NCBI GenBank assembly: GCA_016789455.1
Contig: JAEUQU010000001.1
Span: 1-33,709 of the forward strand
Direction of reading: 5' to 3'
DNA from: Candidatus Saccharibacteria bacterium
Lineage (GTDB): Bacteria > Patescibacteriota > Saccharimonadia > Saccharimonadales > Saccharimonadaceae
Length of the DNA stretch: 33,709 bases
Shown here: in pieces, positions 1 through 33,709 of the stretch
How positions within the stretch are numbered: the stretch's first letter is position 1
Layout of the letters: the number at the start of each line of letters is the position of its first letter
Translations under genes and position numbers: made by a program
The notes under the pieces: generated by a model
What the model was told of the DNA's origin: nothing
The model's database searches: none
The model's input: only the letters and a program-made list of their open reading frames with translations

Positions 1-1222
1 GGCGAGTGATGCCATTGATATTGAGGACGGAGTGGTCTTTTTCCTGACTTGTTACTCAAACTATGGATACACTTGTTTTGGAACGTCGTCTGCGGCAGTG
101 TCGAAGGTGAGTGATAGTGGGCTTGGGAGTGAGTATCCTCGCTCGGAAGTGGTTTACAGCAATGACCATGATGGTGATGGGTTGCAAATTAGCGATGAAA
201 GTATACAGGGAACAAGCGATCGTTCTAAAGATCACGACGGAGACGGCATAAGCGACCTTCAGGAGTCGGAATCTTTTTCAAACCGACTACAGGCTTACTG
301 CAACACCGCCGTCACCCCTGCCCATTGTGCATATCCAGACCCTCTCAAAAAGGATTTGTATGTAGAAATTGACTCAATGTACGATCAAGATAATGATATC
401 TTAACGCAGCCAACCCCAAATCAGTTGTCGAAAATAGGGCAAGCTTTTGAGGCTCAGGGCATTGAAGCACATTTTGATATAGGAGACTACACAGGAGATG
501 ATGACGATGAAGTTGACCCTACCGTACAAATTGGTAATTATGGTGGTGGCAATTTAGCGCCGTTCTCCGAGCTAGTAGTTGATGCTTCTAACGATTTGGA
601 CGTCCCAGATCTAATCGACTACAAGCGAGGGTCGTCCTCAATCTCTTCTGCTCTATACGAGAATCCACAATTCGATTTCGACAACAGAAGTAAAATATGG
701 AGGTATGTCCTATCCGCAAAAATCATCAATGCACCTACTTCTTCAGATTATACATTAATTTACGGCCAAGCTGCGCCCGGAGACGATGAAGCCTTAATAG
801 CTTTTTCTGCAATCACGGCAAACTCAGTAGATCAAGGAAGTTTCGACAGAAGGTATTCAAGAGTTATTATGCATGAACTTGGGCATACGCTTTGTCTTAG
901 CGACGGGACCATTAGTAGTAGTGGCAATGTAGATTATGATGGCCAATACAATAAGTGCATTTTCAGTAAAATCGATAAAAAATCCGAGGACGCCCCTGTT
1001 GAAGACTATATTAGCATCATGCACTACGCAGTAATGGATGAGATGCTCTACGCTAATGGAATACGGATTGAATATCCTTTACCTATTACGAGCTTCTCAT
1101 TTGGAAACGGCAACAATGGAGACAATGATGACTGGGAGGGCGTGTTGAATGGAATCAAAGATTTTTCGAAAGACAAGAATCACCACTACCCCATCACCAA
1201 CTGTCGTCTTGAATGTTATTAG
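1..1222 (+). CDS. Secreted metzincin-like zinc metalloprotease with calcium-binding repeats (3' part only)
   Basis: The frame is open to the left edge, so the N-terminus, and presumably the signal peptide, lie outside the window; codons run from base 2. Two thrombospondin-type-3-like calcium loops (DHDGDG) sit near bases 164-181 and 230-247. A zinc site HELGHTLCLSD is encoded at 872-904, followed about 40 residues later by a Met-turn-like SIMHY (Met codon 1019-1021). Together these are the signature of metzincin proteases. The usual HExxHxxGxxH is altered: Cys replaces Gly, and Asp stands where the third His ligand would be, as in snapalysin-like enzymes. Family knowledge says such proteins are exported, Zn- and Ca-dependent endopeptidases; the substrate is unknown. 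Base composition is lower in GC than the central region. Two membrane-anchored paralogues follow on the same strand and could be co-transcribed. Confidence 0.75.
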   Translation, partial: ASDAIDIEDGVVFFLTCYSNYGYTCFGTSSAAVSKVSDSGLGSEYPRSEVVYSNDHDGDGLQISDESIQGTSDRSKDHDGDGISDLQESESFSNRLQAYCNTAVTPAHCAYPDPLKKDLYVEIDSMYDQDNDILTQPTPNQLSKIGQAFEAQGIEAHFDIGDYTGDDDDEVDPTVQIGNYGGGNLAPFSELVVDASNDLDVPDLIDYKRGSSSISSALYENPQFDFDNRSKIWRYVLSAKIINAPTSSDYTLIYGQAAPGDDEALIAFSAITANSVDQGSFDRRYSRVIMHELGHTLCLSDGTISSSGNVDYDGQYNKCIFSKIDKKSEDAPVEDYISIMHYAVMDEMLYANGIRIEYPLPITSFSFGNGNNGDNDDWEGVLNGIKDFSKDKNHHYPITNCRLECY

Positions 1223-1254
1223 AAATGAGCCTAGATTTATAGTAAGGTTATGTT

Positions 1255-1974
1255 ATGTTAATAAAAAATAAATTTAAAGTCCTCTTTGCTATAGCCATTC
1301 TTTTTGCAGCATGCCTGGGTCTGTACTTCATATCCTTCAATCAAAACCGTGGCGAAGCATCAACATCACCAACAACACCGCCGTCGCCCGTCGCGAACAA
1401 CGGAGAGAAAAAAGTACCTGGGAAAAAGAACCCTACAAGCATCACTGACAACGACAGGCTTGACGAAGTAAAAACCTCACCGGCACCAGAGGAGTGGACA
1501 CCCTATACAGACTCCGTGCTCGCAACCAATATACCATCAGACTGGAAAGCCGAGGGTGGCCCAACAAGTTCCTCAGTGCGAGACCCAGGAAAATCACTCT
1601 ATACATATAGCGCGACATTCGGCACATCCGACGACAATCGCGAGCGGCCGTGCAGCTTTGCCGTGCAAAGTCTTACCTATCTTCCCTCTATTGAGACGAA
1701 AGAAGGGCTAGATACCGGCGACGACGGCAAATTAACTGACCCGCCCGGCCGCATCTGGACAGATATTATCGAACGCGATCACTTTACGTATAACAGCAGC
1801 AAGGCTGTCCGCTATTACTCTTCCAGTCGCCTTTCCACTCGGACCATCAAGCAGTATGGCATCACTTATTTTGTGGATGGAGGAGAGAAGACATATACGT
1901 TTGGCTGCAAGCTTGATGACGTGGTTACTGCAGAGCTCGCAGATCAACTCTTTACACAGCTGACTATTAATTAG
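1255..1974 (+). CDS. Membrane-anchored extracytoplasmic protein, paralogue family A, copy 1
   Basis: 239 residues: a short basic N-terminus, one membrane segment (about residues 8-27), a Ser/Thr/Pro-rich linker (28-80) and a globular outer domain. The ATG at 1255 follows AGTAAGG at suitable spacing. The outer domain has a P-S-D-W motif, an Asp-rich loop of the form DTGDDGKLTD that looks able to bind calcium, then W-T-D-x(3)-E-x-D-x-F-T-Y, and two cysteines (one near the middle, one near the end) that could form a disulfide. It aligns easily with the products at 2053-2772 and 16401-17087. I do not recognise the family. The P-S-x-W start of the domain recalls PsbP-like or substrate-binding lipoprotein folds, but that is only suggestive. 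It lies 32 bases after the protease gene. Confidence 0.75.
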   Translation: MLIKNKFKVLFAIAILFAACLGLYFISFNQNRGEASTSPTTPPSPVANNGEKKVPGKKNPTSITDNDRLDEVKTSPAPEEWTPYTDSVLATNIPSDWKAEGGPTSSSVRDPGKSLYTYSATFGTSDDNRERPCSFAVQSLTYLPSIETKEGLDTGDDGKLTDPPGRIWTDIIERDHFTYNSSKAVRYYSSSRLSTRTIKQYGITYFVDGGEKTYTFGCKLDDVVTAELADQLFTQLTIN

Positions 1975-2052
1975 TCAGGGTTATGGAGGCGCATACAATC
2001 AAGCGGCCCTATGCATAACAAATGGGTAGGTGGTATACAATAGGATTATAGC

Positions 2053-2772
2053 GTGACTCAAAAAGCACATCCACCTGTCAAAATTACTCTTTTCCTGACA
2101 ATTCCTATCGTAGCGTTGGCCGGGGCTTATTTCTATCTGCATAATAATTCCATAGACACATCAGCACCTAGCGTAGAAATGCAAAGCTCGACAAACCCGA
2201 GTCAAAAATTGAACGGCATATCCGATATGCACGATGAAGTAGTTGATGAGCTTCAGATCGTGACACCCGCTACAAAGCCTTTGGGCTGGAATGAGATGGA
2301 GTCTGTGCATAATAAAGTCGTTCTTGCCCATCCTTCCAACTGGCACGTCAATGGAGGCCCACCCAGTCAAGGCTCCTCGCACACTATCGAGTCGCCTTCT
2401 CTCTACACAGCTTATTTGGGCGCAGATTCTGAGCTTCGAGATAGGCCATGTCGCCTTTCTATTCAAGCTAGCTCCTTAGAAGAAGTTATTCGAGTTACAG
2501 ATGGCCAAGATACGGACGATGATGGCAAAATCACAGATTCGCCAACGCGATTATGGACCGACGTTGTTGAGAAAGACTACTTTACTTACGACAATCACCA
2601 GGCCGTGCGATATGTGTTTGCAAATCGCGTATCGACCAGTCAAGAGAAACGCTATCGCATATTGTATGTAGTAGAAAACCAGGACAAGACGTACTCGTTA
2701 ATTTGCGGCGTAAGAGACGAGCTGCCCGAAAACACAATTGACATGCTGTTTAGACAACTTCGAATTAGCTAG
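2053..2772 (+). CDS. Membrane-anchored extracytoplasmic protein, paralogue family A, copy 2
   Basis: 239 residues, the same length and architecture as the preceding gene: N-terminal membrane anchor (about 10-28), low-complexity linker, then an outer domain with P-S-N-W, the Asp-rich loop DTDDDGKITD, W-T-D-x(3)-E-K-D-Y-F-T-Y, and paired cysteines. GTG is the start, with AGGA at 2042-2045 as ribosome binding site; no ATG lies nearby in frame. The 78-base gap after copy 1 holds no other gene, so this looks like a tandem duplication that has since diverged. Function unknown. Location outside the membrane is inferred from the anchor topology. The gene converges on the VOC gene, with only 33 bases between the stops. 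Confidence 0.75.
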   Translation: MTQKAHPPVKITLFLTIPIVALAGAYFYLHNNSIDTSAPSVEMQSSTNPSQKLNGISDMHDEVVDELQIVTPATKPLGWNEMESVHNKVVLAHPSNWHVNGGPPSQGSSHTIESPSLYTAYLGADSELRDRPCRLSIQASSLEEVIRVTDGQDTDDDGKITDSPTRLWTDVVEKDYFTYDNHQAVRYVFANRVSTSQEKRYRILYVVENQDKTYSLICGVRDELPENTIDMLFRQLRIS

Positions 2773-2805
2773 GATTAAAAAGTAATGGTCAACATCAGGT
2801 AATGC

Positions 2806-3183
2806 CTAGCTCTGCTCAATGATCGAGAGTATATTCCCCGCCGGATCATTAAACCAAGCAATCCGCGGCCCGCTGCCGCTGTAGATCTTGCGTTCGTCGC
2901 AGTTGGCTTCCAGCTCGGGGTAGCTGAGCATATCGACGCCTTTTTCTTTGAGCTCGTCGCAGATCTTTTCGATGTCGTCGACCGGGAAGTTCAGTACGGT
3001 GTGGCTGGCCGGTTGGTGGTCCGGCTTGGTGTAGAGAAAAACGTTGTTGCCGCCCGGAAAGTGCAGGTGCAGCTGGCCGTAGCCGGCAAAGTAGTTGATG
3101 CCGAGGGTGTGGCCGTAAAACTCCTTGGCTTTGTCTATGTCATCGACCGAGAAACTGCTGAAGGCTTTGGTGTGCCTGAACAC
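2806..3183 (-). CDS. VOC-superfamily (glyoxalase/dioxygenase fold) protein
   Basis: 125 residues, the usual size of a single-subunit vicinal-oxygen-chelate protein with two beta-alpha-beta-beta-beta modules. Module 1 starts F-S-V-D-D-I-D-K-A-K-E-F-Y and module 2 has the second V-D-D-I, ending in W-F-N-D-P-A-G-N-I-L. Both are hallmark positions of the glyoxalase/bleomycin-resistance/dioxygenase superfamily. Members bind a divalent metal and act as glyoxalases, dioxygenases, isomerases or drug-binding proteins; the reaction here cannot be assigned. The start is GTG at 3183, preceded by AAGGAGG at ideal spacing. A TATAAT lies upstream on the same strand (3255-3260) without a clear -35. Cytoplasmic, probably monocistronic. 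Confidence 0.85.
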   Translation of the reverse strand: MFRHTKAFSSFSVDDIDKAKEFYGHTLGINYFAGYGQLHLHFPGGNNVFLYTKPDHQPASHTVLNFPVDDIEKICDELKEKGVDMLSYPELEANCDERKIYSGSGPRIAWFNDPAGNILSIIEQS

Positions 3184-3284
3184 GGGTCCTCCTTGTCTCC
3201 ACCTTATGGTTACGGTGCGGCGCGGTGGTGGTGGAACATGGTGCGCCTACCCCTATTATAAGGCAGCCGCGGCGGTGCGCGCTG

Positions 3285-3926
3285 TTAAAGATCTTCCGGT
3301 TTTGGGATGGCGATGACGCACTGCGTATTGCCGGACACATTGTCGGTGGCACCGGCGGCCGCGGTGACGACAGTGTTCAAGCCGCCCGTCAGGCGATTGC
3401 CAAGGCCACAAGGCATGCTAAGACCCTCCAGATAATAGACCAGGGCGATGCGTCCGGCCTCGCCGTTGATGGTCATGCCGCGGTGGACGACTCCGGTGTA
3501 GGTGATGCCGTTGGTGCCGACGACCGGCTCGGCGGGATAATCTGGCAGGGTTGGTGAAATCTTTTTCAGCTCGGTGTTCAGGATGTAATCGATATTCTTG
3601 AGGTTATTGCTGGCAAAGCAGTTGGGCCAGCCGTCGCCATCGCCGTCAACGTAGTTGTAGCCCAGGCAGCTGGTCTGGGTGGCGCCATGCGGCCGGGGAT
3701 ATTGGCTGTAGGCCTGCATATAGGCCAGTGTGATCTTGTAGTATTCTTTGGCAGCCGTGACGCGGGAGGCGTTGCGGGAGTTCTTTTGGGCGTTGGTAAA
3801 CGACGACATGGCTACTACCGCCAGGATGCCGATGACGACGATGCCGATCAGCAGTTCGACGATGGTAAAGCCGGCCGGCCGTCTGGTCTTTTTTGACCCA
3901 AGAAAAGTGCTGTAGCGGTGACGCAT
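3285..3926 (-). CDS. Type IV prepilin-like protein
   Basis: 213 residues. A basic leader ends in Gly19 and is followed by the class III prepilin motif F-T-I-V-E-L-L, with the conserved Glu at +5 (residue 24) and a hydrophobic helix to about residue 42. Prepilin peptidase would cut after Gly19 and methylate Phe20. The outer domain carries a D-G-D-G-D-G-W-P-N-C loop that could bind calcium, and several cysteines. SD-like GAGG lies five bases before the ATG. It would be a pilus or pseudopilus subunit made by the type IV pilus machinery, which is encoded elsewhere. It is one of three prepilins in this window, all of which share almost the same N-terminal helix but unrelated outer domains. Confidence 0.88.
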   Translation of the reverse strand: MRHRYSTFLGSKKTRRPAGFTIVELLIGIVVIGILAVVAMSSFTNAQKNSRNASRVTAAKEYYKITLAYMQAYSQYPRPHGATQTSCLGYNYVDGDGDGWPNCFASNNLKNIDYILNTELKKISPTLPDYPAEPVVGTNGITYTGVVHRGMTINGEAGRIALVYYLEGLSMPCGLGNRLTGGLNTVVTAAAGATDNVSGNTQCVIAIPKPEDL

Positions 3927-3973
3927 AGTACCTCAAGTGTAGCACAAGCATAAGCGTTCAAGTATCCAATTGC

Positions 3974-4432
3974 TCAGCGCTTGACGAGCAGCGGACGCAC
4001 CAACGGCCATGCCTGCCACACTGCCGCCAGCCCGGCCAGCACCACCAACGGCCATGCTGCCAGGTGCAGGTAGATGGCCACCATGAAAAGGTTCGCCTCT
4101 AGACAGCCCGCCGTACCGCCCAGCAGGCTTTGACAGGTGGTGCCCACCTGCTGGTCGATCCAACCCAGCAGCACCCAGGCGGTTGCGCCGGCAAAGACGC
4201 CGCCGACAATCCATAGCACCACCTTGAAAAACCCGCGCAGCGGCTTGCGCAGCGCCACCGAAAGGACGAGCATAAGGGTCAGCAGGCTGATGGACGCGGC
4301 CACCCGCGCCAGATCCGGCGAGACAGCCCAGACCTGCCAGACATAAAAGGCCGAGATAGCCACGTATGGCACACAGAGCAGCCAGCGGCCCAGTTGCCTG
4401 CCGGTGACGGGGGCGTGGGTGTTATTGGTCAT
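3974..4432 (-). CDS. Four-helix membrane protein coupled to the cupin gene
   Basis: 152 residues from the ATG at 4430-4432. A longer reading frame reaches 4615, but its upstream part is the antiframe of the cupin gene, has no hydrophobic segments and is Arg/Ser/Pro-rich. The chosen ATG overlaps the last 11 bases of the cupin gene and has GAAGG just upstream, so translational coupling is likely. Four membrane segments are visible (about 14-34, 41-61, 69-92, 113-140), with two cysteines in the loop before the last helix. No known family recognised. The coupling suggests a shared role with the cupin protein. Confidence 0.75.
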   Translation of the reverse strand: MTNNTHAPVTGRQLGRWLLCVPYVAISAFYVWQVWAVSPDLARVAASISLLTLMLVLSVALRKPLRGFFKVVLWIVGGVFAGATAWVLLGWIDQQVGTTCQSLLGGTAGCLEANLFMVAIYLHLAAWPLVVLAGLAAVWQAWPLVRPLLVKR

Positions 4433-4850
4433 GGCCTTCGGCCGCCTGTGCCTCAGCCGCGGTAGCATGCACGGTGCCGAAGGGATGCTCGCCCGGCGCG
4501 TAGATGGAGTAGAGCTTGAGCGGCTCGTCGCCCTCGTTGATGATATTGTGCCAGGTGCCGGCGGGCACCAGGATGGCGAAGTCGACGCCGGCGTCCGCCT
4601 GTAGCGGCAGATCATCCTTGGCCGGACCCATGACCACCGTGGCGCTGCCGCTTTCGATGCGCAGGAACTGGTCGTGATCGTCGTGAACCTCCAATCCGAC
4701 TTCCCCGCCCGGCTCGATGCTCATCAGGGTCATCTGCAGGTATGCGCCGGTCCAGACGGCGGTGCGGAAGGTCTGGTTGTTGGTGGTCAGGGCCTCGATG
4801 TCGGCGACGAACGGTTGGCCGCCGTGGTCGGTAGTTTCTTGGGAATGCAT
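4422..4850 (-). CDS. Cupin-domain protein
   Basis: 142 residues, a single small beta-barrel cupin. Motif 1 is seen as H-D-D-H-D-Q-F-L-R-I-E-S-G and motif 2 as P-A-G-T-W-H-N-I-I-N, giving the three His and one Glu expected to hold a metal ion (Mn, Fe, Ni or Zn). Single-domain cupins include small-molecule binding proteins, isomerases and dioxygenases, so no reaction can be assigned. AAGGAG precedes the ATG by eight bases, and a TATACT -10-like box lies at 4872-4877 on the same strand. It heads a two-gene unit with the membrane protein and is divergent from the C39-like gene, with 87 bases between the starts. Confidence 0.87.
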   Translation of the reverse strand: MHSQETTDHGGQPFVADIEALTTNNQTFRTAVWTGAYLQMTLMSIEPGGEVGLEVHDDHDQFLRIESGSATVVMGPAKDDLPLQADAGVDFAILVPAGTWHNIINEGDEPLKLYSIYAPGEHPFGTVHATAAEAQAAEGHDQ

Positions 4851-4937
4851 AGGGGTTTCTCCTTTTACTTTAGTATAGCAGCCGTGCTACCATCATAAAT
4901 AAGCGAATACTAACACTGTAAAACGCGTACAAATATC

Positions 4938-5627
4938 ATGACGACACTTTTGCCACCCCATGCTTTGGTGCGGCCTGTGCCTTTTATTTCAAACGCCCCG
5001 GACGACCTGCACTGCCTGCAGGCCGCCTACGGCATGATCCGGCAGTTCTTTGAACCGGAGTGGCAGTTTGATCTGGAGGAATGGTCGCAGCTGACCGGTT
5101 TTGAGCCGGGCCACGGTTCCTGCAGTTCCGTGGGCCTGCTTTGGTTTCATAACAACGGGTACGACGTGCAGCACATCACCAAATACGATTACCGCCGCTT
5201 TGTGGCCGAGGGCAACGATTACCAGTACGAAGCCATCGGCCGTGAAGCGGCGGATTGGGAAGCCGAGCACTTCAATATGGACCTGGAGCGGGAACGCGCC
5301 GCCCGCATGGTCGCCACCGGCATGTGGCAGCACCGTGCTCCCGGCTTTGAGGATATCAAACTATACCTGGAACGCGGCTATATAATGAAATGCCTGGTGA
5401 ATCTTAATGAACTGAATGACAAACCGGGCTATTTAGGGCATGCTGTCGTCGTCATCGGATACTCCGAGGACACGTTGATCATCCACGACCCCGGCCTGCC
5501 GCCACGCCCCAGCCGCATGGTCTCGTTTGATAAGTTTTTGGCTGCCTGGGCCGATCCTAACGCCAACATGGAGAAGCTGGACGCCATCAAGCTGAAGACG
5601 GCGGATGAGGCGCCGCATAGCCTGTAG
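4938..5627 (+). CDS. C39-like (papain-fold) peptidase-family protein
   Basis: 229 residues. A catalytic-type cysteine occurs in D-D-L-H-C-L-Q-A-A (Cys26) and is followed by the helix Y-G-M-I. Late in the protein, G-H-A-V-V-V-I-G-Y (His168) and H-D-P-G (Asp184) complete a Cys-His-Asp triad of the peptidase C39-like family. C39 domains cleave double-glycine leaders of bacteriocins or peptides, and stand-alone versions are often cytoplasmic peptidases of unknown substrate. No signal peptide or membrane segment is seen, so a cytoplasmic place is likely. The ATG at 4938 has no clear Shine-Dalgarno sequence; the transcript may have a very short leader. It converges on the TPM gene with 16 bases between stops. 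Confidence 0.8.
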   Translation: MTTLLPPHALVRPVPFISNAPDDLHCLQAAYGMIRQFFEPEWQFDLEEWSQLTGFEPGHGSCSSVGLLWFHNNGYDVQHITKYDYRRFVAEGNDYQYEAIGREAADWEAEHFNMDLERERAARMVATGMWQHRAPGFEDIKLYLERGYIMKCLVNLNELNDKPGYLGHAVVVIGYSEDTLIIHDPGLPPRPSRMVSFDKFLAAWADPNANMEKLDAIKLKTADEAPHSL

Positions 5628-5643
5628 CCTAGGCAAACGGTCA

Positions 5644-6594
5644 CTACCAGTCGCCGCCCGCGCCGCCGCCACCAAAGCCGCCGCCACCGAACCCGCCAAA
5701 CCCTCCGCCGCCGCTGCCACCGCCACCCATGCCGCCGCCAAAAGTGGTGCCGCCCGCCCACCAGCTGGGCGAATCGCCGTGGGAGACGCGCCGTTGGTAG
5801 TTACTGGAGACGGCTTTATCAAACAGCAGCCCCAGGATGGTCAGGCCGATGATGCTTAGTATGCCGGTGAATAAGAAGCCGAACAGCAACCCCAGCACCA
5901 CGCCGCTGACGCCACCGATGACACCACCCGCCCACCAGCTCTTGCTGCGTGCCAGTATGGAGCCCAGCCACGAGGGGATAAAGAACAATGCTACAAAGAA
6001 CAGTTCCAGCGGAAAGCCGCCGCCGGATTCCTCCTGGACCGGGTCAGACTTGAGGTTCGGGTCAACCTCGTTATGGATGGCCGTGGTGATGCCGGTCAGG
6101 CCGGACTGGATGCCTTCGTAGTAGCGGCCCTCCCGGAACTCCGGGCGGATGCGATCGCGGATGATGCGGCCGGCGCGGGCGTCGGTCAGGGCGCCCTCCA
6201 GGCCGTAGCCCACCTGGATCTGCATGCGCCGGTCGTCTTTGGCGATGAAGAACAGTACGCCGTTGTTGCTCTGCTTGGAGCCGATGCCCCACTGCCGCGC
6301 CACCTTGAGCGAATAATCAAAGGCGTCCTCGCCCTCCAGGCTGCGCACCATCAGCACACCGATCTGGTTGCCTGAATGCTGGCGCTCGCCAGCGATGGTG
6401 GCGGCCAGGCTTTTGATTTGCTCTGGGGTCAGAGTGCCAGTCTGGTCGACGATTGGTACGTCGGTGGGCTTGGGCGGCACGGCGAGCGCGGCGGCGCCTG
6501 GCGCAAAGGCTAGCTGCAAGCCCAGCCACGCCAGCACGGCTATCACAAAGGCTGGCACAACCGCGCCCTTACGTCCCAAAAGCAAAGGCCGCAC
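5644..6594 (-). CDS. TPM-domain membrane protein (YgcG family)
   Basis: 316 residues from the preferred GTG at 6594; AGGGAGG ends five bases before it and overlaps the LemA stop. A TTG at 6615 would add seven residues but has no good binding site. Layout: N-terminal signal or anchor, then a TPM domain (about 40-170) starting V-D-Q-T-G-T-L and containing G-I-G-S-K-Q-S-N-N-G-V-L, two or three membrane helices (about 195-255), and a C-terminal tail that is nearly all glycine with Phe/Ser, ending A-G-G-D-W. This is the classic architecture of YgcG-type proteins, which occur next to LemA genes, as here. TPM domains have been linked to phosphatase or chaperone-like roles in the envelope; the exact job is unknown. 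Confidence 0.9.
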   Translation of the reverse strand: MRPLLLGRKGAVVPAFVIAVLAWLGLQLAFAPGAAALAVPPKPTDVPIVDQTGTLTPEQIKSLAATIAGERQHSGNQIGVLMVRSLEGEDAFDYSLKVARQWGIGSKQSNNGVLFFIAKDDRRMQIQVGYGLEGALTDARAGRIIRDRIRPEFREGRYYEGIQSGLTGITTAIHNEVDPNLKSDPVQEESGGGFPLELFFVALFFIPSWLGSILARSKSWWAGGVIGGVSGVVLGLLFGFLFTGILSIIGLTILGLLFDKAVSSNYQRRVSHGDSPSWWAGGTTFGGGMGGGGSGGGGFGGFGGGGFGGGGAGGDW

Positions 6595-6604
6595 CACAGC
6601 CTCC

Positions 6605-7201
6605 CTACTCGCCAAAGTTTACGGTCGGAGCGTCCTCGGCACCGGCATCGGCCTGGAAGAACGGGAAGGTGCGGAAGCCAAAGAGTCCGGCGGTGATGTT
6701 GGTGGGAAATTGCTGGACGCGGGCGTTGTAGGCGCTGGCGGTGTCGTTAAAGTCTTTGCGGGCGACGGTGATGCGGTTCTCGGTCCCCTCCAGCTGCACC
6801 TGCAAGTCGCGGAAGGCTTCGGTGGCGCGCAGCTCCGGATAGGCTTCGGTCACTGCCAGCAGCCGGCCAAGCGCCTGGCTCAGCTCGCCCTGGGCCTGTT
6901 GGTACTGCTGCAGCTGCTCGGGGGTCGCCTTGCTGGGGTCGATGTTGATGCGCGTGGCATCGGCACGGGCCTCGGTCACCTGCGTCAGGGTGTCCTGCTC
7001 AAAGTTGGCTGCGCCCTTGACGGTATTGACCAGGTTGGGAATAAGGTCGGCGCGGCGCTGGTACTGCGTCTCTACGTTTGCCAGCGACTGTTCCACGCCG
7101 GTGCGCTGTGCCACCAGGCTGTTATAGCCCCCGATGACGGAAAGGGCAATCAGCAGCAACACGCCGCCGATAATACCTGGGATAAGCCATTTTGATTTCA
7201 T
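6605..7201 (-). CDS. LemA family protein
   Basis: 198 residues: one N-terminal membrane helix (about 6-26), then a long helical bundle with the family hallmarks Y-N-S-L-V, R-R-A-D-L-I-P-N-L-V and A-Y-P-E-L-R-A. An excellent AAGGAGG stands before the ATG. A TATAAT at 7252-7257 gives a plausible -10, but no good -35 is seen. The gene precedes the TPM gene by ten bases, so the two form an operon; the LemA-TPM pairing is widespread in bacteria. LemA proteins are membrane-anchored with the coiled bundle exposed; their molecular role is still unclear. Confidence 0.93.
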   Translation of the reverse strand: MKSKWLIPGIIGGVLLLIALSVIGGYNSLVAQRTGVEQSLANVETQYQRRADLIPNLVNTVKGAANFEQDTLTQVTEARADATRINIDPSKATPEQLQQYQQAQGELSQALGRLLAVTEAYPELRATEAFRDLQVQLEGTENRITVARKDFNDTASAYNARVQQFPTNITAGLFGFRTFPFFQADAGAEDAPTVNFGE

Positions 7202-7290
7202 ATCTTCCTCCTTCTGGTTGGTCTGAATACTCTGCCGCTTCTGTTGTCTTAATTATACACCTTTTCCAAGCGCCAGGCGGGCTGCGCAGC

Positions 7291-7908
7291 CTAATGTCTA
7301 CGCCGCGCCCGCCGCCTGCGCCACAGCCGTACGAAATACACGATGATGCCGATGACGATCAGCCCCACGATGACATTGGAAAAGGCACCGATAAAGTGCG
7401 CCACCTGCTCATACTTGTCGCCAAGCACATACCCCAATACGCCCAGCAGCGTCGTCCAGATAGCCACGCCAAACAGCGTGAACGCCATAAAGATACCCAG
7501 GTTCATCTCGCGGATGCCAGCCGGCAAGGATACCACCGAGCGGATGCCTGGCAGCAGCCGGCCAAAGAACACCGCTGCCCGGTTGTGCTTGTCAAAGACT
7601 TTCTCGCCCTTGTGGACCGACTCAATCGTCAATCCCGCCCAGCTGCCATAGCGCCGGATGAAGCGGTATATCGCTGCGTCCGGCAGCAGCCGGCCAATAC
7701 CGTACAAGGCCGTGGCACCCAGCAGCGACCCGGTCGTGCCCGCCACGATCACCCCCGTCAGCGACATGCCACCCCGGGCAGCCGTGAAGCCGGCAAACGG
7801 CATAATCACCTCTGATGGAATAACCGGGATGACCATTTCTAAAAACATCAGCAAAGCAATGCCAGCATAGCCAAGCGTATCGATGATGCCGGTGATAAGG
7901 TCGCTCAT
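7291..7908 (-). CDS. DedA/VTT-family membrane protein
   Basis: 205 residues with several membrane helices. It shows the DedA signatures: E-M-V-I-P-V-I-P-S-E near the N-terminus, and F-F-G-R-L-L-P-G-I-R with the essential Arg residues near residue 115, followed by P-A-G. The C-terminus is strongly basic. Family knowledge: DedA proteins are inner-membrane half-transporter-like proteins tied to membrane homeostasis and undecaprenyl-phosphate or phospholipid flipping. AGAAGG lies directly before the ATG at 7908, and a TATAGT box at 7917-7922 lies only eight bases upstream, so the mRNA may be nearly leaderless. Monocistronic by position. Confidence 0.9.
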   Translation of the reverse strand: MSDLITGIIDTLGYAGIALLMFLEMVIPVIPSEVIMPFAGFTAARGGMSLTGVIVAGTTGSLLGATALYGIGRLLPDAAIYRFIRRYGSWAGLTIESVHKGEKVFDKHNRAAVFFGRLLPGIRSVVSLPAGIREMNLGIFMAFTLFGVAIWTTLLGVLGYVLGDKYEQVAHFIGAFSNVIVGLIVIGIIVYFVRLWRRRRARRRH

Positions 7909-7996
7909 TACCTTCTACTATAATCATCAGGCTGAGAGACTGCTGTGAACTATTTCACTGGCGCCGCAGTATGTGCTGTTTTCTGCCTGCCGCCAA

Positions 7997-9085
7997 TTAG
8001 CGCGCGTACTTGGTGACAGCCGCTTTCACCTTCTGGTACGCCGCCTCATCGCGGATCAGATCCGCATCCATGAAGCTGAAGGCGAAGACGCCGTGATTCT
8101 GCAGAGTGGTAATGTTGTCATCGGTAAAGATGGCATCGATATCGGTGTTCCAGGATGTCTGACTGGCGTTATCCGGCTTGTAGTGCGAGATCATGACCGG
8201 GCCGTACGGCTTGAGCGCCTCGGTGGTGCGCAAAATCAGCTCTTTGTTGTCACCCTGGGTGGCCATGGCCTGGAAACTTTGGAAATCGCTCTCGTTCATG
8301 ACATCAGCAAACTTTAGCAGCAGTGATTTGCCGCCGAACTTGGCCGGATCATCCCAGTTGGCGACCCAGCCGCCAAAGCTCAGGCTCATCTTGGAGTTGG
8401 GGGCGTATTGGCGGAAGATGGCCATGGCAGAGCGGTATTGGTCCTGCAAGGCGCGGTAATAGTTTTCGCTGCCCACCCAGTTGTTATCCTGGCACGGGTA
8501 GGTCTGCAGCTCGGTGAACATGCTGACATACAGCTCGCCGCTGCCATTGAAGATAGTGGCCAGCTCTTTCATGTCATTAAGGAAGCCGACAGACAGCGGA
8601 TACGCCCGGCCGCAGGCGGCGCCGTACTTGGTGCTGAGGTTCTGTTCGGTACCGTTGTTATAGACGATCAGGTGGAGTTTGTAACCGCGGGCATACGCAT
8701 CCGCCACGGTGCCGTTTTTCCAGCCGCGCATGAAGTTCAGGTCGTTGGGGCCGTTGTACCAGCTGGAAAGCATTTTCACCGGCGCCTCGGCCACCAGGCG
8801 TTCGTCGATGGCCGGATCAAGCTCGGCACCCATGCCAAAGATGAAAGGACGCTGCTGCTGCGGTGGCGGCAACGGCTGGGTGGGGTCGGTGATAGTCTGC
8901 GGCGGCGTCACCAGCCTGGGTATTTTCATGCCGGTGCGGGTAGCGGGTGCAGGCTTGCGTTCGGTCTGGGCGGTCTCGGCGTGGCCACCCGTCAGGGCAA
9001 TGGCCGGCACCAAAGCAAGCACAGGCAGAATCAGCCCGGCCAGCAGACGGCGATCAAACTTTTTGCGTTCAATTTTCAGGGACAT
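7997..9085 (-). CDS. Secreted TIM-barrel-like protein, possible glycoside hydrolase
   Basis: 362 residues from the ATG at 9085. The open frame reaches 9124, but a TATGAT -10-like box covers 9124-9129, and the residues from 9085 give a proper signal peptide (K-I-E-R-K-K-F-D-R-R, hydrophobic core, A-L-T-G-G-H-A). AAGGAG stands 12 bases before this ATG. After a Pro/Thr-rich linker (about 40-80) the domain begins F-I-F-G-M-G-A-E-L, with alternating strand and helix blocks resembling a (beta/alpha)8 barrel, including L-Y-V-S-M-F-T-E-L and V-F-A-F-S-F-M-D-A-D at the ends of presumed strands. Acidic residues there could be catalytic, but no glycoside hydrolase family can be named with certainty. Export is well supported. 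Confidence 0.65.
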   Translation of the reverse strand: MSLKIERKKFDRRLLAGLILPVLALVPAIALTGGHAETAQTERKPAPATRTGMKIPRLVTPPQTITDPTQPLPPPQQQRPFIFGMGAELDPAIDERLVAEAPVKMLSSWYNGPNDLNFMRGWKNGTVADAYARGYKLHLIVYNNGTEQNLSTKYGAACGRAYPLSVGFLNDMKELATIFNGSGELYVSMFTELQTYPCQDNNWVGSENYYRALQDQYRSAMAIFRQYAPNSKMSLSFGGWVANWDDPAKFGGKSLLLKFADVMNESDFQSFQAMATQGDNKELILRTTEALKPYGPVMISHYKPDNASQTSWNTDIDAIFTDDNITTLQNHGVFAFSFMDADLIRDEAAYQKVKAAVTKYAR

Positions 9086-9199
9086 ATGAAACGTGTTCTC
9101 CTTGTGCCACCCGTTATGCCTCAATCATAGCATCAAACCAAGCACAATAAGCCATACGCGCAAATGAAATTGACAACACTCAAAGTAAGCGGCGCTGTA

Positions 9200-9412
9200 T
9201 TACTCGGCCGCCGGGCCCAGCTGCACCTCGCGCTGGATGGGCGGCGGCGGAAAGACCATGGGATAGAGGAACCAGCCGGCAACGCCGAGCGCTACCAGCA
9301 GTGCCAGTATCTCCAGCACTGTCCGTACGCCGAATTTCTGCCTGGGCGCCAGCAGCGAGCGGGAAACGGCAGGGGTTGATACTGAGTCGTGAGTAACCTT
9401 TTCAGTGTCCAT
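9200..9412 (-). CDS. Small single-pass membrane protein
   Basis: 70 residues from the ATG at 9412: polar N-terminus, one membrane helix (about 33-50), then a Pro-rich stretch with P-P-P-P and a short acidic end. An in-frame start at 9457 would add 15 residues, but the 9412 start gives a tidier protein. No family recognised. Divergent from the gene starting at 9494, so the region between the starts probably carries both promoters. Confidence 0.55.
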   Translation of the reverse strand: MDTEKVTHDSVSTPAVSRSLLAPRQKFGVRTVLEILALLVALGVAGWFLYPMVFPPPPIQREVQLGPAAE

Positions 9413-9493
9413 ATAGTTCTTATTGTAGCCCAAAAAATTCTCCGCCGCACCGCCCATAAACGTTGTATACTTACATTAAAGAGCATAAGCACC

Positions 9494-10048
9494 ATGAAAT
9501 CGAAAGCCAAGCCACCAAAGCATCCCCTCCCCCTGCTGCAGACCCTCCTCTTTGCAGCCATCGGCGTGTTGTCGGTCATCTGCATCGCCCAGGGTATTGC
9601 GCTGCAACGCTCACTCAACACGCCGGCCCAGCCGCCACCCTATCATGACCGTATCAATATCTCGCTGGGCAGCCTGGAATTCAACTTCACTGGCGGACGC
9701 GCCGTCAAACGCGACGACGCCGTCGTCCAAACGCTGCGCGCCACCCTGGAAGACGCCGCCCACAAGGACATCGCCTTAGGCTGCGAGACCGCACACTACC
9801 AGGTTATCGCCCACACTGACGACGATCGCCAAGTACTGCTGGGCTACGGTTGTGACCAGCCCACCGCCCGCATGTTCGCCACCTATGACGGCGACTGGCA
9901 GCTCATCTCCCCCACCAACGAGTTTGATAATTTTGGCATTCCGCGCTGCAGCCACGTTACGGGGCACGGTATCAACCGCGAGATCGCACCGGTCTGCGCC
10001 AACGGCCTCGGCGAAGAAAACGTAACCACCACCTATACGGTCCGATAG
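9494..10048 (+). CDS. Membrane-anchored protein in a prepilin operon
   Basis: 184 residues from the ATG at 9494; the frame opens at 9389, but the upstream part overlaps the divergent gene's 5' region and lacks protein-like character. One N-terminal helix (about 16-34) precedes an outer domain with four cysteines (in G-C-E-T, Y-G-C-D, R-C-S and V-C-A) that could form two disulfides. A TATACT-like box lies at 9466-9471. No family recognised. The stop is only two bases before the GTG of the next prepilin gene, so the two are almost certainly co-translated; a role in pilus assembly or as an accessory subunit is a fair inference. Confidence 0.7.
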   Translation: MKSKAKPPKHPLPLLQTLLFAAIGVLSVICIAQGIALQRSLNTPAQPPPYHDRINISLGSLEFNFTGGRAVKRDDAVVQTLRATLEDAAHKDIALGCETAHYQVIAHTDDDRQVLLGYGCDQPTARMFATYDGDWQLISPTNEFDNFGIPRCSHVTGHGINREIAPVCANGLGEENVTTTYTVR

Positions 10049-10050
10049 AC

Positions 10051-10575
10051 GTGCGCCGGCCAGTACCACGCGCTAGTGGCTTCACCATCGTCGAACTGCT
10101 GATCGTCATCGTGGTCATTGGCATTCTGGCCGCCATCGTCCTCAACAGCTTCAGCAATAGCCAGAAGCAGGCCCGCGATGCCAAGCGCATGACCGACCTT
10201 ACCGCCATCGTCAAGGCCGTGCGCTCGTACGGTGCCAGTACCGGTGCCTTCCCTGCCGTCACCGCCAACCCTGGCATTGATGGCTGGGAGGTCAGTACCG
10301 ACCCCGCTGGCAGCTTCATCGAAAGTTTAGTGACCGCCAGACTCTTCAACGAAGTGCCCGTCGACCCCACCAATAACAGTCAGTACACCTACCGCTACTA
10401 CCGTTACGCCGGCGGCAGCTACAACTGCAACGGCGGCCAGAGCTACTTCGTCGTCGCCATTGAGCACACCGAGCAATACGGCAACGCCAAACACCCCAAA
10501 AGTCCCGGCTGGGCCTGCAGCAGCCGTGATTGGCAAAGTGAATTCTCGTGGGTGACCGGCGGTTACATAGAATAG
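10051..10575 (+). CDS. Type IV prepilin-like protein
   Basis: 174 residues. Short basic leader ending at Gly10, then F-T-I-V-E-L-L-I-V-I-V with Glu at +5 (residue 15) and a helix to about residue 32. The helix continues into S-N-S-Q-K-Q-A-R-D-A-K-R, as in major pilins. The outer domain has paired cysteines (about 129 and 155) and many Tyr. The GTG at 10051 comes two bases after the previous stop and is the only start that gives a proper leader. Predicted to be cleaved by prepilin peptidase and assembled into a type IV pilus. Confidence 0.9.
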   Translation: MRRPVPRASGFTIVELLIVIVVIGILAAIVLNSFSNSQKQARDAKRMTDLTAIVKAVRSYGASTGAFPAVTANPGIDGWEVSTDPAGSFIESLVTARLFNEVPVDPTNNSQYTYRYYRYAGGSYNCNGGQSYFVVAIEHTEQYGNAKHPKSPGWACSSRDWQSEFSWVTGGYIE

Positions 10576-10653
10576 CAGTATAAGCAATCTCATAGCCCCG
10601 ATGCACGGCTCCCCGTACTATTGGTACGGTTACCTAATACGCACGGAGGCCCC

Positions 10654-10767
10654 ATGAGTAAATTTTCCGACGGCAAAGTAAAAGTAAAGTTTTATCTTTG
10701 GCCGAGCATTATTATCAGTATCGTTGCCAGCATCTTTTTGACGCTGCTGCTCAATATTCTGCTATAA
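10654..10767 (+). CDS. Very small single-pass membrane protein (37 residues)
   Basis: A 38-codon frame with an excellent ribosome binding site (ACGGAGG at 10643-10649, five bases before the ATG). The product starts with a short basic segment (K-V-K-V-K-F-Y-L-W-P), followed by a single strongly hydrophobic helix of about 20 residues ending in L-L-N-I-L-L. Positive-inside reasoning puts the N-terminus in the cytoplasm. The hydrophobic pattern and the strong binding site argue for a real gene even though it is short. A small hairpin (CCGTAC / GTACGG at 10613-10629) lies just upstream, between it and the prepilin gene. Function unknown. Confidence 0.6.
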   Translation: MSKFSDGKVKVKFYLWPSIIISIVASIFLTLLLNILL

Positions 10768-10790
10768 GATTACAGCGCCGGCCCGCCGTC

Positions 10791-11459
10791 TCATTTCCGC
10801 CCCCAGCTAGCCAGTACATCTTCCAGTTCCTTCTGCTCCTGCGGCGTGAAGCAGTTGACGGTAGCACGCGTACCCGTGCCGATCTTCTGGTCGGCGGTTA
10901 CATTCTCCAGGCACTCCCGGGCTTCATCCAGTGGCTTGCGTACCTGCACGGTTATCTCGTCACTGCCATGGATCTGGATGCCGGTATAGTCGATAGTCTG
11001 CGTCTCGACCGTAGGGTCGATGGTCGCCACCGATACATACGTACCGATGACATTTACACCTTTGTTGGGTGCCGATGCCCGCTCGCGCAGCTGAGCGTAG
11101 GTCAGCTCACCCTCTGCCGGGGCACGGCCGGCCCGGATGGTCACCGTAGCCTCGGACTTATTGGTGAAATTGTATGTATCAGGGCCTGCTATCGCCACCT
11201 CGCCCCATGCAGCCGGATAGCGGAACCGGTAATAGGGGCTGCCTTCATGGACACTCATCTTCAATCGAATCTCTTGCTCGGGCACCACGTCGGGCGGGCC
11301 GAGCTGCTCGCCCTGTACCGCTGTGTCCTGCTTGGACGCCCTCGGACTGCTGGTACTGTCAAACACCCGCCAGCCTATAAAGCCAAGCACGCCCAGCATC
11401 ACTACCGTGACGATAATCTCAACCGCGCCAGAACCGCTTTGTGAATGTTGCTGTGTCAT
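10791..11459 (-). CDS. Membrane-anchored extracytoplasmic protein
   Basis: 222 residues from the ATG at 11459 (a GTG at 11477 would add six residues; neither start has a strong binding site). One membrane helix (about 11-30), a short linker, then an outer domain beginning Y-R-F-R-Y-P-A-A-W. This resembles the start of the family A domains (P-S-x-W) in this window, so it may be a distant relative. It has two cysteines (about residues 179 and 201) and lacks the Asp-rich loop of family A. A good promoter lies at 11507-11534. The stop is 23 bases from the stop of the small + strand gene, so the genes converge. Confidence 0.72.
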   Translation of the reverse strand: MTQQHSQSGSGAVEIIVTVVMLGVLGFIGWRVFDSTSSPRASKQDTAVQGEQLGPPDVVPEQEIRLKMSVHEGSPYYRFRYPAAWGEVAIAGPDTYNFTNKSEATVTIRAGRAPAEGELTYAQLRERASAPNKGVNVIGTYVSVATIDPTVETQTIDYTGIQIHGSDEITVQVRKPLDEARECLENVTADQKIGTGTRATVNCFTPQEQKELEDVLASWGRK

Positions 11460-11506
11460 ATTTGTTTGTATTGCCACGCCATGGCCGGCGTGAGTGTGTG
11501 CCTTAA

Positions 11507-11534
11507 ATTATACGCCAGATTTTCTTTTTGCCAA
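11507..11534 (-). promoter_or_regulatory. Sigma-70-type promoter
   Basis: On the minus strand, TTGGCA (11534-11529), a 16-base spacer and TATAAT (11512-11507). The match is strong, and transcription would start near 11500, about 40 bases before the ATG at 11459. Confidence 0.7.
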
Positions 11535-11550
11535 ACAGAAGGCAGTGCCG

Positions 11551-12015
11551 CTACTGTTGCTGGCCGGCTTGCTCTTTCAGAGCATAGTAGCGCGCCACCA
11601 CCAGCGCCAGCAGCCAGATGATTTCACCGGCAAAGAAATACACCAAAAAGATAGCCCACGGCAGCCCCGCGCGCTTGCCGATCCTGAAGATTGCGATCAG
11701 CGAACAGATCGCCAGGCCCAATACCACAAAGAACAACGCCATCACCAGACCCAGGCCGTCATACCCCAGTATCCCAGCCAGAAGCAGTGCTGCTATCGCC
11801 GCGTACGTCGCCACACCGAGGTACGGCGACATATAGCCCAGCTTAAAGACCGTACACAGGTCGACGACCGGCACCCAGGCCTTCCAGGCGCGCTCGCCAA
11901 GCTGGCGGAATACACGGCTCCACAGCCAGCGCCGGAGAATTTCCATGGCGAGCAGGAAGATGACAAACATGACTATTGTGACGACACTGAAGGCATCGAG
12001 GCCGTCAGACATCAT
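11551..12015 (-). CDS. Multi-helix membrane protein, DUF5684-like
   Basis: 154 residues (ATGATG start; the next ATG is three bases inside). About four membrane helices. The segment A-W-K-A-W-V-P-V-V-D-L-C-T-V-F-K-L resembles the W-x-x-x-I-P-x-x-N-x-Y-x-x-x-K pattern of DUF5684-type membrane proteins, and R-I-G-K-R-A-G-L-P-W is a second conserved-looking loop. That family is common in CPR bacteria and Firmicutes, and its function is unknown. The start overlaps the stop of the upstream prepilin by four bases (ATGA), a firm sign of coupling, so a role alongside the pilin-CBM protein is likely. Confidence 0.72.
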   Translation of the reverse strand: MMSDGLDAFSVVTIVMFVIFLLAMEILRRWLWSRVFRQLGERAWKAWVPVVDLCTVFKLGYMSPYLGVATYAAIAALLLAGILGYDGLGLVMALFFVVLGLAICSLIAIFRIGKRAGLPWAIFLVYFFAGEIIWLLALVVARYYALKEQAGQQQ

Positions 12016-12956
12016 TGCGGCGAACCAGTCGAGCTGGAGGCGTTGGCAGTGCCGTTCCAGATCCAGCCCGCCGTGTCACCATCGGCATAATTAGTCAGGG
12101 TTGAACCCTGCTCCACCATAACGCCCGTGGCATCCAGCGACGTGCCGATTGCAGCACTACCGGGGGCGCCGATGTCCACCTGCAAAGTCACCGCAGCAGC
12201 TGGCGCCGTGGCAGTCACCGAGCGTCGCTCCCAGGTATTTGCCACGTGCGAGGATGCTGCACCGTTCTCAGTAATGATGCTGTTGCTGGAATTCTTCCAA
12301 ATCAGAATGACTCCCGTAGAAAGCGTGGCGCTCGGCCTGATCCACGAGCTGAGCGTATACGATTGCCCCACCGTCACCGGTATGCCCTGCGTCGTCATCC
12401 GCCACCAAGAGGCTGGCACTGCCGTCAATGTGACGCGGTAGGCGGTCGTGACAGAAGGCGTGAACGTCGTCTGGCCCGTCAGTTGGGTACCCGTACCGGT
12501 GCCGCCGGTTGACATTCTGGGACTCCAGCCGGTGGTGTTGGTCGCCATCTTGGGATTGGGCATCAGGTTGGTGATGGGCGTGGCGCCACCAACTCCATGG
12601 CCAGGACAGACGCCGCTGGCAGGATTGCGGTTGTCGCTGCTGATTCGAAACGTAGACGAGCCGTTGTTGCCCGTCAGGCAATAGGTGTCGGCGACGGCAT
12701 CGTAGGCATATTGGTAAGTGGTGTTAGGACTGGCCGGCAAACCGCTCGACGTTGCAGGATACGTGCCTGCATCAGCCTTGGCCTGCTCCAACTGCTTGGC
12801 AGATGCTTTGAGGTCGGACTGGGCCGTCGCCGCCCGCGCCTGCTCCTGCGCCCGTGAGAAAGCGCCGATTGCCAAAACGGCAAGGATACCGATGATGACG
12901 ATGACGATCAGCAGTTCCACGATGGTAAAGCCGGATTGTCGTGAACGTGCCCACAT
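12012..12956 (-). CDS. Prepilin with C-terminal carbohydrate-binding-like domain
   Basis: 314 residues. The leader ends at Gly9, followed by F-T-I-V-E-L-L-I-V-I-V-I-I-G-I-L-A (Glu at residue 14) and a pilin helix to about residue 60. A short pilin-like domain contains a Cys pair in Y-C-L-T and V-C-P-G-H. From about residue 129 (N-L-M-P-N-P-K-M) to the end comes a beta-sandwich domain typical of CBM4/9-like or phage-tail galactose-binding modules, ending with Y-A-D-G-D-T-A-G-W-I-W-N-G-T-A-N-A-S. The start at 12956 has AGG six bases upstream. It would be a minor pilin whose exposed domain binds glycans, and so may act as an adhesin. It is coupled to the membrane protein at 11551-12015. Confidence 0.85.
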   Translation of the reverse strand: MWARSRQSGFTIVELLIVIVIIGILAVLAIGAFSRAQEQARAATAQSDLKASAKQLEQAKADAGTYPATSSGLPASPNTTYQYAYDAVADTYCLTGNNGSSTFRISSDNRNPASGVCPGHGVGGATPITNLMPNPKMATNTTGWSPRMSTGGTGTGTQLTGQTTFTPSVTTAYRVTLTAVPASWWRMTTQGIPVTVGQSYTLSSWIRPSATLSTGVILIWKNSSNSIITENGAASSHVANTWERRSVTATAPAAAVTLQVDIGAPGSAAIGTSLDATGVMVEQGSTLTNYADGDTAGWIWNGTANASSSTGSPQ

Positions 12957-13007
12957 GATACCTGCATTATAATGTATCCGTACCGTTATAAATAGAAGAA
13001 AGTTCTT

Positions 13008-13241
13008 ATGCCTGAAAACATCACATCCCGTTCGCCCGAGTCCGAACCCCAGCCGCCAGACTTCAGCCGCGAGATCGCCGATATGCTACAGCGGGAGCTA
13101 GGCCCCGACTACGGTTTTGACGACGAGACCATAGAGGAAATCGCCGCCCTGCCCTTTGAGGAGGCGTTTGCCATGGCGTATAACTACCTTGTACAGGCCG
13201 GGGCGGATGCGGATGAAGTGCTGGCGCCTTGGATGGAATAA
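13008..13241 (+). CDS. Small acidic soluble protein
   Basis: 77 residues, rich in Glu and Asp, with no signal or membrane segment. It reads as a compact helical protein with D-M-L-Q-R-E-L-G-P and A-L-P-F-E-E-A-F-A-M-A-Y-N-Y-L. AGAAGAAAG stands before the ATG, and a TATAAA-like box lies about 20 bases upstream in the AT-rich region shared with the divergent prepilin. No family recognised. Coding is supported by the acidic, non-repetitive composition and the spacing. Confidence 0.65.
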   Translation: MPENITSRSPESEPQPPDFSREIADMLQRELGPDYGFDDETIEEIAALPFEEAFAMAYNYLVQAGADADEVLAPWME

Positions 13242-13257
13242 ACTATTTTCGTATATG

Positions 13258-13282
13258 AAAAGGGCCCTCTTGCGCGGGGCCC
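13258..13282 (-). terminator. Hairpin terminator of the 13317-13970 gene
   Basis: GGGCCC (13277-13282) pairs with GGGCCC (13262-13267) across a nine-base loop. On the minus strand the hairpin is followed by TTTTC. It sits 34 bases after the stop of the minus gene and could also stop transcription of the small + gene, though the + side has no T tract. Confidence 0.55.
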
Positions 13283-13316
13283 ATTACGGCTTCATCACGG
13301 CGAAGCGACCGTCCCG

Positions 13317-13970
13317 TCAGTGTCGGAACCACCAGCGCATGGCGTACTGGTCCAGCAGCACGGCGGGCCGGAGCCCGTAGTGCCAGATCAGCAGCCGAAT
13401 GCGGCGGTCGCGCCGCGGCTCGTCCTCCAGGATCATCCCCAGCCGGATGTGTCGCTTCTGGCCGAGCATGACCATGACGGCGAACCAGTGGAAGCGGTTG
13501 TCGCGCATCCACTGTTCATCGGCGTCGTCACCCAGCTGCCGCCAGATGGCCTCGGCGTCGCGGTGGAACTGGTTGGCAGTACCCCATTCATGACGGGCAG
13601 CCGAGATGAGCCCCCAGACCATCTTGACGGCGGCCTGGCGGTTGCGGTCACCCTCCGCCAGCGAGGCGGACGTGGCCAGCAGCTGCTGCGCCTCGTCCAG
13701 CTGGCCCAGGAGTACCGCCATGCGGGCGCTGTCGCGCAGCATGTCGCTCTCCATGGCCTGGGTGCAGTTGGGGCACTTGCGCGCCCGCGCCCACCACGCC
13801 TCGGTGTCGCCAGCCCTGACGAAGCCGCTCGCCAACGCCACCTGGAAGTGGAAGTTGGCGTCGTCACGCACGGAGGCGACATCGGCGTTCGACGTGCCGA
13901 CGGCGTAGGCCTGGCGGAACCGGCCACGCTTGATGAGGCCGGAGAGGGCGGCGAGAATTTCGTCGCTCAT
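13317..13970 (-). CDS. Helical repeat (TPR-like) protein of unknown function
   Basis: 217 residues, all-helical in appearance, soluble. Pairs of amphipathic helices with small residues at TPR-like positions occur across residues 40-150 (for example F-H-F-Q-V-A-L-A-S-G-F-V-R-A-G-D and M-A-V-L-L-G-Q-L-D-E-A-Q-Q-L-L). A C-P-N-C motif near residue 66 could bind metal. The C-terminus is rich in Arg, Trp and Tyr. AAGGGAG stands eight bases before the ATG. It has a clear promoter (14007-14035) and its own terminator, so it is a solo transcription unit. A protein-interaction role is only an inference from the repeat look. Confidence 0.72.
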   Translation of the reverse strand: MSDEILAALSGLIKRGRFRQAYAVGTSNADVASVRDDANFHFQVALASGFVRAGDTEAWWARARKCPNCTQAMESDMLRDSARMAVLLGQLDEAQQLLATSASLAEGDRNRQAAVKMVWGLISAARHEWGTANQFHRDAEAIWRQLGDDADEQWMRDNRFHWFAVMVMLGQKRHIRLGMILEDEPRRDRRIRLLIWHYGLRPAVLLDQYAMRWWFRH

Positions 13971-14006
13971 GGTGTGCTCCCTTGGTCGGAAATGGGACGG
14001 TTGTAA

Positions 14007-14035
14007 ATTATAAAATATTTACTTTATTAATGCAA
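14007..14035 (-). promoter_or_regulatory. Sigma-70-type promoter
   Basis: On the minus strand, TTGCAT (14035-14030), a 17-base AT-rich spacer and TATAAT (14012-14007). Transcription would begin near 14000, giving a leader of about 30 bases before the gene starting at 13970. Confidence 0.75.
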
Positions 14036-14076
14036 CAACGCTCGGACAGAAGTGGCATATCGAGGTCATCTACCCA

Positions 14077-14289
14077 CTAGCAGTTGAAATAAGCGAAGCA
14101 GACTGCCTCAAGCATCTGCTGCGGACTCGGCGGCCCGCTGGCGGCCGGACCGGGCATGCCGGGGCCATACGGGCTGGCGGTGCGGTTAAGGTCGGCGATC
14201 ATATCCCAACCAAGATAGCCCAGAATCAAGGCCATGATCATGATAAGCGGAATAGTGAGGCGCAAGTGACTGCGGGAAGATCTGTGCAT
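14077..14289 (-). CDS. Small membrane protein with cysteine-bearing tail
   Basis: 70 residues: basic N-terminus (H-R-S-S-R-S-H-L-R-L), one membrane helix (about 12-30), a Pro/Gly-rich linker and a tail ending V-C-F-A-Y-F-N-C with two cysteines. The start has only a weak AGG upstream; a TATACT box at 14309-14314 lies in a tandem repeat just before it. No family recognised. Confidence 0.55.
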   Translation of the reverse strand: MHRSSRSHLRLTIPLIMIMALILGYLGWDMIADLNRTASPYGPGMPGPAASGPPSPQQMLEAVCFAYFNC

Positions 14290-14294
14290 CGTGC

Positions 14295-14325
14295 GTATAC
14301 CTGCCGACAGTATAGCCTGCCGGCA
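14295..14325 (-). repeat. Tandem 15/16-base repeat overlapping a -10 box
   Basis: Two head-to-tail copies of GTATAcCTGCCGaCA / GTATAgcCTGCCGgCA lie directly before the gene starting at 14289. The junction of the copies forms the TATACT -10-like box on the minus strand. It could be a pair of operator half-sites, or chance; no regulator is known. Confidence 0.35.
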
Positions 14326-14352
14326 GCATAAGCACTAGCACCAACGGTCAGA

Positions 14353-16275
14353 TTATCTCTTAGTAGCCGTGGTTGTAGTGGTAGCAGAAGTAGTCACGTT
14401 CTGCGTCAGCGTCAGCGCGTCCAGCCGCGCGTTGTTTTCGTTACGGTAGATGGTCAGGGTGTGCTGGCCAGCCGTCAATGTAACCGTCGGGCCATTCGCC
14501 CAGGTCCAGCTGGTGGTGGGTGCGGGCAGCTGCCAGTCCTTCTTGGAAGCGGTGTCAAAGGCATAGTAGAAGGAGTTGTTCGAAGTAGTCTGCGCAATGA
14601 CGCGGCCTTTCAGCGTGTAGCTGCCGCTGACCGGTACGGTAATGCGATAGGTAGCACGCCCGCTGCCGGTGCCGCCGGCCTGAGTGATGTATTTACCGCC
14701 CTGGGCATTGGTATCGTTGTAGATGGCCATCGGTGAGGTCATCGTGCCGGATTCCGCCTCAAAGGAGATGACGGCGGCGCTTGGCTGGCGCGTCACTGAT
14801 ATTTGTGCGGTACCAGAGTTGCCCGCAGCATCATACGCCCGCGCGGTGATGGTATAGGTGCCGGCGGTAGCAGGCACGGTCCAGGCCTGCTCGTACGGAG
14901 CGGCCGTGGCTGTACCAATCAACGTATTGTTCACCAGGAATTCCACCTTGCTGACGCCGACGTTATCGCTCGCCGTCGCCTTGATGGTGACCGTACCGCT
15001 GACACTGGCCCCAGCGGCAGGCGCGGTGATAGACACCACTGGCGCCTGGATGTCGGCAGGCGGAGCCACTGTACAAGCGGCCGTCGGATCACCGACGCTA
15101 TTGCCAGTCAGAATGGGAGCAGTACCACTGAAGGTATTGCCGCAGAACTCACCCATGGTGGCGCTATTCTGGGTGCTATTGATGGCCGAGCCAGTCCAAT
15201 CCTTGAAGCTGCTGTTCTTGACGGAGTTGCCTCCCAGGTCATCGTCGGCCGTGTCGGAGCGGAGCTTGACGTTGTAACCCCGGCTGCCTTCGATAATGGT
15301 GTTCTCAACGCGGTTGTTGTGGCCACGGAACTCGATGTTGCTGCCGGCAAAGCTGGCGCTTGGCTCGTCGTTGTACATGCAGACGCTGCCTGTCATGACG
15401 TTGCTGTGGGCGTTTTCTTTGACGTTGAAACACTCAGAACCGAACGTCCTGATGGTGGTGTTGCTGATGACGTTGCCGCTGCTTGAGTCGTTCTCGTACA
15501 TCGGCTGGGAGGTGGATTTGCGGCTGGTGCCCACATAGACGCCTTCGGCATTGTGGTACTTGTACTGGTCAACATCGTTGCCGCCGCCGTACATGCCGCA
15601 CCACTCGATGGTGGAGTTGCTGATGGTGTTGTTGAACGCGTTATTGCGCAGGCGCACACATTCGCCGCCCGAGCCGTGGATGTACATATCGTCGATGCGC
15701 ACACCGGTGATGTCGCGTGAGTCGGATGAGGCGCCGATGTAGACGGCCTTACTGTTCACCGCCCGGCCCTGCACCTCATCCTTGAAGCTGCGGGCCTCGG
15801 CTGGTGTTGCCGGGTATTCCGTGTGGGCAATGTTCTTTTGACCCTCAACCGTAAAGCCCTTCAGCGTGTAGTAGCTGTGGTTGATGTCGATGGCGTGCGC
15901 ACCCGGGCTGGTGACTACCGCCTTGAAACGGCCGGTAATATCCTTGCCGGTCTCTGGACCCTGGATGGTGATTGGCTCGGCGGCCGTGCCAGCGGTCTTG
16001 GTGATGAGCAGTTCGGTATAGTTGCCCTCAGCCAGATTGATAGTGGTGCCTGGCGTGGCGACATCAAGCGCCCTTTGGACAGTCTTGAACGGTTCGGCGG
16101 CACTGGTACCACTGTTAGTATCAAGCCCGGTCGGACTGACGTACAAGGCGGTTGAGACGGCACGCGCCGACATAGCCGCTACCATGAGCCACACAATCGC
16201 AGCCACCACGGCCGCCATCCCAGCGATATGAAGCTGCCCTACCCTTTTATTTTTTACGACGACAACATGACCCAT
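14353..16275 (-). CDS. Secreted right-handed beta-helix protein with Ig-like and CBM6-like domains
   Basis: 640 residues from the ATG at 16275, which has GAGGG at good spacing; a TTG at 16299 lacks this. A signal peptide or anchor (about 1-40, ending A-R-A) is followed by L-Y-V-S-P-T-G and P-F-K-T-V-Q-R-A-L, the usual start of pectate-lyase-like parallel beta-helices, which run to about residue 395. Next come a bacterial Ig-like domain (about 402-490, with S-I-T-A-P-A-A-G and S-K-V-E-F-L-V-N) and a CBM6-like module (about 495-625, with F-E-A-E-S-G-T-M). The C-terminus is Thr-rich. Such proteins bind or cleave polysaccharides outside the cell; no lyase catalytic residues can be assigned by eye. 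Paralogue of the product of 22657-24954. Confidence 0.85.
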   Translation of the reverse strand: MGHVVVVKNKRVGQLHIAGMAAVVAAIVWLMVAAMSARAVSTALYVSPTGLDTNSGTSAAEPFKTVQRALDVATPGTTINLAEGNYTELLITKTAGTAAEPITIQGPETGKDITGRFKAVVTSPGAHAIDINHSYYTLKGFTVEGQKNIAHTEYPATPAEARSFKDEVQGRAVNSKAVYIGASSDSRDITGVRIDDMYIHGSGGECVRLRNNAFNNTISNSTIEWCGMYGGGNDVDQYKYHNAEGVYVGTSRKSTSQPMYENDSSSGNVISNTTIRTFGSECFNVKENAHSNVMTGSVCMYNDEPSASFAGSNIEFRGHNNRVENTIIEGSRGYNVKLRSDTADDDLGGNSVKNSSFKDWTGSAINSTQNSATMGEFCGNTFSGTAPILTGNSVGDPTAACTVAPPADIQAPVVSITAPAAGASVSGTVTIKATASDNVGVSKVEFLVNNTLIGTATAAPYEQAWTVPATAGTYTITARAYDAAGNSGTAQISVTRQPSAAVISFEAESGTMTSPMAIYNDTNAQGGKYITQAGGTGSGRATYRITVPVSGSYTLKGRVIAQTTSNNSFYYAFDTASKKDWQLPAPTTSWTWANGPTVTLTAGQHTLTIYRNENNARLDALTLTQNVTTSATTTTTATKR

Positions 16276-16400
16276 CAGGCCCTCGCTTTCTCTCTCCAAC
16301 TTAAGACTTCAATGAACGTATCTTCATGATGGAATGCGCTGGCCAGAAAGTCAATATTCTAACACTATTCGTTTTGTAGTGGTAATGACACCTTTGTGTT

Positions 16401-17087
16401 TTAGCTTGGAATAAGTCTTGAATATTTGACAATATCTTCGACAAACTTTTCACTGACTTGTTCTGACAAATAACATGATAACTGAGTCGTAAAACCATCG
16501 CCTTCTATTAAATACTTCAGCATAGTAGTGCTTTCGCTTTGCCTTTCATTACGAAAAGTGACCGTGTATTTAACCGCCCTGTTCCCGTTATAGGTAAAGG
16601 ATTCTTTTTGTTTAATATCTGCAATTACTCGATGCGACCGTGCATCAATTTTGCCATTATCGTCATAGTCGGTCTCTTCGTACGATACTTCCATTTCTTT
16701 TATTGACACCTTAGCATTCACTACAGTACATGGAGGGTTGGGGTCTCTCTCTGCTTTTGAAATCGTAACCATTTTATTCGCCTCGTCTGCTGCATCTATT
16801 TTTGTAACAGAGTCGTTGGCGACCCAGTCAGATGGCAGTGCAACTTCTAAAGGTAATGCGGAGCTCTGGTGAGTAGTCCAGCCTTCAGGCGGGCTTTCGG
16901 TCACAACGACACCGTTAGATTTCACATCTTCTATATTTGTCGTTGCCGAGTTGGAGTTGATCGGCCGCTCCTGATTAATCGTATCGGTGCGATGAGGTGC
17001 ATTTTCTCTCGAAAACAACAAACTGATAGCAGTTGCCGCACATACCAGGGTGATGACGACGACTAAGCTATAAACTTTTGTAGACAT
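16401..17087 (-). CDS. Membrane-anchored extracytoplasmic protein, paralogue family A, copy 3
   Basis: 228 residues: N-terminal helix (about 7-24), Asn/Thr-rich linker, then the same outer domain as the genes at 1255 and 2053 (L-P-S-D-W, the Asp-rich loop D-Y-D-D-N-G-K-I-D, F-T-Y-N-G-N-R-A-V-K-Y, and paired cysteines). It starts four bases after the AI-2E-family gene's stop and so belongs to that operon, yet its base composition is clearly more AT-rich than its neighbours. It probably arrived later and now uses the operon's transcription. Function unknown. Confidence 0.78.
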   Translation of the reverse strand: MSTKVYSLVVVITLVCAATAISLLFSRENAPHRTDTINQERPINSNSATTNIEDVKSNGVVVTESPPEGWTTHQSSALPLEVALPSDWVANDSVTKIDAADEANKMVTISKAERDPNPPCTVVNAKVSIKEMEVSYEETDYDDNGKIDARSHRVIADIKQKESFTYNGNRAVKYTVTFRNERQSESTTMLKYLIEGDGFTTQLSCYLSEQVSEKFVEDIVKYSRLIPS

Positions 17088-17091
17088 GTGA

Positions 17092-18219
17092 CTACTTTAT
17101 GTCGTTTGACGGTAGAGATATTTTTTCCACTTTACGGTTATATACACTATAAATATACACCGTCGTCACAATCAGAATCATCACCACCGGCCCGTAGATA
17201 ACTCCCGCCGCCCCAAACAGCGCCAATCCAGAGAATACGCCAAGCAGCAAGAGGGCATCATTCAGCGCCGCATCCTTCGGCACCAACCGCGGCCGCAGCA
17301 GATTGTCGATGAACGAGACCACCAGGAAATGGAAGATGAGCAGGAATATACCCTGCCAGATCTGCCCCGTCAGCAACAGCACGATGGCCAGCGGAATCGT
17401 CACGATGCCGGCGCCAAGCGGGATGAAGCTTAGGAAGGTCAGCAGTACGAAGAAGAACCAGAAATAATCGATGCCGACGATCCATAGGCTGAGCGCGCTG
17501 GCAAACCCCTGCGCCAGCGCCACCACGAACTGCCCCTTCACCATGGCGGTGGTCATGTGGCCGGCGCGGGTCAGGTAGAGATTATTGAGCTTGTCATCGT
17601 AAGGACTGAGGTTCTTGATGGTTGCGATCAGCCTGTCCTGATGGCGCAACATACCGATGATCAGAAAAACCGCGAGGATGGTCGTACTGATCAAATCGAC
17701 GGCCGCCGAACCCGCCCGCTGCAGACTGCCCGTCAGAAAACTTAACGCCCCAAGCGCGATGTTCTTAAACGTATTGTTGACCTGCGCCCGGTCTATCTGC
17801 AACGACTCGCCGCCTGGCAGTCCGCGCAGCGCGTCGTTGGTGCGCTCGAGCGTATCATCGAAAGCACGCTGGATATCCGCCGAGCCGAACTTGACGTTGC
17901 TGCTGCTGACATTCGAGACCAAAGCGGTCGCCTCGTGGATGGTCACCGATGCCACGATGGCAATCGGCAACATTACCGACAGCACAATGGTGAGCAGCGT
18001 ACCGGTGATGGCAATGCCTGCCCGCTTGGTCAGGCGCAGCAGGCTTTTGTACACCGGGTTATAAATATAGGCAATCAGCGCCGAGAACATTACGGCACCC
18101 AGGTACGGAGAGATGAAGAACAGACCGCCAGCCAGGGCGATAAGCAGGGCGATACGGATGCTCCATGGCACGGTAATTATCCCGGCAGTCAGTGGATGTG
18201 TTGTTTTCTTCTCGGACAT
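17092..18219 (-). CDS. AI-2E family transporter-like membrane protein
   Basis: 375 residues from the ATG at 18219 (AAGGA five bases upstream); the frame reaches 18246, which has no binding site. About eight membrane helices. Family features: an N-terminal helix pair, a soluble central part with many polar residues (about 100-160), the later F-F-V-L-L-T-F-L-S-F-I-P-L-G-A-G-I, and D-N-L-L-R-P-R-L-V. The family (UPF0118) includes the proposed autoinducer-2 exporter TqsA and Na+/H+ antiporters, so the substrate is open. Starts 20 bases after the preceding stop, within a four-gene operon. Confidence 0.9.
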   Translation of the reverse strand: MSEKKTTHPLTAGIITVPWSIRIALLIALAGGLFFISPYLGAVMFSALIAYIYNPVYKSLLRLTKRAGIAITGTLLTIVLSVMLPIAIVASVTIHEATALVSNVSSSNVKFGSADIQRAFDDTLERTNDALRGLPGGESLQIDRAQVNNTFKNIALGALSFLTGSLQRAGSAAVDLISTTILAVFLIIGMLRHQDRLIATIKNLSPYDDKLNNLYLTRAGHMTTAMVKGQFVVALAQGFASALSLWIVGIDYFWFFFVLLTFLSFIPLGAGIVTIPLAIVLLLTGQIWQGIFLLIFHFLVVSFIDNLLRPRLVPKDAALNDALLLLGVFSGLALFGAAGVIYGPVVMILIVTTVYIYSVYNRKVEKISLPSNDIK

Positions 18220-18239
18220 ACGGTTCCTTCGCCCTGAAA

Positions 18240-19892
18240 TTACCACTGTTCCCAGAAGAATGGCAAGCGTGAGCGTATTTGCAGGTCACAACGTAGGGTC
18301 AGATGGAGGTTGGTGATATCGGTTGGATTAGCCTGAAAAGCAGATGGGGGAGAGTGCGCCGTTGACAACGAATATTCGCCCTTGCAAGCTGCCTCCTTGT
18401 TATCACGCAGTTTGAAATCAAAGTCTTTCTTCTGGGTAGTCAGTTTATAAGGCGTTTGTTTCGCTTTAGTCTGCAGCGCCGTATAGTCTATGTACATCGA
18501 GCTTACGCCCGGCACATCCTGCAACTCCGGAACGGTCATCAGGCCGCTATGGAGGTTATTCACGGTAGTTACCATCTCTCGCTCATCGCGCACTGAAATG
18601 TTTCTTACCGCCAGGTGGTTAAAGCACGGCACAGTGCCGTCATCGGGCCGGGTCGCATCTTTTGGACAGCCGTTGCCGCGCAGCACTTGGTTGACGCCTG
18701 GCACCCGTTGCCATTTGCTTTGGACTTGCAAGAAGGCAACCTCCAAAGAGGTCAGTTCCTTGTCCTGCCTGCCATTGGATGAAGCCACGTACACCACCAT
18801 GGCGACCGCCGCAACCAAGGCAAGCAGCAGCAAGGCCACGCCCCAGCGGAATAGGCGCGTACGATAGAAGCTTGGGGGTGGCAGGAGTTTCTTGAGCGTG
18901 GCGCGCGGCAGGATGTCTTTTGTCGCAACCGTCCGCACAGCCGTGACTGCGTACCTGGCGGCCCGGTTTTTACTGGCATTCTGCGAACGGGACGCAATGG
19001 CGGCACCCAACGCCCAAAGTATCGCGGCGGCGGCCAGCAGCGCAAACAGTACCAAGGCAATTGTGTTCAACAATGAAGGAAAGACTGAATAGCCGCACGC
19101 CATCGCACTATCGCGGACAGCAGCACACCCAACAGACATCAGAACGTACTGACCAACAAGCATCAGCGATCCACCCGCCAGCGCAAAGGCATAGAGCCAA
19201 CGAGGGCCAGAATGACGCGAGAACACAGACCGCAGCGACGCGAACCGCCGTAGCAGTCGCTGCAGCCCTGCGAGCAGCAGCAAGAAACCAGATGCGGCCG
19301 CGAGCAGAATTAACACTGGCAACAGCAATGGCGTCCAAGTATTAAGAAACGATTCGAGTGGACTGCATGCGGTGACACCTACGGCGGCTGTTGTGTTGGC
19401 GCATTGCTTCACCGTAAAGAAGAAGGGCGTATTGTACCACGCATACACCACGCCCACACACAGCATCGCGACAGCGAGCACACGCGCCACGAACTGTGTA
19501 TTGATCGGCGCCGGGGGCGCTACTGTCCGCATCGCCTGCGAGCCCGTCCGGCCCCTCCTGAATTTCAGCACCGCCATGCCAATCAGTAGTATCAGCACGA
19601 CCGTCGCAATCTGATTTGCCAGACTGAAGACCAGTATCAGCATAAATTGCAGTGGAGCACGCAAAGCCCCGTCAATAGTGCCGAACTCCCGCCCATTCAT
19701 CACAAGCAGCCATACACAGGCGGCAAACAACAAGTGAAAGAGATGCACTGACCAATGATGCAGCCGGTTTGCGACACTCCCCGTGCCGGTGCGCAGCCGA
19801 TATGCTGCTACGGCAATCACCAATAACCCGATGCACGCCACCATCGCTATGAATAAGCTCGGCACCGCCGGCGCAACCTCGAACTCACTCAT
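18240..19892 (-). CDS. Large multi-helix membrane protein with C-terminal outer domain
   Basis: 550 residues. Membrane helices are visible at about 10-30, 46-66, 78-108, 133-153, 188-215, 234-256, 272-298 and 350-372, followed by a soluble domain (375-550) with several cysteines that would lie outside if the helix count is eight and the N-terminus is outside. No known family recognised. The start overlaps the stop of the upstream gene (ATGA), and it is followed by the AI-2E-family gene. The paired membrane genes suggest a joint envelope function. Confidence 0.78.
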   Translation of the reverse strand: MSEFEVAPAVPSLFIAMVACIGLLVIAVAAYRLRTGTGSVANRLHHWSVHLFHLLFAACVWLLVMNGREFGTIDGALRAPLQFMLILVFSLANQIATVVLILLIGMAVLKFRRGRTGSQAMRTVAPPAPINTQFVARVLAVAMLCVGVVYAWYNTPFFFTVKQCANTTAAVGVTACSPLESFLNTWTPLLLPVLILLAAASGFLLLLAGLQRLLRRFASLRSVFSRHSGPRWLYAFALAGGSLMLVGQYVLMSVGCAAVRDSAMACGYSVFPSLLNTIALVLFALLAAAAILWALGAAIASRSQNASKNRAARYAVTAVRTVATKDILPRATLKKLLPPPSFYRTRLFRWGVALLLLALVAAVAMVVYVASSNGRQDKELTSLEVAFLQVQSKWQRVPGVNQVLRGNGCPKDATRPDDGTVPCFNHLAVRNISVRDEREMVTTVNNLHSGLMTVPELQDVPGVSSMYIDYTALQTKAKQTPYKLTTQKKDFDFKLRDNKEAACKGEYSLSTAHSPPSAFQANPTDITNLHLTLRCDLQIRSRLPFFWEQW

Positions 19893-20689
19893 CGCTTCCC
19901 ACCTTCAGTAGTGTCGGATGCTTTATTAGCAGACGTACGCAGGAACGAGACAAGCAACAGCGCGATCACCGTCGCGACATACCAAGGTACAGCATTCTGC
20001 AGCGTCACATTCTCATTATCGACGATTATCTTAGTACAGGCAGCCCGCTGCTCCTCCTTGGTCAGGACGACATATTTAGGGTTGGGAACCATATGCATCG
20101 CCCCCTTGATGTCATACCGCTTCCCTTCAAAGTACGCCGATATGGTGAACTGTTCGGTTTTCGTGGGCAAGTATGTGGGACGGCCCGGTCCGGACTCTTG
20201 CTTCAGGCTGGCAAGCTTGATAGGGGTGTGCACTAAGTCGTGAATCATTCTGCCATGGTCATTGAACTGAGCAAAGACGCTGCTGCTATCCGCCATAGCG
20301 TCTGAACTACGGTCACTCTTGAACCTGCCGACTTCATACAGATCGAATACATGATCCCGGCTGAGCTGCGGCGCTTCCTTCCCCAGATTCGTCGGCACCA
20401 TTTCGGCGGTGGGCGGCAGTACTTTGTCGCCATCCACGGTACGATCTGCCCGGTATTGCCGTATCGCCACATAAACATCCTGCTTGTTGTCGTAGGTGCC
20501 GAAATAGAGCATGTCTCCCCATGGCTTGACAAGCATCTTATCTGCAAGCGGGTTGTCCTCAATTACCAGCTTGGTGACGTACCAGGCGGGATTGTGCGTA
20601 GAGCACGCCTGCACGACAGGCGCCGAAATCAACAGTGCCTGCAGGGCGGCCACCACCAGTCCCTGCACGATGATGTTTGTTTTTCTCAT
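19889..20689 (-). CDS. Exported membrane-anchored protein, partner of the 550-residue protein
   Basis: 266 residues with an N-terminal signal peptide (M-R-K-T-N, hydrophobic core, P-V-V-Q-A-C) and a C-terminal membrane helix (about 233-250) ending in a basic tail: a type I topology with most of the protein outside. The V-Q-A-C end of the signal could be a weak lipobox or a signal peptidase I site. The outer part has a Tyr/Asp-rich early region (W-G-D-M-L-Y-F-G-T-Y-D-N) and no recognised family. A TATACT box (20700-20705) lies only ten bases before the ATG, so the operon mRNA may be nearly leaderless. Translationally coupled to the next gene. Confidence 0.75.
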   Translation of the reverse strand: MRKTNIIVQGLVVAALQALLISAPVVQACSTHNPAWYVTKLVIEDNPLADKMLVKPWGDMLYFGTYDNKQDVYVAIRQYRADRTVDGDKVLPPTAEMVPTNLGKEAPQLSRDHVFDLYEVGRFKSDRSSDAMADSSSVFAQFNDHGRMIHDLVHTPIKLASLKQESGPGRPTYLPTKTEQFTISAYFEGKRYDIKGAMHMVPNPKYVVLTKEEQRAACTKIIVDNENVTLQNAVPWYVATVIALLLVSFLRTSANKASDTTEGGKR

Positions 20690-20727
20690 TGTTGCCTATA
20701 GTATAGCAGACAACGCTCCGGCCTTGG

Positions 20728-21450
20728 TCAGATGAATTTCCGCTGTCGGGTCTTTGCTAGGAATCCCTGGTGCTGCGTATACTCGCGCTCGTGGAGCAGG
20801 AAGGGGTAGGCTTGTAACTTCCGGCTATACGTAAAGTTGTCGTCGTTGGCACCCAGTACTGTCTTGAGCGGTATGGTGGCGTCAACGGCATAGATGTACC
20901 GCTCAGCCTCCTTGTTTTGCTGCTGATTTAGCAGGCCGCCGATGATTACCTCTACTTCATCGATTGCATCTGGACTTGCCGCGTACTGTTCATTAAATTC
21001 AAGTGAAACCCCAACCCCCACATTACCAATCAACGAAGCCCCCGCAATCCCCGGCTTCATCAACACGATGTCCCGCCGCCCAGTCAGATTAATCACCCGC
21101 CTCACCCCCGCCTCCACATTCGCCACAATCGGCACCATCCCCACCTCACACGACGTCGTGTGCAGATCCAGCACATACTCCGCCTCGCGCACGATGGGCA
21201 GCAGCTCCGCCGCCAACCGCTCCTCATGGTTGCCGCTTGGATTGCCCGGAAAACTTCGGTTCATATCGGCATCGATACAGCGCTTTCCCGCTGCGATCGC
21301 CTCTTCGTTCGCTAATATGATCGTCAGGCCGGGATAGTCAGCCAATCGATGTTCATAATACTTAAATACCCGCCGGCCGATGTGCTCATTGCCGTGCTGA
21401 CAGCCGATAATGGCAACTCTAGTCGGTTTGTGTGATGATTTAATCCTCAT
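20728..21450 (-). CDS. M14-family amide hydrolase (succinylglutamate desuccinylase/aspartoacylase type)
   Basis: 240 residues from the ATG at 21450 (AAGGA six bases upstream); the frame reaches 21516, but the extra 22 residues do not fit the family start. Zinc ligands and catalytic residues of the AstE/AspA group are visible: G-C-Q-H-G-N-E (His19, Glu22), D-M-N-R-S-F-P-G (Asn64, Arg65), L-D-L-H-T (His97) and S-L-E-F-N (Glu151). These cytoplasmic enzymes cleave an acyl group from an N-acyl amino acid. The acyl and amino parts here are unknown. It follows the GNAT gene in one unit, which suggests linked acylation and deacylation of one compound. The unit lies under the tryptophan-type leader at 22177-22637. 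Confidence 0.85.
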   Translation of the reverse strand: MRIKSSHKPTRVAIIGCQHGNEHIGRRVFKYYEHRLADYPGLTIILANEEAIAAGKRCIDADMNRSFPGNPSGNHEERLAAELLPIVREAEYVLDLHTTSCEVGMVPIVANVEAGVRRVINLTGRRDIVLMKPGIAGASLIGNVGVGVSLEFNEQYAASPDAIDEVEVIIGGLLNQQQNKEAERYIYAVDATIPLKTVLGANDDNFTYSRKLQAYPFLLHEREYTQHQGFLAKTRQRKFI

Positions 21451-21516
21451 TTCATTTCCTTTCGTTACAGTGTTCGTAGATGGAGGGACTGGCATAGATT
21501 CCAGCCCCTCCATCAC

Positions 21517-22116
21517 CTACGCGGGCGGCAGCAGTGCCCCAACCACAATGACGGCATCGCCATCAGCGAAGCTGCAGAGCCCATCCCACCAGGCGCTCAG
21601 CTCCGCATCGGGGTGCTGTGGCCGTTCGCCGTAAAGCGGGCCGCCGTAGCAGCCGCGCGTCACCGGGAAGACCCCGCCAAGATGCGTAGCTGCCTGCTGG
21701 CCTACCCGCAGGAGTTCACTGCCGCAAGGCCCGTTCTCCCGGTTTGGATAGGCCGGTTCACAGGCTGCCATGCCTGCCGTGTACATCCGCAGTGATTGTG
21801 TACGGTACGCCAGGTAGCGCACCCGTGGCAATGCTTGCTGAGCCGCCTGAATGGCCGCCAGTACATTGCGCCGCCGCTGATAGCCGCGTCGCAGGATGAT
21901 CCCGGAGAGGTACAATATATCCCCTGCCTCCCCGATGACATCAAAGATGACAAAGCCGGCAGTGGCGCCATCTGCCACAAAACTGTAGACCAGCTGGCCA
22001 TCGGCCAGGTGGCTGGCTACGTCCTGCTCCAGCTCGGGCGTTACCGGCCGGGCAAAGCCCTCAGCCGCGATCGCCACGGCGTCACGCATAGCGGGATGAG
22101 TCCTGACAAGGTGCAT
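21517..22116 (-). CDS. GNAT-like N-acyltransferase
   Basis: 199 residues, soluble. The fold reads as GNAT: V-Y-S-F-V-A-D-G-A-T-A-G-F-V-I-F-D-V-I in strands 2-4, then L-Y-L-S-G-I-I-L-R-R-G-Y-Q-R-R-R, a variant of the acyl-CoA pyrophosphate loop (usually Q/R-x-x-G-x-G/A), and a helix. The C-terminal half has several cysteines and a W-W-D-G segment. GGAGG stands six bases before the ATG. It is the first full gene after the Trp T-box and leader-peptide attenuator, and is followed by the M14 acylase. The substrate is unknown; given the regulation, an amino acid or peptide acceptor is a fair guess. Without the leader I would have called it a generic acetyltransferase. Confidence 0.68.
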   Translation of the reverse strand: MHLVRTHPAMRDAVAIAAEGFARPVTPELEQDVASHLADGQLVYSFVADGATAGFVIFDVIGEAGDILYLSGIILRRGYQRRRNVLAAIQAAQQALPRVRYLAYRTQSLRMYTAGMAACEPAYPNRENGPCGSELLRVGQQAATHLGGVFPVTRGCYGGPLYGERPQHPDAELSAWWDGLCSFADGDAVIVVGALLPPA

Positions 22117-22176
22117 CGTCTGCCTCCATCGTAGGGTTTTTGGCTGTCGAGACGGGCATGCTTACCCGCCTCTTCC

Positions 22177-22240
22177 AAACAAAACGCCCCGCGTGGACGG
22201 GGCGCTGTCTGCCGAAAAATCAGACATCACAAAACCGTCC
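22177..22240 (-). terminator. Leader-peptide attenuator terminator with competing antiterminator
   Basis: On the minus strand, CGCCCCG (22204-22198) pairs with CGGGGCG (22191-22185) over a six-base loop, followed by TTTTGTTT (22184-22177): a strong intrinsic terminator 60 bases before the GNAT start. The bases just after the leader stop, GGACGG (22240-22235), are complementary to CCGTCC (22200-22195), which includes part of the terminator's 5' arm. The two pairings exclude each other. A further hairpin, TGTCTG/CAGACA (22226-22206), would sit within the antiterminator. This is the layout of ribosome-mediated attenuation. Confidence 0.75.
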
Positions 22241-22314
22241 TACGGAGAGGCGCGCCAGTGCCACCAGAAGGCGGCAATGTGATTGGTGATGTAGTTGGTA
22301 TGTGATGAATGCAT
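22240..22314 (-). CDS. Tryptophan-rich leader peptide (24 residues)
   Basis: ATG (22314-22312) with AAGGA (22325-22321) six bases upstream, ending at TAG (22242-22240). The peptide's C-terminal part reads A-A-F-W-W-H-W-R-A-S-P. Three Trp codons in four are placed just before the stop and upstream of an alternative-hairpin terminator, as in trp operon leader peptides. A ribosome finishing at the stop would cover GGACGG and let the terminator form; one stalled at the Trp codons would leave it free for antitermination. It lies after the T-box terminator, so two tryptophan checks act in series. I know of no exact match for the peptide. Confidence 0.75.
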   Translation of the reverse strand: MHSSHTNYITNHIAAFWWHWRASP

Positions 22315-22344
22315 GTCTATTCCTTGCTGCATATCGGCTAAATT

Positions 22345-22402
22345 GAAAAGCCCTTGCAGATATTCACAGCCGGCCAAAGCCGAACTTTCAATATCTGCAA
22401 GG
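22345..22402 (-). terminator. T-box terminator hairpin
   Basis: A perfect 13-bp stem, CCTTGCAGATATT (22402-22390) with AATATCTGCAAGG (22364-22352), 25-base loop, then GCTTTTC. The 5' arm shares CCTTGC with the T-box antiterminator, so only one can form. The T run is short, so termination may be leaky. Confidence 0.75.
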
Positions 22403-22603
22403 ACCTTTACGGTGGTGCCACCTTGCTTCGCCGCGCCATCACTGCCGCGACCTTGGTGCCAGCAAAAACTGGCTGAAGCATGATGACGGACTTCTGCCGG
22501 AGCCCGCTACTTTCGCGCCACACCCCGTCTTGCGTGAGGGTGGCGCGATGGTTCACGGGTCAGCTCGCAGGGACCATATTCCCTGCTCAAACGCTTTTGA
22601 TGG
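22345..22603 (-). promoter_or_regulatory. T-box riboswitch, predicted tRNA-Trp specific, ultrashort Stem I type
   Basis: Read on the minus strand from the promoter. (1) A short hairpin GCAGGGA/TCCCTGC (22586-22567) has the loop ATATGG, with the Trp codon TGG at 22576-22574 as specifier. (2) A Stem II follows, CGCGCCAC/GTGGCGCG (22547-22514), flanked by GAA (22554-22552) and AGTA (22511-22508), the S-turn pair known from actinobacterial ultrashort T-boxes. (3) A short hairpin GCCAG/CTGGC resembles Stem III. (4) The antiterminator is GCAAGG, the seven-base bulge TGGCACC, ACC, loop, GGT, CCTTGC (22426-22397), matching the canonical UGGNACC bulge. TGGC implies a tRNA with discriminator G73, as in bacterial tRNA-Trp. 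(5) CCTTGC is also the 5' arm of a 13-bp terminator. Uncharged tRNA-Trp should favour read-through. Confidence 0.85.
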
Positions 22604-22608
22604 TGTTC

Positions 22609-22637
22609 AATATAGCACAAGTGCTTTGATTTGTCAA
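22609..22637 (-). promoter_or_regulatory. Consensus sigma-70 promoter of the T-box leader
   Basis: On the minus strand, a perfect TTGACA (22637-22632), a 17-base spacer and TATATT (22614-22609). Transcription would start near 22602 and run through the T-box, leader peptide and GNAT/M14 genes. It lies just beyond the 3' end of the beta-helix gene at 22657. Confidence 0.88.
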
Positions 22638-22656
22638 TCGGTCTCGCTAACAGTGC

Positions 22657-24954
22657 CTACTGTCGAATCAACACTATCCGATCCACCATCGACCCCGCCT
22701 CCCGATACTGCAACGTCATAGTATGCGTCCCGGCAGTCAAAGTAAACTTGGGATTGTTAGTAGCGTCATACACCCAGCTGGTAGATGGCTCCTGCAGGTC
22801 CCACATGGCATACGTCCCGCTATCAAACTTCACATTGAACGAGTCCGCATTGCCGCTGGCCGCCTTGATGTAGCCGGCAATCATGTACGTACCATTGGTG
22901 GGCACCTGGATGTTGTACGTTGCCGTGCCCGACGACTTACCAATCACATACTTACCACCAGAAGCACCCGTCTCCGACTGCTCAACGATGCCGCCACTCT
23001 CAGCACCCGCCTCCGCCTCAAACAGGCTGGTGGCCGTGATGGCACCCGGCGCAGTCGGTGCAGTGGCCGCCGTGTTGGCAGTCAGCGAGAGCGCATCTAC
23101 CTTGGTGCCGTTCTCTTTCTTGTAGAGTGTTAGCGTGTGCTTGCCGGCAGTCAGGCTGACGGTCGGTCCAGTGGCCCAGGTCCAGCTGGTGGTGCCGGCG
23201 GTCAGGTTCCAGTCTTGGCGAGAGGCAGTGTCAAAGGCGTATGAGAACGAGTTACTGGAGCTGGTAGGCGCGATCACGCGGCCCTTCAGCGTGTAGCTGC
23301 CAGCGGTCGTGACGTTGAACGTGTAGGTCACGCGCCCCGTGCCGGAGCCGCTCAGCTGGGCGACATACTTGCCGCCTTGGGCGCTTGGGTCGTTGTGGGC
23401 GGCCATCGGCGAGACCAGCGCGCCGGTCTCGGCCTCAAAGTTGATGTTCTGGGTCGTCGGTGAAGCAGGAGTGGTCACGTTGACTACGTTCGATGCCAGC
23501 GATTCCGTACCGGCCGCGTCCACCGCCTTCACGTAGTAGCTGTACGCAGTGCCGCCGGTCAGCTCGGACGAGGTGTAGGCGCGGTCGGTGACGTTGCCGA
23601 TCTTGGTGTCGTTGCGGTACACGTTGTAGGAGATGGCCGAGACCGCACCGCCTGGCGCCGTCCAGCCCAGCTTGACCTCGGTGGAAGTTGAGGATTGTAC
23701 CGTCAGTCCGCTTGGCGCCTGGATGCCGACCTTGGTGTCAGCACACGCCTTGGCCGGATCGCCAACGTTATTGGCCTCCTGGATAGCCCCGTTGGCCGCA
23801 AAGGTATTGCCGCAGATCTCACCCAGCTGCGCCACCGCCTGCTTGACGCTGATAGCCGCAGCAGCCGAGTTCTTCAGGGCGCTCAGACGGATGGCGTTGC
23901 CGCCTTTGTCATACGTGGAGGAATCCGACCAGAACTTGACGCTGTAGCCCCGGCTGCCGTCGACGACGGTATTCTCAACCCGGTTGTTGTCGCCGCGGAA
24001 CTCAATGTTGCTGCCGTTGTAGTCAATCGGCTCGTCGTTATACATACACTCGCTGTTCTGGATGATGTTGTGGTGCGCGTTCTCTTTGACGTTGAAGCAC
24101 TCTGAACCAAAGGTGCGGATGGTCGTTTCGGTTACCAGGATGCCGTTACTGGTGTCGTTGGCATACATCGGCTGAGTGGTCGACTTGGGGCTGGTGCCCA
24201 CATAGACGCCTTCGGCATTGTGGTACTTGTACTGTGAAGAATCGTCGCCCGCGCCATACATGCCGCACCACTGGATGACCGAGCGGCTGACCGCACTGGC
24301 CATGGCATTGTTGCGGAAGCGGACACATTCGCCGCCGGAGCCTTGCAGGAACATGTCATCGATGCGCGTGCCGACGATATCGCGCGAGTCATTGGCCGCG
24401 CCCACGTACACCAGCTTGCTGTTGACGGCGCGTGACTGCACGCTGTCCTTGAAGCCGCGGATGTTAGCAGGAGTCGTCGGGTATTCACCGCGGGCAATCG
24501 CCTTCTGTCCGTCAACCGTAAAGCCCTTCAGCGTGTAGTAGCTGTGGTTGATATCAATGACGTGGCCGCCGGTGCCGTACACCACCGCCTTGTACCGGCC
24601 GTTGATGTCCTTGCCGGTCTCCGGTCCCTGTAGCGTGATGGGATTGGCACTGGTGCCAGCAACCTTGGTGGTCACCTTGCCGGTATAGACCCCCTCTGCC
24701 AAGTTAATCACCGCGCCGGGCTGAGCCAGATCCATCGCCCGCTGGATAGTCTTGAATGGTGCCGAGGCGCTGGTGCCAGTGTTGGCATCAGATCCGGAGG
24801 GACTGACGTAATACGTCACCGTCGCCGCGTTGGCTGCGAAGTAAATCAGTGCGCCGACCGCCACGACGATACTGACGCCGCATGCGATGACAAGAGAGCG
24901 CAGCCGCGAGTCGCGACGGCGCCTGGAGCTAAGTTTGGTGCCTTTTTTTGGCAT
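22657..24954 (-). CDS. Secreted right-handed beta-helix protein with FnIII and two CBM6-like domains
   Basis: 765 residues: very basic N-terminus (S-R-R-R-R-D-S-R-L-R), membrane or signal helix (about 19-42, ending A-N-A-A), beta-helix (about 46-395) starting Y-Y-V-S-P-S-G and P-F-K-T-I-Q-R-A-M, a fibronectin type III domain (about 408-493, with Y-N-V-Y-R-N and Y-S-Y-Y-V-K-A-V-D-A-A-G), then two CBM6-like modules (about 498-628 and 640-765, each opening F-E-A-E-T/A-G). The helix and first CBM are closely similar to the protein at 14353-16275, but the middle domain is different and the second CBM is extra. AAGG lies eight bases before the ATG. Likely a surface or secreted glycan-binding or glycan-cleaving protein. 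Confidence 0.87.
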   Translation of the reverse strand: MPKKGTKLSSRRRRDSRLRSLVIACGVSIVVAVGALIYFAANAATVTYYVSPSGSDANTGTSASAPFKTIQRAMDLAQPGAVINLAEGVYTGKVTTKVAGTSANPITLQGPETGKDINGRYKAVVYGTGGHVIDINHSYYTLKGFTVDGQKAIARGEYPTTPANIRGFKDSVQSRAVNSKLVYVGAANDSRDIVGTRIDDMFLQGSGGECVRFRNNAMASAVSRSVIQWCGMYGAGDDSSQYKYHNAEGVYVGTSPKSTTQPMYANDTSNGILVTETTIRTFGSECFNVKENAHHNIIQNSECMYNDEPIDYNGSNIEFRGDNNRVENTVVDGSRGYSVKFWSDSSTYDKGGNAIRLSALKNSAAAAISVKQAVAQLGEICGNTFAANGAIQEANNVGDPAKACADTKVGIQAPSGLTVQSSTSTEVKLGWTAPGGAVSAISYNVYRNDTKIGNVTDRAYTSSELTGGTAYSYYVKAVDAAGTESLASNVVNVTTPASPTTQNINFEAETGALVSPMAAHNDPSAQGGKYVAQLSGSGTGRVTYTFNVTTAGSYTLKGRVIAPTSSSNSFSYAFDTASRQDWNLTAGTTSWTWATGPTVSLTAGKHTLTLYKKENGTKVDALSLTANTAATAPTAPGAITATSLFEAEAGAESGGIVEQSETGASGGKYVIGKSSGTATYNIQVPTNGTYMIAGYIKAASGNADSFNVKFDSGTYAMWDLQEPSTSWVYDATNNPKFTLTAGTHTMTLQYREAGSMVDRIVLIRQ

Positions 24955-24992
24955 AGAATGTACCTTTTTGTTTTTATGGCTTGTTGGCTATT

Positions 24993-25020
24993 ACTATACC
25001 GCATACGTGCGGTAACGCAA
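24993..25020 (-). promoter_or_regulatory. Promoter with a dyad operator in the spacer
   Basis: On the minus strand, TTGCGT (25020-25015), a 16-base spacer and TATAGT (24998-24993), about 40 bases before the beta-helix gene start at 24954. The inverted repeat TACCGCA-TACG-TGCGGTA (24997-25014) fills the spacer and touches the -10 box. A protein bound there would block the promoter, so this is a candidate operator; the regulator is unknown. It may also affect the divergent gene at 25063. Confidence 0.55.
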
Positions 25021-25062
25021 GTGAACATAGCAAAAAAGACTGCATGGCGGTACTATGGGGGC

Positions 25063-25659
25063 ATGGAAACCCCCGCCGCCGCGGCGCCACAAACCAACAC
25101 CGAACCAACCACGACACCGGCACCCATGCCAGCCGCCACTCATGCCGGTCCTACGCCCCAGCCCGGCCAGCCCAACTACCTGGCCGCCTTTCTGCTGACC
25201 CTGTTCCTAGGCTTCGTGGGCACCAACCGTCTCTATACCCGGCATTACGCCACCGGCTGGCTGCGCTGCCTGCTTTTCACCTTCGTCTTCATCGCACCCG
25301 TCTTCTTTCTGGTGGACATGACGCTTGGCACCGTCGCCCTGGTGGCCGGCGTAGCCGCCAACGCCGCGGCCGTCCTCTGGTGGTACATCGACCTCTGGAT
25401 CTACTTCGGCGGCACCGTCCGCGACCGCAAGACCGGCCAGCAGCTCCACCGCGACAGCCCGCGCGATTATGCGTACGCCAAGAACATGATGGTCTCGATG
25501 CACGCCGCGGTCATCCTGCTGGTGCTGGCGGTCGTCGTCGGCATCGGGCTGGCGGTAACGTATGTGCAGCAGTTGCCGATGCTGCAAGGACTGGGCGATC
25601 CAGGCGGTGGGTCTTCGGCGATTGACAGCCTGCTTAAGCTCTATACCGGCGGCTTATAA
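25063..25659 (+). CDS. TM2-domain membrane protein
   Basis: 198 residues from the ATG at 25063; the frame opens at 24958, but its first 35 residues cover the divergent promoter region and do not fit the family. The N-terminus is Pro/Thr/Ala-rich (1-38). Then comes a TM2-type domain: L-A-A-F-L-L-T-L-F-L-G-F-V-G-T-N-R-L-Y, followed by a second helix region and W-W-Y-I-D-L-W-I-Y-F-G-G, the usual sequence of this family. A third or fourth helix lies near 155-175, with a Gly/Ser-rich end. TM2 proteins are small membrane proteins of unclear function, sometimes sensors or stress-linked. The binding site is weak (G run just before the ATG). Confidence 0.82.
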   Translation: METPAAAAPQTNTEPTTTPAPMPAATHAGPTPQPGQPNYLAAFLLTLFLGFVGTNRLYTRHYATGWLRCLLFTFVFIAPVFFLVDMTLGTVALVAGVAANAAAVLWWYIDLWIYFGGTVRDRKTGQQLHRDSPRDYAYAKNMMVSMHAAVILLVLAVVVGIGLAVTYVQQLPMLQGLGDPGGGSSAIDSLLKLYTGGL

Positions 25660-25713
25660 AACAAACACCCCGCCGATCCAAGCGACGGGGTATCTGCTTG
25701 GATCAGGCGGGGT
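25658..25713 (-). terminator. Terminator with two overlapping hairpins
   Basis: Just after the stop of the minus gene at 25717. A near-perfect 17-bp stem joins 25696-25713 with 25667-25683 (inner arms GATCCAAGC / GCTTGGATC, outer arms ACCCCGCC / GGCGGGGT, one bulged base). A shorter stem (25691-25683 with 25675-25667, one G-U pair in the minus RNA) uses the same 3' arm. Both end in GTTTGTTTT on the minus strand (25666-25658), so the direction is minus. Confidence 0.75.
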
Positions 25714-25716
25714 TTA

Positions 25717-26268
25717 TCACCCCTCAGGTTCACTGCCGTGGCGGCTCAGCTCCTGCAGGAACGTCCATGTCACCAGTCCGGCGGGCGCCATGACGTCGCG
25801 CGGCATCCGCGCACCCTGCTCTCGCCAGTACTCCGGGTTGAGCCGGTAGGCGATGTGGCGGGCGAACTGCTGCAGCCCCCTGCGGCGGGGCCGCCGGAGC
25901 GCCAGCAGCTCCACGAAGGAGGCGTAGTCGTCGCGCAGACCGCGCAGCACCTGCACCTCCGCCAGCGGAATCTCCACGGTGGCGGTCGGCTGCTCGGCGC
26001 GGCCGGTGTGGTAGGCCAGAGACCGCTCCGCCAACCGCTCGATGACGCCGACCGCCCAGGTGAAGTTGGTCACCCGGCGCTGCAGCACCGCGAGGTGCAG
26101 GCGGCAGGCATCAATCACCTGGTTGACGTGGTCGTCATCATCGAAGTCCGGCGAGGTGAAGCTTTCCACCAGACCGCCGCCCCTCAGCTCCAGGCACAAC
26201 AGGCGCAGGGCGTGCGCCGCATCAGTCCGTTCTTGGTCGGCGAACGGCTCGTTGATGGTCAAGGTCAC
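25717..26268 (-). CDS. Soluble helical protein of unknown function
   Basis: 183 residues from the GTG at 26268, which has AAGGAG nine bases upstream; a GTG at 26304 would add 12 residues but lies too near the transcription start and has no well-spaced site. Mostly helical and Arg/Leu/Glu-rich, with an acidic run S-P-D-F-D-D-D-D-H-V near residue 42 and a basic run L-R-R-P-R-R-R-G near residue 127. No signal or membrane segment and no recognised family. It has a near-consensus promoter and its own terminator: a solo unit like the gene at 13317. Confidence 0.68.
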   Translation of the reverse strand: MTLTINEPFADQERTDAAHALRLLCLELRGGGLVESFTSPDFDDDDHVNQVIDACRLHLAVLQRRVTNFTWAVGVIERLAERSLAYHTGRAEQPTATVEIPLAEVQVLRGLRDDYASFVELLALRRPRRRGLQQFARHIAYRLNPEYWREQGARMPRDVMAPAGLVTWTFLQELSRHGSEPEG

Positions 26269-26325
26269 TCCTGTCAGCTCCTTATTCAGGGTGCCAAACG
26301 GCACATGTGCGGGGTGTACCTTTTA

Positions 26326-26354
26326 ATTATAGCATATTTTTAATAAAAAATCAA
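26326..26354 (-). promoter_or_regulatory. Near-consensus sigma-70 promoter
   Basis: On the minus strand, TTGATT (26354-26349), a 17-base AT-rich spacer and a perfect TATAAT (26331-26326). Transcription would begin near 26319, about 50 bases before the GTG at 26268. Confidence 0.8.
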
Positions 26355-26364
26355 TTAAGACGGC

Positions 26365-28128
26365 TTACTGCACGATGATCTGCTTGCCCGAATGCGGCAA
26401 TTTCATCGCATACGGCTCGCCTTTGGTAATGGCTCTGTGCAGCTGCGCCGGCACCGGCCCGTGGTCGGCCGCCTTGGTGATTGCCTTGCGCGCCTCTTCC
26501 CTGTTGCCGTTGACGCTCTCCTGGATGGCCAGGTAAATCCACAGTTTGTAGCTCTGCGGATACTCCTTTAGCGCCCGGCGCAGATACGCCACATTCTCCT
26601 GCGGCTCACCGTACGAAACGGCCAGTATGCCCAGATTTTCGTAGATGATGTTCAGGCTGCCGTATTCCAGTGCCTTCTCGTATGCCCGCTTGGCACCAGG
26701 ATAATCATTCTGCATCTGCAGGGCCACGCCCAGGTTGGTGTAATTGGTAGCGGTGGGATGCAGGTTGATCGAACGTTGGGCATACTCCTGCGCGGCCGCG
26801 TATTCCTTCTTGCCTATCAGCGCCTGGGCGACGTTGTTCATGGCAAAGTAATGGTCCGGCACTACGGCGATGTCGTGCATGCCCAGCGTGTACTGGCTCT
26901 GGTAATCGAGGCCGCGGATGGCCGTGCGGACACCCAGAATGGCAATCAGCACGGCAAAACCTCCCACCACATAACGCGGGTCGATCTTCAGCCGCAATAG
27001 TGCCGACGCCACGCCCAGCATCCCCAGCACCCCAGCCGACGAGAAGTAGAACCAGGTCTCGCAGGCCGTCATATCTAGCGGGACAAAGTGCAGATGCAGT
27101 ACCAGCCCCACGCCCGCCCAAGCAGCAAAGAACAGGTACGCCTTGAACTGCTTCGTCGGCAGCCCGGCGCGCACCGCTACGCCCAGCCGCACCAGCAGCG
27201 CGATCAGTGCCAGCCAGGCCAGTAGCGGCAATAGCACCTCCCGCACCCCGAACGAGGTATGCACCCAGTAATAGCCCGTCGCCAGCTCCGCTGGGAACAA
27301 AAATTTGGTCAGATAGAACTGGAGAATGGACGGCATGGTCAGCAGCCTGCCCGCCAGGTCGAGCTGGCTGATGGGTGCGGCGTTGGTGTTCTCGCCCAGC
27401 AGCCCCACGGCGTTGATGCGCAGGTATAGATAGAGTGCCACCGGCACCACCAGCATGGCCGCGAACTGCAGCAATCGCCGGCGCTTATCAAACAGCAACA
27501 AGTACAGCAGCGCCACCAGCACAAACAATACCGCCGTCTCCTTGGAGAATAGCGAGAACAGCAACAAGCCGGCCGCCACCACCAACCCCTTCCAGCCGCT
27601 GCTGCGCGAGAGCACCAACAGTGCCAACATGCCGGAGAGAAAGAACAGCGGCTCCTGCATGGAAGGAATCGCAAAGGCCGCCTGCGAGTTGATGGGATGC
27701 ACCAAAAAGATCAGGGCCAGGCCCAGCGCCAGCGCCGGCCGCATAAACTGTTTGAGGAACAGATGCAGCACAAAGGCCGCCCCGGCTATCAACAGCAGCT
27801 GCACAAGATGGTACGCCACGGGTGCCGCCTCCGCCAGTTCGTAAATCAGCGCGAAGGTAGTAGTCATCATCGGCCGGTAAAACGACCCCACCAGATGCTG
27901 CCCGTTAAAGAACGTGCTCGACTTGAAGTAGTAAGGCAAGTTTTGCAACGAATGCACCGGCAGGTTATCGACGATCTGGAACGTGTCGTCGCCCTGGAAC
28001 CCGCCACCCAGGCCCGTAAAGAACACCACCAGCGCCACGCTGCCGATGATGGCCGCCACAAAACGGTCTTCCAGGGTATCGAGCCAGCGCAGCCAAGGAT
28101 GCGAGGCCTGAGTGCGTCGCTTTTTCAT
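26365..28128 (-). CDS. TMTC-like GT-C glycosyltransferase with C-terminal TPR repeats
   Basis: 587 residues. Ten or more membrane helices span about 25-405. The first outer loop has the acidic G-D-D-T-F-Q-I pair expected of GT-C enzymes. The loop F-L-V-H-P-I-N-S-Q-A-A-F-A-I and F-S-K-E-T-A-V match motifs of the TMTC/DUF1736 group of O-mannosyltransferase-like proteins. From about residue 420 to 560 there are TPR units (for example N-V-A-Q-A-L-I-G-K-K-E-Y-A-A-A-Q-E-Y-A and N-L-G-V-A-L-Q). The inferred role is transfer of a sugar from a lipid-phosphate donor to exported proteins, which may include the pilins and surface proteins of this region; the sugar is unknown. Only a weak binding site is seen. 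It starts 13 bases after the PAS gene. Confidence 0.82.
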   Translation of the reverse strand: MKKRRTQASHPWLRWLDTLEDRFVAAIIGSVALVVFFTGLGGGFQGDDTFQIVDNLPVHSLQNLPYYFKSSTFFNGQHLVGSFYRPMMTTTFALIYELAEAAPVAYHLVQLLLIAGAAFVLHLFLKQFMRPALALGLALIFLVHPINSQAAFAIPSMQEPLFFLSGMLALLVLSRSSGWKGLVVAAGLLLFSLFSKETAVLFVLVALLYLLLFDKRRRLLQFAAMLVVPVALYLYLRINAVGLLGENTNAAPISQLDLAGRLLTMPSILQFYLTKFLFPAELATGYYWVHTSFGVREVLLPLLAWLALIALLVRLGVAVRAGLPTKQFKAYLFFAAWAGVGLVLHLHFVPLDMTACETWFYFSSAGVLGMLGVASALLRLKIDPRYVVGGFAVLIAILGVRTAIRGLDYQSQYTLGMHDIAVVPDHYFAMNNVAQALIGKKEYAAAQEYAQRSINLHPTATNYTNLGVALQMQNDYPGAKRAYEKALEYGSLNIIYENLGILAVSYGEPQENVAYLRRALKEYPQSYKLWIYLAIQESVNGNREEARKAITKAADHGPVPAQLHRAITKGEPYAMKLPHSGKQIIVQ

Positions 28129-28141
28129 ACCAGATGATGGC

Positions 28142-28576
28142 CTAGGCCAGACTCGCCTTCAGCTCGGTTAGTTCCTGGCGGAGGAAGACAAGCTCATCCT
28201 CCATGTCGCGGTACTTCGTCATATCGCGTGAGGTCACCAGCAGCCACTGCACCTGGCCAAAGTCGTTGAGCAGTGGCGCGATGGTCACTTCCCAGTACTT
28301 CATGGTGCCTTTGTACGTGGGGCAATAGCCTTCAAAGCCGGCAATCGTGCCCTTGGTGGCCGTGGCCAGTGCTTCGACCGCCTTCTGATGCATGTTGCCC
28401 TCCCAGAATGAGAGCCAATCCTTACCAATGACCTCCTTGGGGTCATCAATTTCCATGACCTTCAGGCCGGCGGGGTTGAATGACAGCAACGCGCCATCAG
28501 TACCCAGCACCTTCACACAGTCTGTGGAGGAGTCATAAAAACAGCTGATGATCTTATCAGTCGGGAGGTTTGACAT
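28142..28576 (-). CDS. Stand-alone PAS-domain protein
   Basis: 144 residues from the ATG at 28576 (the frame reaches 28606, but a TATACT -10-like box at 28586-28591 lies between). A single PAS fold covers about 8-125: an N-terminal F-Y-D-S-S-T-D-C-V-K-V-L, F-N-P-A-G-L-K-V-M-E, then I-G-K-D-W-L-S-F-W and, at the end, W-L-L-V-T-S-R-D-M-T. A short coiled coil (M-E-D-E-L-V-F-L-R-Q-E-L) follows but no output domain. It probably senses a ligand or redox state and signals by protein contact. The box-to-ATG distance of nine bases and the lack of a Shine-Dalgarno site suggest a leaderless message. Probably co-transcribed with the glycosyltransferase. Confidence 0.82.
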   Translation of the reverse strand: MSNLPTDKIISCFYDSSTDCVKVLGTDGALLSFNPAGLKVMEIDDPKEVIGKDWLSFWEGNMHQKAVEALATATKGTIAGFEGYCPTYKGTMKYWEVTIAPLLNDFGQVQWLLVTSRDMTKYRDMEDELVFLRQELTELKASLA

Positions 28577-28611
28577 ATGTCTTACAGTATAGTCTGTGGC
28601 TGGCAAAATCG

Positions 28612-29010
28612 CTAATTATTGGCGTAGTCTAGTAGCCCGGCAGCAACATCGGCAAGCGTATCGTACTCGATGACTTTAACGGCAATGCCATCATACAGCC
28701 CCTTATACGGCACACCCCGCTTCGCCACCACAAAGATAGGCAGGCGCAAGCCATACGCGATACCCGCCTCCACCACCCTGCCACCGCTCGGCGCGTCGGA
28801 AACGTCTATCAGCAGCCCTTGGCACTGCTCAATTTCGTGACGTGCGCTTTCCCACAGCTCCTTAGGGTCGTCGAATGTTTTTTGGTAATTTTCGATATCG
28901 CGGACAAAGCAGAAGTCTTCCATGCCGGCAGCTTTGACGGCTGCACATAACGCCTCTATCTCGGGCTTATTCTCAGTTCCTTTAAACCGTGCTGTAATGT
29001 AGATTTTCAT
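28612..29010 (-). CDS. Nucleoside 2-deoxyribosyltransferase-like protein
   Basis: 132 residues, with the fold and motifs of the nucleoside 2-deoxyribosyltransferase family: M-K-I-Y-I-T-A-R-F-K-G at the start, L-L-I-D-V-S-D in the middle, and S-G-G-R-V-V-E-A-G-I-A-Y-G with the likely nucleophilic Glu near residue 82. These enzymes swap bases between deoxynucleosides or hydrolyse nucleotides (DNPH1-like), which would suit a bacterium that salvages nucleosides. Cytoplasmic. The gene follows the 29020-29676 gene by nine bases, so co-transcription is likely. Confidence 0.78.
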   Translation of the reverse strand: MKIYITARFKGTENKPEIEALCAAVKAAGMEDFCFVRDIENYQKTFDDPKELWESARHEIEQCQGLLIDVSDAPSGGRVVEAGIAYGLRLPIFVVAKRGVPYKGLYDGIAVKVIEYDTLADVAAGLLDYANN

Positions 29011-29019
29011 CCGTCTATC

Positions 29020-29676
29020 TTACCACTCGTACTTAGTGATAAGCCCGCCCGCCGTCTTGGTACACTCAAACGAAATTTCCATGACGAACTTATTCACTTT
29101 CGGCTCTTTGCGGTTAAGGTTATACCAGACCTGGCAGGTATCCTGGTCGATGCCGCGGATAGAGAAAGTGGCACCGCCGCCGTTGTCACGCCCGGCAGAC
29201 CTATCGTCAGCAATGTGGCCGATATCCTTGATCTGCACCGGGTATACGCCCTCCACGACCTTGAAGTTCTCCAGCGGCCGGTGACGTGCCAGGAAGTTCT
29301 GCGACGTATCGATTGCCCGGTTCGCCTCCTTGACCGTAGTGACCGGCACGGTAATGACGGCACCCGCGCTACACAGGGTGGTATAGCTCATGATGTTCTT
29401 GTTGCAGGCCTTAGAAAACTTGGCCGTCGTCTTGAGCTTGCGGGCCACGCCGGATGCCACCTCGGTCACGGCGGACTTCATGTTCTTGAAGCCGCGCAGA
29501 TTCTGCTCGCGGATGCCGGCGTTGATTGCCTGGAACACCACGAGGCCGATGAAGGCCATCGCCACGAACACGATACTAAGAATAATCACCATGCGCCGGT
29601 GGTGGGCAGCTTCCGCCGCCTCGGCCTTGGAACGGTTTTTGTGTTGAGCTGGGGGTGAGACAGCTTTTTTGACCAT
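29020..29676 (-). CDS. Membrane-anchored extracytoplasmic protein, paralogue family B, copy 1
   Basis: 218 residues: a long basic, Ala/Glu-rich cytoplasmic start (1-28), one helix (about 29-50), then an outer domain with four cysteines (K-A-C-N, T-L-C-S, T-C-Q-V, F-E-C-T). A block of the form V-K-E-A-N-R-A-I-D-T-S-Q and the end F-E-C-T-K-T-A-G-G resemble the protein at 29733-30371. No known family. The ATG is almost at the likely transcription start (no binding site is seen). The first twelve codons and about 17 bases upstream occur again at 33619-33670 as a perfect 52-bp repeat. Confidence 0.75.
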   Translation of the reverse strand: MVKKAVSPPAQHKNRSKAEAAEAAHHRRMVIILSIVFVAMAFIGLVVFQAINAGIREQNLRGFKNMKSAVTEVASGVARKLKTTAKFSKACNKNIMSYTTLCSAGAVITVPVTTVKEANRAIDTSQNFLARHRPLENFKVVEGVYPVQIKDIGHIADDRSAGRDNGGGATFSIRGIDQDTCQVWYNLNRKEPKVNKFVMEISFECTKTAGGLITKYEW

Positions 29677-29693
29677 AGTTATAGACTACCACA
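29642..29693. repeat. 52-bp direct repeat, copy 1
   Basis: Identical over 52 bases to 33619-33670. It covers the start region and first codons of the gene at 29020-29676. The two copies flank a 3.9-kb block of lower GC. Beyond the identity the match resumes (TTACT) after a six-base indel. Confidence 0.95.
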
Positions 29694-29732
29694 AGCACAT
29701 TACTGTTTGACGCCCTGCAAGGTTTTTATCGA

Positions 29733-30371
29733 CTACCATGTACTAAAGTTGTATGATCCGTTAGTCTCGGTCGAGCAGTAAATAATTGTTTTTAAAACTA
29801 GCTGATTCTCAGGTTCGTTCTGACCGTTAGAATAATCAATATCATATTCTACGGCACAATTTGAAACGTCGTCTGAGGCAGCCTTGAAGACCGCATTCCC
29901 TGCATCGTCTTGCCTGTCAGCTACAGAGGCCGCGACTTCAACAAGGCTTACGTTCTCAGTAGGATACAAATTATCACTAGCAAGACCAACCTCCGCAACT
30001 ATGCGGCTCTTCCCCAAGGCAGCCTGCGTAATGTCGATTGTCCGCTTCACGTCTTCATATGTATATATTTTTTCTTGTGCCTCTGCAGTAGTGGTACACA
30101 ATTCCCTTGCTGGAATTAACTCCAGCACCCTAGCCAGCGATGTACAGTCATTAGTTATGGTAAATCTGTCTTTCTGCTTAACTTCTTCAAGCTCTCGTGC
30201 AAGTTGGGTCACGAACTGGCTCAAGTGTTCCAATTTTTGTATGTCAGCCGCGCGCAGAGTGAACAGATATACCTGATGGATTAATATTATCCCTATCGGC
30301 ATGAGAATAAGGGCTAGGATTAGTTTTTTACGGTAACTTAGCGAAGACTTTTTGATGATTTTTTTACTCAT
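29733..30371 (-). CDS. Membrane-anchored extracytoplasmic protein, paralogue family B, copy 2
   Basis: 212 residues from the ATG at 30371 (AGGA nine bases upstream); the frame reaches 30398 but would overlap the previous stop. Basic start (M-S-K-K-I-I-K-K), a helix (about 16-35), then a helical stretch (40-70, possible coiled coil) and an outer domain with four cysteines. V-K-R-T-I-D-I-T-Q and the end I-Y-C-S-T-E-T-N-G parallel the family B protein next door. It is more AT-rich than copy 1 and lies 20 bases after the SGNH gene, so it is likely in its operon. Function unknown. Confidence 0.72.
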   Translation of the reverse strand: MSKKIIKKSSLSYRKKLILALILMPIGIILIHQVYLFTLRAADIQKLEHLSQFVTQLARELEEVKQKDRFTITNDCTSLARVLELIPARELCTTTAEAQEKIYTYEDVKRTIDITQAALGKSRIVAEVGLASDNLYPTENVSLVEVAASVADRQDDAGNAVFKAASDDVSNCAVEYDIDYSNGQNEPENQLVLKTIIYCSTETNGSYNFSTW

Positions 30372-30391
30372 AATTGCTTTTCCTGGTTTAC

Positions 30392-33300
30392 TTAACAATT
30401 TTGGTTAGTGGGGACGCCGACGGTATTAAGTAGTTTTTGCCCCGCTCTAGTTACTAACTGCAAAGAGTCTGGCTGGAGTGCCTTACAGATATCGCTCGCG
30501 TCCTTATATAAAGCCACTGGTGCGTCATTGATTATGACTAATTTATTAAATATGCCTTCTTGTGCAGTCGTATCCGAACTTCCTAGCAACGCCCATCCGT
30601 CACCATTTTCATCATCGTCACTAATGCCAAGTTGTGCCTCTGCGGCTACGATATTTCTCTCAATGTATATTTTTTCGTTGCTCTCCCCTACGCTCGCACT
30701 ACCATTGCGGGCACGATACAGCGTTTGCGTGTTATCTGCAATCCCATTATTGTCGTCATCAGCATCCACTTCACTGGCGCGGCAGGTACTCGCGTTAGTT
30801 GTTTCTACTGTCAAACCTCGAGTCTGTGCCTGAGTAACAACATTCAGGTTTGAGGGGGTCACCTGAACGCATCCGTTTTCCGGATTCCTGAACGAAGCAT
30901 GGGGTATGTTTTGACTATCTATCCAGAACCTCGCCATCTCTCCTTCGGTATTCGTCGTCAGGCTCTCTCCTACTACGGCCCACCCGTCTGCATTAGAGTC
31001 AAAATCATTGGGCATATTAATAATGCTAGCCAATTCTAAATTTCTTTCGAAATACAGTACTTTAGAGTTTAGTTCTGCGGAACCGTTACGTACACGATAA
31101 AGTTGTGGTTCATGGTCAATAACTGGGTCGCACCCGTCGTCAGTCCCGTCCTGATCGATATCAATGTTAGCTTCAGTAGCAAATAAGCATACATCTTGAC
31201 TGTCGCTAATATTGTCGCCGTCTATGTCAGAAGTGGATGCATGTACGGTAATTGGCTTGAATAAATCTATAGGGTCACCTGCAGGCGACTGGCCATATAG
31301 ATGCAGCATATGAAAGCCTGGCTCAAAGTTCGCAGGTAAACTCACTTCACCACTTATCGCCCCATTCGCGTCAACGCCAATAGTGTCAAGTGTTGTGGGT
31401 GTCGATGAGGCCACAACTGTCACAGAACTGTTTGGAGAGAAACCTTGGGCGACAACTTCAAAATCTAAGTCATCAGCCTTTACTATCAAATCTCCAGATA
31501 TCTCAGGCCGATAGTAGGGCAAGTAGTTATACGCACCTCCAAGCGCGGTAAAGAAAGTGGGTGTACCGGGTTCTTGAGTTTGACTTGACGTTAAGTTTAA
31601 ATCATTACTTGCAATAGTCTTGGGACTAGTTGAATCCGGATGACTAATTATCGATGCTATGATTTTGTGTGCTTTTGCATTAGGGTGAAAGCTTTCACCC
31701 CGTTCACCCCTTGCAACAATACCCGTTACCTTTTCTGGATAAAATTCTCCACATAGCTCATAACCAGCCAAGCTATTCTCGATGTCTATATACTCAATTC
31801 CCGCCTCATATGCAGCGAACTCAATGTAATCATTGAGGTATTGAACTCCTTCCCTTATCATCGTACGCTCTGTCTTACTAAGCAGCACATTCATCGGGCA
31901 GTCCTCAGCCTCAAGCTCATCATCTACAAATTGCGGATAACCTATAGCATATACTTTACTTAATTTTGATTCTCTTTTAACTTTCTCAAACAACGCCTCA
32001 AGTTTTTTACCGGAAGATTGAATTAACTTGGCTACGGCCATGCGTCCATTATTCGTGCCAGCATACCAGCAGTCAGAACTAACAGGACTGCTGTGGCTGC
32101 CCCAGCACGACGAAAGCACTGCCTCAAAACCAGCATCATTACCTCCTATCCCTATGGTAATGATTTCTGGTTGATACTTCTCTACAAAGTTGATTTGCCT
32201 TGTGCGGCCTGGCGTAAAATCTTGCAAAGCATCCACTTGAAGCTGTGCGATAGTTAAGTCATTGTACACTCCTTTGAGTCGTCCCTCAATATAACCTTCA
32301 GCTGCCTGGCCAAAGTAGCCACCGCTGCCGCTAATATCCTTCATGAGCGCACCCGAGCAAGCTACAGACTTGAAATTGCCTTGGGTAATTCCTAAAGTAA
32401 AAGCTACTTTATAGGGGTATGATCTTGTGCTTTGATGACATTTTTCTAGTGCGACTGGTGGCTGAGCATTCAAGTTCAGGTTTAAATCTGTTCCTGGTCG
32501 ATAGTACTTGTTGCCATTATCCGGATTGAGCTCAGTATCTCCCTCTCCTGCCGAGTAAGAATCACCTAGCGCCAAATATTCGAGTTGACTATTGCTATGC
32601 CCCCATGCTGTTAACGTGTTTTGGCCATCAATACCAAAGCGCAGGACAGTTGCATCAGAGTTAAAGCTAGCGTGAAATGCCCCACTAAATCCACCCGTAA
32701 AGTTACTGTTCATAAATGATGTCAGGTCTTTTATCGCACATCCGCTTACGACCGCCAGCTCGTCTTGTGCGTTAGGGGTACCACACGTTGACAGGTCATA
32801 AATTTTTAAATAGCCATACGAACTGCTTGAAACATAGCGTCCATCATTACTAATTGCCAAATCATAGTCAGAATAAAATCCATTAGTTGGCAATCCATCC
32901 GCAAAAGTCATCACTTCATAATTATCAAGATTGATGCGAAGAAGCTTGCCTGAATTTGTCTGAACTATCAGCCATTTCCCGTTCGACGACGAATCAATTG
33001 TGCGCGTGGCAACTGGATTGTTACTTGAATCAAGCAGCCTTTTTCCGATCGTTAAACTATCAAGCTTATATCTGAGATCATAGTTATTGTACCCCGTATC
33101 CAAGTACATAGTTTCTGGGAGTTCATATATATCTAAATTTCCAGACAATCCTCCGCCACCAGCCATCACCAGCTTGTCTGTATTGGGAACAAGGACTGGC
33201 TCTAAGCCATTGGAGGTATAGGTGTTAATCATATAAAACAACTTATTAAAACCAACTTTTACGCCTCCCGCACTAGATATTTCACCCCAAGAAGTTTGCA

Positions 33301-33559
33301 CCACGCATCCCTGTGTATCTTCAGTCTGGCTACTGGATTTGAAAATTTTCGTGGCCTGGGCACTACAGTACCTCCCAGTGCTAAAAGTTGGTGGCTGCCC
33401 AGTCCCACTGGCTTGAGTCAATGTGGGGTTGGCACTGACCGTCCATATAGAAGTTGCCCTTACGGCGGAAGTATATAGCGACAAAATCACAACCATCATC
33501 AAAAGTGCCCCCGTCATTCGATATGCGCTTTTACCTAAAAACCATGTATTACTTCTCAT
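30392..33559 (-). CDS. Large secreted SGNH/GDSL hydrolase with propeller-like and calcium-binding domains
   Basis: 1055 residues. Signal peptide or anchor (about 13-36, ending V-R-A). Residues 80-320 have repeated strand motifs with S-N-D-G-R-Y-V-S and G-K-W-L-I-V, resembling a beta-propeller. An SGNH hydrolase follows: block I L-G-D-S-Y-S-A-G-E-G (Ser334), block III G-G-N-D (472-475), block V E-S-F-H-P-N (His625). A beta-sandwich lies at about 690-775, then thrombospondin-3-like loops D-I-D-G-D-N-I-S-D and D-Q-D-G-T-D-D-G (778-811), then two copies of a C-terminal module (about 819-918 and 947-1048), each with L-Y-R-x-R-N-G-S-A and D-G-W-A. Such enzymes de-acylate lipids or glycans outside the cell. 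The start has AAGGA seven bases upstream. The low GC suggests acquisition. Confidence 0.85.
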   Translation of the reverse strand: MRSNTWFLGKSAYRMTGALLMMVVILSLYTSAVRATSIWTVSANPTLTQASGTGQPPTFSTGRYCSAQATKIFKSSSQTEDTQGCVVQTSWGEISSAGGVKVGFNKLFYMINTYTSNGLEPVLVPNTDKLVMAGGGGLSGNLDIYELPETMYLDTGYNNYDLRYKLDSLTIGKRLLDSSNNPVATRTIDSSSNGKWLIVQTNSGKLLRINLDNYEVMTFADGLPTNGFYSDYDLAISNDGRYVSSSSYGYLKIYDLSTCGTPNAQDELAVVSGCAIKDLTSFMNSNFTGGFSGAFHASFNSDATVLRFGIDGQNTLTAWGHSNSQLEYLALGDSYSAGEGDTELNPDNGNKYYRPGTDLNLNLNAQPPVALEKCHQSTRSYPYKVAFTLGITQGNFKSVACSGALMKDISGSGGYFGQAAEGYIEGRLKGVYNDLTIAQLQVDALQDFTPGRTRQINFVEKYQPEIITIGIGGNDAGFEAVLSSCWGSHSSPVSSDCWYAGTNNGRMAVAKLIQSSGKKLEALFEKVKRESKLSKVYAIGYPQFVDDELEAEDCPMNVLLSKTERTMIREGVQYLNDYIEFAAYEAGIEYIDIENSLAGYELCGEFYPEKVTGIVARGERGESFHPNAKAHKIIASIISHPDSTSPKTIASNDLNLTSSQTQEPGTPTFFTALGGAYNYLPYYRPEISGDLIVKADDLDFEVVAQGFSPNSSVTVVASSTPTTLDTIGVDANGAISGEVSLPANFEPGFHMLHLYGQSPAGDPIDLFKPITVHASTSDIDGDNISDSQDVCLFATEANIDIDQDGTDDGCDPVIDHEPQLYRVRNGSAELNSKVLYFERNLELASIINMPNDFDSNADGWAVVGESLTTNTEGEMARFWIDSQNIPHASFRNPENGCVQVTPSNLNVVTQAQTRGLTVETTNASTCRASEVDADDDNNGIADNTQTLYRARNGSASVGESNEKIYIERNIVAAEAQLGISDDDENGDGWALLGSSDTTAQEGIFNKLVIINDAPVALYKDASDICKALQPDSLQLVTRAGQKLLNTVGVPTNQNC

Positions 33560-33653
33560 TTTTATTTCCTTTTACCGAACGCCTTGGCTTCTGGCATATC
33601 GGTCGTGAACCGTTTTGATGTTGAGCTGGGGGTGAGACAGCTTTTTTGACCAT
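33549..33653 (-). pseudogene. Truncated copy of the 29020-29676 gene's 5' end, now a 34-codon leader ORF
   Basis: ATG (33653-33651) begins M-V-K-K-A-V-S-P-P-A-Q-H, identical to the family B copy 1 product, then diverges and stops at TAA (33551-33549) after 34 residues. The stop lies inside the start of the SGNH gene (overlap of 11 bases). It seems that the start region and first codons of the family B gene have been duplicated in front of the SGNH gene and may supply its promoter and translational coupling. Confidence 0.7.
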
Positions 33654-33670
33654 AGTTATAGACTACCACA
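33619..33670. repeat. 52-bp direct repeat, copy 2
   Basis: Perfect copy of 29642-29693 in the same orientation. It bounds the right end of the low-GC block that holds the SGNH gene and its family B partner. Confidence 0.95.
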
Positions 33671-33709
33671 TTACTAGCTGAGCATTGAGGGCCACAGCAT
33701 GATTAACAG

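Follow-up and report, generated by a model that had tools for sequence, protein, structure and literature searches.

Likely two sensors of tRNA-Trp charging in series ahead of a GNAT-M14 operon in a CPR-type genome

Does one transcript carry two successive sensors of tRNA-Trp charging ahead of an acyltransferase-deacylase operon? The locus that raises this question lies in a stretch of 33,709 nucleotides from a Candidatus Saccharibacteria bacterium, the whole of which is called the window here. We consider the answer likely to be yes, with a probability of about 0.8: a T-box-like riboswitch and a leader-peptide attenuator appear to act one after the other. The anatomy, the match to tRNA-Trp, the linkage to trpS and the Trp leaders of relatives with their covarying antiterminators are shown from the sequence. 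The function of the T-box, the AND logic and the substrate of the enzymes are inferred. All claims rest on sequence inference throughout, without experimental tests.

Anatomy of the minus-strand leader

The leader (22637-22117, minus strand) consists of a promoter, a T-box-like RNA, a first terminator (terminator 1), a 24-codon ORF and an attenuator, followed by the GNAT and M14 genes (Table 1). A sequence-only reading had claimed this order of elements, with W-W-H-W codons in the ORF and a second terminator faced by an antiterminator. The claim held, with every element found where it had been placed and on the minus strand. The sole strong promoter of the leader (22637-22609) lies upstream of the T-box, and both switches are therefore on one transcript.

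Table 1. Features of the leader and operon in the window, with one cassette from a relative
Feature	Position	Strand	Remarks
Promoter, sigma-70-type, TTGACA-17-TATATT	22609..22637	-	11/12, extended -10 TG
T-box Stem I, ultrashort, GCAGGGA-AUAUGG-UCCCUGC	22567..22586	-	specifier UGG 22576-22574, terminal loop
Stem II with S-turn	22500..22566	-	GAA 22554-22552 opposite AGUAG 22511-22507
Candidate stem IIA/B pseudoknot, F-box CCGUCA 22489-22484	22475..22499	-	possible CGG:CCG and GAAG:CUUC helices
Candidate Stem III GUCGCG...CGCGGC, then GAA	22430..22451	-	from fold; assignment uncertain
T-box antiterminator GCAAGG-[UGGCACC]-ACC GUAAA GGU-CCUUGC	22397..22426	-	bulge 22420-22414
Terminator 1, CCUUGCAGAUAUU...AAUAUCUGCAAGGGCUUUUC	22345..22402	-	excludes T-box antiterminator
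Leader peptide ORF, MHSSHTNYITNHIAAFWWHWRASP and stop, 24 codons	22240..22314	-	SD AAGGA 22325-22321
Leader ORF Trp codons 17, 18, 20	22266-22264, 22263-22261, 22257-22255	-	W-W-H-W
Antiterminator 2: region 2 GGACGG 22240-22235, region 3 CCGUCC 22200-22195	22195..22240	-	
Terminator 2 (attenuator), AGCGCCCCGUCCACGCGGGGCGUU UUGUUUGG	22175..22206	-	hairpin 22206-22183
GNAT-like acyltransferase, 199 aa, in frame	21517..22116	-	SD GGAGG 22127-22123
M14-type deacylase (AstE/AspA family)	20728..21516	-	zinc ligands, nearest structure aminoacylase 3
M14-splitting cassette of a relative	L183:1480-1495 (G229:C15:149439-150135)		SD-like + CUU UGG C

The T-box-like element and its predicted tRNA

The 256-nt T-box region gave a folding z of -6.66 against shuffles. 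Its antiterminator is formed by A1/A2 pairing (GCAAGG/CCUUGC) together with ACC/GGU around the bulge, and terminator 1 reuses the same CCUUGC as the 5' arm of a stem of 13 uninterrupted pairs that ends in a U-rich tail. Terminator 1 folds at -30.6 kcal/mol, against -8.8 kcal/mol for the antiterminator. The genome was surveyed by motif search and in short stretches, each GGTGGNACC site being put through a test of A1, A2 and terminator. Just one of 60 such sites, that of the window, combined an antiterminator with a competing terminator, and no second T-box was found in the genome by this antiterminator test. First-order simulated sequence of about 10 Mb contained 5476 TGGNACC sites on its two strands, none of which satisfied a strict version of the test.

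Upstream of the antiterminator, an S-turn (GAA/AGUAG) and an F-box (CCGUCA) occur at a spacing near-identical to that of the Nocardia ileS T-box, the pseudoknot pairing being only a candidate; neither motif had been named in the sequence-only reading. As sequence, both motifs and a UGGN bulge are common to the window and the actinobacterial ultrashort-stem-I (class II) ileS T-boxes (Nocardia farcinica, Mycobacterium tuberculosis), which likewise carry the specifier in the loop that closes a short Stem I. The N. farcinica ileS element has the same Stem II strand order (GAA, then AGUAG) and the same F-box as the window (PMC7583486), and the hairpin GGG-AUAUCA-CCC of the Nonomuraea ileS T-box is comparable to the Stem I found here. 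In contrast to these ileS elements, the predicted switch of the window is Trp-specific and has an antiterminator/terminator pair rather than an SD sequestrator; it also belongs to a CPR-type genome, does not precede an aminoacyl-tRNA synthetase gene and is RF00230-negative.

The last of these points bears on membership of the T-box family. RF00230 gave no match at any threshold, even E = 10, on the window, its own genome or the T-box region; the Nonomuraea ileS ultrashort T-box, used as a comparator, reached 40.4 bits with RF00230, under the 93-bit cut-off. When the three-motif pattern of S-turn, F-box and T-box was searched in 393 genomes of the class, only the window fitted, the other seven matches being at the level of a reversed-pattern control. 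The T-box pattern was not found in viral contigs, and no second example was found by the bulge motif in 100 relatives. DNA similarity to the leader in 100 relatives, phages and plasmids was absent or limited to chance-level fragments. No homologue having been found, the T-box stems lack support from covariation. The base 3' of the specifier is U instead of the usual purine, which also counts against a T-box reading, and a long Stem I is as a rule required for control of transcription, T-boxes with an ultrashort one being mostly translational (PMC7583486).

Specifier, discriminator-matched bulge and competing antiterminator and terminator meet three of the criteria for a T-box, and a match with RF00230 is lacking. 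The element has the anatomy of a T-box-like switch; the covariance model does not support its membership of the family. We regard this part as likely to be genuine, its function being inferred from sequence alone. The sequence-only reading had proposed a T-box and named an Rfam T-box model search as a check on it. The type is now refined to ultrashort-stem-I, and the T-box half is left without a covariance-model match or a homologue.

Several other candidates were rejected. A PK-repBA match (E 0.0055) at 22282-22406 was due to the terminator hairpin alone, at 23.8 of 45 bits. Stem II cannot be taken as a canonical Stem I with a CCA specifier, the S-turn strand order being wrong and tRNA-Pro carrying A73. 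Where AAGGTGGCACCACC recurred with one mismatch in relatives, it belonged either to coding sequence or, in L036, L039 and L041, to an inverted repeat, and not to a T-box. The inverted repeat, near position 1504 in these three genomes, is a conserved AGGTGGCACCACA ... TGTGGTGCC that resembles the T-box motif. Separately, an RF00230-like T-box of 59.9 bits, below the cut-off, was seen on a megaplasmid of Thermomicrobium roseum (L202:1501-1755), where it precedes an ORF whose C-terminal part is ATP-grasp and LysX-like.

Which tRNA would the element read? Among the 44 tRNA genes located in the genome, G73 is limited to those for Asn, Asp, Gln, Ser and Trp, and the tRNA-Trp has anticodon CCA, G73 and an encoded CCA (3' GCCA). 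The triplets readable in the loop and at its edge are AUA, UAU, AUG, UGG and GGU. All but UGG lead to tRNAs with A73, which mismatches the C of UGGC. This leaves tRNA-Trp as the sole tRNA of the 44 compatible with both loop and bulge, and its 3' end GCCA is predicted to pair with UGGC of the bulge (22420-22414). Because only UGG fits, the discriminator is G73 and the leader codons are those for Trp, specifier, bulge and leader agree on Trp. The earlier claim of this threefold agreement held in the 44-tRNA comparison.

Trp leaders, the operon and a possible frameshift site in relatives

In the second element of the window, region 2 (GGACGG) begins at the stop codon, 17 nt past the last of the Trp codons. 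Antiterminator 2 folds at -22.5 kcal/mol, against -23.9 kcal/mol for terminator 2, and the leader and attenuator region has a folding z of -3.15. Clustered Trp codons before an intrinsic terminator, with a rival region 2:3 helix, meet the criteria for an attenuator; stalling of the ribosome is inferred. The arrangement is that of E. coli trpL and actinobacterial trp leaders, which likewise have a short ORF, its Trp codons towards the end, and then rival 2:3 and 3:4 helices.

Trp leaders stand at the same position in relatives, for example MNKQTLVNITWLTDSLSDGLFRVF, MNRQTVIFSAYWFTDRSSGGLFRVF, MSQVAASRAYWFTDSNSGGLLRVL and MSHITNSSYWYIDTSRGDL, and further MKTNYQTSRWWHRSR, MIYRSQTNQNWWYRT and MHIATSNAYWRTDTSSGGLFRVL. 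In these relatives the distance from the Trp codon to the start of region 2 is 15-23 nt and in most cases 17-19 nt, with the exceptions of L182 (a doubtful case, 9 nt) and of L177 and L221, for which the script found none. The region 2:3 helices are 6-13 bp long and covary (UCUGACGGUUU:AGACCGUCAGA, UCUGGCGGUUU:AGACCGCCAGA, GUGGCGAUCU:AGGUCGCCAC). When a leader with an attenuator was tested for automatically, 13 of the 19 upstream regions passed; of 1140 shuffles 2 did so, and of 564 unrelated stretches none. Most relatives have a -10 box about 8-10 nt before the leader ATG and no T-box; with the box so near the ATG, the leader mRNA is probably leaderless there. The window differs in that its leader has an SD and a T-box lies upstream. 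The relatives' leaders mostly have one Trp codon. A GNAT-M14(-trpS) operon as target and, in the relatives, mostly single Trp codons and leaders right at the promoter set this family apart from classical trp attenuators. Although inferred from sequence alone, the leader-peptide attenuator is very likely genuine.

Beyond the Trp codon, GG(L)(F/L)(R/C)V(L/F) is kept in the leaders of L167-L169, L171, L175, L176, L178, L183 and L226. In L183 a different frame of the same RNA is translated, a hint that the RNA itself is conserved beyond the antiterminator.

The genes behind these leaders form an operon in relatives. In about 15 of them, GNAT and M14, mostly then followed by trpS, stand behind a Trp-codon leader and attenuator. 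The order GNAT-M14-trpS is kept in one orientation, often with overlapping genes, and trpS follows M14 directly in 15 loci (TrpRS profile). The window GNAT is a weak assignment by Pfam (Acetyltransf_1, E = 0.007, below the cut-off), and its structure model, from two sequences, is poor; it scored 20.2 bits (conditional E 2e-8) against a profile made from the GNATs of relatives alone. From the trpS linkage in relatives and this profile match, it follows that the window operon is a Trp operon in whose lineage trpS is lacking. The genome's own trpS lies elsewhere, behind an rsmG-like gene, and neither switch was found directly upstream of it. A GNAT search in 60 relatives and two genome-wide exact-peptide scans for GNAT and M14 found none, only close relatives being detectable in this way.

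The sequence-only reading had held that the target is an acyltransferase/acylase pair rather than trp genes or trpS, and this is corrected by the trpS operon of about 15 relatives. It had also pointed to related genomes for the same order of elements: leader, terminator and GNAT-M14 were recovered, and the T-box was not. Loss of the Trp codons in homologous leaders would, by that reading, have refuted it; with Trp codons and rival helices conserved, the leader half survives.

The M14 protein matched PF24827 (AstE/AspA) with E 3.8e-16, and its zinc ligands H19, E22 and H97 (alignment numbering) are invariant. By sequence it is closest to aspartoacylase and aspartoacylase-2. The closest fold to its structure model (pLDDT 85.7) is that of murine aminoacylase 3, the N-acetyl-tyrosine complex of that enzyme included, with aspartoacylase next; aminoacylase 3 acts on N-acetyl-aromatic amino acids. 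Recovery of Trp from N-acylated Trp is inferred to be the likely function of the products. As to N-acyl-tryptophan being the substrate, we remain tentative and lean slightly against it.

Some loci depart from the common layout. At about 2100-2350 of L226 (G029), a Trp leader and attenuator are followed by a DAHP synthase-like gene and then by GNAT, M14 and trpS. M14-trpS operons with a Trp leader and no recognisable GNAT occur in L169, L174, L178 and L221. On plasmid pCgly1 of Corynebacterium glyciniphilum (L200:2474-4083), trpS is followed by a GNAT gene, possibly as a resistance cassette. In the window itself, the operon region is flanked on the same strand by a pair of secreted proteins (14353-16299 and 22657-24954) that resemble each other and carry DUF1565 and golvesin-like domains at the C-terminus.

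A +1 frame change at CUU UGG divides the GNAT gene in 11 relatives (L166, L167, L168, L170, L171, L172, L175, L176, L177, L220 and L222). The site lies at positions 1075-1106, and in L220 at 841 (M14 on +). Reading on in frame 0 through CUU UGG gives 70-80 aa, with the stop 2-12 codons past CUU; continued in the +1 frame, the gene would encode 200-207 aa, much as the homologues without a split do (199 and 207 aa). CTTTGGC is invariant in 11 aligned loci, in which only 5 of 87 other columns are invariant; L220, the twelfth locus, has CTTTGGT (CUU UGG U). A purine-rich, SD-like stretch precedes the site in most, as in CGGAGGUUA CUU UGG C and CGGGAGUAU CUU UGG C, though L166, L175, L177 and L183 have no stretch of at least four bases there that matches the anti-SD exactly. 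In L183 (G229), where no GNAT was found, it is the M14 gene that is divided by the cassette CGGGGGUUA CUU UGG C (Table 1), as though the switch had been transferred to the first gene of the operon. The window GNAT has no CUU-UGG frameshift site; its genome has the T-box where relatives have the frameshift.

The relatives' site resembles that of prfB (RF2), an SD-like stretch with UAU CUU UGA C, in its SD-like purines, its CUU, the slow UGx codon and the next base C, and here, as in prfB, the full product would require a +1 shift. It differs from prfB in that the slow codon is UGG, so that the sensed quantity would be Trp-tRNA charging and not RF2, and in that it lies in a GNAT or M14 gene. A 2016 review of starvation frameshifting (PMC5009743) knew of no trans-frame products with a starvation-specific function, and no closer precedent for a Trp hungry-codon switch was found in the open-access literature searched. 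We consider natural hungry-codon frameshifting that responds to Trp fairly likely in these relatives. This is an inference, the shifting being unmeasured; such a frameshift would be released when Trp-tRNA is scarce.

Proposed mechanism and alternative readings

In the proposed mechanism, uncharged tRNA-Trp would bind the T-box through its anticodon CCA at UGG and its 3' GCCA at the bulge UGGC. The bound tRNA would stabilise the antiterminator and let the polymerase pass terminator 1, which charged tRNA-Trp would not do. Further downstream, scarcity of Trp-tRNA would stall the ribosome at WW-H-W and leave GGACGG free to pair with CCGUCC; terminator 2 would then be blocked and GNAT and M14 transcribed. 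With Trp-tRNA plentiful, a ribosome at the stop codon would mask GGACGG and terminator 2 would form. The two sensors together would make an AND gate on low tRNA-Trp charging.

The alternative that survives best is that only the leader attenuator works, the T-box-like region being decayed or fortuitous and terminator 1 serving to end stray transcripts. In its favour, there is neither a covariance-model match nor a T-box homologue in anything searched, and relatives have their promoter right before the leader without a T-box. Against it, the same six bases serve antiterminator and terminator, the bulge is intact and fits the G73 of tRNA-Trp, and the specifier, the S-turn and the F-box are found together in the correct order. 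Moreover, with the only strong promoter upstream of the T-box and an SD at the leader, the T-box must be transcribed first. We consider this alternative unlikely.

A second alternative, that the second element controls translation of GNAT rather than termination, follows the precedent of Bacillus subtilis rtpA (anti-TRAP). There, as predicted for the window, a Trp T-box precedes a leader peptide and both sense tRNA-Trp charging. The rtpA leader peptide acts on translation, and its product is anti-TRAP. This is the one described pair of T-box and leader peptide, as far as the sequence-only reading and general knowledge go, and a hairpin and an SD do come after the leader ORF of the window. Against it, a U-rich tail follows the GC-rich hairpin of terminator 2, about 55 nt separate the end of its stem from the GNAT SD, and relatives have the same leader-terminator layout with covarying rival helices. 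We find this alternative very improbable; unlike rtpA, the window has two steps that are both predicted to be transcription attenuation, and its products are a GNAT/M14 pair.

That the T-box reads another tRNA, such as Met (AUG) or Tyr (UAU) in the AUAUGG loop, gains some support from the Nonomuraea ileS loop AU-AUC-A, alignment by whose AU makes AUG rather than UGG the specifier, but is highly unlikely given that the genome's own tRNA-Met, -Tyr, -Ile and -Gly carry A73, mismatching the C of UGGC, that the only G73 among the candidates is that of tRNA-Trp, and that the element after the T-box on the same transcript is Trp-coded.

With two tRNA-Trp sensors in series as the preferred reading for the window, Trp control would be exerted twice at transcription in its lineage, and once at transcription and often again in translation in relatives; this too is inferred. 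A bolder reading, which we consider more likely than not, is that the operon family is under three unrelated devices that sense tRNA-Trp charging: 1) a T-box in the window genome; 2) leader attenuation in the window genome and most relatives; and 3) a +1 frameshift at CUU-UGG(-C) in GNAT or M14 in relatives.

The finding would place a T-box-like riboswitch in a CPR-type genome, with an ultrashort Stem I joined to transcription termination, and would tie a GNAT/deacylase pair to Trp supply in bacteria of small genome. The stacking of two sensors of one tRNA makes AND-gate logic on a single signal testable. In relatives, sites, 0-frame products and fusion products are exactly predicted and offer a ready test of whether hungry-codon frameshifting is a natural switch. 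If this holds true, nature would be using hungry-codon frameshifting for regulation in these relatives, something of which no example was known to the review cited above (PMC5009743).

Follow-up and report, generated by a model that had tools for sequence, protein, structure and literature searches.

A likely tRNA-Trp-sensing T-box of ultrashort Stem I in series with a probable Trp leader-peptide attenuator in a leader from Candidatus Saccharibacteria

Background

The canonical transcriptional T-box (Rfam RF00230) combines an antiterminator/terminator switch with a specifier, an S-turn, a pseudoknot and the T-box sequence. According to a review of 2020, control of transcription by a T-box generally depends on a long Stem I, whose IDTM module binds the elbow of the tRNA, and the ultrashort forms are mostly translational (PMC7583486). 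The latter are represented by the actinobacterial ileS T-boxes (N. farcinica, M. tuberculosis and M. smegmatis), which have a Stem I reduced to the specifier hairpin, a Stem II with the S-turn, a Stem IIA/B pseudoknot with the F-box CCGUCA, and a UGGN bulge (PMC7583486). The short-Stem-I model of TBDB was applied to Actinobacteria and to truncated class I matches (PMC7778990). In the B. subtilis rtpA (anti-TRAP) leader, a T-box is followed by ribosome stalling at Trp codons, both steps sensing uncharged tRNA-Trp, and it is translation on which the peptide acts (Chen and Yanofsky 2003, cited in PMC11255114). The T-box of the rtpA leader is of the ordinary kind. Attenuators of the E. coli trpL type consist of a short Trp-rich leader peptide and an alternative antiterminator and terminator. 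No T-box in Saccharibacteria, Patescibacteria or the candidate phyla radiation was found in the open-access literature searched; subscription papers were outside the scope of the search, and priority of an earlier report is not excluded.

Here we describe a leader in a stretch of 33,709 nucleotides (hereafter, the window) from Candidatus Saccharibacteria bacterium (GCA_016789455.1; contig JAEUQU010000001.1, positions 1-33,709). The leader shares the above-mentioned elements of the canonical T-box; however, it lacks the distal Stem I with its elbow-binding IDTM module. All of the features given above for the actinobacterial ileS T-boxes are also found in it, whereas it reads Trp instead of Ile, has a terminator instead of a Shine-Dalgarno sequestrator, comes from a Patescibacteria host, and carries an extra leader-peptide element. 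The initial annotation, which described the known ultrashort forms as mostly translational actinobacterial ileS leaders, agrees with the published accounts, from which the window departs. As for the tandem of T-box and leader peptide, the anti-TRAP leader is the nearest published relative, the differences being the ultrashort Stem I of the window and the terminator located 3' of its peptide. The peptide and its antiterminator/terminator pair resemble the E. coli trpL type, but are located 3' of a T-box and ahead of an operon of GNAT-like and AstE/AspA-family genes, not of trp biosynthesis genes. We consider it likely that the leader combines two devices acting on transcription, namely a T-box of ultrashort Stem I that senses tRNA-Trp and, 3' of it, a Trp leader-peptide attenuator.

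Results and discussion

Architecture of the T-box

Every element of the leader lies on the minus strand. The elements up to the first terminator are as follows.

22609..22637, minus strand: sigma-70-type promoter TTGACA-17-TATATT (11 of 12 positions match; sole promoter-like site in 22100-22700)
22586..22598, minus strand: conserved 5' element AAAAGCGUUUGAG, immediately 5' of Stem I, its final G being the first Stem I base
22567..22586, minus strand: ultrashort Stem I, GCAGGGA[AUAUGG]UCCCUGC, 7 bp with the 6-nt loop AUAUGG at 22579-22574 (from fold and covariation)
22574..22576, minus strand: specifier UGG (Trp), assigned by the CCA/G73 tRNA-Trp of the same genome and UGG in relatives
22500..22566, minus strand: Stem II, with the S-turn-like internal loop GAA (22554-22552) / AGUA (22511-22508) (from fold)
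22475..22499, minus strand: Stem IIA/B pseudoknot, CGG 22499-22497 / CCG 22489-22487, and GAAGU 22494-22490 with GCUUC 22479-22475 (read from the sequence)
22489-22484, minus strand: F-box CCGUCA, identical to that of N. farcinica ileS (PMC7583486)
22458..22473, minus strand: candidate Stem III hairpin GCCAG-UUUUUG-CUGGC (sequence reading and fold; the least certain element)
22397..22426, minus strand: antiterminator GCAAGG-UGGCACC-ACC-GUAAA-GGU-CCUUGC, helices A1 and A2 around the bulge (core pattern and fold)
22420-22414, minus strand: T-box bulge UGGCACC, within the antiterminator
22345..22402, minus strand: first terminator-like hairpin CCUUGCAGAUAUU.../AAUAUCUGCAAGG, then GCUUUUC (from fold)

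The T-box anatomy is thus complete except for the shortened Stem I. The 266-nt leader as a whole folds with a z of -6.7 against shuffles, and the T-box core, AAGGTGGCACCACC...GGTCCTT at 22424-22399 (minus strand), was matched by none of 100 shuffles of the window. Stem I consists of one hairpin only, with no distal IDTM, and Stem II starts directly after it. The fold energy of Stem I is -11.5 kcal/mol (z -4.2; 0 of 200 shuffles folded as well), and in an alignment of the helix from nine members including the window all 45 of 45 cells were paired, with double changes in all five of the five base pairs. For Stem II the corresponding values are -32.8 kcal/mol and z -5.3. The initial annotation had proposed, at 22567-22586, an ultrashort Stem I specifier hairpin of 7 bp with the specifier in a six-base loop, followed by a Stem II with GAA/AGTA S-turn elements; these claims held on the minus strand, the hairpin being supported by both the fold statistics and the covariation.

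The antiterminator and the first terminator are mutually exclusive because both use CCUUGC. The terminator-like hairpin is stable (-30.6 kcal/mol, z -6.9); its U-tract is short (GCUUUUC), and it was not called by the terminator scan. The arrangement is not that of Shine-Dalgarno sequestration, as the U-tract comes after the hairpin and approximately 230 nt separate the end of the hairpin from the regulated gene. The proposal of a Trp specifier followed by a terminator is supported, with the reservation of this short U-tract. An extra copy of UGGCACC is present at 22461-22455 (minus strand), where it overlaps the candidate Stem III; it precedes the true bulge by 41 nt and is probably a chance occurrence.

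RF00230 gave no match in the window or the whole genome, even at E 10, and none at the gathering score in 16 loci with related leaders. We regard this miss as a property of the model and not as a biological criterion; its expectation of a long Stem I is the probable reason. The best lenient Rfam match, PK-repBA over the terminator, was rejected, being far below its gathering score. A BLASTN search with the whole leader against 295 genomes of the same family returned only short and weak matches beyond its own genome.

Specifier and tRNA

The four triplets of the loop (AUA, UAU, AUG and UGG) were each compared with the tRNAs of the same genome. The tRNA-Trp (anticodon CCA) ends in G73-CCA and fits the UGGC bulge, and tRNA-Ile, tRNA-Tyr and tRNA-Met have A73; UGG is the sole fitting triplet, because the UGGC bulge needs G73 and tRNA-Trp alone among the four has it. 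G73 was also found in the tRNA-Trp of five further Patescibacteria genomes inspected. The earlier claim that only UGG fits the predicted discriminator therefore held in the comparison with the base 73 of the genome's own tRNAs. UGG is the specifier in 14 members of the family described below (the window included), of which nine precede trpS, trpB or trpE, and leaders with a UGGC bulge at Trp genes share the tiny hairpin, its loop again containing UGG. The assignment would have been refuted by homologues with a full-length Stem I or with some other conserved codon; neither was seen in the UGGC/Trp homologues examined, although the phylum does contain T-boxes of other specificities whose Stem I is full-length.

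The alternative that another triplet of the loop (AUG, AUA or UAU) is the specifier and a different tRNA is read has one point in its favor, namely the position of UGG directly against the 3' strand of Stem I, without the purine that usually comes next. This is a weak point of the assignment: the base 3' of UGG is U in the window and in one relative (L082) only, and a purine in nearly all the others. Against the alternative, the A73 of the tRNA-Met, tRNA-Ile and tRNA-Tyr of the genome mismatches UGGC, the near-identical hairpin of L082 precedes trpS, and the second element of the leader likewise reads Trp. The alternative can be practically ruled out, and UGG is taken as the specifier in the following.

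Related leaders in Patescibacteria

The core pattern was run over 84,980 species genomes and matched 62 stretches, of which approximately 30 were labelled as Patescibacteria (Daviesbacteria, Gottesmanbacteria, Saccharibacteria, Woykebacteria and others). Most of the Patescibacteria-labelled matches have the tiny Stem I hairpin together with the same 5' element, which is near-identical (AAAAGCGUU(U)GA / AAAUGCGUUGA) across most leaders of the phylum. The loop triplets and bulges usually agree with the downstream genes: UGG with a UGGC bulge is found before trpS, trpB and trpE, CCU or CCC with UGGU before proS and proB, UGC with UGGA before a cysteine-synthase-family gene, GAC with UGGC before aspS, AUC with UGGU before ileS, and CGC before argH, argF and argG. 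The gene names were first given from the translated starts, and 20 loci were then checked against NCBIfam; trpS, trpB, argS, argH, argF, argG, proS, ileS, aspartate--tRNA ligase and histidine ammonia-lyase passed the curated cut-off, and trpE, proB and the cysteine-synthase-family gene were clear family members under the equivalog cut-offs. The closest leader to that of the window is L082, with GGGAA[GAAUGG]UUCCC upstream of trpS; its pseudoknot is also alike, AAAGU/ACUUU standing at the positions equivalent to GAAGU/GCUUC of the window as a covarying partner.

Base 73 of the specifier tRNA and the fourth base of the T-box bulge are complementary in 30 of the 35 ultrashort members, including the window (permutation p ~1e-5). 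Note that base 73 was taken from the tRNAs of the window genome, and that the specifiers were read by eye, sometimes with the gene and the discriminator known, so that this p is optimistic. The five exceptions include four Arg leaders with a UGGC bulge, and one of these four (L121) was resolved, as its own tRNA-Arg(GCG) has G73. In L129, a UGGU bulge faces a tRNA-Arg with G73, which allows wobble only. A covariance model made of the IIA/B hairpin and the following hairpin, with the window left out of the building, was also used. The covariation score of its alignment was reached by none of 500 shuffles, and the model recovered additional members next to cognate genes, both within the order and within the phylum; it gave no match on the window itself, whose sequence is diverged in that part. 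Membership of the window in the family rests on the sequence and the comparison described above. Neither this large family of many specificities nor the leader-peptide element at 22314-22183 was visible to the initial annotation.

Most members have a terminator, as in the window, often with a long U-tract. Three leaders from Saccharimonadales (L152, L153 and L155) have the loop CAC and the bulge UGGG (C73, His) and lack a U-tract; they are probably translational, since the hairpin would cover AAGGAGG (Shine-Dalgarno) in L152 and L155. Their His assignment is based on the loop and the bulge alone. Three other leaders (L090, L101 and L127) have Stem I only approximately 48 nt before the T-box, with Stem II and IIA/B seemingly absent, and L084 possibly belongs with them; the minimal Trp T-box of L090 precedes trpS, and that of L101 precedes trpE.

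Several further observations were made at the matched loci. T-boxes with an apparently full-length Stem I are likewise present in the phylum (L194, L196, L197, L199 and L206; for example, before hisS-like genes with UGGG). Genes for TrpR-repressor-like proteins, recognised by eye, end just 5' of the Trp T-boxes of L084 and L106. In L120, a short ORF between the Trp T-box and trpS has its single Trp as the last codon (...HCGPW*), and the trpS product bears a C-terminal tRNA-binding domain resembling that of MetRS. L138, labelled as a Nanoarchaeota archaeon, has a Patescibacteria-like Trp T-box with a trpE-family gene and is probably a mislabelled bin. Three Chloroflexota loci (L105, L131 and L140) have T-box-like cores, AAGGTGGTACCRCC...GGGTCCTTGCC, in long leaders. 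Five matches of the pattern on viral contigs were rejected because no T-box leader was present, as were three in the order (L073, L077 and L079), which were coding-sequence-like without leader structure; the weaker matches of the covariance model were mostly rejected for want of a T-box core.

The second element

Three further elements lie 3' of the first terminator and ahead of the first gene.

22240..22314, minus strand: leader peptide ORF MHSSHTNYITNHIAAFWWHWRASP*, 24 codons (...AFWWHWRASP), the Trp codons starting at 22266, 22263 and 22257
22195..22240, minus strand: possible second antiterminator, GGACGG 22240-22235 / CCGUCC 22200-22195, enclosing GUCUG/CAGAC at 22225-22207 (-18.3 kcal/mol)
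22183..22206, minus strand: second intrinsic terminator AGCGCCCCGUCCACGCGGGGCGUU, then UUGUUU (called by the terminator scan)

The leader peptide ORF is preceded by AAGGA, and an ORF with a comparable Trp cluster appeared in 9 of 20000 shuffles of the region; its presence is shown by sequence and comparison. GGACGG sits just 3' of the stop codon, and CCGUCC is inside the second terminator stem. The layout of an attenuator, that is, clustered Trp codons in a short ORF just 5' of an exclusive antiterminator/terminator pair, is met. The second terminator together with the inner hairpin (-23.9) is more stable than the second antiterminator (-18.3); the energies do not favor the latter, and antitermination would therefore rely on co-transcriptional timing. 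Trp clusters are also found in two short ORFs elsewhere in the window (3109-3261, plus strand; 11633-11577, minus strand), neither of which is located in a comparable leader.

No locus homologous to the window operon was found, and the comparison of the leader peptide was limited to an analogous case for arginine in L107 (Saccharimonadales). This locus repeats the tandem: a T-box with the specifier CGC and a UGGU bulge, which fits the A73 of its tRNA-Arg(GCG), a peptide ...HYRVRISGGCS* with CGC GUC CGU as the codons of the Arg region, and GGGGGUUGCU, which pairs with AGCAGCCCCC to give a 10-bp antiterminator against a second terminator. Its argS is the third gene of the apparent operon. The window and L107 are the only cases of the tandem found.

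Two alternatives to an attenuator were considered. The first is that the ultrashort T-box works alone, the WWHW ORF and the second hairpin being incidental, or an ordinary spacer or partial terminator. In its favor, the second terminator thermodynamically beats its antiterminator, and most family members have no such ORF between the terminator and the gene. Against it, the Trp cluster is rare by chance (as counted above) and concerns the same amino acid as the specifier, the ORF lies just 5' of a scan-called terminator with a spacing as in classical attenuators, and L107 repeats the design with Arg; we consider this alternative unlikely. The second is that the second stage does not govern transcription termination but decides whether the downstream gene is translated, by analogy with the anti-TRAP (rtpA) leader of B. 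subtilis. In its favor, that leader is a direct precedent, joining a Trp T-box to a peptide rich in Trp codons, and its second step is translational (Chen and Yanofsky 2003, cited in PMC11255114). However, in the window the hairpin with UUUUGUUU is 3' of the ORF, approximately 65 nt before the start codon and away from the ribosome-binding site GGAGG, and this possibility seems improbable to us. A transcription attenuator thus remains the preferred reading of the second element.

The regulated genes

The leader precedes two genes.

21517..22116, minus strand: first gene, 199 aa, weakly GNAT-like (Pfam Acetyltransf_1 E 0.007, under the cut-off)
20728..21516, minus strand: second gene, AstE/AspA-family hydrolase, directly adjacent to the first (PF24827 E 3.8e-16)

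The directly downstream gene has no known role in Trp metabolism, which counts against the explanation preferred here. The 199-aa protein had no relatives in 41 related genomes, in the 84,980 species genomes or in plasmids, and its structure model was too poor for use (mean pLDDT 46). AstE/AspA genes were also found 3' of full-length Stem I T-boxes in L202 and L208, with 32-37% identity over approximately 100 residues to that of the window. A role of the operon in salvage of Trp from acylated or peptide forms is inferred only as a possibility; it is made plausible by the failure to detect trpB in the window genome. The trpS of this genome has no T-box upstream.

Proposed mechanism

The following scheme is inferred from sequence and comparison, including the binding of the tRNA, the discrimination between its uncharged and charged forms, both switches and the role of the operon; no experiment was performed. 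When the antiterminator is held, RNA polymerase would pass the first terminator, and after this readthrough a ribosome would translate the 24-codon peptide. Stalling at the Trp codons would let GGACGG pair with CCGUCC, and the polymerase would pass the second terminator; by classical attenuator logic, we infer that a ribosome at the third Trp codon leaves GGACGG free. A ribosome that reaches the stop codon would cover GGACGG, resulting in termination. Expression of the GNAT-like and AstE/AspA genes would then be confined to real Trp shortage.

Conclusions

On balance we lean, with limited confidence, towards a bolder reading, in which a large family of transcriptional T-boxes in Patescibacteria is invisible to Rfam and does without the elbow module of Stem I. 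The family would have members for Trp, Arg, Pro, Cys, His, Asp and Ile, some Trp members also lacking Stem II, and some of the family members in Saccharimonadales would be coupled in series to an attenuator whose leader peptide concerns the amino acid of the T-box, as a two-step starvation test. If this is true, the existence of an ultrashort family that has many specificities and is mostly transcriptional would mean that the link between a long Stem I and transcriptional control is not a rule. It would also extend T-boxes into a phylum thinly covered by the existing surveys and make very small natural T-box designs available for study, and a T-box and a leader peptide in series would represent a natural two-input check, on charged and uncharged tRNA, in very small genomes.

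Follow-up and report, generated by a model that had tools for sequence, protein, structure and literature searches.

A low-GC island of about 5.5 kb in this putative Saccharibacterium genome was probably built stepwise, by recombination at a shared start sequence in front of a resident gene (B1), an explanation that we hold with roughly even confidence. Each step would have left a copy of the B1 start region, that is, promoter-like sequence with a start codon, at a module junction. Saccharibacteria are ultrasmall bacteria, and the group includes epibionts. The contig (C1) is 149,920 bases long and the window covers its first 33,709, so the right repeat copy does not lie at a contig end. Every gene in this region is encoded on the minus strand; the features are as follows.

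29020..29676, minus strand: B1, the resident family B gene, whose codon use is host-like (GC3 0.76)
29642..29693, minus strand: left 52-nt copy, the B1 start region with the first 11 B1 codons
29674..29693, minus strand: motif copy P1 (TGTGGTAGTCTATAACTATG)
29694..33709: low-GC island as far as it lies in the window (its full extent is contig 29,636-35,201)
29733..30371, minus strand: B2, family B, with one N-terminal membrane helix and four conserved cysteines
30392..33559, minus strand: SGNH1, predicted secreted SGNH/GDSL esterase, 1055 aa
33549..33653, minus strand: leader ORF of 34 codons, opening with copied B1 codons and overlapping the SGNH1 start by 11 nt
33619..33670, minus strand: right 52-nt copy, between the 127-aa gene and SGNH1, directly before SGNH1
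33651..33670, minus strand: motif copy P2
contig 34662..34051, minus strand: B3, third family B gene, right of the 127-aa gene
contig 35064..34711, minus strand: 117-aa membrane-type gene, between B3 and P3
contig 35155-35171, outside the window: P3, third, diverged motif copy (GGTAGTCTGTAGCTATG), at the right edge of the island
contig 50826..47614: SGNH2, about 17 kb from SGNH1 and 54% identical to it, with three family B genes alongside

The direct repeat of 29642-29693 and 33619-33670 was identical over 52 nt, as the preliminary description had claimed, and extended to 64 nt at 95% when mismatches were allowed (29630-29693 vs 33607-33670). A scan of the whole 1,437,857-base (1.44-Mb) genome found these two copies only, and among the exact direct repeats of about 270 kb (all of C1 and 120 kb of C2) the pair ranked first in length. 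The runners-up, of 46 and 41 nt, were both located within one paralogous gene pair, and the sole longer exact match in the same ~270 kb was a 64-nt inverted overlap between contig ends. Read on the minus strand, the repeat combines 17 nt from ahead of B1 with the gene's first 11 codons from the ATG on, which agrees with the original placement of the left copy on the start of that gene. Joining the flank before P2 to P1 gave the full 218-codon B1; the target gene had been described as kept intact, and it does stay whole because its start region was copied. The copies are separated by 3,925 nt with 44.2% GC. Searched as an exact pattern in viral contigs, the 52-nt repeat gave 0 matches.

The exact identity points to recent copying or conversion of the 52-nt piece and gives no date for the genes. 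The word recent, applied by the preliminary description to the whole event, is thus likely to hold for the 52-nt copy itself but does not carry over to the genes. Beyond the core, the next 45 nt of the P1/P2 comparison were scored equally well by 5 of 4000 random anchors, and by 154 of 4000 when the first 14 nt were skipped. The homology may therefore fade rather than stop, a hint that the copy is older and its core has been preserved. An upstream extension of this homology was dropped, as a 7-mer test gave no match.

The copied sequence resembles a promoter. TG-N-TAGTCT, an extended -10-like element, is found at -15 to -7 from the B1 ATG, where an extended -10 promoter for a leaderless or nearly leaderless transcript would be placed. 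TANNNT, scored ahead of 184 genes of the genome, peaked at -12, -14 and -15 (11 genes at each position), and at -12 the inside-gene control gave 0. Scans for sigma-70 promoters and terminators performed no better than on shuffles. P1, P2 and P3 all precede a start codon, at equal distance. Since the leader ORF overlaps the SGNH1 start, translation of the two could be coupled, although a short open frame of this kind is not unlikely by chance.

The low GC had been taken for a 3.9-kb block ending at the right 52-nt copy. It actually runs on past that copy to contig ~35,200, outside the window. An unsupervised two-state GC segmentation delimited the island at 29,636-35,201, and a separate one-island likelihood fit gave 29,665-35,199, with edges supported within 29,615-29,680 and 35,164-35,234. 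Inspection of the sequence beyond 33709, which the preliminary description had proposed, yielded a third site and B3. Without mismatch (two purine positions free), the motif occurs in three places only, all in one 6-kb stretch. P3 resembles P1 over only ~30 nt; none of 200 shuffles and none of 196 random pairs scored as high as this imperfect edge repeat, and a comparable edge repeat was absent in the other 12 low-GC islands tested (3 of which touch the end of the sequence examined). The island is therefore described as two low-GC modules, bounded and separated by copies of the B1 start, in the order P3 / 117-aa gene, B3, 127-aa gene / P2 / SGNH1, B2 / P1-B1. In this layout P1 and P2 form the inner, youngest-looking pair.

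The codon usage and GC check bore out the description of the block as richer in A+T than the genes to its left: GC3 was 0.40 in SGNH1, 0.44 in B2 and 0.36 in B3, vs 0.76 in B1. Among 203 long ORFs, SGNH1, B2 and B3 ranked in the lowest 6% and B1 at the 75th percentile. The 127-aa gene (GC3 0.58) was less extreme than the other island genes, and beyond P3 the sequence is host-like again, with a 209-aa gene at 0.82. At 10 loci of relatives the GC of the SGNH gene was within about 0.05 of its flanks, so the SGNH family is not A+T-rich by nature. Several further low-GC islands were found in this genome; low GC alone is thus common here. As for the suggested insertion, the foreign-looking composition and the duplicated start region speak for it, but the 52-nt pair marks only part of an island of ~5.5 kb with a third site.

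SGNH1 was assigned to the SGNH/GDSL esterases, with predicted activity, on the basis of its domain and catalytic blocks. It matched Lipase_GDSL_2 (PF13472) at E 2.4e-10 (41.6 bits vs a cut-off of 32.9), and the GDS, GGND and H-P blocks (G332-D333-S334, G473-N474 and H625-P626) were invariant across 13 aligned homologues. A thrombospondin-type-3-like Asp-rich stretch is also present. These results, together with B2 (20% identical to B1), agree with the earlier reading of the block contents as an SGNH gene and a family B paralogue. When 52 proteins were placed in a tree, with L071 and L111 left out, SGNH1 and SGNH2 came out as fully supported sisters, and the next rows were more than three times as distant. 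This suggests that the module may be a within-lineage duplicate and not foreign DNA. SGNH2 has two tRNAs beside it, a tRNA-Arg being directly upstream, and belongs to a second low-GC SGNH island (C1 44,434-51,268; L003 10935-17769) without an edge repeat.

SGNH homologues were detected in 17 of the 61 genomes searched, our own included. A second contig scan supplied 80 SGNH loci (the first gave none), and the named loci are mostly Saccharibacteria, the ground on which this genome is placed in that group. Neighbours were counted at 52 of the 80, and the other 28 were scanned separately; these are mostly non-Saccharibacteria and also include L113, L109, L123 and L095 (labelled Legionella). A family-B-like gene was directly beside the SGNH gene (<=100 nt) in 24 of the 52 Saccharibacterial loci, one further match at those loci being a tandem copy, and the remaining 28 of the 52 had no such neighbour at E <= 0.01. 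The same profile, which was built only from the six family B proteins of this genome and applied at E <= 0.01, gave 0 matches at the 28 loci scanned separately. Judged from these sequences, SGNH plus family B is a conserved Saccharibacterial gene pair and not random cargo. The contents being this pair, and the closest relative of SGNH1 being in the same genome, both speak against the preliminary reading as it was worded. Exact flanking repeats like those of the window were found at none of the 52 SGNH loci of relatives. The accessible text of one study reports a soil Saccharibacterium with two SGNH hydrolases and leaves a partner gene unmentioned (PMC6031116). No title or abstract found in the literature on Saccharibacteria, in a search that had most subscription papers outside its reach, described the module.

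In a 28-row alignment of family B, four cysteines are invariant and a hydrophobic helix is present at the N-terminus; a profile-profile comparison with 18 companions gave 97.5% probability. A wider search with the 28-row profile produced 6 strong matches (E < 1e-10) outside our genome, 5 of them beside an SGNH gene; this search is not independent, because some of the matched genomes probably contributed rows to the profile. Pfam gave no consistent match (6 families, each with 1 of 28 members), and no family B match was found among PDB sequences. The predicted structure (pLDDT 78.8, pTM 0.72) had no Foldseek match at E <= 0.001. The top two VIA-align fold matches of the model, both near background, were to a Mycobacterium LppA lipoprotein and an Actinomyces DUF4853 protein (Z 9.0, rmsd 5.8, 143 aligned; Z 8.3, rmsd 3.5, 130 aligned). 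At one locus (L064 10667-11903) two tandem family B genes have a 78-nt exact repeat in common.

An empty site was looked for in relatives. A search of the other 393 family genomes with B1 gave no match, and for that reason no empty site was found. The family B profile gave two weak matches only in 60 relatives, and the flanking gene 26365..28128 one weak match in 40, with no usable empty site in either case. For recombinases, a Pfam search of the SGNH, family B, 127-aa and 117-aa genes of the island found none. The only tyrosine recombinase (PF00589) genome-wide is at C2:965659-966234, on the other contig, so the remark that the window lacks an integrase stands and can be extended to the neighbourhood. 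A large serine recombinase is encoded at C1 74,426-76,072 (L006 1426-3072), 39 kb beyond the island and in another low-GC island. No tRNA or Rfam match was found in the window.

For the stepwise explanation there are three site copies, at both composition edges and at the module junction, with P1 and P2 exact and B1 intact, and the SGNH+B pairing is conserved in relatives. The copies would be products of homologous recombination and not of a dedicated integrase, with DNA taken up from outside, for example, or inside the chromosome; such recombination needs neither a tyrosine nor a serine recombinase. For a cultured Saccharibacterium, PMC10633639 documents natural transformation by DNA that carries homologous arms, and thus uptake followed by recombination. 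SGNH1 would now be expressed from P2 by way of the short coupled leader ORF, and an exchange between P1 and P2 could cleanly remove SGNH1 and B2, leaving B1 whole. Against the stepwise explanation stand the lack of an empty site in the genomes searched, the limited likeness of P3 to P1 (only ~30 nt), the P1/P2 homology that may fade, the sister relation of SGNH1 and SGNH2, and the less extreme GC3 of the 127-aa gene. Since a promoter is found at the start of a module in any case, the positions of the sites do not in themselves prove insertion. A broader version, which we think unlikely, is an integrase-free cassette system in which esterase/partner modules accumulate before a resident gene. 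Each module would then start with a copy of the resident promoter and start, serving as recombination handle and expression signal, and modules could be gained or lost without harm to the resident gene.

Several of these observations can be read in other ways. SGNH1-B2 might already have been in place, with only the B1 promoter and first codons copied upstream of SGNH1 by a short duplication or gene conversion, which would have put both units under the same promoter. The promoter-like nature of the copied piece (TANNNT at -12 being among the enriched positions), the way P2 leads into a leader ORF overlapping the SGNH1 start, and the possible fading of homology beyond the 52-nt core make this possible, if somewhat doubtful; start copying alone does not explain why the outer island edges lie on P1 and P3, nor why a host-like gene and low-GC modules have a start sequence in common. 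Insertion by an integrase that used the 5' end of B1 as its attachment site, and that either works in trans or has since disappeared, would account for the intact target gene and for three site copies that look like serial insertion at one site, and the genome does encode a serine recombinase elsewhere on the contig and a tyrosine recombinase on the other. Yet no recombinase is near the island, the window has no tRNA or Rfam match, and the shared core left behind by a serine recombinase is normally short, so we consider this quite unlikely.

The equal distance of all three copies from a start codon would also be expected of three transcription units under a selected common operator or promoter, the repeat then being a regulon signature and not a mobility scar. 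Promoter selection, however, does not account for 11 codons that agree at every synonymous position, and the motif did no better than its reversed control at the 52 SGNH loci of relatives; we regard such a regulon as improbable. An assembly artefact is hardly credible: many assembly k-mers exceed 52 nt in length, but the flanks differ on both sides, both copies are inside the 149,920-base contig, and the third copy has diverged.

Compared with known systems, the island resembles genomic islands and integrative elements that end in direct repeats, including those formed by tandem accretion at one site, in its foreign composition, its edge direct repeats, the intact target gene and the internal repeat between modules. 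Its composition is bounded and unlike the host, and direct repeats are present at both edges. It differs in having no linked integrase or transposase by Pfam on the island genes, no tRNA target and no empty site seen, and in carrying a gene pair conserved in the phylum. SGNH1 resembles the SGNH/GDSL family (PF13472/PF00657) in its above-cut-off domain match and invariant catalytic blocks, but it is large and predicted to be secreted, with Asp-rich repeats, and in Saccharibacteria such genes are often beside one for a four-cysteine membrane protein. Enzymes with a membrane-anchored partner include those served by lipase foldases and toxic lipases with immunity proteins. As in these pairs, the enzyme gene here adjoins a gene for a small anchored protein, in our case tandemly multiplied; unlike them, family B has no sequence link or clear fold link to such partners.

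If true, the stepwise explanation would show a genome-reduced bacterium adding surface or secreted functions beside an existing gene with no integrase at hand. The pairing of SGNH with a four-cysteine membrane protein across Saccharibacteria is an unannotated module, and it could bear on how these bacteria act on host lipids or surfaces.

Some further repeats were observed. SGNH 3'-end fragments recur downstream of some Saccharibacterial SGNH genes (L060 8249-9417, L063 10310-11277 and L076 9782-10559), each directly before a small membrane-protein gene and with exact repeats of up to 346 nt; these arrays resemble orphan-tail cassette arrays and may reflect the same kind of local duplication. 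Two paralogous proteins, which read as beta-helix-type, are encoded at window 14353-16299 and 22657-24954, with 46- and 41-nt exact DNA matches. Both contigs start with low-GC sequence (window 1-2862 and C2 1-2353) that shares 26-29-nt exact stretches in opposite orientation, and at their other ends the two contigs overlap over 64 nt. The genome could be a single circle interrupted at a repeat.
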